Shown: one piece after another, positions 1 through 64,000 of the stretch | Numbering within the stretch: position 1 is the stretch's first letter | Layout: the number at the start of each line of letters is the position of its first letter | Origin: Sipunculus nudus | Taxonomy: Eukaryota > Annelida > Sipuncula > Golfingiida > Sipunculidae | DNA: 64,000 nt | Assembly: GCA_026874595.1 (NCBI GenBank) | Contig: CM049309.1 | Location: 73,704,426-73,768,425 of the forward strand | Direction of reading: 5' to 3' | Program-made: the position numbers and the translations under genes | Notes under the pieces: generated by a model | Database searches by the model: none | Seen by the model: the letters and a program-made list of their open reading frames with translations, nothing else | Told to the model about the DNA's origin: nothing

Positions 1-186
1 GTCCATTAGCTCTTGAAAATCAAAGCAACTGGCATAAAATTACTTTGGCATACCTGAGGTTTGGCTCAATAAAGAGGCTAGGACTTGGTTATAAGCAAAC
101 CTAATTTTTAAGAACCTACTAATTTAAATTACAACTGTCAGTGTAAACAAGTTCAGTTCAACATAATTCTCATTGTTACATTTGTT

Positions 187-1037
187 AGCTCAGCTGACTA
201 TAAGTCATCTGAGCTATAGTCGTGGTCCGTCGTCCGTCCGTCCGTCCGTAGATGTGGCACATTTTGAAACCGTAAGACCTAGGAATCCAAAATTCACCAT
301 AATGTTAGATGTCCCCAAGATCTCCTACCAAGCCGAAAACTGGGTCTTTGCGACTTCGTTCCTTTGAGAAATTAAGGAAAAACCTCAATTTTTTATTAAA
401 TCCTATTTTCACACTTCAGGACTGCCTCATATCAAAACCACTCATCTGTTTTTCCTCATATTTACCATAAATATTCCTCTATATAGTTCCTATGTACATG
501 CCAGAAATTAAGTCTGTAAAGTATAAATTCTTTAAGTTGTGGGCCCAAACATATTGGACTTTGTAAAAAATCAGGAAAAATAATAACTCACTTAACATGA
601 AAAATTTTGAAACTAGTGTCTACTTTTTCAAGTATATAACTATGTTTAATTAAGATTCAATTGTTTACCCAAAATTAGATCTGAATTTTGTAAATTTTTT
701 AAGTTATTAGCATAAAAAAAAATCAGTACCTTAAATTTTGCCCAACTTTGACCATGGCACGTTTTTTTCCTGTAAGCACCAATGATTTAATTTTCACAGC
801 ATGTTAACATAAATATTTAGTTTGTCTAAATCTGAAATTTGGAAATAAAAGCTTGAAAATTAAGATAGTTATTGATTTTTTTTCTGTAGTCACTTGCTTT
901 GATTACAGATGCAGGGTCCCACTCCAGGTCACTGGAAGTCAGCTATGCCAGGGTTTCTGATTTGTTACAGTCACTGGGGGAGATCCCCTGCTGTGCTGTT
1001 ACAGGTGTACAGTTATTCTCATATCACCACCCCAATC

Positions 1038-1071
<34 letters not shown>

Positions 1072-2050
1072 CAAACCCAACCCACCAAGTGTTATGCAGT
1101 AATTGTTATTGTTTTCACTGTATCTCCTTAATTGTAATGCTGTTTCCACTCCGATATGCAAAAACTTTCCTTGAAAAAATAATTCAATGGTGTAATCCAG
1201 AAGATGCAATGTTGTGTAATGTAGCATTTTTAAAGAAATCAATTTTCTTTTAAATGATTTTAACAAATATAAAGGAACCCATCAGTATGCTTAAATTATT
1301 ATAAAATATGAAGTACATTATGGATAAATAAAGACACAATTAAAAATTGTGAAATCTAAATCAAGTATTATTTTTAGATATTTATTGTTTTGCAGATTTA
1401 AAAGATATATTTTTGTGGTAAAAAATAAATAAACATTTGTATGCATGATGTGGTGTTATCTGACAAGATTGAGATTTATGATGATGCAATTGAGAATTAT
1501 GAATCAACTTTTATATTCAGATATATATGTTAAATTGGAAATGTATAGAAATATAAACTTAAATTAGAAAATAATTGATGTGATAAAAAAATTAGGATTT
1601 AATACAAACATTTCTTCATTATTTTCCTGCCTCAGCAGAATTTGAGATCAGGCTTTGTTTGCCCTGTTTTATGTTGTTAATTAGCTATATTTCAACTGTA
1701 TACATTTCATAAATAAAATACATATATATTCAATAATATATATTATACAAAAAAATAGATTCAATTGAACAAATGTGTAAACTACTGAAATGTCAACAGT
1801 TAATTGAAAAACCAACTAATGATCATGGTAATAGTACAGGTCATTTGTTCACAAACTGCTCACATGCTTTAGTTTCAACATTAGGAAACACATGGTCAGG
1901 TCACAAAATATTTTTTGCAACAATTTCTTGCTCATCAATACAAACCAATCATATAAACCAACCATGGCCTTTATTACCTCTTCCTCTTACACTTTATCTC
2001 CATTAGATATTATTTTAGATTTTCACCTTCAAGGTTAACGTCAGCTGAGC
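187..2050. mobile_element. Element with 11 bp terminal inverted repeats and TCCG microsatellite
   Basis: The left end reads AGCTCAGCTGAC and then forms a near-palindrome with AGTCATCTGAGCT, followed by (TCCG)n. The right end, at 2040-2050, is GTCAGCTGAGC, the exact inverse of 188-198, followed by a GTGACCCATAGGTCCCTTG tail. The same ends bound a larger element at 19899-23907. No coding capacity is seen inside, so it would be non-autonomous. Boundaries come from the inverted repeats only; I found no clear target-site duplication. Confidence 0.55.
1039..1070. repeat. 32-base poly-C tract
   Basis: An uninterrupted C homopolymer inside the 187-2050 element. Tracts this long are mutable and prone to length error in assembly. 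The G-rich complement could form a quadruplex. Confidence 0.95.
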
Positions 2051-3295
2051 ACAGTGACCCATAGGTCCCTTGTTGTATAATCTATATAAATGCAGATACA
2101 TAAACAGATACATAAGTCTTACTGAAGCTTTTATGACTTCAAAACTGGACGTCTGTATGGCTTATAATGTTATATATTATTATTATATGTTTTATCAGAT
2201 AAGATGATGAATGGTTCAGTGCTTTGATAGACGATATAATCATATATGGTGCTAAATGAAAAATCCAACCTATCTTATTAACTATAGTAATATGTGGGGT
2301 TGGGAGGATAACAGATATCCTGGATTATCATGATGTCATAATATCATCATTAGTACACTGCCACGAAACCTGTAAATTTTCCAGTGATGATCAGAAACAC
2401 AATATACTTCATCCATGATTAAGGTCAGAAAAGGGGTGTGTTTACACAGGGGTATTGGTTTTCCTTCAAATCTGTGGCTCTAAATGAGGGTATGGATCTA
2501 TACTTTAGCAGATTAACTTTGGTGAAAGACGGTATTTAATTGTGTATGTGTCCAGCATGAGAGGTCACAGTATATTGTGGCATCATTGCTTTATCCATAT
2601 CTTTAGCCATGCACCCTTTAAAAACTAGGGAGCTGCACTTAATTCATGATATGACATACATGTAGCCTTATTTATTCAATAGTGAAATGTGTGAAGGTTG
2701 TAAGCTGATAATACGAAGCTGATTGTGGGTTGTCATAAGGACTGGCAAGGACATTCTTGTGTAAAGTAATATCCTGGAAGTTTATGCTAAAAATAGTACA
2801 TAACTGAAAATGTATAATATATTTTAAAATATTTTAATTAAAATAATGCACTGGATTTGTTTTTGATTACTATATTATTTACACGTATGTTGTGTACAAA
2901 TATTGTGATGCACAACTGAATAGGATATAAAAATAAATAAATATGGTTATCAGTACAATGGGATAAACAGAATTCTCAGATATACAGATATATTTTTCAG
3001 GATGACATACCCATTGTGTTTTATAGTACCAGGCATTAAGCTGGTTATAAACTTTGATACAGTTGACCAGAATATATTTACAATCATTATCATATTTTGT
3101 ACTAGAGAACACAAGCACAAGCACATTGCAAAAAGCAGTGAATAACTTTGGGGTGTTTCATCAACAAAGAGGAAATGTTTTGGGGTCCAGAATCAGGTCT
3201 AGAATCAGCACTTACTGGGGAAGTTTGAGTAAAAATATGAACAGTCATGATCAGATAACTGCATAAGAATGGTGCACCCCTGATATATATGTAAA

Positions 3296-3660
3296 ACAGT
3301 AATGCTGCAGAGGACTCAGGCTAACAGTAAATGACATTTAGCTTGTTACTGATGCATTAATTATGAAATTCAGTTCGTATATGGAATGTTGATCTTGATA
3401 TATCAACAGCCATTATTACATTAGTTTGTACAGTATATCTCTCATAGATAAAAATTAATCCTGCTGGGACCAGAAGAAGCTGATGTTCAGCTTGTTACCA
3501 TCACATTATTAAAATCAGCCTAGATATAGGGATTGTTGACCTCAATATATCAACAGTCATTTTCACATTATTATATTATAAAGAAAGTACATATATATGT
3601 TCTACATTGAAAATTATGCTGTAGAGGCCAATTATAAAAGTTTTTTGCTTGTTACCTGGA
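3296..3660. repeat. Diverged tandem repeat, about 150 bp period, three units
   Basis: GCTTGTTAC recurs at 3341, 3490 and 3647. ATATATCAACAG, followed by a CATT-containing block, recurs at about 3398 and 3546. The units are diverged but collinear. Confidence 0.6.
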
Positions 3661-3689
3661 AATGAAAAGTAGCTGGGCCCTCCTATCAA

Positions 3690-3935
3690 GATGTATATGT
3701 CGAGGGAGGAATGAGAATCTGGGAAGATCCAGAATCTTCTTGGGAAGAATGGCAATCAAGAGATGGCATGAAATGATTCCAGTTCTTCCTGGGAAAAATG
3801 AGAATTCTCATTCTTCCTGGGATAAATGAGAATTTCAGTCTCTTCTGGGAAAATTGAGAATTTCCATTCCCGGGAGAGACTGGAATTATAAAATTCAAAC
3901 CTGGGAAAAAAAGGAATTCACTATGGGGAAGAATA
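3690..3935. repeat. TTCCTGGGAA / GAGAATTCTCAT minisatellite, first cluster
   Basis: Short units built from TTCCTGGGA and ATGAGAATT recur many times, with the palindromes GAGAATTCTC and TCCCGGGA embedded. A second cluster of the same words lies at 4395-4565, so the two form a split array. Confidence 0.6.
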
Positions 3936-4394
3936 GGAATCATACATGGCAACTTTTTACAATTTTTTTCATTTTTCATGTTAATCTTATTTTTTAAAGA
4001 ACTTTTTATTATCTTTCTGATACATTAATTCAGCACTGTTCAAGTGGTTAAAAATTTATATTCACTCATACAAAATAGAATTGTGTGAATAAAATATAAA
4101 GCTTACAAGGTACATGTGAAAACTATTCTCAACTGGATGTCTTTATATACCCATTGTTACATGGGTTCTTAGATCTAAAATGTAAATATCTGGCGTGATT
4201 GTTTTCCACTTAAATGTGATGGTTTTAGTATCACTATGTGTTAACAAAAGTGTGTTAACTAATTTTTTCATGACAAAACAAAACATATGAATCTCTTTTT
4301 ATAATGGTCAACTGATTACATTAAAATCTGGCTATAATAGTAAATTCTGCAAAATGAACCTGCCTCACCTATAAAAAGGCTTAATAGCTGCCCA

Positions 4395-4565
4395 TCCTTC
4401 CTGGGAAAAACCAGAATTGTCAATTTTGTTCCAGGATAAATTTACAAGCAAGAGATAGTATGATATGATTCCTGTTCCTCCCAGAAAAAATCAGAATTCT
4501 CATTTTCCCTTGGGAAGAATGAGAATTCCCTTTCTGCCCAGGAAGATTCTGGATCTTCCCTGATT
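4395..4565. repeat. TTCCTGGGAA / GAGAATTC minisatellite, second cluster
   Basis: Same word set as 3690-3935, including TTCCTGGGAAAAACCAGAAT and GAAGAATGAGAATTCCC. About 460 bp of unrelated AT-rich sequence separates the clusters. Confidence 0.55.
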
Positions 4566-4639
4566 CACATTCTTCCATTGACATATACAAACAAAGAAGC
4601 CTCAAAATCATGGCCACCAACAGGACCTTGATAAAGTGG

Positions 4640-4880
4640 TAGCGTTTTTGAGGTGGTCATCTAAGCAAGGTCTGATATACAGAGCAAAAGAGTATTGGGA
4701 CCATAAAAAAGTGGTAACTGTTTTGAAGTGGTCGCTAAAACTGAGGTGGTCTTTTGGCGGGCTTTTATTGTGAATGGTTTGGATTGGGGGGGGGGCATTT
4801 AGCAGAGGTCTATGCTGCAGTACATTAACGCTGCCGAGAACTGCCGGTAAAATATGTGGAGCCTTGCTTATCTGTTTGTC
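4640..4880. repeat. Dispersed repeat, copy 1 (GTGGTC-rich)
   Basis: Contains TATTGGGACCATAAAAAAGT, then TTTTGAAGTGGTCGCTA and GAGGTGGTC. A diverged copy with the same order lies at 52265-52345 in the PHACTR intron. A run of ten G (with flanking purines) follows near 4787. Confidence 0.5.
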
Positions 4881-6596
4881 AACATGAATACACAATAGTT
4901 AAGGTACTGTACGAAAATGTGGTGGGATGAATAAACATTGTACCACTAATTAGGTATGAGATGAGTTGTCAATCACTGACCATAACAATTATTCCACTTA
5001 GCCTAACATGATCTCACATTATTGCTTAAAACTGAAAGTCATTAAATAATCAAAAATTTAAAGCAGATGCATGGCTAACCAAATAGCAGATGGAGTTACT
5101 ATCAGTTTGAATATTAAGCACTGGCTAAGGTGTTTGAACTACTCCCAGGGTCCTTCTCCCTCTGTTCTGTTTAACCTGTATGTACACCCAGTGCTGAGTA
5201 TTTTGATAGAACTGGGTAACTTAATGAAGCCCTATCATATGCCTTCTATAACAGTATTAGAAATATCAATCATTTTGGAATGTTCTTTAAATAATTGCCC
5301 ACGTTTGACTGTGAACAGAATTATTATTAATATAGGCTGGTGCCAGAATGATTCATGAAGTCTGTGCCAGGCCTGATGTAGACCTTGGTCCCTCATTAGT
5401 TGACAACATTAACCAAAGCTGGAGCCAATGATTTATCAGTCCGGCCAGGGCTTATCATTAATGGTAAACTGCTTGCCTGGGGCAAGTAGAGGGCCAGAAG
5501 ATGGTCATCCTGCAACAAAAATTGGGTCCTTCGCAAGCCATTAACATCAAAGCCTGAATCTTTACCAAATTCTCGTTAGCCATTTTCAATCTGGGAGAAA
5601 AGAAATCATATCTGTCATACCTCTTTATCTTAAGTTTCTGTAAATTTATCTGTAAATTTAATAAAGAAAAATATAATTTAAAATACTTTCGTTTGAACAT
5701 ATTTATGGTTTTGTATACAATGAAGCATTCAGCATCACGCTTTCTGTTTGTGCCTGCAATCATTGATTTTTTTAGGGCAAGTAAAATATTAATGTAGAAC
5801 AAGTTAAAGGTAGATGTTGTTACTCAACCGGGCAAGTACAATAGAAAGTTGTTTATCTGAAAAGCTTTGAGAAAGAGGATGTTTGTTTGGATAAACAATT
5901 GTTCGGATAAAAGATTTTTCGCAATTAACTATGACTACACCAGACTTTACGAGAGATTGACACGTGAATTAATGAAGTAAGTCCAGAACGAACATTGGAA
6001 TCAGCATTTTTGTTAAGTTTCCCATGAATTTGATCAGTTTATCATGTGAATTACATTGAAATTACAGCTGATAGGCCCTGGAAAATCAGAATTTTTACCA
6101 ATGTTGAATATTTATTTTTTCATTTTTTGGATTTCACATAAACAGTCAAACTTTCAGTTCTCAGTTTTCAATTTCAGATGAATAATTTTTCAGATAAACA
6201 GTGCTTGGATAAACTATGCTCTGCTGTACTGTCAGAAGTTAAATGTCAAGCCCTGCCAGCAGAACAAAGGTTAATCAGCTGGGGCCACCAGTAAGACCTT
6301 ACCTGATGAGGCCGCTTTATGTAATCACCTGGTACAAGGCCATATGGCACTACTCCCTGCAATATATAGTCAATACAACTGGATATTTTTAGCTCCCAAA
6401 GGCTGTATAAACAGCTTTCTGAATGATGCACTGTGGAACGGGGTGGGGCGTAGCAAAAGGGAGGCTTGTATCAGTGGAGTTGCCTGTTCATTGTACACAG
6501 GTGTTTTATCAAAAGATTACTAGCATCTGTAAGTTAATTATTACCTTGCCAGTTTTATAATGTTTGTCAGATTGATTGCATTTAAAGTTTTTTATT

Positions 6597-6606
6597 CCAT
6601 ATATGG
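6597..6606. promoter_or_regulatory. CArG-box match (CCATATATGG)
   Basis: Perfect, self-complementary CC(A/T)6GG site, the SRF-binding consensus. A second copy of the same ten bases lies at 34547-34556. Generic CArG matches are expected a few times by chance in 64 kb of AT-rich DNA, so function is only a hypothesis. Confidence 0.2.
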
Positions 6607-9164
6607 GGATGGGGTTGAGATTTGATGTTTGAGTATTTAAAATTTGAAAGGAGAAAACATGGGTATCAAATGATAACTTGCATTTTATACCCCCTTCCCA
6701 CCACCACCACCCTTGTTATTTTTCACACCTGTGTTTTGAATGATTGTTATATGATTCAGGATTATTTTTCATAACATGGGGAGGGGGAGCTTGCTTCAAA
6801 AGGGTATTTTGTATTTCTTATTTAATACCAGGTAAACCTGTTTCTGTATTAATTTCAGGTTTATTTGCACTTGTATTACAGCAATTTCGGTTGTTTAAAA
6901 ATATATGTACTCTATACTTGCAAGTATTTCCTTGTTTGCCATACTACACTCCAGCTGGTTACATAATTTGTATGGTTATCATATTTTAGCAGCCACAGCC
7001 ATACACATCTATAAATTACATGAATTCATTTGCTTTCAATGCCTCTGGTGACTGTTTAAACAATAACAACATGACAGGTTTTGTTTGTATTCACACAACC
7101 TCACACACATCTTATGATTCAGTGAATTATGAATATTATTAATTTTATTCAGTAACAAATTAAAAACTTGTTGCTCATTAGCAGGACCTAAAAACAAATA
7201 TTCTTATGATTAACACCTCGGTTTATTTTACAAACAGATGACAGTATCTTTTCCAATAATTTTATATAAGAACTATTTATAAGAAGATTCACTCTTATAA
7301 CTTACAACTTCTGGGTTATTCCTTGTTCATGCATTTGAAAACCTTAAACCCAGAAGACTTATTCATAACATTGTGCAGTTCTTATCATATGGATTGCTTC
7401 AATCTCATTCAGTGGCCAGCTCCGCCATCAGGCCATAGAATTGTAAGGAAAACTGGTGCAAGGAAGGGGGGTATTCAAGATACTTGGTCCTTTTCAGTTC
7501 ATTTTGTCTGAATACAAAACTTTCCTGTAAAAACCACCCTGTCCTCTAGGCTCAGTGTCTCTTTTTCACCTTTTTGACATAATATTTGAGGTCTGTATAT
7601 TGTCAAATAGAATCCAAGTGCATCTACTTTGTTTACTGTGATAAGTCTGTGCGGCTGAAAGTATGACATTGTGTACTTGTGAAAACTTCTAGAAAGGAAG
7701 ATGTGCATGTAATGAATCACCAATAAGTTATATTTTGACCATTGATTGCCATCTTATTTTAAGATAGTAGTGCAGGACTCTGCTTATGTTTTCTTTTGCA
7801 CCACTGATAGCCCGAGTGCAGGTTTATTTCTACTGTGTACAGGTGTAAGGAAATGGTTTCAGAACCAGATATTAAAAGATACTTCATATTTCCAGGAGAG
7901 AAACTGTATTTCATGTGTACCTAATATACCCTATTAAAGAATGGACTCCTTTTATGTATATAGACATCCAGGCTCTCTTGGGTGATACTCTGTAGTCTAG
8001 TATGATCTTACTTGGGGGGTGGGTGGGGGGGGGGGGGCGCTGAGCTTTAATCATACTGGTGGTACATAGGTGAAGTGATGGACGTGTTCTTTTGTAGTAG
8101 TGTAATATACTGATTGAAAGATGGGTGTGGCCAGGTTGAATCTCCTCTTTATACCTCTCACCACACCATTGTACAAAATCAGATTTGTCACTGAGCATGT
8201 ATACAACTCAGTGACAACAACATCAATGTGGAAATTTGCTTACCATTGGTGGTAATTATAGTGGCAGCTCATGGGTGGGGCATAGCCCAGTGGTATTGGA
8301 ACTGGACTTTGAAACATGAGCATTTTCAGAACCTGTAAGAAATTAGATATGCATAGCTATAAAGCATAACATTATGATAAAAATGATATAATATACCACA
8401 GTGATTGATCAGATGTTATTTTGAAACACCTTATTATGATATGTGTAGTATTATCCTCACCTATTTATATTCAGTTTATATATTCTCCCACTTTTATCAA
8501 TACCATCAAATAATCATCTGTTTAAAAATCTGTTTATTATCCATGTATATTAGCCAATGGCTGCTCTATTATCCTGTAAAATTAAATACACAGGAAACTC
8601 TCAATATGGACACCTTTATATTACAGACATTTCTCTGTTGTGGTCACTTTAGATGGTCCAGGGAAGGATAGGCTCAGTTTACTAACATCTTTAGTACAGA
8701 CACTTTCCTGTTACAGACAGAACAACAGGTCTTGCCAGGGTTTTTAAATAAATAGGGAGGTTCTTCTGTATATGTAATATTATTGTAAAATAGTTTTCTT
8801 CATGATAATTCAAACAGACAGTGCCCTAAAGTGTCCTCTTCAGGGCATGTAACCAACCTGAAATAAACTGGCAAATTTCACAGTTACACCAGGTGGTTAT
8901 ATAAAGGTTTACATTGAGTGATATCTTACTGTATGATGTCATCACAGACTTGCTCAGGATGAAGGTGGATTACAGTAGATTTATTACTGATGCTACAGAG
9001 TAAATGTACACAATTGAATGATAAATCTCACACGGTGGGTAATAAAAGCCTCTGCCACTAACAAAACCTCTGAGGATTACTTGGAAAGGCTTTCAAATCT
9101 GTATCTTTTGTGTGATTATGTTTATACATTGTTCATTAACACTAATGACCAGCAGTCTGTAGTC

Positions 9165-9232
9165 ACACACGTATATTTTAAAATGTACCTTATTTATTAC
9201 ACACATATATTTTAAAATGTACCTTATTTATT
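9165..9232. repeat. Near-perfect 34 bp tandem duplication
   Basis: Units at 9165-9198 and 9199-9232 differ by one base (ACACACG versus ACACACA at the start). Both contain TATATTTTAAAATGTACC. Confidence 0.9.
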
Positions 9233-12200
9233 TATAGAAAAAAATGCAAATACATTGTTGTAATTCAAGATTATGTAAAATAAAAAAAAATTTTAAAAAT
9301 CAGTGTGTAAGAAAAGCCACATTCAAGTGTTTAAAAATATGAATTATAAGTCATTGTAAATTGCAACTCTAAGGTTAATAGCTATCAGTCATCAGTTATT
9401 ATTAATTTAATTTGTACACATAAATAGATGATTTAAATAAAACTTAATAGGTCTTCCATTAATGTGTACAAATTTGATTAATTTTAATTGATGACTAGTA
9501 AATTATGAGATGTAACGATATGTGTATCAAGGGCCATTGATATTTGGATGGGAATTATCCCAGTGTTATAACCATTGATTGGGTTAAGCTTAATACCTGG
9601 ATTTCAAACCTTGCCAGTTCTGCCTTGCAAAAGTGCATAATAAAAATTAATCTTTTCACAGATTAACTGTTCTATTATAATAAAATACCTTGATTTCCTT
9701 TAATTATTTTGACTTAGTACATAGTTAATTTAAAATACAAATGGTTATATAACAGATCACTTTTAACATCATTTAATTGTCATATTAAAAAAATTATGGT
9801 AAATTACAGTATCATGTAATTGTAATAACCTATGTAATTTTGTATTAATTATACAAACTTAATTACCAGATAATGCATCTGTACCACATAATAACACAGA
9901 TAATATGAAACCAGGTGAAAATAGATCTGAGATGTTGAGGGAAGTTTGCTATTCTAGGAATGACCAATATCAGAACTTTTGCGCTCATGCAATATTTATG
10001 GCATTTCATTGTTTTGTGGACATATTAGACATAATGACAGCCATCTAAACAAAACTGCAAAAGAGTAGTAATTACCATGCTGTGCATTCATGGCTTGAGT
10101 TTGTGTAACCACATGGTGGATTCATGGATAGATCATATTTTGTTCACAATAAATTTTTTTTCAATCCTAGGGGCTCATTGTTTTATTTTTTATCAATGAA
10201 GATAAAATACTGGTCCAGCTGCAAGAAAAACATGCTATTTGTGGTAGTTTGCTGCCCTATTTTTAGAATTGATTTATATTTGTCAAGGTCCAGTAATGTT
10301 TATGTCATGTTATAATATCAGGGGATCATTCAGTGCTCACATATTTAACTACAAATTTCTTGTTCATTATGCACCTTCTGCACTCTGTTAAGGGCCATTA
10401 GATGACTTAAGTTAATGTTCATTTAGCAAGTGTGTTTACATTCTCTGATGTGAGAATCTGATCTTGCTGACAGGTTTGAGAAACTCAGTGGTAAAAATGC
10501 TGTTTGAAGTAAAGAGGTCAGCTTTAAAAAAATGTCAGCTTGTGACATATTTTGAAATGTTCCAAAGAGGAAGCACAACCTGTATCTAGGGAGACTGCAC
10601 CTGATGAGCCCGGATCTGCCAGTCTGTGCCTCTGGTAGACATCATGTACTGTCTGTTGTGTGTCATCCTTCTTGTTGTGTGTCATCCTTGAAATGCTTTT
10701 CCATTAGTTATACAGTGCATGGCAGGAATATCTTCTGCTTTAAAAAAATGAGAATTGAGAATTCCAGCTGCATCTGTATAAAAGGAAACTCCCAACAGCA
10801 ATTAAAGTAATGTGAGATGACGGAAATGGACACACAGACAGATACAGTGGTGTTAAAAGCGATTCTGGTTAGGTATATATTTGATACACATGGGAGCATG
10901 TAACATTTGTTCTGGCCCATTACATGCATCCACTGCCTGCAAAATTCACCTTTGTTAGATGTGGCTGCCAGGGCCCTGTTGGCACTGAGAATATTCTGAC
11001 CCCCTAACCGTGGGTATTTCAAGTTTTAACAAGAAGAAAGTTGATGAAAACCAACATTACAGAGTATTCTTTGTTTTGTGAAAGTGTCCCGGTAACCACT
11101 AACCATATACAACAAAGACAGCTTCTGTATGCAGGGGGTAAATGGAATGAGCCCAAATGAATTTAACTTAAAACCACTCTGCAAGGAATGTAACATTTAT
11201 GTAATTTTTAGCCATCCGATAATGATGAGGATAAATATGTTGTAGTAAATGAACATTTTAATTGACAGATGTTTTGCCCACTAATTTTGTGTCAGTCTTG
11301 GGTGTTTCAGATACAGATATTTCCACTACAGGCTCAGGGAGGTCATATTTATACTGCATTATGCTGCATTTCTTTAATGATTTCTAACCATACCAGAATG
11401 CTTTCAACTCATGTATTACATGTGATTTAAAAGGCAAGAGAAAACAGAACAAGCTAATCCATGCATGACTGCAAAACCCATGGCCGAAAAATCCTAGATC
11501 AAAACATCCTAAGCTTGGATATCACTGGCAAAAACATCCAACATTCTACTGATTGGCCTGCATGTAAAAAGGACTGTGTCTTTGATCTCTGTTTTCATTC
11601 TTTATTAGAACAGTTCCCAATAACATACACAATGTCTGCCACAGCCATCAGTTTTATGTTAACTTGGCTGTTGGCTATAAATAGATTGGAACTTGTATTT
11701 GGCCAGGTGCTCAGATGATTAATTAAATCCTTTATAATTATGACCCTACTATTCAATAAACATTACATTGGATTTCATCAAAGCCACAGCTTTGTTGTTC
11801 TGAATAAAATATGACCATTTCCCGCAATGTAATCTAACTTGATTATAACTGTTATTATAGAGTATTGTTTCAAAGTATTGTTTAAAAAATTTAAGTAATA
11901 TGAATGAAAATATCTCTTGTGTAGGACCTTACTTGAGTACCCTGCTGGATATTAACAAGAAGCATTTTCTCAGTAAAGAAAAAAAAACATTTTAAGAAAT
12001 CCTGAAGGTCTTAATTCATGAAAAAATAATAACATTACAGGCTTTATATATTCAAAAGGTATTCAAAAATAAATTTGGCACAAAACCACGTGAACAAGAG
12101 TTGCTACAACATTTGTTGCATGACACGGATAGTAAAAAAAAAAAATGGTCATGCATCAAGAATAAATAGATTTTGAATTCTTCCCTCATGTTTTGATTCA

Positions 12201-12594
12201 GCTATATAAGTTTTAAACAGGACATATATATGCAGATGCATTTAGATGATAATCCATTGAGTCAATGGTTAAACAGGAGTTACATCACTGGATAATGAAA
12301 GTTGCACCACAGAAATGAGTATCTGGTTTAATTCTAACTACCTTGTTTTAAAACCTTATAAATATGTAAAATAATAGCCTGGAAATATCCAGAGTGAGGA
12401 ATGACTGGATGGGGAAGCTCCATAGTTGTGATGGAGAAGCTGAGGATGACTTATCTCGGTATCTTTTGTTTTATCATGATTAGCATGCGGATGTTTTGTC
12501 ATTAATTTAAATTGATTGCATGTGTAACATTATCACTGTAATATCAGTGTCTGGCCTTGTTAGCATGCAGCATTACTATAAAATAGCAGGAAGC

Positions 12595-12710
<116 letters not shown>

Positions 12711-15700
12711 TTGCTTTTTAGCTACCAGTATAAATCTGATGTTAGGTTATGCAAAATCTGTGTGCTTTCTTATAAATAGTGTTTGTGTTTTGGGGTTTAA
12801 CTGTCCTTGGGTTTAACAGTATTGAGACCCCTATAACATACATGCCTGCTGGCCCTTTACATTTAATTATAATGATTTGTATAGATGCATGTACAGGTAG
12901 TTTCAGGTACATGGGTGATGTTTAGCCAGGGCTTAAGTTTGCTTTAAAGCATAGGATATCCAAAAGGAGAAATAATATATGCATACAGCATGGAAAGCCT
13001 TTTTGTCCATGCATCTCTTCTCAAGAAATAACATGCTTTCAATAAAGAAATGTTTCTCATTATTGAGAAAGGTCATTCACAATATTTTCTAATGGAAGAA
13101 TGTTTCTTTTGGCAAGAACTTTTCCACAGTATAATAAAAAATCCATGACAGATTCATACCTTTCATATAAAACTAGTTCAGGTAACTTACTTGTGGTTGA
13201 AATTAAATGAACAGATATTTAATATTCTTTTTATTTTATCAATATCAGCTTCACTTTGTTGGCCATGGGACACTTAACTATCATTCAAGATGATCTGCTT
13301 AATACTTTTGATTTACCTGATAACAAGTATAATGGACTTGTATGTAACTTTTGTTCATATCAAGCTCTGAGCTTAATTTTAAAGTGAGCTTTGTGGAACC
13401 ATGGGTCACTTGATCTCTTGAGTTAAGATGTTTTATCTGCTTTGTACACTTAGCCACAGACAAAAAAGGTTTGCATTAAATTCACTTGAGCATTGTAGGT
13501 CATAGGTCACTTTTTCTTGATCTGAGACTATTATTTTTGGTTATGGCATACATATCTGTGTTAGACATCATATTTAAAGCTTAAATGCAAACAGGTGTGT
13601 GTTTCGATAATTATTGCAAAGTTCTTTCAAACTCTTTCTTCCCTATTTTTACACTTCTTGGGGTATGTTGTGTTATTGGATCATGTTCCCAGGTCAGAGG
13701 TACTTTGGGTGGCATCCTCATCAAGCATCTGATCCTCTTTACCTGGTACCTCAGGTCAGATGCAGAGTCTACTACACAGGGTAGCATCCTGACTCAGCCT
13801 CTGTACCTCACTGGGTGTGCTTTATGTTCCTCAGGATGTCCACCTGTTCTGATTAGGGGAGGATACATAGCATGTTGCTGTGTGGCTGTTACTAGGGAAA
13901 TCCAGGCTCCACTGAGTAGCGCTACCATGGTAATCTTCCTAAACATCTGGTTGCCAGCCTCCCCTGGCTTTGATACCTACTTTTCATTTATTTTGGGTCA
14001 AGGATGTTCTACATTTGTCATTTACGTACACCCTGCAAAAATTGAAGGAAGCTACCCTTTTACTCCCTTTTGTCTGTTTGTTTCCTTGCATGATTCAGAA
14101 AAGATCAGGCAGATTTTAACATTACTTTATTGAACATGGGTCATGAGCATAGGAGGAAATTAAGTTCATGTGAATGTGTTTATCTTGATCCCTGATGAAA
14201 CATACAAAGACAGGTGTGAATTTGTTTTCCCTAAACCATAGACAGACCACCTGTGTACCATTATATGTTTCGCAATGCAAACAAGTACAAGTCTTATTTT
14301 TTTGCTGTTTATACATATCATAAGGGATTTAGCTGGAACCACTCCCAGGAAAGTATTTCCAGCTTGCAGTTGTGTTCTTTTAACAATATATAGCTGTAAT
14401 ATAAATTTTCATTTAAGCTTTAGTTTTGAAAAAAATGTATTGTCAAGTCAATAAAAAATAAGATTTCAAAGGATTTTAAAGTGATATTACAGATAAAACT
14501 CAAGTCATTTCTTTTACAGTTGAAAAAATGTGCAAGGTAAACAATTATGTGCCATTCTACAGCTTTTGAATAAAAAAAATTGAATGACAACACACAAATG
14601 CTAATTATAATAATTGGAATGTTTGCCATGAGACATAACCACTGTAGCAGATATAAACACCTGATAATATGTAACAAGATTGAAACCACTGTGTTACATT
14701 TAGTCTCCATCAGGTTTAATAGACTGTCCAATGATGTAATAACACTGTGCTCTTGACTAAGATTTACATTTGAACTTTGAGTGTAGACAGGTACTTGAAG
14801 CTATTCATTGTTTATTTACAGCATGTTTGTGACTGGTGTCAGGTAATTACTGAAGGTGTCTGAAGCATCTTGTTTACACCTTCTGTTAGTGGTCAAAGCC
14901 CACAGGGATCATTAAACTGGGGCGGGAATTTGTGTGTCATGATCAGGCAGTAAAGGTTATCTGTTATACTTTCCCTGAAATGTATCTGGTTTGTTATCAC
15001 AGCTATGCCCACCACCCATAACCTGGTATCTCCCTGTATGTGACCATACTGGCTATAGATACAGATTCAGGAGTAGCCTACATCGTTGTGATAAAGATAC
15101 CCTTGATCTACATATCTGACACATGCACGGCCTTCCCCAAGGCTGGTATATAACAGGACACTGGGTAGATACATGTTGTATAAACATCTACAGCCTAACA
15201 GGGGGAGTGTGTTGATACTTGTACCCCTCCCCCTTTGAGGATTCCTGGTATCAGAACTCATGTAAACACACCCATATGACAAAACATAGGTACCTTCATT
15301 AACATTATATATCTTGTTTACCAAGAGTGGAAAATTTTGAAGAAGTTCATAGGAATTTATTATGAAGCTAACAAACATTTATGGGAATTTTAAGTATGTT
15401 AGGTAGAAATATTTAGAACTTTGATGCCTATATATATAAAGAGTGCATGACATTGAAGATCAACCTTTGTCAGTGTTGTAATTTCTGAAATTGACTAAAT
15501 TAAATTTGTTTTAGCTTTATAATTATGACTTTGTCTGTTATTGACATATCAGATAATGGTCATATGGTTTACTGCCAGAAATTCTGGTGTTTCTGGTGGA
15601 CCTCTGTTCGGTTTTCTCATCAGTTCTGGGTTGGACCCCTTCTTTTACAAAATCTTGGATCCACCCCTGTTTAGAGTTTTGAACATCAGACTGGCATACC

Positions 15701-15982
15701 CCATAACATTACATCTTGCATATTTTTAACTTTTCCCTGTTTTTATCTTTCCTCCTCAGAACTGTATGTTCTTGAGGAATCCAGACAAAATTACAATTTT
15801 GACTAATATCCACATATTTAGTTACTGTTTAGAATGTCAATGGTTACCAGGTTGGTAAACAGCAGGAGCAATACTCATGATAATCCATGATATGAATATG
15901 CTGCAAGGCTCAGGCACAGTAAATGATCAGGCAATCATCTCAGTTTCTCATTGTCAATTGATTTTGTTTTGTGTACTTTCAG

Positions 15983-16144
15983 ATAAAGAACGAAATGGTG
16001 ACGTGAAGTCCACGCCAGCCAGCTTGGTGGGAACCCCACCCCCAGAGAGGAAAAGTAAACTATCCACTTTCAGTAGAATATTTAAACCTTGGAAATGGAA
16101 GAAGAGAAAAAAGCCCAGTGAGAAAATCCAGAAACAAGCAGTGG
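15983..16144 (+). CDS. Phactr: PHACTR exon A: basic nuclear-signal region
   Basis: Residues 1-54 of the placed protein. The acceptor follows a T-rich tract ending TACTTTCAG and the donor is G|GTGAGT. The exon is 162 nt, phase 1 at both ends. It carries a [11 protein letters not shown] lead (18-28) followed by [13 protein letters not shown] (32-44). This block is the hallmark PHACTR N-terminal basic element, which in vertebrates works as a nuclear import signal regulated by actin binding to the neighbouring RPEL. The upstream part ([17 protein letters not shown]) is not conserved in my memory of the family. The frame stays open upstream to an ATG at 15877, but it then reads through the polypyrimidine tract, so I place the start at the acceptor. 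Confidence 0.93.
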
Positions 16145-19100
16145 GTGAGTGAAATGGCCACAGGTCATGTGATATGAACAGAGATCATGCGACCTGGCTA
16201 ATGATCACATTACTTGGTCAGGAATCATATGACCCAGTCAGAGATTGTATGATTAGCCATGAGTTGGTTATCTACTTTAGCTATAAGGAGTAAAGAGTAA
16301 AACTGAAGTCCCCATATTTATTATTTAGATAAAACATGTGACACTTTCAGATACTCGCACACACACAAACATATTTACACACTCTTACTGTAATGAAATA
16401 GAGACATTTGTGTATAACATCTTTGACAAACTCCCAGATCTGTTGGTCCTCTGGTAACAGTGATGCCCTCTGGAGGATTAAAGAAAACTAACCCATATTT
16501 TGTTGTATTTTTACTTGTTTGGAGAAGCATTGTGCATAAAGGCAGTGTTGTGTTTCATTTCAAAATATACTATTATCTTATTTCTTAAAAATATTAAATT
16601 TTTAACTTAAGTTTAACTAATTTACAGCCAGATCATGTTTCTATCATAATTGTAACAAGAGTATAATGATACAATTGTTTCATAATGACCCTTGGTTAAA
16701 TTGAGCCTTTACCTGAAAGATAAGTTTGTGTATTTAAATTACAAGTAATATAAACCAAGGGAGTTTCCACACATGATCTGCAGCACTGGCACATGGCACT
16801 ATATTTTGAACAGCTTATTTCAGTCCCATCACAACTGCCTTGTTTTGACAGCAGTGATGTAAAAAAACAACTTCCTGTGTGTGATCTAAACTTAAATCAG
16901 ATTTATCACAGATGACGTGTGTATTATGAATGATGAGGATGCTTTTCTGACCTCTGCCAAAATGTTCCATGATGGGTTAATGGCCTCTCAGTGCTGTCCA
17001 TGTTTGTCCATGTTATTCTAGAAGAGACATATAATTATATTGACAGCCCACTCATGTCTCTGGATTTGGTTGTCCAGTCTATTTGATTTAACATTTAATG
17101 ACTAATATGGTGAAACTTTCTCTTCAAACCCAGACAGGTTAGTTTTTCACTACTTAAGCTTACTCGTGTTTCATAAATGGTTGTGTAGCACTGATAAGGC
17201 TGAATGTTTTAGCCCCCTCCCCTACAATAATTAAGTTCTAAGGAATGTAAGCCCTGCCGTGTGGGGTGTGGAGTCCCTATCGTAGGATGATCCCACACGT
17301 CAGGGCTCACTAATTATAAGGCTTTTTTTTAAAATAACTGACTTGTCCGGAACTTTCCTCTTCTCCCGCTAACTTATGTCTTCAATTGCCTTAAATATGT
17401 GGAATATTCCTTGCAATTTCTGCAATTGGATTCGAAGAACTAAGTGAATATGTTTCACAGATGCATACTGTACACTGAACCATTTTGAATCATTATCCCT
17501 GCTTGTTGTTTAACAGTTATTATCTTTTTAACAACATAGAACATACATTAGAAATGCTCCATGAGATGTTGAAAAACAAGTGATTTAGCGAATGAACACA
17601 CATGCAGATTTAGTGACATGCTTTAAGATTTATGAGCCCTCCCCTTGAAAAAAATCCCTCAAACATATAAACCATGTTTTAAATATGTGATATCAATATT
17701 TATATATAAGTACTGTTTGAGCTTCTTTTTCCTTTTGCTCTCAGATCTTGAAAGGAAAATATCAGTCAGGACGACACGAGAGGAACTGATAGAAAGAGGG
17801 GTACTGAAGGAGGTGGACCCACCGGCGCCGGTACCAGAGGAGAAAAAGGAGGAGACCCCTGAAGTACCAGAAGGTAAGTCCAGTAGTAATCTGGCAATTC
17901 TAGACTCCGGCTGAGCCAGGGTTAGACATTGACTCTTTTTTTCCTGCAAGGTTGAGCTGCTGGTTGATAAACTTAACCTGACAAAATTTGTTTGTCACAT
18001 GCTCAGACTTATTTACTAGAATAACAAATTGTTGAAACGTGTTTCCTTGTATATAGTCCATTCCTCCAAGGGATGTGGATATATAAATGCAGACACAGTT
18101 TTTCATGGAGTTCACAAGGAAAATTTACTTTCCAGTGAATGAATTTGGTACTCTTGAAATAATTGAGAAGGAAACCAGGAGACTTCAAATAAAATAGTAA
18201 TTTATTATTTCAGAAAAAAAGTCATTTTTTTATTTGGATTAACAGACATATGGATTAGTTGGACCCTCTGCCTGTCCTGTTTGGGCACCTGCCTGAAAGC
18301 CTCAGTCACCTGCTCTGGACAGTGGGGCATTTGGAACTTTCAATCCCTGTCCTGTATATAGGAAGTGAATGTTTGTAAACATTAGAAGGCTGATTCTTTT
18401 TATCAGACTTTGCAAGTGTATGCTTACTGAATATCATGTGTCACTTGAGGTTAGCTGGGTAGTTTCCCCAAACTCACAGAAGCTTATACTTTCACTTAAT
18501 GTGTTCTCTGAGTATAGATGACTACTAGTATATTGTAAGTTCATGGCCAAGCACAGCAATTTGTTGGTACTTACTGCTATACAGAAATGGTTTGATCACA
18601 TGATAAAGAATGTTAGTTTGCATTGAATAAAAAATTGTTCATACTCCTTTTAGCAGGTATTTTCACTCGGGTCAAACACTTCATTGCACCTTAAGGTAAT
18701 AAATATACTGATAGTTTCAAGATGATAAAGGGTCAAATTCATTACCATACAGTTGTTTTCATTCTGATTTCTACTTTCTGTTTTTTACTTGATATTCATA
18801 GACCAGTAATGTTGTCTCGTTCAATACAGAACAACAGCTGTATTGTTCCATGCTAAGAATGATCCACACCATTTAATACAAAACAAAAGGTCCTTCCATG
18901 CTGGACTGCACAGAGCAGAGGTTTATATGGTTGTGGTCTTCATTTTGGGAATAAACAGTGAAATTTCATTACCAGAATTAAGAGAGAGAAGAGTGTAGGC
19001 AGGCAAACTGATGTTAACATTATCATTATTGATGCAGCTGTGTAAACTTATATTAGACTGTGCACCATATGAGTCATTGTAAATCGGTTTGTTTTCAAGA

Positions 19101-22100
19101 TTGTGAGTGGAGATAATCTTGCATGTGTTTGTCCATAGAACTTGACCAAGAAAACTTCATTTGTGCTGCCATCTGTGTGTGGTAGTAAGAACTAGAATGT
19201 ACCTGCTTACCGTGTTCAGCTTTTGTTGGATTTCTTTTTTTAAGCATATTATATATAAATACAAGTATCAGTTACAGCATAAAATGTTCTGAATGTTAAA
19301 AGTTGTGCTAATTGTATTAATAAAAAATATGTATTTCTGTTTTGCAACAGATTAAGTGTGGACTTTGGTGTATAAGATTACTCACTGTATACCTGTTCAC
19401 ATTTCCAGAGAGGACTATAGCACTTGTAAATTTACCTGCATTGGTTGGAACAGTATTGATGTGTTATCTCAATGATATCTCTCAGTGTTTACACAAACTA
19501 AAGCTGATTAACAGCTGTCATTTTGTTCCTTGTCACTTTCTGCAGATTTTCTGGACATTTGATAACCATGCCTTATTAGATTTCATGCATTTTCCATCCT
19601 GTTTAAACATTAAATTTTTTTTTGCTGTGCATAATCTGATTAATTTGTGGTCACTCCCTTAATTTACCTGATTCGTCACTGAACAAATTTGGTTTTATAT
19701 GTTTTCCAACACTGCCTGATTTGATTTTGATGAAACATTGCATTCTATGTGAAAATTATTGTGATCACTTCGCCCAGCTTTTTTTTAAAATAACCATATC
19801 TTTATACCATATTATTATGGATTTAGTTAAGATTTTTGTTATTGATTTTGGAGCATTCCCTGATCAGTTACCATTGCTTTTCACATGTCTTATTTTTAGC
19901 TCAGCTGACTGAAAGTCATCTGAGCTATAGCGATCACTCTTTGTCCGTCGTCCGTCTGTCTGTCTGTCCGTCTGTCTGTCTGTCCGTCTGTCTGTCCGTT
20001 AACCAGGCACAAATCGTAACCGCTAGAACTGGAATCTTCTTACTTGACATCCTGGGAGGTCCATGAAAAATCTCCTTGGAAACCTGAAATTAGGTCTCTG
20101 TTACCCATATCCTTGAGCTATGGGGCCCCAAAGTACCCCCCAAAAAAGTCTAAAATTTTATACAAAAACTTCAATATCTCATTAACTACTTTACTGATGG
20201 TCATGATTTTTGGCATACATATTGATCATGAGAGGTTCCATCAGTTCCTGAAGACTGGTGGCGCCACCTGTATTTTTCGATTTTTTAAGAATTTTTTTCT
20301 CTATTTTTGAGACCTTTAAAAATGTGAACATCTGTTAACAAGGCACAAATCGTAATGACTGGACTTAGAATCTTCATTCTCGACACACTGAGAGACCTAT
20401 GAAAAGTCTCCATGGAAACCAGAAATTAGGTCTCTGTTACCCATATCCTTCCAGCTATGGGGCCCCAAACTACCCCCCAGAAAAGTAAAAAATTTCAAAC
20501 AAAAACTTCAATATCTCATTAAATACTTGACTGATGGTCATGATTTTTGGCATACATATTGATCATGAGATGTTCCATCACTTCCTGCAGACTGGTGGCG
20601 CCACCTGTTTTGTTCAATTTTTTACGAATTTTTTTCTCTATTTTTGAGACCTTTCAAAATGTAAACATCTGTTAACAAAGAACAAATCGTAAAGACTGGA
20701 CCTAGAATCTTCATTCTTGACACATTGAGAGACCTATGAAAAGTCTCCATGGAAACCAGAAATTAGGTCTCTGTTACCCATATTCTTCGAGCTATGGAGC
20801 CCCAAAGTACCCCCAAGAAAAGTAAAAAATTTCATACAAAAACTTCAATATATCATTAACTACTTGACTGATGGTCATGATTTGTGGCATAACTATTGAT
20901 CATGAGATGTGTCATCACTTCCTGCAGACTGGTGGTGCCACCTTTATTGTTCGATTTTTTACGATTTTTTCCTCTATTTTTGAGACCTTTAAGGATGCTG
21001 TCATCTGTTAGCATGGCACAAATCGTAACGACTGGACCTAGAATCTTCATTCTTGACACACTGAGAGGTCCATGAAAAATATCCTTGGAAACCAGAAATT
21101 AGGTCTCTGTTAACCATATCCTTCGATCTAAGGGGCCCCAAAGTACCCCCCCCCCCCCCCCCCCGAGTAGTCAAAAATTTCATACAAAAACTTCAATATC
21201 TCAATAACTACATCACTGATGGTCATGATTTTTGGCATACATATTGATTATGAAATGTTCCATCAGTTCCTGCAGACTTGTGGCGCCACCTGTATTGTTT
21301 GATTTTTTACGATTTTTTCCTCTATTTTTGAGACCTTTAAGGATGCTGTCATCTGTTAACGTGGCACAAATCATAACGACTGGACCTAGAATCTTCATTC
21401 TCGACACACTGAGAGACCTATGAAAAGTCTCCATGGAAACCAAAATTAGGTCTCTGTTACCCATATTCTTCGAGCTATGGAGCCCTAAAGTACCCCCAAG
21501 AAAAGTAAAAAATTTCATACAAAAACTTCAATATCTCATTAACTACTTGAATGATGGTCATGATTTGTGGCATAACTATTGATCATGAGATGTGTCATCT
21601 GTTCCTGCAGACTGGTGGCGCCACCTGTATCGTTTGATTTTTTACGATTTTTCCCTCTATTTTTGAGACCTTTAAGGATGCTGTCATCTGTTAGCATGGC
21701 ACAAATAGTAATGACTGGACCTAGAATCTTCATTCTCAACACACTAGAAGACCTATGAAAAGTCTCCATGGAAACCAGAAATTAGGTCTCTGTTACCGAT
21801 ATCCTTCGAGCTATGGGGCCCCAAAGTACCCCCCCAGAGTAGTCAAAAATTTCATACAAAAGCTTCAATATCTCAATAACTACATCACTGATGGTCATGA
21901 TTTTTGGCATACATATTGATTATGAGATGTTCCATCAGTTCCTGCAGACTGGTGGCGCCACCTATGTTATCTATCAAGAGGGTACAAATTGCAACAACTG
22001 GACCTAGAAACTTCATTCGTGTCATGCAAGGAGGCCCATGAAGAGTGCCTGTGGAAACTTGAAATTAGGTCTCTGTTACCCATATCCTTCAAGCTATAGG

Positions 22101-25100
22101 TCTCTGAAGTATCCCTCAGAATAATGGACAATTTGATACAAAAGCTGAAGTATCTGAACAACTAATACGGAGATCATCATGATTCTTTGCATGGATATTG
22201 ACCATTAAGTGTTTTTAGCTCAGCTGACTGTAAGTCATCTGAAGTATCCCTCAGAATAATGGACAATTTGATACAAAAGCTCAAGTATCTAAACAACTAT
22301 TGCAGTGATCACCATGATTCTTTGCATGGATATTGATCATGGAATGTGTCATCAGTTTCTGCAGTATGGTGGCGCCACCTGTATTTTTTTTTATTTTTAC
22401 GAATTTTTTTTTCTATTTTTGAGACCTCATAAGATGCGGTCATCTGTTAACATGGCACAAATCGTAACAACTGGACCTAGAATCTTCTCTCTTGACATGC
22501 TGAGAGGCCCATGAAAAGTTTCCTTAAATACTTGAAATTAGGTCTCTGTTACCCATAACCTCTGAGCTATGGGGCTCCGAAGTACCCCCCAGAATAATGG
22601 AAAATTTGATACAAAAGCTCAAGTATCTGAACAATTATTATATTGATCACCATGATTCTTTGCATGGATATTGATCATGAAATGTTTCATCAGTTTCTGC
22701 ATTCTGGTGGCGCCACCTGTATTTTTTCAATTTTTAGCTCAGCTGACTGAAAGTCATCTGAGCTGTAGGGATCACCTTTTGTCCGTCGTCCGTCCGTCCA
22801 TCCAGGCGTCTGTCTGTTAACAGGGCACAAATCGTAACCGCTAGACCGGGAATCTTCTTACTTGAAATCCTGGGAGGTCTATGGAAATTCTCCTTTTAAA
22901 CCTGATATTAGGTCACTGTGACCTATATTCTTCGAGCTATGGGGTTCTGAAGTACCCCCCAGAATAATGCAGAATTTAATACAAAAGCTCAAGTATCTGA
23001 ACAACTAATGCATTAATCACCATGATTCTTTGCATGGATATTGATCATGGAGTGTTTCATCAATTTCTGGAGATTGGTGGCGCCATCTATATTTTTTTTA
23101 TTTTTTACGATTTTTTTTCTCTACTTTTGTGATCTTTAAACATTTGGTCATCTGTAAACAGGGCACAAATCTTAATGACTGGACTTAGAATCTTCTGTCC
23201 TCATCTCCAGGGAAGCCCATAAAAGGTCTACATGGAAACCCCAAATAAGGTCCCTGTTACCCATATTCTGTGAGCCATGGGGCTCTGAAGTACCCCCCAG
23301 AATAAAGATTTGGTCATATATTAACAGGGCACAAATCATAATGACTGGACCTAGAATCTTCTGTCCTCACCTCCAGGGAAGCCCATAAAAGGTCTACATG
23401 GAAACCCGAAATAAGGTCCCTGTTACCCATATCCTTCATGCTTTGGAGCTCCGAAGTACTCCCCAGAATAAAGATTTGGTCATCTGTTAACAGAGCACAA
23501 ATTATAATGACTTGACCTAGAATCTCCTTTCTTGATATGCTGGGAGGCCCCTGAAAAGTCTCCTTGTGCACCTGAAATTACAGCTCTGTTACCCATATCC
23601 TTCATCCTATGCGGCTTTGAAATACCCCCCAGAATAAACATTTGGATTTGTTAACAGGGCACAAATCATAATAACTGGACCTAGAATTTTATTTTTTGAC
23701 ATGCTGGGAGACCCCTGAAAAGTCATCTTGTAAACCTTGAAAATAGGTGTCTGTTACCCATATCCTTCATGCTACAGAGCTCCATAGTACCCCAATGAAT
23801 ATTGGATGATTTTATACAAAAGGTCAAGTTTGGAAAAAGTATTTCATTCAAATTTGACATTCAGATGATAAAATTACTTTTGTCAATGTCTTCCTGGTCA
23901 GCTGAGCGTCATGACCCCTGGGTCACTTGTTTATTTATCTGATCTTTAGCTCACAAAATTAACTCTCTCTGAGAGTAAACTATATGTCAGTTAGACTATG
24001 TCAAAGGTCAGAGGTTATCTGACTTGAGGTGAAACACGGGGATCAGAGAATTATTTATTTTATATCAAGTATCAGGGAGTATAGCCAATTCCAATCACAT
24101 TCTTTATTTAATAGTTCATACAATAAGTATTTGATTAATTAATAAATCAGATTAAGGAAATGGTAGAAAAATAAGATCAAATGAGAAAAAGATATAATTT
24201 GGTTTTAGTGAAAACATTCAACAGCATTTTGCTGTATGAATTTTTAGTGTAATTATTTAGTCCAGGTAGGTTAAACAGATTAAGGGAATAAGAGATGTTT
24301 GACTTTTTGAAAGAGCAGTATGTTGGAGACATTTATAAATGACGTCATTGTTTGTCTGGTGTTTGTCTTCTGCCACAGTAACATGGGAGATCACACCTGG
24401 TCCCTTGCGTGCCAATCAGTCATTTACTGCAAAATCACAGATGGTGCCTCTGCCTGAATGTAAAAAAAATATAAATATTCAGCGGCAATTGTCTTACTTT
24501 TATGACAGGAGGAGTACATACAAGGGCATTAAGTAAATATTGTGGGACTTGCTGTTGTTTTTGCCAAGTTGTTTGTCGTAGGTAATCAGTATGGATTAAC
24601 ATGGCTACATGCGTAAATGTGTAGTAGCTGGCTGATGTTGACATCATTTTGTGGTTATTTTAAAAATGTGTTTGGTTAGCCAGCAAGCATACTCAGTTAG
24701 GTAGTTGGCAGTTCATTGTACCTATGAATATAGGTAGATTGGGCTGTTAGTAGGTTTATTCTGCTGAAAAGATATACAGAAATAGCAGAATTCTTCATAA
24801 TTGCATCTTAATTAATACTATGTTATGTGACGGTTTCAGGAAGTGTCAGATTTCTGACATTTGTGTATTAGGTCATCATAAAATTCATGCATGATGCCAG
24901 TCATCAGTATGAGACAACACAACATGGCTTGAGTTAAGAGCTCTGTGTTTATACTCGGTCCAGTCATTCACTGGTGTGCCACCTTTACTTCATGGAGATA
25001 GAGAAAGATGGCACTGATGTCTTATGATACTGATGCAGTGTTTGTATTGCTGCACCAGCATATTGTACAGTGCTAGTGTGCACTGTGTCACTGACCTCAT

Positions 25101-28100
25101 ATCATATACAGTTTTGCAGGCTTTACTTATAACAGGCATTTTACTTTGGTCTAGTGGTCAACTTCATTTATAATTCTTTTGATGCAGCTGTAGTCACCAT
25201 ATAACATGGACAACTACAATCTGTAACTCTTCTTAAACACCTTGGTCCCTAAATAAGCTGGCCAAAAATAGGAAAAAATATTCTGACAGCCATTGTTCTA
25301 CTTTTATGACAGGGGCAGCCTAATACTGACACAGCAGGCAAACACTGTGTGACTTGTTTTACCCCAAACAGCACACTCACCCTTATTTTGCCCAAAATCT
25401 ATTGTCATCAGTTTGTCACTGCATTTGGCACTTTCTATTAACCACACATGCCATAGAAATTATATTAGATGCCCAGACAACCTGAGATCTTTCATTTGTA
25501 TGGTAATAACATAGGATGAATATATGTTGCTTTATTGTTGTTTTGATCTTATTTAGAATGTTTCCTCTTCTGTGTATGATTATTTCAGGATGGTGTCTAT
25601 ATATCTATCTATAACTTTGGCAGTTTCTTTGAACAATTGATCTTCCTGTTAAATAGCCCATATATGTTAACTATTGTTATCCTATTGTAATTTTTGGATG
25701 AGGATGCTGTCATCTCCAGTGTACCTCCATCTTCTACTTCAAAGACGCAAGTCTAATGGCCACCAAACTCTCTCCACAAAAAGATTCCCGCCATGAGACT
25801 GTCCATGGAGCACTTTCCTGTCATATTTCCATGTGTTTTATCAAACCCTGACTTCGTAAAAAATTTTAAATTATGGGGACTGCCACTTGGTATACAGACT
25901 AAAACCAGATGTTGTTAGTCATATGTCAGAATCAAGGGTACAACCTTTTACAAATAGTGTTGTAAAACGTCATTTAAGAAAATCTGTTTCGTTTTGCCTT
26001 GCCTTGCAGGCACCCCCATTCTCCACATTATAAACACAAACACAAGGATATAAACACAACAGAAAGCTTGTGTACTGTGGGATTGGCGTTTTCTTGCCTA
26101 TTTTTATGAGAAGTTCAAGGAATTATATTTAATTAAAAAAGACATCAGAATAGGCCCCTTTAACTTAAACATCTCCCAGCGTGTTGTTTTGATAAAAAAA
26201 AAAGATTGTTTCTGTCTTGTTTCTAAATGTATAGAGCATCTGGTATGAGAGCAAAATAGTTCTGTAAAAGACCACCAGAGAACACTAGTAGTCCTGTCAT
26301 CAGGCTTTCAGTGTCATCATTCAGAAGATCAACAGTTGAATTATCTTGACAGCAGGCTATGACATATAGATTGTGGTCTTGTATAAAAAAAGTACATCAT
26401 TCATCATTGTGTGTTATTTCATTTACATACTTCCTCATAAGCAGACCAAGCTGTAGTCCATGGTCATTAAGAGAAGGACACAAACACTAAAAATATAATT
26501 AACTTAGCTTTGATCTTTCTTTAACATTTGGGTTATATAAATGTCCATATTCAAAGAACTCAGATGAGATCTCACACTGGTTTACATATTGCCTCCATCA
26601 ACTTTGTTATGCTGCCACAAAATAAATTACCAGATTTCTTTGTGACAATCTAAATAAAATTGATGTTTAATTGTTATTGGTCACCTATATGTAGCACATA
26701 AATGACACATGTGCCACATCAAATGCCATTAGCTACCATTCTGATATTGAATGGATTTATTTTTAGCTTCCAGACCAAGTGGGTTACACTTAGATTGTAA
26801 CTGTAAGAGAAATCATGTTCCTTGAATAACTGGATACAGATCAAGTAAGTTTCCTGCGTTTTATTGTCCCCTTTTTTCAGCATCAGAACATATTCTGTCA
26901 ATGTATTTTATTAACCCACTTTCAGCAAAGGCTGGCTGTATAAGCAGTACTTGCAGTCCCTGATGTATCCTGGCCAGCACTTCAGCAGGACTGCAACTGC
27001 AGCAGATAAACATCTTTCCCAGTACTCAAACAGTTTTGGGACCAGAGTCTCATATTTGATAACCCTTGTTAGTCTACTGCCTTTCATTTCTGAATATTTA
27101 TTTTTGCCTGCTTTGGTGTATGGTGGTCTGATTCTCCGCTCTCTCTCAGGTTCTTCCAGTTTTATGTGTGTACTCTGGAGACATGATACATGATCATGTT
27201 GTTGCTGGCTTTTGAATACATGCCCACACTTGGTGCTCTTAAGGAATCATGCAGCATTATAACTCAAACTGTAATGATATGTCATCTTTGTGTCATGATA
27301 CGGTTCATGATATTTCACTCAAGATGCAATACATTGCTTAATGCCTTTGGAGCAGATCAACCTTTTGGTGTTAATTACTGTGGTTGCCTCCTTATTTGCA
27401 GTGGTGTCGAATCGCGATATTCACGATTGCTCTGTGACTGCTAAATTGAAACCATGCAGTTTTGAATTAATACCAGGCCATTAGCATTAATGTCATAAGC
27501 TGCCAATATGTTGCAACAGTTGTGATTTAATGCAACATTAAGATAGAAGATCCCATCTGCCACAACGTGAATCAGCTAGTACGTTTTCAAAATCTACTTT
27601 GTTAAATAAGGACTCAATTACTGAATTCCTGAAGGGAAATTCCTGTTTGCTATATTATTTATTTAAAAAATTGCAAAAACATAAGCCCCACAGATATAAA
27701 GACAACTACAGTACATGATGATTAGCCAATCAGATACTATTCTACTGGTTTCTGACTGGTGAAATTTCACTTTACAAGCCTTATATTGGGATGAGATACC
27801 ACCGTTACCAGTAATTGTCTGAGGTGATTCTCCATAAAGTGATCAAGAGTATTATTGTCAAAATATGTAAAAAAACTGCTGCTAACTGGATTCCAAAACA
27901 CAAGCCACCACCCTAGTGGGGAATCTACACTGTCCGCTGGCATAAACATTTGATTACGGGATCACTTTATTTCATGATCTGTTGTTCCATTTCCTCCATG
28001 ATTGTGGAAACTAGTATGTCATAATAAAGGAATCTGAGGGGATAATCCCTTGAGAATACTTATCTTAATATTATCCTCACATTGTGGAATTCTCACAAAT

Positions 28101-31100
28101 AGAACATGTGATGGAACATGTGTGAATCCCACCACAATGGCAAACTTTTTGTATCCCTGTGACTTGCTAAAGCTAAGCTGTTAATCACAGTTGAATCACA
28201 TGTTCATCAAACATGCAAGTATGTTGAGATATAATGAAATCTTCTACACTTCTACAATCAAGAACAGATTGGTTTATTTGGGGTGACTTGCAACTTGTAA
28301 ATGGTTAAAAATTTGTTAAAAAAAGAGGTTTTTAATTGTCATAAAGATTTTCATGGCAGTTTTATATATGGCTCCTTAGCCTCTGTCAGGTTGTGTATAG
28401 ACAGACTGATTGTTGGATGTGTAAAACTGCTAACAACATTGCCTCCCTCTACTGCTCTAAAAACTGATCTGGAGGACATTTGTATCTTAAACAGATTCCA
28501 CAGGATTCCATATGTATGCCATTTTTCGAATACTTTGTGGATCACAGTTGTATCTTGATATAATTTGCCATATTTGTATCAGCAAAAACAAAGTTTTGTG
28601 GATACTACGTTTTTGACCGGGTTCCACCACCACGGCGGCCTTTGTTTCTGGAGAACTCCTCTGAGACTACTTGACGGAATTTTCCGAAACTTACACCAGT
28701 TATAGGGTCGCATGTGAACTGGTGCCTTACCAATTTGCATTGACCTCTGACCTTTCCTCTTTGCCCAGCGTTCATTTGTGCATCTGTTTCCATACATAAA
28801 CCCGCATATCCGGGGAACCATTTGACCGATCAGGAAAAAAATTTTGTACAAATGTAGCCCTTGCATAGCTTTATAACATACAGAAAAAATGGTAGTGCCA
28901 CCTGCAACCATGTTTGCACAGTGTCCATCTGTTCATCTGCCTTAGGTTGAAATCAATCATATCTCTGCAGTGGTTTGACTAATACCTGAAATTTGGCATG
29001 CATATACATCCTGGATAGCTTTCTTGATTTGGTGGTGCCACTTACATTCACGTTCACACTGCAGACATCCAAGCTCATATCTCGGGAACCGTTTGACCGC
29101 TTTGGCCAAAATTTTGCATGTGTATAGATCTCACATAGCTTTTTATCATACACAAAACTGGAGGGGCCACCTGCAACCATTTTTGCACAGCGTCTGTCTG
29201 TTTGTCTGCTGTGGGCTAAAATCACTCATATCTCTGTAGTGGTTTGACTTTTCTGCCTAAAATTTTGCATATGTATACAACTTGGACAGCTTTCTGGATT
29301 TGTGGTAGGTGGTGGAATCTACATACACATTTCAGCTGCAGACATCCATGCTAATATGCAACATACCTCAATCTATTTCCCCTTGCCACTCAATCCATGC
29401 CTCACTTCACCCATTCCACTCTGATTTTGGCAGATACACGTAGTAGCTTGTTGACTACCAGTATTCTAGTTTCCCCTGGATTATTCCACCTAGTTCTCTG
29501 CTGCTATGGCTCCAATCGTCATGGAACTCTTTCTACACACAGAGATTGTTTATATCATATGGACTAAAACCTGGATAATACAAGTTGCATGCCATAAGGC
29601 TATATCTTACCCTTCATTTGTGTCAGTACAGCCAGTGTGAAATTGAAATTAATACAAATGAGTTATCAATCATGTATGTCAGTGGAGGATACTGAAGGTA
29701 TCCACTGAAACTCCATACCCATCACAGAATGCAGTCATTGTAATGTACACATCATTGTGAATTTTAGGCCACCAAATGAAATAAATTGTTCTACAGTCCT
29801 GTTTTTCATGGATCATTTTCATGGATCTTTTTTTCTATACAAATGAGGATCAGGTCATTGGTATTTTGCTAATTTGTGCTGTTTCCTCAATTTCTAAAAA
29901 TTATTCTCACAGGTGTGGAAAATGGACTAAATTTTGTCTTGATTATATGCACCATATTAAGAATTCAAGGAATTTTTTGTATTTTCTGTGCAAGCTTGCA
30001 AAATTCCAAGCATTTTGTCTCAATAAATAAATTAAAAAATAAAATAAATTTAGCTCCCATGCACAATATTCCTAGTTCCCAGAATCTGCAGAACAATTAT
30101 TTTGTGTGGCCTTTTAGGGCTGTGTTAGGTTTCATGTTCATATAGATCAATTATTTTATGCCTCTGTCATAAGTCAGATGGCTGCATGATAGCAATATTA
30201 TTGACAGATAGAAACACTGGACAGGTTGAACTGGGGTCAGGAAGATGTATTCGTCAGTACAAAGGTTGGAAGCAATGTCAGTAGGGAGTTGAATGGCCTG
30301 ACACTACTGCCAGGCACAGTAGATGGACAACGCATGTTACCAGCTTGATGCTTAATGTCATGACAGGAATGGCTAGTGAATACACACAAAAGTAACAGAG
30401 ATATTTAGGATGAATATAAGAGAATATTACACTACACCCCATAACACAACATATTGCCAATGAAAAGCTGTAAAATTTAGGGATCATTTTCAGTGTGAGG
30501 CTGATCAACTTGTGAAGGTTTTACCTTTGAGCAACAAGTATTTCAGTCATATTCCCATAATCAGATTACTTTTATGTCTGTTGCTTTGTTGATGGATAGT
30601 AAGCTTACCTGAGGGCTGGTTGTAATTGTGATTTATATGGCAGTAGATAATGTTACACTCAGGTGTTTAATATTGGCTGCCATGCCTACATTCCTACATA
30701 ATATATTTTGACAAAATGATAAGCCAATTGACAATTGTCTTAGCAAGACAGCATTGTAATGTCATTTGAGTAGCATATCTTTTTGTAATTTTATGTACAT
30801 GAAAATATGTTATAGATTTATTTCATGTAAAATATGGCTAATATTTGCTAAACATTTTAACATAATTAATTTACAACATATGATGGACACCTGTTAAAGG
30901 ATTTTTGGCAATGCATTGCTTCATTAGTGTGGTCTTGTTGATATAGATGTAGATTTTGTTACACCTAGACCTGCTACAGGTTGTGGAATAAATTAGTTGT
31001 TTAAGAAATTATTTTTTTGCTGAAAATTTTTACATTACTTTGTGTATTTAGATTGTGTACATTGATCATTTCATGTAAGGGTTCCTATCTTATGGGGTAC

Positions 31101-34100
31101 AAGATAGTTCACTTTCTTTCTCCTGGGGGCCCCACTATCATTAAGGGGCAAGGTCTCCAGCTGAATCCCAAAGCATGCAGATGCCACCTACAGTGGTCGC
31201 CACTTACAGTGGTTGAAAATTACTGGTGCTGCCCAGCAACCAGGCAGTTTAAAATATTACAATATTGTGGGTCATTGGTCATGGAACTGTTGGAAAAATT
31301 ACTGAGTGGTTCAGTTTATGGCCAGATTTTGATGAAGATCCAGTCACCACAGGCAGTTTTGATTTTGTAGCAATAGTTCATTATAGTTCAGAGTAAGCGG
31401 GGACTCTCCAAGGGACAAAAGCCTTTAGTGTCCATGAAATAAAAAGAAAATTTGCAAATTTTAAAGATACTTGACTTATTGTTATAAAGCTGTTTATTAT
31501 GCAGATTGTTATTTGTGATTTGTTTAACAAGAAGCAGTGAATACAGTGATTTTCCACAATACATCACTATCCAGCAGTGGGCGAACCATTATTAATTGAG
31601 CTACATGCACAGATTAGCAATGCGTCAGTTGTATTTAAGGCTTCGATGATCACCATCCTGGTCGAGTTTTGAGAGCAGTCATCCTGGAATGTTATTATTT
31701 CCCACTGAGCCATGTGACTTCTGTGCTCTCGGTGCCCCTGAGCTCAAGCTACATGTGATGAATAATTGAAACTAAGCAGCCAGCAAACCTGAACACAATC
31801 ACACAGGCCATCGCAATTACATTTTCCAGGTGAGTTTCAGTGCTCGAAGAACATGCTGTGTACGGGTGTGTGTTTGTGCAGTGGCCAGTAAATCACAGTA
31901 CTTGGAAAGGAAGGCGTCGTTGTGTACCTGTATAGCACCTGGTTACCAAGCTCTGGTTCTTCATGGTCGATCTACCATAATACACACAGACGGTGCGGAG
32001 TGGTTGATTTGAGGATCAACATTACCTCATGAGTTTGCCAATCCTGGAGCAGATTTGGTTTTCACTTCTTTGCTTAAACAAACTATAATGGATGGCAAGG
32101 GATTGTATTAACGTGACTCTGACCAGGGCTGGATCTGATCTGTCAGTGGGCTGGTGAAGCCAGGAGGCTGCTGGTGTCCTGCTTGACAGAGCAGCACTGT
32201 TCATGTTGGTTCCATTAGCACTGGTAAACACATCACAGCCTCCATTGACTGATGGGTTGGACCTCCCTTCTTTGTGGATATTACCTTCTGTGATGATCAC
32301 ATCGGGCCAGCCACATATTAGTCTTTACTTGAAACACACCTAGTGGAAACTGCAGGAACTGAGGATCACAGGGAGGATGATAAAATGATATATGTGCATC
32401 TCAGTGGATAGATATGTGTAGGCGGTGGCACATAGCAATGTGGGTCACTCAATAAGTGTTCAGTGTATCGCCAAAGATTCTTCAGTGGTGGAACTAGCCA
32501 TTAGCTGTCTGTTTAACAACTAACCGATGTCAGTGATGAAAATGTAATGGGCTCAGCCTGCCTGTCCAAAGGTAAGGTGTATTTCTGTGTGTCTTATACA
32601 ACATGTGTCACAGGTTTCAAAGTGGCCCTTAATCTTACAAGAACGGCCTAGCAATTAGGCCTGTGGTATTGTCAATGCCTGGGGGTCATCTAGTATGTAT
32701 CTTTTGTACACTGGAGCTACCCTTGTTAATATGTAAACATACACAATATACACTGTGAAAACAGACATGGCTGCCAGTCCCAGTGCCTGTGGGGAGCGGA
32801 TCCTTGCAGATCCAGATAGTAACTGTATGCAGATATCATATTGATTTTAACCAGGGTTGAAGGCAGATATTCCCACCGTTCGGCTGCCATTGAACAGCTG
32901 GTGCTGGGACCTGCATATTTCACTCTCCCAGTTTCTGACTAAATTTAGCAGACTCACAGGCCTAAAACTGTCAATACTGCATCCTGTGTTAAAGAATCTC
33001 TGTGGGCATGTGGACCCTCTGGCAGGTCACCTGTTAGGACCTCAGCTAACCTGGTGTACACAGATCTGGGCAGTAAGGTTGCTGTGTTGGAGGTGGGCTG
33101 GTCCACCTAGGACTGGAATACCGTTTCTGGTTAGTTGCTGATACAGGCTGACCTGGCTGCCACCTGTTAAATTACAGGTGAGACTGGTCTGTTTCATGTA
33201 CTGTGCTGTGCTGTTCTTCCCATCATCAGGGCTGGTATAAAGCAATCTGGCCATGTTTACTTCTATCTACTAGAGCTTGGATACTAATGAGATACAGATT
33301 AGAATCATCATGATGATGGAATCTTATCATGTTCACATCTTTTTGTCTGGTTATCCCATGAGATTTCATACTAGATGCTATAAACAATTTGAGTTTTCAC
33401 TCAAAATGTGCTATACATGTAAGCAGTCTCAAAGATGTTGAAGATAAGGTCACTGTGATGGAGTCCAGAAGGATCACAAAAAGACTTGTAATCTGCCCTG
33501 ATATAAACAACATCCAGACTTCCTATTTGTTCAGTTGTTTTGTCTTTAAGTATGCTCTAGCAGGCTGGGTTAGATGGTTATAAAAATAAAGCAGGGACCC
33601 TCAGTGGACTGAAGCATGCAGACTTATTGATTCTTGTGAATAAATAAGCAAGTAAAAGGGGGGTCATGGGCTGGTTTGTATGAGGATTCAGGCTAAATCC
33701 ATCGACTTTTATGTCCTATCACCCAGGTCTGTGGCTGCTAAAATCAGCTTTAAAGATGAGCTGCAGATTGGGTACCTACACCACTAGATATCTGGTCAAT
33801 CTTGAAATCATCAGCCTCAAGATTAGGTTTTTTGACACCAGCCTTGATTCTGATAATGATTTATTTGAGAATTGTCTACTAAAAGCTGAACTATTAAAAA
33901 TGTATGAGCAAGCTGTACATTAATGGCTCACCGCATGTTGGTAAAACATGTACTGGTACGGTGTTGCTTGTACTGTAACAACCTGTAGCGTGTCTGCCAG
34001 TAATCCCTGTGTACTGTTTTACAGTCACAGCAATGATTATAAAGCAATTACAGAAGAAAAATAAATACCATAAGATAACTGTAGATGGTTTTAAAAAATT

Positions 34101-37100
34101 ACAGTTATGGTTTACAGGTAATCATAAAGAATATTATAGCTACCTGTTTATAGTTTAGAACAGTTAAGCTAGCATTCCATATATGCATACATGCAGTACA
34201 ATTGCTTATGTGATACATGTACATATGCAACAAACAAACAGATTTCATTAATACTTATGCATATGGGTTATGTATGCAGTAAAATTAGGGTTATGGTAAA
34301 GTGCTGCAGGTTCAGAGAAGTCATCTGCCAGAGGAAAACCTTGTCAGTGACGTCAAAGTGTGGGTTGTCTTGTCCGTTACCATGTTTATGTATTTTCACT
34401 CGCTACAGTCAGTAAATAAAACTAATTGCATACAAATATTTATACAAGCATACATATTTATAGAATCACTCCAAGAGAATATATTGTGTCCAATTCTTAG
34501 CTGCATATTTGCATACATAACCCATAAATATATATGTACTGCATATCCATATATGGAATGCAACCTTTACATTAAAATCTTACATATAATCAATAAGGAT
34601 ATTGTGGCTTCCTCTAATTGCTCCTGTATAACTTTAAAATAGCTGCACTAATGGATTACAGGTCATGTTAAATAACAATAAATTTTCTCAATAAGGTAAA
34701 TCTGTATTGTCTCAGACAGTCACAGAAATGACCTACAGGTAATCACATGAGGTACATTGATATGTCAGTGCATACAATTAAGTAAGTGCTCACTTTAAAT
34801 CCTGAATGGTATTTTACCAGTACAGTACCCATGTATATTCAAAGAATAACCTTCTTGGCTTATAGGTAATCACAAAGCAGATTATGTTTTAATTAGTGAC
34901 ACATGTATAGGGTTTTGTTCCCTCACACTGTTCATGTGTGTGTGTTTGTATGTTTCTTCCTAACATATAACTCATTTAATGATGAACAGAATCTCATGAA
35001 ATTTTCAGGGCATTTCGGCAATGGGCTAATGAAGAATAAGTTTTATTCTAGCATGGATCTGGCTCATGATCCGGTTACAGGAACATCATCAAGGAATATT
35101 CACAATAAATACACACGGTTTTGGGAGCATCCTGCAATAGGGAAACCCCCCCCCCCATGGTGGAGGCTTGCATTCCTTAGATTGCAGATTTCTAGTTTCA
35201 GTCATGTGACAGTTAAACGCATAGATCTACAGAATTTGTGGATAATAGTTGGCATTCTTGTGCCAAGGCTTGTCATTTTGGTCCAAGTTAAAAATACTGC
35301 ATAAAGCTGTCTTAATACTACTCTTGCATTCATGGAATAGGGTGTCATGTGCCATTTAACCTCCAACCATTCAATATTCTTTTCAAACTTTAATCTTGTA
35401 TACCTTTGTGCTTCAGTCTAAATTGATGAAACCCACTTAATGAAGTGGTTTTGATATTTGCACCTCTGTTGTTTGAGCATGTGGTTAATTAAAATGTGAG
35501 TTGATTGCTTTTTCATTAATGTATGCATGCTGAGATAGTTATATTTGTCTTTATTTAATTGCCTTGCCAGACAAACCACAGAAGTGGTATTTGATGATAA
35601 ATGCAGTAATTTCTCTCTTCACTCTGGAGCTCATCATAGGAATTCATTTAAGTCCTATCTTGTATGCAAGGCCATGTATGATTATGAATCATGGCCAGGT
35701 TTGGATTTAAAGGTCGTCTGCTGTATAAGTATTTATTATTCCCTACATCAGTGAAGAGGGGATATATACATTTATCACCTCTGTCTATCCGTCGGTATGT
35801 CCATCTGCCTGTTCATATTTGACTCAATATCTCAAAGATGATGAGGTTGCTCACAATGTCCAATTTTGGATTTTTTTTCAGACTTTTCAGTTTTGTATTG
35901 AATATTCATGAATGTGGTGTCCGCTTTGGATTGGAATGGGATATTTTTCTTAAGGTTCCCCTCTGATTCAATCGGTCAGGGTTAAATAAGGTAAAAAAAT
36001 CAGTCTCCAGGGGGCTGGGGTATAGAATATTGTGTATTTGGTGTAAATTTGGAGTTTTTGAGGAGCCTTATGCAGACTGTAAAATATGTTTGCTGTGTCA
36101 ACAGTGTTGGTGGTACCTTACTTTTTAGAGGATAAAAAATAATCAGTAGGATCAATATTGGTTTGCAACATGGCTGCAGGCAGTTGGAAAATGCTGAGAG
36201 CTGGATGTCAGTGGATACCAGTAATTGGGACGGGGGTCTTAGGGCGGGAAGCCTAGAGTCTGTCTTATTGTTGGGAATATTCTGTAATCATATGTCATGT
36301 GTGGAATTATGGGCAGTAACAAATAAAGCGTTCTCCTATCATGTGTCATTAAGCATCAGGCATTGACAAATCCAAATAAGGGTCCAGGTTGCTCTGTTGT
36401 ACGTTTTAAAGGTTTCTCCTTAAATCCCCTCCAGGCTGCTGTTCTTTTTTCTGTTGTTAGAAAGGCCAAGGGTGAAGCCATATTGTAAAGATGACAGATT
36501 ATATAGGAATATGATGAATTAAGGTTTAAAGCAGTTCTGTTATTTCATAGAATATACTGCAGTTGTATTAAATGATTATTTTAGGTTTATGCCTTACGGT
36601 AATTTGTAAATTTTAAATGAAAAAAATTGGCCCATAAAAATACTCATCATACTGTAATTGGTTCTTTGTTTGCGAGCATTTCAAATTAATGATACTCACA
36701 AAAGGGAAATTATCACAAACTTAAAGCCTTCATGAATAAAGCGGTGTTTCGATGTGATCTTATGTGTGGGTCTATGCGTGAAAATTTGCTCATATGATTT
36801 TGTAACTGTGGTGTTTCTGTTTGTCCGTCAGCAAATATGCATGAACTTGGAGATACAGGGTAAAATGACATTGTTTCACCATCTTTTTGTGGAAGATCTG
36901 TTAGATCAACTGTACAAATATATATGTCTGCCAGTTCACACATATACACATATGCACACATGGAGACCCAGCTTAAGACATCTCATCCACACGGCGTCTC
37001 ATGTGTGCTATCAATGCCCGTAGTGTCAAAGGCAAAAATTTGATATTAAAGGTAATAAAATATGTTACATATAAATTAAAGATAGATATAAGAAATGTTA

Positions 37101-40100
37101 TCATATCTTTCATATTATCTGCCAGTAATGAAAAAGAAATTCCACTGAAAAATCTAAAGGTTGAAAGAAATTTGCAAGTGGATTCACTCTGTTCAGGTTT
37201 CTGAGATCTCAAATAAGGAAAAGTGAAAATCATGATAACTACCCTGGGAATATGAGGAAATCCACAGTATTCTTAAAACTGTTTTGGATAAAGAACTAGG
37301 TTATGTAGTCAAAGCCTACTAGCCTCTGCCGGAATCAATCAACCAGCTTTTTTAGTGTATACACAGTGTCATGTTTCAGTAACAGGGGTCCACCTGAATA
37401 TTTTTGCTGAACAATTATGCCCTCTAATGCCTATGAATAGGCTGGCCTCTGCCCAGGGACAAAGGAATTGCCACATATCACAGTGGTATATAACCATTTG
37501 GACTAAAAGTATATTTTGGAGGTGTAAATGTCATAATTATATCAGCAAACCTGAGGTATTGTGTGCTGTTGTTGGAAGTGTGACGTCCAGTATGGTTAAT
37601 ACATGTAAAAGTCATCATGTACGAGGTACTCAGCTGATGCTTGGATTACATTTCATAGTCTCATTTCATTGACCCACTGTTTTCAAATGTCACCTTTGCA
37701 GTACATGGCAGCCATTGTGCTGGCAGAGGGCCAACGATGTTAGGACCACTGAGAGTGGGGTATTTTAGGTTTGAATAGAAGGAACTTGGCAAAAACTGGG
37801 GATTTCCCACTGCATATCCCAGTCATACTTAATTTCATTCAACCATTAATTATTAATCAGCTACATGTGTCTGTTATATGAAAATAGAAACTTGCAATTT
37901 CAAAACTCAAAAAGTTTATCATGTATCACAGAAATACAGATGTTGAGATCCAAATTACCGTCGTTTGTATTAATTTCAAACTCAGTTTTGAAAATTAACT
38001 GTCTATAGCTAACAGCCATTAGTGACAATCATTATTTTATGGACAAATAAATGGATTATGTAAACCTTTTAGTAACAGCACAGGTACATTACCAACAGTA
38101 CTTCCAGGTATTATTTTAGGTTTTAATGCTGCCCTTTCTGCTCTGAACATTTTATGTATCTTTTATTACAAGAAATTTTCCCTTCGTCTCTTAAATCTCC
38201 CCAACCTATTAAACAGTACAAACATAATTCCCCTTAAAGCAGGAATGGCCTCCAAGTCTTGAAAGACAGAATAATTCCTGACTTTGGTAACCCTGCCAGG
38301 GGAGTGCCAGGTCTGGATTTCCATGTAAAAAATCACAATACAGCTAGGTACATTAAGGAGACCATGTTTGTTCCATAACGGGTACAATAAGGTACAAATG
38401 AAATCACATTTAATTTTACTAGATTTCATACCACAGGGCAGTGTTTATGTTGTTGTAATTTATTACAGTGCATTTCAGTGTAGTGAACACCTTATTAATT
38501 AGCACTAACTGCAGATGTTTTGAGGTGCAGACAACTCGTTAGGTGAGAGAGCTGAATGTCAACCAAATTAACAGTCATTGAGCAGATCACAAAGCACTTG
38601 TATAGTAATGAGTAGTGTTACATCCTGCCTGATATTCTGTCATACAGCATCTATAACAGATATAAGCCAGGTCATGATTACTGACTGGGTAAAGAATGGA
38701 TTGTTTGTGATAATGTGACATTGTACAGAACCAAGAGAATATCCTTGGATTGTGTGAAATTTATCAGAATGCTTATCAGCGTTATGCTCATGCCATCAGT
38801 GGTCTTGAAGGTCAATGACATTATCCCGGACATCAGCTATAGCGCTTTAGGTTGAAAATATATTTATACCATATTTATTCAAACATCTTGGAGTACTGTT
38901 TGATTTGTCAGATACACAGGTAATTGGATACTTACCATCAGTTATAAAGTAGACACAAGTTTTGCCTGCTGAAGTGATGTATGAGCTGTAGACTGTTGGT
39001 ATATGAAGTAAATGAGGGATGTGGCCTTTACCCCAGTGATTTTGACCTGATAGGTTAAGCGGTGAAATAATCATAAAGGTGACTTTATTCGATGGTTTTA
39101 AAGAAAAATTTACATAACTTGTTTCTCTACTCTTAAATTTGCATGTACACGAAGTAGATGAGAAGCAAGTATATATGTGCATGGATCAAACTGAACAAAT
39201 TAAGAATATTAGGTTGAAATAGGGAATAAATAGCTTCCTTCTTTGATAGAAAATACAAAATGTTTGAATGGGTTTGGTAAACGTTGCATATTTTGTCCTT
39301 AAGGCAACACACCTCGTAGATAAACCAGGATTTCATCACTAGATTGAAGCCGATCTCTGTACAGTGAATATTTCATGATGAGGCTGTTTGTTGCTGACGT
39401 GTATTGGCTACTGTTTATAGACCTCAGATTTAGAGAACAGACAACAACAGCTATAGCAGTTACTGTTTTAGCACCTGGCAGGTAGTGACAGTAACTGCAG
39501 GCTTATTGCTGGCTGTGAATTACCCTTTCATGGTGTTACATCTAGACTGGCCCAGTTGGTAAAAACAAAAGACCATGTATGTTCTGCTACCTCAAGGGGA
39601 GTTATGTCTCCCCTCTGATGGAGGTGACTATAGTACCTGGTCTGTCTGTGTCGTCTAAGTCCCTAGTTGTTGTTGACATCATCTGTGTCATTTCTTGTGA
39701 ACGCTATAACTTTTAAACAACTTGACATTTTATCATGAATTTAAATTGATTCTACCAATTTCTGGGAAGAGTTTGAAAACCAGTGACCTTAACCATCTTT
39801 AGGGTCAAATAGGTCGAAATATAAATTTTTTGTGAACCCTGTCACTTTTGAAGTATCACATATTTTTTCCTCATATTAAAAAAAAACTAGTTGTTTAAAC
39901 CAAGTTCTCAATGTGGAGTTTGAAAACTGATGACCTTGACCTGAATCTTCAAGGTCAAACCAACCAGAAGAGAAATTATTTGTGAATTGTATAACTTTTG
40001 AACCACTCAGTATACTTTTATTATATAGTCTCATGAAATTTGATTTGTGAAATATTTCTTTAAAAATCTTGGAATTGTTTGGAAACTAGTGACCTGGAGC

Positions 40101-43100
40101 CTTCATCTTCAAGTTCAAATCAGATGGAATAGAAATAATTTGAGAATGATGTGGCTTTTGGAGTATTGTGTAATAGGGAGGGGAGACATATCTGTTTTTG
40201 CATTGCTAAAACAACCTCATTCTAGTTTTATCACTTATTTAAAGTCATACATTATCAACAAAGAAAAGTGAATCTTAGATGGGTAGTCACTACCACCTGT
40301 TACTACCCAGCTCAACTTGGTTTCTCCAGTGATTTAAGCAGTTGTTGGGGTTGTTATTAGAAAGTCACCACCAAACTCATTAATTCTTCACATATTTTTA
40401 GATTACCTGTTGAGCCTATTGCAGTTGCATTAACAAAGATATGCATTCTTGACTTTATGTGCGATTTACAACTCTACAATGAGAATAATTGACTGCTCCT
40501 CTAGTAGTCTTTTGGTGTTTTAATTTTTATGCAGAAATCAGGGATTTTCCCCCATTAGATGGACCCATTACAAATGGTCCTGAATCAGTTACCTTTATTG
40601 AGGCATAGGATAACCTTTCATTCTGTTTAGTTCAGTGGTAACTATAATTACTGATTGCCTCACAGGTCTAGTTTTTATATTCAACCAGCTCAGTGTACAG
40701 AATTATTAATGACAGCTTGAACATCCAGTACATCACGTTATCACAGGCCTACTTCAATTAATAGCTAATTATTTATTAGCTCTGTCTGTCTAGCTTTGTT
40801 CAGAGTCGCTAAAAAATCTAGATTTATGAATACCCAGGCTATATTTTTAGACTCTGAATGACATTTGATTTGTGATGTTTAACTTCATTCTGGTTTAGTT
40901 TGATAGATTTAGTTTGTTTTTAGAGCTGATTCTCTGACAAGGTCTGAGACAGCATACATTGTAATTAATTTAGTACCTCACCACCATTATACATTGTGTG
41001 CAACTGCTGAAATATGTCATTGATGTACAACTCGTAAAATATAGTTTTTTTCTGGGGTTCTGAGACTTCACTTTCATATGATACCAGATTTGCAGTGCAG
41101 TATATGGTGGGTCAAGTGAATATATAAGGTGTGAATGGTATAATATAATGACCTATGACATATTTAATTTTAAGCTATGATTATACCTAATGTATGCACA
41201 TTATACCTAGTGTATGTTATAAACTTAAAGTTAAGGAATTCTTTTAGAGAAGAATAACATTCAAAGGGTAATATTATCATTGAAATATATTATTCTTTGG
41301 ACAAGCTTCATGTATTTTCTCAGGTATAAATGACTCGGGTTATTGATTTGTGATGCTAATTGTTCAAAATGGCAAATGTATATTATTGTATCTGCCAAAA
41401 CAAAGTTTTGCGGATACTTTATTTTTGACCGGGTTCCGCCGCCGCCGCCATGGCCACCGCGTTCGTTTCCGGAGAACTCCTCTGAGACTACTGGACGGAT
41501 TTTTCCGTAACTTACACCAATTATCGGGTCACATGTGAACTGGTGCCTAACCAATTGGCCTTGACCTCTGACCTTTCCTCTCTGCCCAGCGTCTGTTTGT
41601 GTGTCTGTTTCCACACATAAACCCACATATCTCGGGAACTGTTTGACCAATCAGGAAAAAATTTTGTACAAATGTAGCTCTTGCATAGCTTTATAACATA
41701 CACAAGAAATGGTTGCACCACCTGCAACCATGTTTGTACAGTGTCCATCTGTTCATCTGCCTTGTGTTAAAATCATTCATATCTCTGCAGTGGTTTGACT
41801 AATTCACCTGAAATTCGGCATGCTTATACATCCTGGATAGCGTCCTTGATTTTATGACAGGTGGAGCAATCTACATTCAGGTTCATGCTGCAGACATTCA
41901 AGCTCATATCTTGGGAACTGTTTGACCAATCAGGAAAAAAAAGTTTACACAAATGTAGCCCTTGGATAGCTTTATAACATACACAAAAATTGTGGCCCCA
42001 CCTGCAGCCATTTTTGCACAGCGTCCATCTGTTTGTCTGCTGTCGGATAAAATCACTCATATCTCAACAGTGGTCTGCAGACTTTTCCACCTGACATTTT
42101 GCATGTGTATACATCTTGGATAGTTTCTTGTTCAAATAACAGGTGACGTCACCTACAATCATGTTTACATGGCAGACATCCATTCTAATATGTAACACGT
42201 AACTCTATTTCCCCTTGCCACTCAATCCATGCCTCAGTTCACCCGTCCTACTCTGATTTTGGTGGATACACATAGACGCTTGCTGACTACCCGTATTCTA
42301 GTTTGTTCTTTGTATTTTGCAGAAAAGAAAAAAGAACCTATAGAAGATAGAAACGTGCCTAACGGAGGTGCTGAAGTGGGAGATGGTCATGTGAGGATGG
42401 GTCAGAGTGCGGGCAGGCCCAGTAGCGGTGGCTCCCCCCACCCAGCTGCCCACCCAGCCAGCGGCTGTGTCCCCCCTCACGGGAGACTACCCACTAGACT
42501 CCATGATGGGGGTAAGTTACTACACCGGGATGCTTACAGTAGCCAGGGTTAGAAAATAAGCCACAGCCTGTTTGCTTGTGTGTCGTGTGACACATATTTT
42601 CTCATGGACAATTTCTTTGCATAATGATCTCATGGCAATAGCTTCAGTTTTTTTTTACATAATCCTTCTAACAAACAAACAGGGAATAAAATACTACTTC
42701 CTAACCAGGTGTAGCTTAACTCAAAGAATACATACCTTTGAAAACTTGGGAAAACATTTTCGATTTAAAAAGAAAACCTCACCTTTTGCCCCCTCAAGAC
42801 TAGCTTGTACTTTGAAATAATACATGTGTAATGTTTTGAGATTATATTTACAAAAGTATGCATGAATATTATGAAATATTAATTGCACCTGCATCAGAAG
42901 TAGGAATTCTGCCAGTCAGTAATAAACAATATCCTAGCTCAAGTTTTATCTTCCCAAAAAATGTTGTTGAATTTGATCAGGATCTTTTTGACAGACAGGA
43001 CTCATCACATACCCTCCTCAAAGCTTCCTTGTTAGATGCAACAGGAGCACATTTTCCTCAAGGCATTTAAAATAAAATCTGCCGGGTTTTAGTCTTTGGT

Positions 43101-46100
43101 AGCTGAAAGATAGTCAATCTTTAAATCAGTTGTGTAATTGTGTGACAGATACAAGGCTTTTAATGAGGATTATTTTGTGATAGTTTCCCAGTTTCCACAG
43201 TTTATATAATTAGCAATCTGACCTGTATCTTGCATGATTTTATACCTTCTACAAGCTGTTTATATTAATTTGTCCCAGGTTAGATTGTCTGTTTATTCAG
43301 GGATGCTCAGGTTGTTGAACTCATAAAGATGATATTCAGTGGGAGGATGGAGTTAGGGTTATCCAGCAGCACAGTGAAGAGGATGGCATTATTAATTGCC
43401 TCAGCAGGGATCACAGCTCCCAGGATGTGATTATCAGGTTACATGTAGTTGTGTGATAACAATAATCATGGATGATTTATTAACCATTGGGTCTGTATTT
43501 TTCCCAGAGATTGTGGTAAAGTTATAAAAAATTGTAATGAAATAGAGAATCTCTTAAATTTGCATATCGTGATTTTGCTACAACTTTAGGTGCTGTATCG
43601 TTTCTAGTACTACATTAATAACAAGATATCTTTTTCTAAGCAAATTACATCTTAAGGCCAAAAAAAGTAAAAGGTATGGTTCTCAGGCATCACACATCAG
43701 TTTTAGCTGCCTGCATAAAAATTTCGATTTGCAATAGAAATTTGCAATTTTGAGCTCTAGACTCTTGGACATTTCTATCAAAACATAAAATAATACAATT
43801 TTGGTAAGATTTCTTTTGTTATGTAGTGCTTTTACTTGTTTAGCTAAAATAAATCTGTTATTATAATGCTTTTTCCTTATCATATTACATTGTTATGGAA
43901 ACATACAAAGTTAAAAGGTAAAAATAAAAAAATCACCCACACACTGATTTCTTAAAAAAAAAGTGCTTGAGAAACCAACCTTATTTTTTTTGCCTAATAC
44001 AAACTAGGATGTATTGAGTGGTGATAGGGGTGTTTGTGTTCGTTTCTTTCTGCCTAATACCAGATGTAGCTTGAGCTCTCAGTAGGAATTCTGGAGTGTT
44101 CGATCACAGTGTTTCTAATAATGACATAGAAAGCCATTGACCTTTATAAAACTTTAAACAAGCAGGAGTTTTTGTACAGATGTAAGTTCAAATTAAGGTC
44201 CTGTCAAGGTGCTTACTGATTTTTTACTTGGTCATAGAGTTTAATACTCCAATACCTAATCATTGCAATGGTTTTGATTATTCAGTTTTTGTGTGTCACA
44301 TAGGTAATCTTAAATCTAGAAGCCTTCATTTATACAATACCCCTGTAGGTGCCTTCATCTCTGTTCTGTAGACCACGCCATTTTCAGGATTTAATCTTCA
44401 AATATTTGTAGATGTGTCACTGTCAGCATTGATAAATCTGGTTCCATGATGAAATTGGTGACAGAAGCACTGTTTATTTGTGTCTCCCTGTCTGTCCACT
44501 CTGTTGTCACTGGGTATACAGACATACTTATTGAGGCCTGTGCTGTCTTTAAATATGAATGAGGGGGAGGGACTAGAGGGGTGGACAACCATGTTCTGGT
44601 TCATATAACTGCATAGTAGGGAAGGAGGGATGGACACCGACTTATGCCGGAACATTCGGGAAGGCCAGTAGGGGATATAGAAGGAGTGGTGGACTCGACA
44701 GTGTACTGGTTCTTGTAGCTGAAGAGTTATATAAATGATTAAACATATATGTATTATTGATAAAGATGCTCTAATACTATTATGACTACTGTGACTGTGA
44801 TAATTACTATGCCTTGACTAAACATTTTGTAAAACAAATAATAACCAGTCTACCTTAAAATACATTGTCATCGTGTGGTTATCTTCATACCCATTTGGCA
44901 GGCACTGCCACCTTTTGGCCAGGGACAAGAAAGAATAGAAATACTGTGTTTGTTTATAATCCTAAAAGCTGATAAACTAGAGTTAAATGCTGCAACATCT
45001 TGCTCACCTCATATTTCCTAATACCCCTTTATGCTCACATTTGATTGACATTTTCCTTGAATAGTCCAATGGACTGTTGCCAGAGTAAATTATAATTATT
45101 GATATTTGTTAATCACCTCTGCAGCTGTAGGTGTGACCAGGCTTACTCAATGTTCACCCGTCTCTGTATTGTTCTTTATCAAGAAATGGATAAGAATTAG
45201 AAGATAAATTACTCAAACCTAATCCAACAAAGAGCTATGGATCATTTAAGCAGCTGAAGTAATTAACTGATGTCACAAAGACAGTACATTTCTCTTTAAA
45301 AATAGTATTATAATTGAAAATTATTAATTTCTCATGTGAAAAGCAGTTTGTTGTAATTTTTATTTAATAACTATCAGAGGACTAAGTATATCACAGTTCA
45401 TTTGACCCCCTTCAGCTGATGATGTTTTATGCTGTTTGATTTCTTTGTTTCTCTTTAAAAATTGTATTATTTTTGTATTTTATTAATTTCTACTATGAAA
45501 AGCAGTCTTCTGGTATTTCAGTTTAAGAGTACTAAGTATATCACAGCTTATTTCACCCCTCATAGTTTGCTTCAGTTGATGTTGTTTTTTAATGCCTCAT
45601 TTCTTTGCTGTTTTCAAATTCATAAATTCATTCCTTGTTTGATCAGTTTAGGCAGTCAGTGCCAGAACTGCAGGGTCTACATTTTGAACTTTAGACAGTT
45701 CTGCCGAACAGTTCTGCAGATCATTAGTTGGATTAAATATAGGAATGCACACCTGACTGTTTCCAGAGCTGCTGTGACAGCCTCTGCAACAGTTCCCAAG
45801 CAGCCAAAGAAAGAAGAAGAGCTGCTTTAGAAAATTATGATATCTGATCTAAAAGCAAACTGTGAAACTGATAGCCATATGAGCAGCAGCTATTGACTTG
45901 TCTGTTTCGAGGACAAACAGCCCTGGTTGGTGCTGTTCTAGCTCTGTGCTGGTTTCTACAGGCAGGTCTAGCGCTGTCAGCACTCTGTGAGGTCGTGATT
46001 GATTATTGACACAAAACCCAAGTTAAGGCTGGAGCCAGGGTGCACATTTAACATAGAAAGACAATTGAAACATGTTCCCATAAATACAGTATAGTTAACA

Positions 46101-49100
46101 CTGACGTCACAGGTCTGAAATCAAACATCAGCCGTGGCACTGGGTATGTACAGGAGCAGGGTGTTGGTGGTGCTGCTGGCGCTGGGATCAGCCATAGGGC
46201 TGCTGCTTCCCTTGAGACAGGACGCTAAAATTGTCATACACAGCTCATATTGAGTGAATTGATTTCCAAATGGTTATCAGTGTGGCACCATTTTCATGTT
46301 GCTGGCCCAGATTATTACAGAACCAATATTTGTCCAGATACACACTGCATATGTTGTATAACACTATTGATAAACATATTATTTGTACCTTATTTGTATA
46401 GTATTAAACAGTTTAATTTGCTGAATGTGTGTTTTTATCCCAAAATGTGTTCTGTGCATAATGTTTACACCCTTCTACATTAATATGTGTTTAAATTTGA
46501 AATGTAGGTCATTATTTTATATTGGCTTGATATGTATGTGAGGCTTCGGTGCATTGATGTATAAAAAAATGCCATAAGACCATTGAAAATAGCCATAAAT
46601 ACAGTACTCAGAAGGCATCAATATTGAACTTTTAAGCCTACTTGAGTTGTGACACAAGCCATACATTGGAAACATACTGCAACAGTCATCCTTCCTAGGG
46701 CATTGATTTTGTGATAAACAGCCCATGATCTTAACATAAGGCTACGTGTGATGAATTATCACAAAAGAAAACAAGTAAACTGACAAACCAAAATGAAACT
46801 CCATACCTGTGGTAACAAATCATTCCCTGTGCTGTGTACAATTTGGCTATCATCAAGTAACTGGTGGAAGCCATGTTTGAATTCTTGCATTTAGAAATGT
46901 AACAAACATGCAGGGGGATTTACCAATATGTTGAGTAACAACATTTTTTTTCTTGCACATGGTAGGTGTTTGTAAGGATTTACTCTTAAAAAAAGCTAAT
47001 GTTTGATCTTGTATTTATCAAGTGCCAGTTTGCATTCTCATCCATTGATCATTACAGTACGGTCCTTGACACAAGGTGTAATTGCATTCTGATGCTGCTC
47101 ATACTCTCTAATGTCAGAGGGCCAAAAGTGTGCAAATTGAAGTAGGAGGCTCTGACAATAATCATGAATATAAATGGTTCTGACACAGATCGAGATGATT
47201 ATTGATGGCTCTGATAAGAACCATGAATGCCCTTATAACAACCATGAGTCGGATTTCTGAAGAAAAAAAATTCCTTTACTATTTGTAACATTGCTTAGAG
47301 TTGCTTAATTTTAGTATGCAGGTTAAAACACCAGGGGATACTCATGTCAAACTCATATCCAAATCAGCACTGCTGTGATATACTGATTCCAGACTGAAAT
47401 CTAGTCTATACTGGGCATATGCTACTCACAAGTCCCCCATGTATTATACAGCAATGAAAATAGTACTGTGATATCATCAGTTGAATGAGGCCATGTAATG
47501 GCTGGGATAATGGACTGGTATTATAAACTGAACTGATGTATGTTTGATTTCTTCATGGAAAAACCCCAACTCAAGTCTTCACCACAAGGGGTTGCCCTCT
47601 AGACTAAGCAAAGAATGGCAAGGTATTGGTGACTAAAGTCTGTCCCAGGGTGCATGATAGTGATACTGTTATAAGAAAACTCTTTACAAATAACTTTTGG
47701 CCTAAAATATTATATATATGCAGATGTTCCACCAATAATTTGTAGAGTAATACTGTTCCAGTAAAAAGTATTTACTTGGTGACTCTGTTGTGTTGTTTAT
47801 GATGGTGGATTGTGGATGGCATCTTTCTGGCACAGCTTGACAGTTGGTTCCCCTACAGAAGACTTTCCATGTCTATGGTTGATTATAAGATGATAGTGAT
47901 GTCATTAAGACGTCGCAAATGTCTGTCTCATATGACTGTCTATTAACTGACAACATCAGCTAGAATGGCTTGTTTATATCTCACTTCTGCAGATATGTAC
48001 ATGTGGCAAACATAGTTGACTGTGTTGTTTTACTTTAGATTATTTATCTCATAAAAATTCAGTGCAATATAAGACATCCGTTTTCATTCACATAGTCAGT
48101 GAATGGTTCTTCACATAGTCAGTGAATAGGTTCTGCAACCTTTTGGCCAGGAAATTTCAAGTGTCACACTTGTATAAAACACTGTGGAAAAATATGTGGA
48201 CACAGGTACTATTATGGACTATTATGTTTGATCCACTCCCATTTACACCTACTGTCTATTCCTCTGTCTGTATGTAAGGGGCAATGGGCTGTGAGAGAGG
48301 GAGTCATGGTTGCTAGTATATATATAGACATATGCACCAGCATTCCCTGGATCAGCTTCTTTGATTTTACATTACATCTGCTGTAACTGAATTTAAATCT
48401 GAGCAACAGATTATTCCATTCATCTAGCTCTCTGTATAAACTGATGGTTATATTACTGGATGTCTGAGCCTCCATATGAAGGTTCTTTGTGTCTTCTGCT
48501 TAAATTGATGATGGCATTACTGGGTGTACAGTCAGCAGAGAACTCCAATTTTAGCTGTCAGCTTTAGTTGAGGAATTTGACAGCGGGATGGGGAGACAAG
48601 CTATATATAGCCCTTTGAGACAAAGAAAGAGAGAGATCCAGTGTCACAGTGGTTGTGTGTACAGCTGGAACATTGATTTTTTCATATTGTCCCTTTTTTG
48701 GCACTAAGTTATTGAAATAGTTAAAGCTTAGCAGGACCACATCAGGTACATCAATCACTTCTCATCTTTCAATTTACTCATCAAAACCACCAGAGCTACA
48801 AACTTTTATTGGAGTATATGAATACCTTTTAACAGTATCTTGTATCATACACAAATCTGTCAGCATGGCCTAATTTCTCTGCCTAACTTAAGTAAAGTCT
48901 TTTGAACTCTTAAGACTAAATGCAGCATTTCAGGTTTATCCATAGTATGCCCATAACTGACAGGTTCAACCAGTCTGTCACTTAAAGATTTCTGTTTAAG
49001 ATTCATAGTGGTAGTTAGGTCCTAATGATTTTATTTTGCAGAAATTCAGGTTTGGGAAATTATGTATTAAAACTCAAAGATATGTGTAGTACAGGGACAG

Positions 49101-52100
49101 CTAAAGCCATAGAAACTTATGTCATGATCAGAAACTAAAAGGACATGCAATATGCCTGTACATCATTCATATTCACCTGATCATTTTTGGCCATGAGTCA
49201 CATGTTTAAATTTTACTGATGAACCAGTCCTAGTGGTTGAGTAGCTAGGTTGTCTGACAAATGAGCCAGTAAACCAGGAGGTTTAAGTCCAAACCTTACT
49301 ACTGCTTGGCTATGTCCATGCCAGACTTTCACCCAGAGTCTTAGTTGATTTGGAAGATGTCAGGGAGCTCTGATTTCTCATGTGGGGGTTGCCCCAGGCT
49401 TATGTAGACTGTGGGTGGATACTTCATTTTGGGACCAGAGGGTGCAGTTAGTAGAACTAGGTAGGGACGTTCTCTTTCGGAGGAAGAGATAACAATCCAG
49501 TTTGTCTAAACCGGTTGCTCTCAGGCTCTTGGGATAGTACAGGGAACAGGGCCCCACTGTAACTTTTACTCTTTATCACACAAAATGGTTTTAAAACATT
49601 TTGGGCAATGTGAATTGATCAAATCGGTTTCAAACCATATTATGTAACCACATGCTGCCACAAGCTTCCGGCTGGCACTCTAACCCAGTTGCTGCTCCAA
49701 GACTATGTCTAATTGTTTCAAATGCAAATTGATCAACTGAGTATTCACATGTTAAGCAGAGTGGAAAATTTGATCCACATTAGAAATACAGCTTGAAACC
49801 AATACTCAGCTGGATTCAGATTGATTTAATACAAAAACACTTTGGATTGGCAAGTGAATGCTCTCAATTCACATTCAAAACAGTTTGAAATCATTTTGCA
49901 TTTGCCATGTGACATGGGTTAATCCCTGAAACTGAGGAAAATGACCAGATTGGCACACTGTGCAAGGGAGCCTGCAAAAGAATACTTATATATAGCATAG
50001 AATGGTATGAGGTGCCTTAAACAGTAGAGTTTGGTTTACAAATTGTTAAGATCCTTTATTTTAAATATTGATATTCTTTATAATAGAAATACTCTCTCAG
50101 ACACCTGTACTAACATACTGATTTGGTGTTTTTGTTATTTCAGTCAGGTCCAATCAGGAGTCCATACCTCAAGGTGACCCCGATGAACCAGGTCATATGG
50201 AGGTCACTGTCGTTGAACCAAAGCAAGTACGTGTCATGTTACCCATGGACAATAGAGACCGACAAATCCCTGTGATACAAAGAGCAATTCAAATCCCAGT
50301 TGTCCATGAACAATCAGGTAAGTTTAAGGTCACTGAAATGACATTCTTACATAATTTCCCATTTGTCATTTATGTAATATTCCGTATGTATCATGTATGA
50401 AATACATTATGCATTACACCATTCATTCCTTAATATTACAAAAACTTGAAAATATTTTGAAAAGTGTTTGTTTAGGTTTTTAGCCCTTAACTTATATAGG
50501 CTACTGTCGTCACCCAAGCTGTCTGTCATTTGTCAGCCCATCTGTCTGTTAATTTTAGCCTTGTGAGCAGGATATCTCAAAAAGAATTAAGCAGATACAT
50601 ATCAACACAATCTTGGTCAAGTTCGAATATGGGTCAACTTGTCCTACATTTCAAGGTCACACACATATTTATAGAAAAAAATCTTTGGATGACCAGACAT
50701 GAGCAGTGACATTATAATTATTAATTTTTTTTTATTCCTTGCAGGAGTTTACCAAGCTCCGCCCAGTCCTGCCTCAGGCCATGTTCACTTGCCCCAGGAC
50801 CCACCTCCCCAGTCTCCGCTGGCACACGTGGCTCCTGGTACACCCCCACCCTCCAGTACCCCAGTCGTAGGCCAGTATGAGGAGATCCCGGCCAGTGAAC
50901 CCAACCTGAGTAGGCGTCCCAAGCGGTCAGCGATGAAAGGGGCCAAACAACAAGTGCGCTTACAGGAGCAGCTAGCCCAGACACTGAGACAGAGGAGCAT
51001 CATGCAGCAAGCCGGTGACACACCGCGTGCACCGCCAAAACCAGCACCAAAACCTAAAGTCAGGCTGGTGGGCAGGTAGGCTGATAAGCATTACGGTTTA
51101 GTTATGTTGTGTCGGAGGGTTCATACCTGACATATAAAGTAAGTATGTAGTATTTTTAGATGATTAAAGGTTATTAAATCAAAAAAGAAAAAATATATAC
51201 ATATAAAAGTATATACTTGTAAAAAACCTGAAGATTAAGGAAGACAAAAGCAAAACAGTGGTTAAAGCAAAGGAGATCTGGAATGACTGCAGTGTAGAGA
51301 AGACCCAGTTCATTTTTTTATGCAGATCTGGAGAAACTAAAAGGGTTGGATCATTTGTTCATATTTTGCTTAGGTGGAGATCTAAACTCTAATAAGTGAC
51401 ATTCTAGTTTAATACTGTAAAAGAGTACACTTTCCACAATTTGTTGTTGTAAACTTAAATGTACATGTATAAGATTTTTGACACTCTACTTGCAGTATGC
51501 CAGTGATAGAAAACAAGGAAAACTATCCTGCAGAATCAACTCATTATGACCACAGTGACTCATCAGATGATGAAATACACTACAGGGATGATGATGAGAG
51601 TAAGTATAGGCCAGTTATAGTCAGTATCTACAGTACATTGTGACCACAGTGACTCATCATACAATGAAATACACTACAGGGATGATGATGAGAGTAAGTA
51701 TTGGCCAGTTATAGTAAGTATCTACGGTACATTATGACCACAGTGACTCATCAAACAATGAAATACACTACAGGGATGATGAGAGTAAGTTTAGGCCATT
51801 TTTGGTCAGGATCGAAAGTACATTACGACTACAGTGACTCATCAAATGATGAAATACACTATTGGGATGATGATGAGAGTAAGTATAGGTCATTACAGCC
51901 AGTATCTACACTAAAAAAGGTCAAAAGATAAACAAAAGTCATCTCTATACAGTTGTGACCTATTGGGTGACCTTTAGTGAAGAAGGCACATTGTTGCTGT
52001 ATATGCCATTGTAAAATCAATTTTCATTGGTCAGGGGAGCTGCTAAACATGCTTACTTAGTAGGTTCCCAGATCCAATACAGGGTGACATCTGGTGCAGT

Positions 52101-55100
52101 ACAAATTATGCCTTTCTTTCTTGAATAAATTTGCACCATTTGGTTGTATTATTAACTAAAATTGGACCAATTGAAGGTTGGCAAGGTTGACATGGAGAAA
52201 AAAATATTTTCTCCCTTGGGTCTATGATCATGCCAGGAATGTTATTATGTCATCCAAACGAGTTCTGATTTAAAGAGGAGAAATAATTGGGACCATGAAA
52301 AAGTGGGCATTATTTTGAGGTGATCACTATATTTAAGGTGGTCCTAAGGCTAGGTTTATTGTATATATTAGATTACTGGGGCTCTGCCTAGGTGGATGTT
52401 CTGTTGTAATTAGGTTTTCCATGTGATTATCTGTCTGCTCTCTCGCTGTTTTAACAAGTGCTGTTACTGATGATAAGTACTCTTTAGGATGTGTGTGCTG
52501 TCAAATTTTAAATTCATAAAAAATCAGGGATGGCCATTAGGAAACAAACTCAGTACTTTTCAGAATTGTTTGAATAATTTTTGTGAACATTTACTGAAGC
52601 TTGGTATCCATGCACTGTATAATTTCACATACATGAGAAATCCAAGATGGCTAGTAGACAGCAGTGTCCTTTTCAGCAGTATTATTCATTAAATAATATT
52701 CAAGAACCTGGACATAACAGCCTTAATTGAAGCTAAGTTGGATCCTAATAATTTCTAGTTGCATGCTGTCAAGCATTAAAATGGATATCTGTAAATTTGT
52801 GTTTCCAGTCTGTTTCCCTGGTTTCTGTCAGCTGACTCAATTTCAGGCACTGGTGTCAACATTGATTTTCATAGACTGATGCATCAACTTCTTAAAAAAA
52901 TTAAGCTTTCATGCAAAAACTACCTGCTTTGTATATTTCAATTTTTATGCCCCCGCCACAAAGTGGCCGGGGCATATAGTTTTACCCATGTCCGTCATTC
53001 CGTCATTTCGAAATCAAACAGTTGTACGGACTTTTTTTCGCAATGCCTGCAGATATTGGCCTGATTTTTGGTGTGTGTGAGCAGATATAGACTAGTTACA
53101 GATCGAGTTCGCGTTTCGTCCTGGTTGACCTACTTTTGACCGTTTTACGGCTCCTGAACATAGAAAATTTCATGAAAAATATGAAATTTCATGACAAATA
53201 CACATGTACGGACTTTTTTTCGCAGTGCCTGCAGATATTGGCCTGATTTTTGGTGTGTGGGCAAATATAGACCAGTTACAGATCGAGTTCGCGTTTCGTC
53301 CCGGTTGACCTACTTTTGACCGTTGTACAAACAGAAAATTTCATGAAAAATAGAAATATTCATGAAAGATACACATGTACGGACATTTTTCGCAGTGCCT
53401 GCAGATATAGGCCTGATTTTTGGTGTGTGGGCAGATATAGACCTGTGACAGATCGAGTTCGTGTTTCGTCCTGGTTGACCTACTTTTGACCGTTTTACGG
53501 CTCCTGAACATAGAAAATTTCATGAAAAATATGAAATATCATGACAAATACACATGTACGGACTTTTTTTCGCAATGCCTGCAGATATTGGCCTAATTTT
53601 TGGTGTGTTGCCTGATATTGACCAGTTACAGATTGAGTTCGCATTTCGTCCTGGATGACCTACTTTTGACTGTTTAACGGCTCCTGAACATAGAAAATTT
53701 CATGTAAAACATAAATTTTCATGACAAATACACTTGTACAGACTTTTCTTCACAATACCTGCAGATATTGGCCTGATTTTTGGTGTGTGGGCAGATAATG
53801 ACCAGTTACAGATCAAGTTCACGTTTTGTCCCAGTTGACCTATTTTTGACCGTTTGACGTTGCTCTAACATAGAAAATTTCATAAAAAGGTGCATATGTA
53901 TGGACTTTTTTTCGCAGTGCCTGCAGATACGGGCCTGATTTTTGGTGTGTAGGCAGATAATGACCAGTTACAGATCAAGTTCTTGTATTCTCTCAGTTGA
54001 CCTACTTTTGACCATTTGACTGCTCCTGAACATAGAAAGTTTCATGAAAAATATAAATTTTCATAACAAATGCATATGTACTGACTTTTTTTCCTCAATG
54101 CCTGCAGATACCACCCTGATTTTTTATGTGTGGGCACATAATGACAGTTACAGATCGAGTTCGCGTTTCATCCCGGTTGACCTACTTTTGATTGTTTTAC
54201 GGCTCCTAAACATAGAAAATTTCATGAAAGACAGAAATTTTTATGGAAAATGCACATGTATGGACTTTTTTTCACAATGCCTGCATATACTGGCATGATT
54301 TTGGTGTGTTGCTTGATAATGACCCGTTACAGATCGAGTTTGCTTTTTGCCCTTGTTGACCTACTTTTGACCATACGACACCTCCTGAACTAAAAAAAAT
54401 TTTCAAAATTTTACAAATGTTTCTAATTTGCCCAAGGCGGGGGCATTCGTGTCGTTCCGACACATCTAGTTTTATTTTAATCTAAGGTTTATCAGATGAT
54501 GGAGAAACTATGAAACTGACAGGCTTTATCTGTCCTGAAACCTTTACAGCAAATTTTCAAAATTTCAATTAGGAAATTTAAGCACTTGAAATATAAAATA
54601 ATCATCGACATTTAAAAAAAAAATAAGGTTAAGGTGATACATTTTTGATACTTTGGACTTAACAGTTTCACAAAGCAGTTCCTGGTCTCAGATAATGGTC
54701 TAAATTTAGTTACCACATATGGGTCTAGATGGCGCTGTCTTTCAGTTTTTGCTAGATTACACCCAAGGGAACATCAGCACACTTGCCATTCTTTTTTATC
54801 AATTTTGCTTTACAAACGATGCCATCATATCTTACACTGCCAGGCCAGGGATATATGCCATCATCATAATAGATACCTTTAAGTTTGGCAGCAATCCTGC
54901 ATAATTCCCTGTGACATTGAGATCTTGTGTCATTAAATGAGTCAGCCAGAAACAGATTACTGATAGAGACAGTGGAGATGAGACAAGCATTTGGAAACAT
55001 TTATGATTTAGAAAATGCATGTGGAAACATTTCCAAAGAGCAGGTAGGTAGGGAATACAGGGGACAATTTAATGAAAATTATACATGCTGTTATTTATGG

Positions 55101-58100
55101 ATTGTGGTGTTTTAAGAGTCATACAATTTGCCAGGATCACGTAATAGATGTGTCTATGCCCCTTATTATGTTCCAACAAGCTTGAAAATCTTAGTGAATC
55201 CTTGAATACTCTCTATTTTAAAACCTTGAAAGAGCTAGAATTAAGCACATTTTGCAAATTTATTTTAAGGTACCTTGAATTTCACTCTAGTAGCTTTATC
55301 ATTTAAATGCACACCCCTTACAGTGGGAATCAAGAGTTTACAGCAGTGTTCATTAATTTTGAAGCTGTTTATTTTAAAGTTGAAGTAACATGTATTATTT
55401 TTACCATACCAACAATCATGTTATAAGTTCAAAAAGTTATGATAACATCATTTCAAGTGGCCATAACTGTTCATCCATGTAATGTAGGAGGGATAATGTG
55501 TGACATAACAAAAGTTTGATGTACAAATACCACTGTGACATCATCTGTGAGAATCATCAAATGGATGTAGTTTAAGATAGTCAGCTAAGGTCATCACTGA
55601 TAAGTCCCAAGACAGTATCTGTTCACTTGTATTTTATTTTGGTTAAATCAAATAAAATCCATAAAGGAGAGAGTATTATTTTGCTGTTAGATAATTAGAA
55701 CATTGGTCTGATTTTCCTTTGAGGAAGATAAAGGTAAACTTCACTGCATTTCATAAAATAAAAGCCCAGCTGGACAGGGGTAGTTGGAATGGACCCCATC
55801 TCAGGTATATCATATAGTGCTGCCACTCTGAATATTGTGGAAAAAAAAGTATATCTTTCAAGAAAAAATTTATTTTCTGAAAAAAGTATGAAAAAGTAAA
55901 AATCAGTGCCAAATAGTGCAATTTTAGTACAGTTTTACAGCATGCAGTACTTCTAAACAAGCTTAAGGTTTGAAAATATGTATGTATACCCCAGTATTCC
56001 ATATATCTAATAATTTTGTTAAACATTGGCAAATTACAGTAAAAAACATCAATGCTAATAAAAATGCCACACTTATGAAATATTGACAGAGGATGTCTAC
56101 TTTTCTCAATTGATTCAGATAGACAGGCTATAATGACCACCTGAAGATGATGATTTTAGAAAAAAAAGAATGAAAAATGTATAAAAAACAGTCTTGCCTG
56201 AAAAAGAGTATGTTACTTTTTAAAAAGTATAGAGTAGCAGCACTGCATAATATGTGTACACCTTACCGTTATAATAAGCATGAATTATAAATCATTGTTT
56301 TGTTATGTTACAGGTAGTCTGGCAGCCAAGGTGAGGCGCCAGGACAGTTTAGCAAGGTTTCTGAACAATCGTCCCTGCCGTAGAGACCTGATGGAGCGAA
56401 ATATATTGCCAAAACGAAGTGAAGAAGAAATGCGAGAACAAAGAGAAGAAATAGGCATAAAATTAACTAGGTATGTCAGCAAGATAATAACATGTTTTAT
56501 ATCTTTAGTTTTGTTATATACCATCATATTATCACTTGTTATTTAGCCCATACTAATTTAATGTACAGTAATTAACTTAATATGTCCCCCTGTCATATTA
56601 ACATCCTGCTTCCCCCCCCCCCCCCCTAGTTTTGTTGTTCATCATTGGTTAAAGGATCTTGCATAATGGTCAGTCAATAAAGTCAGTCGTTTGATGAGTT
56701 GTGCAAATTTGGGCCTAAGGGGGGGGGGGGGGGGGGTTTGGAATTATAAATTTTACATTGTGTTATTTGCCAAGGTCTTAAAATTTCCATTGATTTATGG
56801 TTGATCTAACTGACGGTCGTCTTAGTGTTATTTTCATACACATATAATCCATAAATAATGATTTTGTGGGTTCTGCAGGCCTCAGTCTCTGCCTCAGAAA
56901 GCAGTGACTTATAATTCAAGCCCTCTTGCCCTGGTGACTCAGGCTGAGGCGAGCTTGAAGCCCTTTCGATGCATTTTGTATATTCTGCATCCATTGGAAT
57001 GTAAGGCCACTAATGTGTCAACTCAGACTGAAATTCAGACATTGAATCCTAAGGTTGCATGGTGTTAGATTTGGCCTCAGAGCGTGGTGACTCGAACTCC
57101 AGCTTGGCTTTCGAGGGCTGTAACTCAGGCTCAAATCTTGGCCTCAAAGGGCTGTGACTTGACTACAACACTGATCATCAAGTTATTTTTGAAGACCTGT
57201 TCATCCATTAATAAATTGTATCAGTCATTCCATAATTAACAGAATTAACTACCATTGTTGTATATTAACTAAAACTTTTGCTTTACACAAAATTCAACCC
57301 TCATGATGTAATTGATAGATTTTTAGTGATCACCTTGTCTGTCCTGTCCATCACAGCATCCGCTTTCTTTCATGAGCATTATTTCAGCGAGAATACATTT
57401 GATCTATCTCAAATTTATAGGGATGATTGGTGTCTATTAGAGCTCAATACCTACTGAATAATGGACCTGTCTGAATTACAACATTGCCGCCAGAGCACAA
57501 TCAGTGATTTTATTCCATATGCAATATCTCAATGAGAATATGCTTGATCTTTCTCAAATATGCAGGGATGATTGGTGCATATGAGGGCTCTATATACCTA
57601 TCAATGAAATCTGTAATTTTCTTTTGTGAAAATTTTACTGCCACCCATTCTCCTTTCAAATTTTAGACTCCTGTTTAATCCATTATGGCTGCCAGGCAAA
57701 ATTTTTAAATTCTTTCGCACTAACATTTTGGATTTTGTCATGATTGTGTTGATTAATTACAGACCAGTCTGAAATCCAGCGTGGCCATAGGGCTGCCATT
57801 TTGAGGAACTGGCAATCACTGGACCTTAATTGAGAACTTTTATTGGACCCAAACTCTAGTTGATATTCATTGCCACATCTCAATATAAAGCCAAAGACTG
57901 GTTGAGAATATTTAAAAGCTGATACCTTGTCTACGGATATTTGAATTTTATAATTCTTTGTAATTGATATTTTCTCCAAACACAACTTGGTAGTTGCTGA
58001 TGTAAGTGACGAAATGCAAAAAAGACATTATGTTCTCAGACAAAATGCCACGGGGTGTAATGTCAATGGACTAAAGGCCACATGACAAAATGTTATTTAT

Positions 58101-61100
58101 TGTCCACAGGCAAATGACATAAAACTACATCCATGCATTGAATATCTAGAGTGAAAGGTTAGCTGCTGATGACAAGAGGTGTATAATGATTTCAATGAAG
58201 AAACACCAGCCATATTTAGATTAGGGTGTGGTTACGAGGTAAATGAACATTGACACTTCAGAAGGACTTTCATTTAAACCACTTTTACAAGACTTTCCGA
58301 GTCTGACTGCAAAAATAGGCCACCCGGCAAAGGAACTATATGACTGAAGCAGGTTAAATGTATGATCTTACCTCTATAACAATTAGGGTAGCTCTCAGGA
58401 CATGTTGGTAACCCCATGATCCATACTTAGTAGATTAGAAATAACCATTATGCCTAATTGCAAGTATAATAAACTTCATTGTAATCCTGTGATTTCTTTA
58501 TATCAGGTCATTGCAGTTGTCCTATAAATCCTATAAATAGGACTTACAAATGCGGTATAAAACTGGTAGCAGGTGAACCAATCCTTTATATAAGGCACCA
58601 TGCATTATGCACAGACATCTCAGTGTGTGTTTAGTAGCCTGGACCCTTTCAGCAATCTCTTACTTATACTTTCATTATACAGGGATTAGTATTTAGTATT
58701 TCATAATGCAAAGAAGCTTAAGTTGTCAGAAAACACACCTGCACCAGAAGTAGTTGGGTCACTTTTACTAAGTTCCATGGTCGGATGTAACCTCATAATT
58801 AATAAGGTTCATGCATTGCATTTAAAGGGCTCACGTTCAAACCCAGGTACTGCCAAGATATGAGGTGAAAGTTTAACCTGGCAGGTACAGAATCATCAGT
58901 ATACCTGAATGACTGATGTAATTTTTGGATTGTATGCAGCCCTGTGGATGAAAACCTGAGATCCAAAAGATCTTGTACTTAATTAACATCAATGGTTAAC
59001 TTGGATCTTGTTTGATAGAAATTTCAAGCATAGTCTGTAATCATAGCCTTTAAACAGTTAAAAAATTGAGAAGGAATGAGACTTCAGCTGTTTGAATATA
59101 ATCATATTATAAATCTACCTTCAAGTCAAGTACTGTGAAAAAGCAACAGCAAGAAAAGGACTGCAGCTGATTTACTTAATAACATTTCTGAGTGCTCAGC
59201 AAGTTCTGTTTGGCTATTGAAGATTAGATTTGTAGAAATTTATGCATGTTTATGCTTTCTCTTTTAGGAGGTTAAGTTTACGACCAACAGCAGAAGAATT
59301 AGAACAGAGGAATATATTACATAGTAAGTGTGATGTTTTTGAAATGCTGATTATATTTCACAAATGTAAATAAACTTATAATTTTTCTCAGACATATTTT
59401 AAACATCCATCAGTGAGTTGTTTCTCAGACATGATATGACCATCCATCAGTGAATCGAGCTGTTTCTCAGACATGGTGTAAACATCCATCAGTGAATTGA
59501 GTTGTTTCTCAGACATGATATAAACATCCATCAGTGAATCAAGTTGTTTCTCAGACATGATATAAACATCCATCAGTGAATCGAGTTGTTTCTCAGACAT
59601 GGTATACACATCCATCAGTGAATAGAGTTGTTTCTCAGACATGATATAAACATCCATCAGTGAATCGAGTTGTTTCTCAGACATGGTATAAACATCCATC
59701 AGTGAATCGAGTTGTTTCTCAGACATGATATAAACATCCATCAGTGAATTATTTCTTGCACATGGTATAAACATCCATCAGTGAATCGAGTTGTTTCTCA
59801 GACATGATATAAACATCCATCAGTGAATTATTTCTTGCACATGGTATAAACATCCATCAGTGAATTGAGTTGTTTCTCAGACATGATATAAACATCCATC
59901 AGTGAATCAAGTTGTTTCTCAGACATGATATAAACATCCATCAGTGAATCGAGTTGTTTCTCAGACATGGTATACACATCCATCAGTGAATAGAGTTGTT
60001 TCTCAGACATGATATAAACATCCATCAGTGAATCGAGTTGTTTCTCAGACATGGTATAAACATCCATCAGTGAATCGAGTTGTTTCTCAGACATGATATA
60101 AACATCCATCAGTGAATCAAGTTGTTTCTCAAACATGATATAAACATCCATCAGTGAATCGAGTTGTTTCTCAGACATGGTATAAACATCCATCAGTGAA
60201 TAGAGTTGTTTCTCAGACATGATATAAACATCCATCAGTGAATCGAGTTGTTTCTCAGACATGGTATAAACATCCATCAGTGAATCGAGTTGTTTCTCAG
60301 ACATGGTATAAACATCCATCAGTGAATCGGGTTGTTTCTCAGACATGGTATAAACATATATAAGTCAATGATGATTTCTCAGACATGATATAAAAGTGCT
60401 CATCATGTGGTGTAAATTCTGTGGCACATCCTGTACTGTGTTAATTAATCAGATTACTACCTGGACTTTAGCCAGTCATATAATTTATTCATATTGAAAA
60501 TAACCTGATAGCATCCCTTATGAGCCTCACTAGTGATTGGGCTTCAGTCTTACCTGATAATTCATCAGATATCTATCATACCTATGAAGTGATCATAAAT
60601 ACACCTGGGTGTTAATTATTCAGGGGTTCACCCAATTTTAGGCCTTCCTTGTTAATTACTCACATCACAAGTGGCATCTCTAGTATATACAAGGACATAT
60701 ACCTTAACTATTAGCCATGGTTGTTAATTAATCTTGCCTTCTTAATTACTCACAACCAGGGTTGGACTGTAAGTTTTAATGCTTGGAGTAATGCTCCAGG
60801 GAACTGTATGTCACACCCAAGTGAGCCTAATTAACAGGTATCCACTAATTAGACAAGTCTGTGCATGTGGACATACTTCAGTTTACCCATACCTGTACAT
60901 GGTTATAAAGGGCTAGCTCATGGTGCTTTAAGTACACATTTACCTGTAGATGACTGTTAGAGTTGTCCTTGCATCAGGAGCTTCTAGGGATCACTAGAGA
61001 CCATATTTTTGTACTGGCCTTAAAATGATTTGTGAAGACTTAGAGCATTTGCTGGCCATTTATGATGCCTGTATACAGTACCTGATGATGTTTCTTATGC

Positions 61101-62826
61101 AATGTTTAGGGCAAACACCAGAGGAATACAGAAGAGAGAAAGAGGAGATGAAGAAGACTTTAATAAGAAAGGTAAGTAGCATCTCAAAGGTACAGCAGCT
61201 GCACTGAAGACCACTGTAACTGCTGTTCCCTGAAACACCCAAAACTCAGGTATTTCAAATACCTCAGGCCAAACACCACTAAAAACCACTTCTAATTTGA
61301 AGCCAAAATGTGACACAGTTTATATATATTTATATATAAGACAAAAATGTTCTGTGTGTTCCTGGCACTCACAAATGGTCAGTTTCAACCCCACCAAGAG
61401 AAATATTAATTCTGGTCAACACCTGATTGGAATATAATCATCAAGAAAGAAAAAGCTTTACACCTGATACACAATAATTTCACTTTCTCCAACCAGGATT
61501 GCATTTTTGCACTGCAGACCTTTTGAAAAGACATAACCTTTATTGTGTTTTTACTTTCAGCTGAGCTTCAGACCCACAGTAGATGAACTTCAAGAAAGGA
61601 AGATCATCAAATTCAGTGATTACGTTGAGGTGACAGATATAAGTGATTATGACCGCAGGGCAGACAAGCCTTGGACAAGGCTCACACCAAAAGATAAGGT
61701 ATTTATGTCAGCAAACACACTTATACTTAAAATATTCCTTATAAACATTTGCTTTTCATTTTTTTTAAGTGCAGAGTTGAGGGTCTGTCGTTTTATGATG
61801 ATAATTTTGTACGGTAGATTTGTTGCTATATGGTTTGAGTGGCTTAGGTGTATTTTATGTAAACACATATTAAATCTCATAGTCTTTAATTAAAGTTTTC
61901 ACATGAAATCTAGCATGATGAAACAACCTCTCTATATATTTTTTTGGTTCCTACCAGTTTACTTTTTGTACTCTTTCTCACTATTTTTTAATCAAATTTG
62001 AGATTGTGACCTCAGAGTATGTCTTAGTTATTATATCCACCAAGAATTCTAAGACACTTGTAATTTAGTTGATCTGAATTGTGTAAGAGAATGCTGTTAT
62101 AAAAAAATATATATTTTTCAGGGTAGTTAGATTATTGTTTTCAAGATTTCTAGTATTTGTATTGTTCTGTTTTCTTTTTTCTAGGCATTGATACGACGAG
62201 AATTGAACGAATTTAAGAGTACAGAGATGGAAGTACATGAAGAGAGTAGACAGTTTACAAGGTAAATCTCTACATGTTTTCTTGATCTGATGTAAGGGCT
62301 TTGTTGTTGTAGACATTAGGTTTGGCATCTGGAGATTGTAAGGTTAAAAATTTGGTGTAGTTTCACACAACATTGCTTAAATGCCATTGTGTCCCAAGAC
62401 ATTTAGATATAATTGGTTCTAAAGATGGTTCCAATATTTGGAAATTGCAATTAACATTGCATAATTTGTGAAAATATAACTTTGGAAAAATTGTACTGGG
62501 CAGCCAATTTTTTTTGGTTAAACTTATATATTAGGTTGGTAAAAGGCTCAGCTGTCTTTTCTGGCGACCAGGGTTTGATCCCAAGTGTGGCTGTGACAGT
62601 GCTTTGTTGTTTCCTGTCCAATGCCAGTGGTTTTCTCCGGGTTCTCATATATCGTACACCTATAAATACTACTGAAAGCAACCACCTGAGCCATGGAGAG
62701 TGCCTTGATTAGTTATAATAAGTGTTTGCATAATTTATGTAAACTAAAAAAAGTTTTGAGTTTGTTACACTGATATCTGAACTCAGTTTGCTTCTTTTGA
62801 TTCTTTGCAGGTTTCATCGACCCTAG
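15983..62826 (+). CDS. Phactr: PHACTR, phosphatase and actin regulator (12 exons, 5' incomplete)
   Basis: Joined exons: 15983-16144, 17745-17873, 42323-42511, 50144-50317, 50745-51075, 51496-51599, 56314-56470, 59268-59323, 61110-61171, 61561-61698, 62185-62261, 62811-62826. They form one frame of 531 residues and a TAG stop. The first residue (D) is split, so at least one upstream exon is missing. Seen: basic [10 protein letters not shown] at residues 35-44, an N-terminal RPEL (55-75), RPEL1 (383-395), RPEL2 (421-433), RPEL3 (459-471), and a C-terminus with [13 protein letters not shown] and FTRFHRP. Known for the family: RPELs bind G-actin, and the last ~65 residues wrap PP1 through RVxF, hydrophobic, Arg and Trp contacts. 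Actin and PP1 compete at the C-terminus, and the protein shuttles between nucleus and cytoplasm. Vertebrates have PHACTR1-4; I infer this is the invertebrate pro-orthologue and cannot assign it to one paralogue. The middle (98-363) is poorly conserved, as in the family. Confidence 0.96.
16162..16261. repeat. Five tandem 20 bp units just inside an intron
   Basis: TCAYRTGAY-like cores start at 16165, 16185, 16205, 16225 and 16245, exactly 20 bp apart. A typical unit reads GATCATGCGACCTGGCTAAT. The array begins 17 bp after the exon A donor. Confidence 0.8.
17247..17310. repeat. 64 bp imperfect inverted repeat (hairpin)
   Basis: Left arm GTAAGCCCTGCCGTGTGGGG pairs with right arm GATCCCACACGTCAGGGCTCAC with few mismatches. 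The loop contains a nested CCTA-TCG-TAGG stem. It could be a miniature element or a structured RNA; there is no other evidence. Confidence 0.65.
17745..17873 (+). CDS. Phactr: PHACTR exon B: N-terminal RPEL motif
   Basis: Residues 55-97. Acceptor CTCTCAG and donor AAG|GTAAGT; 129 nt, symmetric phase 1. The sequence [20 protein letters not shown] matches the PHACTR N-terminal RPEL. As in vertebrate paralogues, the RPxxxEL proline is absent: R63-T-T-R-E-E-L69 has T where the signature has P. After it comes an acidic and proline-rich tail ([22 protein letters not shown]). The motif should bind one G-actin and mask the adjacent basic signal of exon A. A 24.4 kb intron follows, so isoforms that start inside that intron would lack this module. 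Confidence 0.95.
19899..23907. mobile_element. 4 kb compound element with AGCTCAGCTGAC ends and tandem modules
   Basis: Begins GCTCAGCTGAC at 19899 and ends GTCAGCTGAGC at 23897-23907, an 11 bp perfect inverted repeat identical to the ends at 188 and 2050. The left end is followed by a TCCG/TCTG microsatellite. The body is tandem copies of a roughly 336 bp module. Further internal left ends (TTTTAGCTCAGCTGACT) at about 22214 and 22734 show nested or fused copies; the right part is made of shorter, more diverged modules. It has no coding capacity. Palindromic ends with tandem modules resemble bivalve pearl-type/Helentron-associated elements (inference). Confidence 0.65.
20331..21980. repeat. 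336 bp tandem repeat array
   Basis: The anchor TCTGTTARCA recurs at 20331, 20668, 21004, 21352 and 21687 (spacings 337, 336, 348, 335). The 348 bp unit carries an inserted poly-C run near 21147. Each unit contains CTCTGTTACCCATA, GTGGCGCCACCTGT and a TGGTCATGATTTTTGGCATA block. GGCGCC gives each module a short GC-rich palindrome. Confidence 0.88.
28576..29472. repeat. 0.9 kb dispersed repeat, copy 1
   Basis: Starts GTATCAGCAAAAACAAAGTT and ends GTATTCTAGTTT. Collinear with 41388-42304. Inside are diverged submodules, each with CATATCTC, a GTTTGACC-like word, then TTTTGCATG or TTTGGCATG, and CAACCATxTTTGCACAG. Confidence 0.8.
32527..32547 (+). promoter_or_regulatory. uORF overlapping the candidate alternative start (TAATG)
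   Basis: A six-codon uORF (MSVMKM, with three ATGs) ends in a TAA whose last base is the A of the ATG at 32547. This TAATG overlap is a termination-reinitiation arrangement. If the alternative first exon is real, scanning ribosomes would meet this uORF first and translation of the short isoform would be damped or made conditional. Confidence 0.3.
32547..32571 (+). CDS. Phactr: Candidate alternative first coding exon (MGSACLSK) of PHACTR
   Basis: An ATG with G at -3 and G at +4 opens MGSACLSK, then one base, then a consensus donor (AAAG|GTAAGG). The phase (one base left over) is what exon C at 42323 needs; the joined frame would read [14 protein letters not shown]. An in-frame TAA at 32514 closes the frame upstream, so this is a start and not an internal exon. 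G2 allows N-myristoylation and C5 palmitoylation. From memory, some vertebrate PHACTR2/PHACTR4 isoforms begin with a similar MGQ-x-x-V-S peptide, but that exon lies upstream of the basic block there. The product here would skip exons A and B. It could be chance: the exon is very short and I cannot see transcript evidence. Confidence 0.45.
34172..34561. mobile_element. 390 bp inverted-repeat (MITE-like) element
   Basis: The left end GCATTCCATATATG and the right end CATATATGGAATGC are inverse copies. Further inverted matches follow inward (ATGCAGTAC, GGGTTATGTATGCA), so the whole segment can fold back. No target-site duplication is seen and it has no coding capacity. Confidence 0.5.
34547..34556. 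promoter_or_regulatory. CArG-box match (CCATATATGG) in the large intron
   Basis: Identical to the site at 6597. It sits in the right arm of an inverted-repeat element (34172-34561), 2 kb downstream of the candidate alternative first exon. The left arm has a one-base-off version ending in GC. Confidence 0.22.
39603..40190. mobile_element. 588 bp element with 13 bp perfect terminal inverted repeats
   Basis: TATGTCTCCCCTC at 39603-39615 is exactly inverted as GAGGGGAGACATA at 40178-40190. Between them are three diverged modules with TATAACTTTTxAA, GTTTGAAAACxxxTGACCTTGACC-like and GGTCAAA words. It is non-coding. Confidence 0.6.
41388..42304. repeat. 0.9 kb dispersed repeat, copy 2, abutting exon C
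   Basis: Collinear with 28576-29472 from GTATCTGCCAAAACAAAGTT to GTATTCTAGTTT. It ends 18 bp before exon C, leaving only GTTCTTTGTATTTTGCAG as unique acceptor sequence. The branch point for exon C therefore probably lies inside the repeat. Confidence 0.8.
42323..42511 (+). CDS. Phactr: PHACTR exon C: low-complexity linker
   Basis: Residues 98-160. Acceptor TTTTGCAG and donor G|GTAAGT; 189 nt, symmetric phase 1. It begins [16 protein letters not shown] and continues into a Gly/Ser/Pro/His-rich stretch with several PxxP-like spacings. I recognise no domain; the linker between the N-terminal RPEL and the C-terminal half is variable throughout the family. Support is the open frame, consensus splice sites, GC content well above the flanking intron, and phase agreement with exons B and D. 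A 0.9 kb repeat ends only 18 bp before this exon. Confidence 0.87.
42512..50143 (+). other. Phactr: 7.6 kb PHACTR intron between exons C and D
   Basis: GTAAGT...TTTCAG. AT-rich, with no recognisable gene. It contains the 160 bp tandem duplication at 45290-45612 and a 22-24 bp duplication around 48088-48133 (CATAGTCAGTGAAT). The weak repeats near 47150-47250 (words like GGCTCTGATAA, ATCATGAAT) carry little information. Confidence 0.88.
45290..45612. repeat. Diverged tandem duplication, about 160 bp
   Basis: Both halves begin TTTCTCTTTAAAAAT and share ATTAATTTCT, GTGAAAAGCAG/ATGAAAAGCAG, ACTAAGTATATCACAG, TTCAGxTGATG and ATTTCTTTG in the same order. Confidence 0.75.
50144..50317 (+). CDS. Phactr: PHACTR exon D: linker
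   Basis: Residues 161-218. Acceptor TTATTTCAG and donor TCAG|GTAAGT; 174 nt, symmetric phase 1. The product starts [17 protein letters not shown] and contains a hydrophobic/basic stretch, [16 protein letters not shown], then [18 protein letters not shown] recognise no domain. The alternating hydrophobic pattern suggests short beta-like binding segments, which is inference. Because exons A to D are all symmetric phase 1, any of them can be skipped without a frameshift. Confidence 0.88.
50318..50744 (+). other. Phactr: PHACTR intron between exons D and E
   Basis: 427 bp, GTAAGT...TTGCAG. The middle (50500-50660) carries one diverged module with TCTGTCTGTT, GATATCTCAAAAAG and TTCAAGGTCAC words, resembling the modules of the larger intronic elements. 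Confidence 0.9.
50745..51075 (+). CDS. Phactr: PHACTR exon E: proline-rich region
   Basis: Residues 219-328, the largest placed exon (331 nt); it enters in phase 1 and leaves in phase 2. Acceptor CCTTGCAG, donor GGCAG|GTAGGC. Proline-rich runs sit at 222-258 ([18 protein letters not shown]) and 312-323 ([12 protein letters not shown]), suitable for SH3, WW or EVH1 partners. Between them lies a basic patch, [11 protein letters not shown] (274-284), a candidate basophilic-kinase or 14-3-3 site, and a Gln/Leu-rich segment likely to be helical (287-306). Vertebrate PHACTRs have a similar long proline-rich middle, but residues are not alignable by eye. Splicing past the donor reaches a TAG at once, which fixes the exon end. 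Confidence 0.9.
51076..51495 (+). other. Phactr: PHACTR intron between exons E and F
   Basis: 420 bp, GTAGGC...TTGCAG. AT-rich; I see nothing in it beyond the splice sites. Confidence 0.9.
51496..51599 (+). CDS. Phactr: PHACTR exon F: acidic region
   Basis: Residues 329-363 (104 nt, phase 2 in, phase 1 out). Acceptor ACTTGCAG, donor GAGA|GTAAGT. The product runs [14 protein letters not shown] and then the acidic stretch [20 protein letters not shown]. Vertebrate PHACTRs have an equivalent Ser/Asp-rich stretch with an I-x-Y core just before RPEL1, so its position fits. SDSSDDE is a typical CK2-type acidic serine cluster. Its 3' part and donor are duplicated downstream (see the repeat at 51537-51911). 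Confidence 0.92.
51537..51911 (+). repeat. Phactr: Four tandem copies of the exon F end and its splice donor
   Basis: The 94 bp unit covers the last ~63 bases of exon F, the donor and ~30 bases of intron. Donor GTs fall at 51600, 51694, 51785 and 51879 (spacing 94, 91, 94), all in GAGA|GTAAGT context. The would-be exon copies 51634-51693 (60 nt), 51728-51784 (57 nt) and 51819-51878 (60 nt) are all open in the frame of exon F. Copies 2 and 4 are preceded by AG; copy 3 has GG instead. Pyrimidine tracts are weak. Confidence 0.9.
52265..52345. repeat. Dispersed repeat, copy 2 (GTGGTC-rich)
   Basis: AATTGGGACCATGAAAAAGT, TTTTGAGGTGATCACTA and AAGGTGGTC follow in the same order as at 4690-4755. 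Confidence 0.5.
52947..54469. mobile_element. 1.5 kb palindrome-ended element with eight 180 bp modules
   Basis: The left end is a hairpin, ATGCCCCCGCCAC-AAA-GTGGCCGGGGCAT. The right end is GGCGGGGGCAT (54436-54446), the inverse of the left end, then a perfect GTGTCG-TTC-CGACAC hairpin (54449-54463) and ATCTAG. The modules are anchored by TRYGGACTTTTTTTC at 53025, 53207, 53378, 53557, 53737, 53899, 54079 and 54259. Each has TGCCTGCAGATA, CTGATTTTTGGTGTGT, CAGTTACAGATCGAGTTCGC and a TTGACCTACTTTTGACC block. A terminal hairpin next to CTAG recalls Helitron/Helentron-derived elements; the class is an inference. There is no transposase. Confidence 0.75.
56314..56470 (+). CDS. Phactr: PHACTR exon G: RPEL1
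   Basis: Residues 364-415 (157 nt). Acceptor TGTTACAG, donor [30 protein letters not shown] leads into RPEL1: R383-P-C-R-R-D-L389, then MERNILP. The signature ends in DL where most RPELs have EL, a conservative change. The charged helix after it ([17 protein letters not shown]) is the RPEL spacer helix. In the family, the three C-terminal RPELs bind G-actin cooperatively in a multi-actin assembly. The intron falls inside the Arg codon that begins the next RPEL repeat. Confidence 0.96.
56471..59267 (+). other. Phactr: 2.8 kb PHACTR intron between exons G and H
   Basis: GTATGT...TTTTAG. It contains a C15 run at 56612-56626 and a G18 run at 56719-56736. It also has a loose duplication (57390-57600) in which TCTCAAATxTxxAGGGATGATTGGTG-type sequence occurs twice. 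No gene is seen. Confidence 0.88.
57385..57605. repeat. Two diverged modules, about 150 bp apart
   Basis: CAGCGAGAATACATTTGATC with TAGGGATGATTGGTG is followed by CAATGAGAATATGCTTGATC with CAGGGATGATTGGTG. The same type of module occurs in other intronic elements. Confidence 0.6.
59268..59323 (+). CDS. Phactr: PHACTR exon H: RPEL2 core
   Basis: Residues 416-434 (56 nt, phase 2 in, phase 1 out). Acceptor CTTTTAG, donor [28 protein letters not shown] contains the canonical R421-P-T-A-E-E-L427. EEL-x-QRNIL is nearly invariant across PHACTRs as I remember them. The exon is small, and a 42 bp minisatellite begins about 80 bp after its donor. An AATAAA lies 46-51 nt past the donor; if used it would truncate the protein before RPEL3 and the PP1 site, but there is no evidence that it is. 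Confidence 0.95.
59324..61109 (+). other. Phactr: 1.8 kb PHACTR intron between exons H and I
   Basis: GTAAGT...GTTTAG. More than half is the 42 bp minisatellite. The rest (60370-61100) is unique sequence with a loose repeat of TTGTTAATTACTCACA-like words about 100 bp apart. Confidence 0.9.
59404..60357. repeat. 42 bp minisatellite, about 23 units, with higher-order structure
   Basis: The consensus unit contains TCAGTGAATCGAGTTGTTTC and TCAGACATGATATAAACATC. Two units are 37 bp long and carry a TTATTTCTTGCACATGG variant. Units 3-8 and units 12-17 show the same order of variants, so a block of six units (about 252 bp) was duplicated. Because 42 is a multiple of three, the minus strand is open as a 14-residue repeat ([15 protein letters not shown]); see the rejected list. 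Confidence 0.95.
61110..61171 (+). CDS. Phactr: PHACTR exon I: charged spacer between RPEL2 and RPEL3
   Basis: Residues 435-455 (62 nt). Acceptor ATGTTTAG, donor AAAG|GTAAGT, leaving in phase 0. It encodes [20 protein letters not shown], the helical charged spacer that in vertebrates reads as a K/E/A-rich helix ending in RRLTRK. In RPEL proteins these spacer helices set the actin-to-actin spacing. The phase matches both neighbours. Confidence 0.92.
61172..61560 (+). other. Phactr: PHACTR intron between exons I and J
   Basis: 389 bp, GTAAGT...CTTTCAG. I see nothing in it beyond the splice signals and a TATATATATTTATATATA stretch. Confidence 0.92.
61561..61698 (+). CDS. Phactr: PHACTR exon J: RPEL3 and first part of the PP1-binding region
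   Basis: Residues 456-501 (138 nt, phase 0 at both ends). The acceptor is preceded by TTTTTACTTTCAG; the donor is AAG|GTATTT. LSF then R459-P-T-V-D-E-L465 is RPEL3. It runs into [13 protein letters not shown], where I470-I-K-F473 is the RVxF-type PP1 docking motif overlapping the actin site. Y476-V477 are the hydrophobic pair, and DRRADKPW (486-493) supplies the Arg and Trp contacts. This near-identity to vertebrate PHACTRs gives the surest family call in the window. The overlap explains the mutual exclusion of actin and PP1 known in the family. Confidence 0.97.
61699..62184 (+). other. Phactr: PHACTR intron between exons J and K
   Basis: 486 bp, GTATTT...TTCTAG. AT-rich with a long pyrimidine tract at the 3' end; nothing else is seen. 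Confidence 0.92.
62185..62261 (+). CDS. Phactr: PHACTR exon K: PP1-binding amphipathic helix
   Basis: Residues 502-526 (77 nt; phase 0 in, phase 2 out). Acceptor TTTTTTCTAG, donor [27 protein letters not shown] and EESRQFTR match the C-terminal helix that, in PHACTR-PP1 complexes, packs against PP1 and reshapes its hydrophobic substrate groove. The conservation is strong enough to exclude a pseudogene reading of this end. Confidence 0.96.
62262..62810 (+). other. Phactr: PHACTR intron between exons K and L
   Basis: 549 bp, GTAAAT...TTGCAG. Its middle holds a SINE-like segment (62525-62690). Confidence 0.92.
62525..62690 (+). mobile_element. tRNA-derived SINE-like fragment
   Basis: GGTTTGATCCC (near 62573) matches the RNA polymerase III B box of tRNA-derived SINEs, and GGTAAAAGGCTCAGCTG lies where a degenerate A box would be. 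Downstream, CCAGTGGTTTTCTCCGGGTT resembles the body seen in several invertebrate SINEs. No intact tRNA cloverleaf is present. Confidence 0.45.
62811..62826 (+). CDS. Phactr: PHACTR exon L: terminal exon, FHRP and stop
   Basis: Acceptor TTCTTTGCAG. The first base completes the split Arg codon (R527), followed by F-H-R-P and TAG. The RFHRP C-terminus is the invariant end of PHACTR proteins, so the stop is correct although only 16 coding bases lie here. The 3' UTR follows directly. Confidence 0.96.
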
Positions 62827-63138
62827 GAGAGGTTTCTGCAATCATCAAGATTTGTGTTCATAAAGGCATCATTACATATTTTACCTTGAAACAAAAAAAT
62901 GGATATCACCATGTGATAAGATCAGATCATCATAGCCATGTTCATCATCATTGCATGGAGAAGGACCTCACTGGACTGTCTTCTCCTCCCATTGGTGCTC
63001 ATCTCTTTAGCATATTTGAATATTCATGTTTGTACATTATAATATGTTAATGTGCCAGGTTCATTGGGGACTATACAGTGATAGGTATATAGATGGACAC
63101 TTTCAAATTCCAGCTTTGGACGGACTGCTTTTAGTTTG

Positions 63139-63174
<36 letters not shown>

Positions 63175-63600
63175 TATATATATATTCTAATTAGGTTATA
63201 CATTAATGGTCAAGGAGATTAAACTTATATAGTTAGAATATAATGCAAAGTCCCTTGGTCAAAACCTGTCTACCATGCTCAATCGTTGATTTTTGTAACA
63301 GTTAAAGACTACTGAAGTGTCAGTCGTGTGTGGAACAGGATTTTAGGAAAGATAAAAAAATATTGCAGGGCATGCAGAAATGAAAATACATTAACATGAT
63401 TTAAATAAAACTACTGAAGTTGTGTTCCCCATTTTCCCTTTAGAGGTTAATTAAAATTCATCTGAATACTGTTGCAAGTATATCTCCAAATATTATATAT
63501 GAGATGGTATTCCACAATTTATATTGTTGCTGCTCTTTACTCCTAAATATATTTTCTGTACACATTAACAATGAAATAAATATATTTTGTTTGTCTCATT
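62827..63600 (+). other. Phactr: PHACTR 3' UTR with polyadenylation signals
   Basis: AT-rich noncoding sequence follows the stop codon. AATAAA occurs at 63404-63409 and again at 63575-63580, the latter followed by a GT/T-rich stretch (TTTTGTTTGTCTC) typical of a downstream element. I therefore place the likely transcript end near 63600. A (TA)n tract lies inside (63142-63185). The exact end is inferred. Confidence 0.6.
63142..63185. repeat. (TA)n microsatellite in the 3' UTR
   Basis: TA run with a single interrupting A, within the inferred PHACTR 3' UTR. Confidence 0.95.
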
Positions 63601-63674
63601 ATGATTCAGGTATTCAAAACTGTTTAAGTATCATGTTGCTAAGCTGAGTGATAGAAGAACGAAAGATTTTGTGT

Positions 63675-64000
63675 TTCATGGTGTCACTCTGTGACATGTC
63701 ATTGCCATACCTCCTCGTGTCACATTGTGACATGACATTGTCATGGATTTCCTGATGTTGCTATGTGACATGACATTCACATGAGTCCCCTTGGTTCACA
63801 TTTTGACAGATCATGTCATTGTCATGTATCACCTTGTGTCACATTTAAACAGGTCATGTCATTGTAATGTGTCATCTAGTGTCACATTTTGATGGGTCAT
63901 GTCATCATCATGCATCACCTGGTGTCATATTTCGAAAGATTCTCATTCTCATGTGTCTCCTGGTGTCACATTTCAACAGGTCTTGTCATTCTGGTGTCAC
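63675..64000. repeat. 43 bp diverged minisatellite running off the window
   Basis: TCACATTT or a close variant recurs at 63796, 63839, 63881 and 63925. Between copies come CAGGTCATGTCATTGTCATG-like words. The array starts just past the inferred transcript end and continues to the last base. Confidence 0.8.

Follow-up and report, generated by a model that had tools for sequence, protein, structure and literature searches.

A first-exon-like site within a 24-kb intron of a PHACTR-like gene of Sipunculus nudus: cryptic start or alternative first exon

Vertebrate PHACTR2 and PHACTR4 have isoforms that start with MGQ, specified by an alternative first exon, and a Met-Gly start is shared by the candidate exon considered in this study; the vertebrate MGQ exons precede and join the equivalent of exon A, whereas the candidate would replace both exons A and B of its gene. 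Attachment of a PHACTR to the plasma membrane through its N-terminus, as proposed for the present locus, is already described for PHACTR3 (scapinin), whose N-terminal segment binds the membrane, but it does so through basic and hydrophobic residues and not a fatty acid, and the counterpart of that segment lies in exon A, which the proposed isoform would lose (PMC4236165). Human PHACTR1 is reported to have internal promoters, and the protein of its short transcript would be without the N-terminal NLS. As with the candidate, the start of this transcript is intragenic and the N-terminal NLS and some RPELs are lost; unlike the candidate, an extended exon 10 comes first, two RPELs are kept, and acylation goes unmentioned in those parts of the report drawn upon here (PMC4917897). 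The protein of the short transcript was not detected in either of two studies (PMC4917897, PMC5994109). The best precedent for an acylated start from an alternative promoter is the sperm hexokinase HK1S (MGQICQ), in which, as proposed for the candidate, an alternative promoter gives a new N-terminus and a plasma membrane location; its Gly2 carries myristate and its Cys5 is a putative palmitoylation site. In HK1S, Gln3 is said to take the part of Ser6 (PMC4736023), whereas the candidate has Ser3 and Leu6.

The window, that is, the whole stretch of 64,000 nucleotides that was analysed (C4:73704426-73768425 of the 1.43-Gb genome), carries along its + strand what looks like a PHACTR gene, with the following parts.

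15983-16144, + strand: exon A, with a basic/hydrophobic segment that is the counterpart of the PHACTR3 membrane-binding segment
17745-17873, + strand: exon B, with the N-terminal RPEL; ends GAA G
42323-42511, + strand: exon C, entered in phase 1; starts AA AAG AAA
56314-56471 (approximate borders), + strand: basic stretch and C-terminal RPEL-type motif (Pfam below cut-off, and pattern), kept in the proposed isoform
59269-59322 (approximate borders), + strand: RPEL-like motif (pattern), kept in the proposed isoform
61558-61698 (approximate borders), + strand: last RPEL-type motif and PP1-binding-like tail (Pfam below cut-off, and pattern), kept in the proposed isoform

Each of exons A, B and C has phase 1 at both of its borders, and 24,449 bp of intron separate B from C. 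The gene does look like the PHACTR named in the first-pass annotation: the RPEL of exon B lies above the Pfam cut-off (3.2e-08, 33.4 bits, cut-off 23), two weaker matches near 61.6 kb (9.8e-05, 22.4 bits) and 56.4 kb (0.021, 14.9 bits) lie below it, and the motif near 59.3 kb and the C-terminal tail, which we take to be PP1-binding, were recognised from pattern alone. A genome search with exons A-C returned three matches, all of them exons of this gene (9 of 9 candidates scored), and in that search no second PHACTR gene appeared. Further upstream, the exon MASPTQTDDISTEAAAPDLHRQRSNSDPQPTVGLMSNNK (C4:73665195-73665312; start at -39230, about 39.2 kb before the window; donor score 8.5) reads in one frame through exons A, B and C; it is probably the first coding exon and normal start of the gene, and it includes an RSNSDP stretch that resembles vertebrate PHACTR N-termini.

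Some other features of the region may be recorded here. On the - strand at 59388-60364, adjacent open frames of 129 and 178 aa share a repeated 14-residue segment and are likely to form a tandem array. Beyond the window, at C4:73787568-73787652 (window coordinates 83143-83227), the sequence MGCNTSKSAATEGQNGNKPEEKPAEQQA, followed by a donor that scores 10.8, forms a start exon that fits the MGxxxS/T rule, probably belongs to another gene downstream of PHACTR, and resembles the MGCGNS start of human OCC1. CpG observed/expected ranges widely across the 264 kb that surround the window: parts of the gene are close to 0, and values above 1 are found mostly outside it but also near 53.0 kb, inside the PHACTR gene; so wide a range resembles that of animals with mosaic methylation.

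The candidate lies within the long intron, in a block somewhat richer in G+C than its surroundings, and its parts are as follows.

31500-33499, + strand: G+C-richer block (0.44-0.46 G+C per 500 bp), which contains the intron's three top-scoring donors (31829, 32571 and 33177)
32514-32516, + strand: in-frame TAA, 33 nt before the candidate ATG
32527-32547, + strand: upstream frame of six codons (MSVMKM*) containing three ATGs (32527, 32536 and 32542); its stop TAA shares one base with the candidate ATG (TAATG)
32547-32571, + strand: candidate alternative first coding exon, coding part from ATG to donor (MGSACLSK plus one base)
32572-32577, + strand: donor GTAAGG (AAG/GTAAGG after 32571), second-best donor score in the intron

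The candidate frame reads ATG GGC TCA GCC TGC CTG TCC AAA G, that is, eight codons open from the ATG (32547-32549) to the donor and one spare base, which is the phase accepted by exon C. The start context is good, with G at both -3 and +4, and every anatomical element described previously (ATG, frame, phase, GTAAGG donor and upstream in-frame stop) was confirmed in the sequence. Since exons A, B and C are all of phase 1, the phase match alone amounts to about a one-in-three event. Ahead of the candidate, 20 ATGs occur in 31660-32546, and together with the overlapping MSVMKM* frame they mean that translation from the candidate ATG would need a transcript start only a few bases away, leaky scanning or reinitiation.

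Donors were scored by position weights, with frequencies typical of vertebrate donors and untrained on the host organism. On this scale the donor of exon A scores 8.4, that of exon B 12.6 and that of exon C 9.5, and the candidate donor scores 11.5, second among the 1513 GT sites of the intron and a level reached by none of its 1300 antisense GT sites. The three top donors all fall inside 1.35 kb, and in simulations under two Markov orders only 4 and 6 introns out of 1632 had three donors of at least 10.8 within 1349 bp. Other clusters are present in the 264 kb of real sequence: near -26.7 kb three antisense donors fall in about 300 bp, and the stretch from -64.7 to -60.9 kb holds four on the sense strand. 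Such sites may or may not belong to exons.

How often such a start would arise by chance was estimated in several ways. Under a plain GT[AG]AG rule, the intron holds 5 sense and 12 antisense first-ATG starts that end in phase 1; with donor scores of at least 8 there remain one sense start, the candidate, and eight antisense starts, one of which has Gly2. In the simulations (40 Mb of intron-like sequence for each of the two Markov orders, which shared seeds and are not independent), phase-1 starts with donors of at least 11.5 occurred 0.12-0.13 times per intron, those that also had Gly2 0.002-0.005 times, and those with Gly2 and a Cys at 3-6 0.0006-0.0012 times, the last figure coming from only 2 and 1 cases. 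A model trained on 31500-33500, a stretch picked post hoc, gave 0.015-0.017 phase-1 starts with donors of at least 11.5 per 2001 bp. The 264 kb of real sequence contain four sense and two antisense phase-1 starts at 11.4 or above, neither antisense one with Gly2, and the antisense rate corresponds to about 0.19 per intron length, so that the simulations may understate chance; some of the sense starts counted in the 264 kb end at likely true exons. At 10 or above, there are seven sense starts, two with Gly2 and both of these MG..C (one is the candidate; the other, MGCNTSKS, belongs to a different gene), and nine antisense starts, two with Gly2 and one MG..C. Upstream of exon A, just one of the 23 starts with donors of at least 8 begins with MG, MGCYLKDTINRT at -142174, far beyond the likely extent of the gene, and there is none between the exon at -39.2 kb and exon A.

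In an intron such as this one, a start that has the right phase and an excellent donor is to be expected in roughly one case in eight to one in five, and the donor cluster is the stronger hint. The MG..C pattern is rarer by chance, but because it prompted the selection of this site, and because real first exons rarely start so either, it is no proof of an exon; by argument rather than measurement, it raises the interest of the site and not the likelihood that it is an exon.

The G+C content of the block (31500-33499) exceeds that of all remaining 500-bp steps wholly within the intron, which range from 0.32 to 0.43. A CpG-island promoter at the block is unsupported, as its CpG peak ranks only seventh among the separate peaks of the intron. 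A transposon origin of 32400-32700 was likewise set aside, the genome having no detectable second copy of this segment (one candidate, one scored), and blastn at 1e-3 found no similarity between 31000-33600 and the rest of the window. Searched against the genome, 31000-33600 gave 39 matches besides itself among the best 40 of 187 candidates, all at query positions 28-196, and since those best 40 were the ones scored, further repeats may lie elsewhere in the segment. The stretch at about 31027-31195 is a fragment of a multi-copy genomic repeat, with at least 39 further matches. The best donor of the intron (CAG/GTGAGT at 31827-31835, donor 31829) has no ATG-bearing frame open to it in any phase and may end a non-coding first exon. 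Between it and the candidate ATG, the best acceptor scores 7.2, compared with 9.1-12.7 for exons A-C, and hence no spliced 5' leader stands out; this argument is weak, since a putative exon near 45.8 kb has an acceptor of just 7.1.

On balance, it seems probable that the candidate is a cryptic first-exon-like site of a long intron, unused for PHACTR protein, where by chance a strong donor would follow an ATG with eight codons open behind it in the G+C-richer block. Normal PHACTR translation probably begins at an exon some 39 kb before the window and continues through exons A, B and C. The grading of this reading and those of the others are judgements and not computed values. Comparable starts are expected by chance at 0.12-0.13 per simulated intron and at about 0.19 per intron length of real antisense sequence, the candidate ATG is overlapped by a frame with three ATGs and preceded by 20, the CpG peak of the block is unremarkable, and a complete N-terminus that joins A, B and C in frame is available without it; the modest leader acceptor adds a little. 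Against a cryptic site stand the rank of the donor (2 of 1513), the rarity of three best donors in 1.35 kb, the low expectation of the block-trained model (for a block defined post hoc), the lack of a detectable transposon copy of 32400-32700, and the use of internal promoters by human PHACTR1 (PMC4917897). The same donor strength and donor cluster, with the correct phase, the good start context, the upstream stop and the raised G+C content, speak for a real alternative first exon driven from a promoter inside the gene, within the block at 31.5-33.2 kb, a reading that has precedents in the internal promoters reported for human PHACTR1 (PMC4917897) and in the acylated MGxxC start that an alternative promoter gives to HK1S (PMC4736023). 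The isoform would be without the segment of exon A and the first RPEL, and would keep three RPEL-type motifs and the PP1-binding-like tail. The upstream frame and ATGs count against it, as does the poor fit of Ser3 and Leu6 to the four myristoylation rules considered below, and we regard a real exon as rather unlikely, though a serious contender.

The block could also contain non-coding first exons, belonging either to an internal promoter or to a gene for a non-coding RNA, for instance one ending at 31829, the best donor of the intron and one to which no ATG frame is open, with PHACTR translation starting at the ATG at 42397 in exon C. This in-frame ATG (42397-42432) has a strong context and is a possible start for any transcript that lacks exons A and B. 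It begins MGQSAGRP, the base at -3 being A and that at +4 G, and its Gln3 agrees with the rule given for proteins without Ser6 or Thr6 (PMC4736023). It is preceded in exon C, however, by the out-of-frame ATG GTC ATG TGA, and the CpG peak of the block is not outstanding, so that this account is judged improbable. Least probable of all, and very unlikely in our judgement, is a poison cassette exon, spliced in after B and before C, through which the mRNA would acquire a stop: exon B read through an acceptor at 32534 does give VMKM*, but the 15 top-scoring acceptors of 31500-33399 do not include it.

It had been suggested that the isoform would gain Gly2 and Cys5, typical of myristoylation plus palmitoylation. 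Both residues are present in MGSACLSK, the Gly directly after the initiator Met and the Cys close to it, but with Leu6 and Ser3 the peptide fails four of the four myristoylation rules checked, one of them a PROSITE-like rule: residue 6 is not S or T (or A, C, N or G), and residue 3 is neither Asn nor Gln. HK1S, under the same test, fits the Gln3 rule. An optimal myristoylation motif is given as MGxxxS/T/A/C/N (PMC9584500), and proteins without Ser6 or Thr6 are said to depend on Gln3 or Asn3 (PMC4736023). These rules are not absolute, MG being described as the sole absolute requirement (PMC4736023). Even if the exon is real, lipid anchoring is a separate question, and full dual acylation appears to be a distant prospect; equally hard to credit is the complete scheme, in which an internal promoter at 31.5-32.5 kb would yield a dual fatty-acid anchor (Gly2 and Cys5, then EKKK) in place of the membrane segment and first RPEL.

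The function claimed for the isoform, a PP1 regulator released from nuclear shuttling and actin control and newly tethered to the membrane, is at best weakly suggested by the sequence. A PHACTR3-like membrane segment already exists in exon A and would be dropped, so the isoform would swap one membrane link for another and gain none. The loss of the exon A segment and of the first RPEL, in exon B, would indeed follow, but the basic stretch near 56.3 kb and the three C-terminal RPEL-type motifs would be kept, and a full loss of the nuclear signal or of actin control does not follow.

If the site is cryptic, as we favour, it illustrates how persuasive a first exon may arise in a long intron through chance alone, and why the motif that draws attention to a site cannot double as proof of it. 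If the exon is real, the choice of promoter would let a PP1 regulator exchange its actin-sensitive N-terminus for a fatty-acid anchor, in a manner akin to sperm hexokinase, and if it were also dually acylated, PP1 would be tethered to the membrane through an anchor not open to masking by G-actin at the N-terminus.
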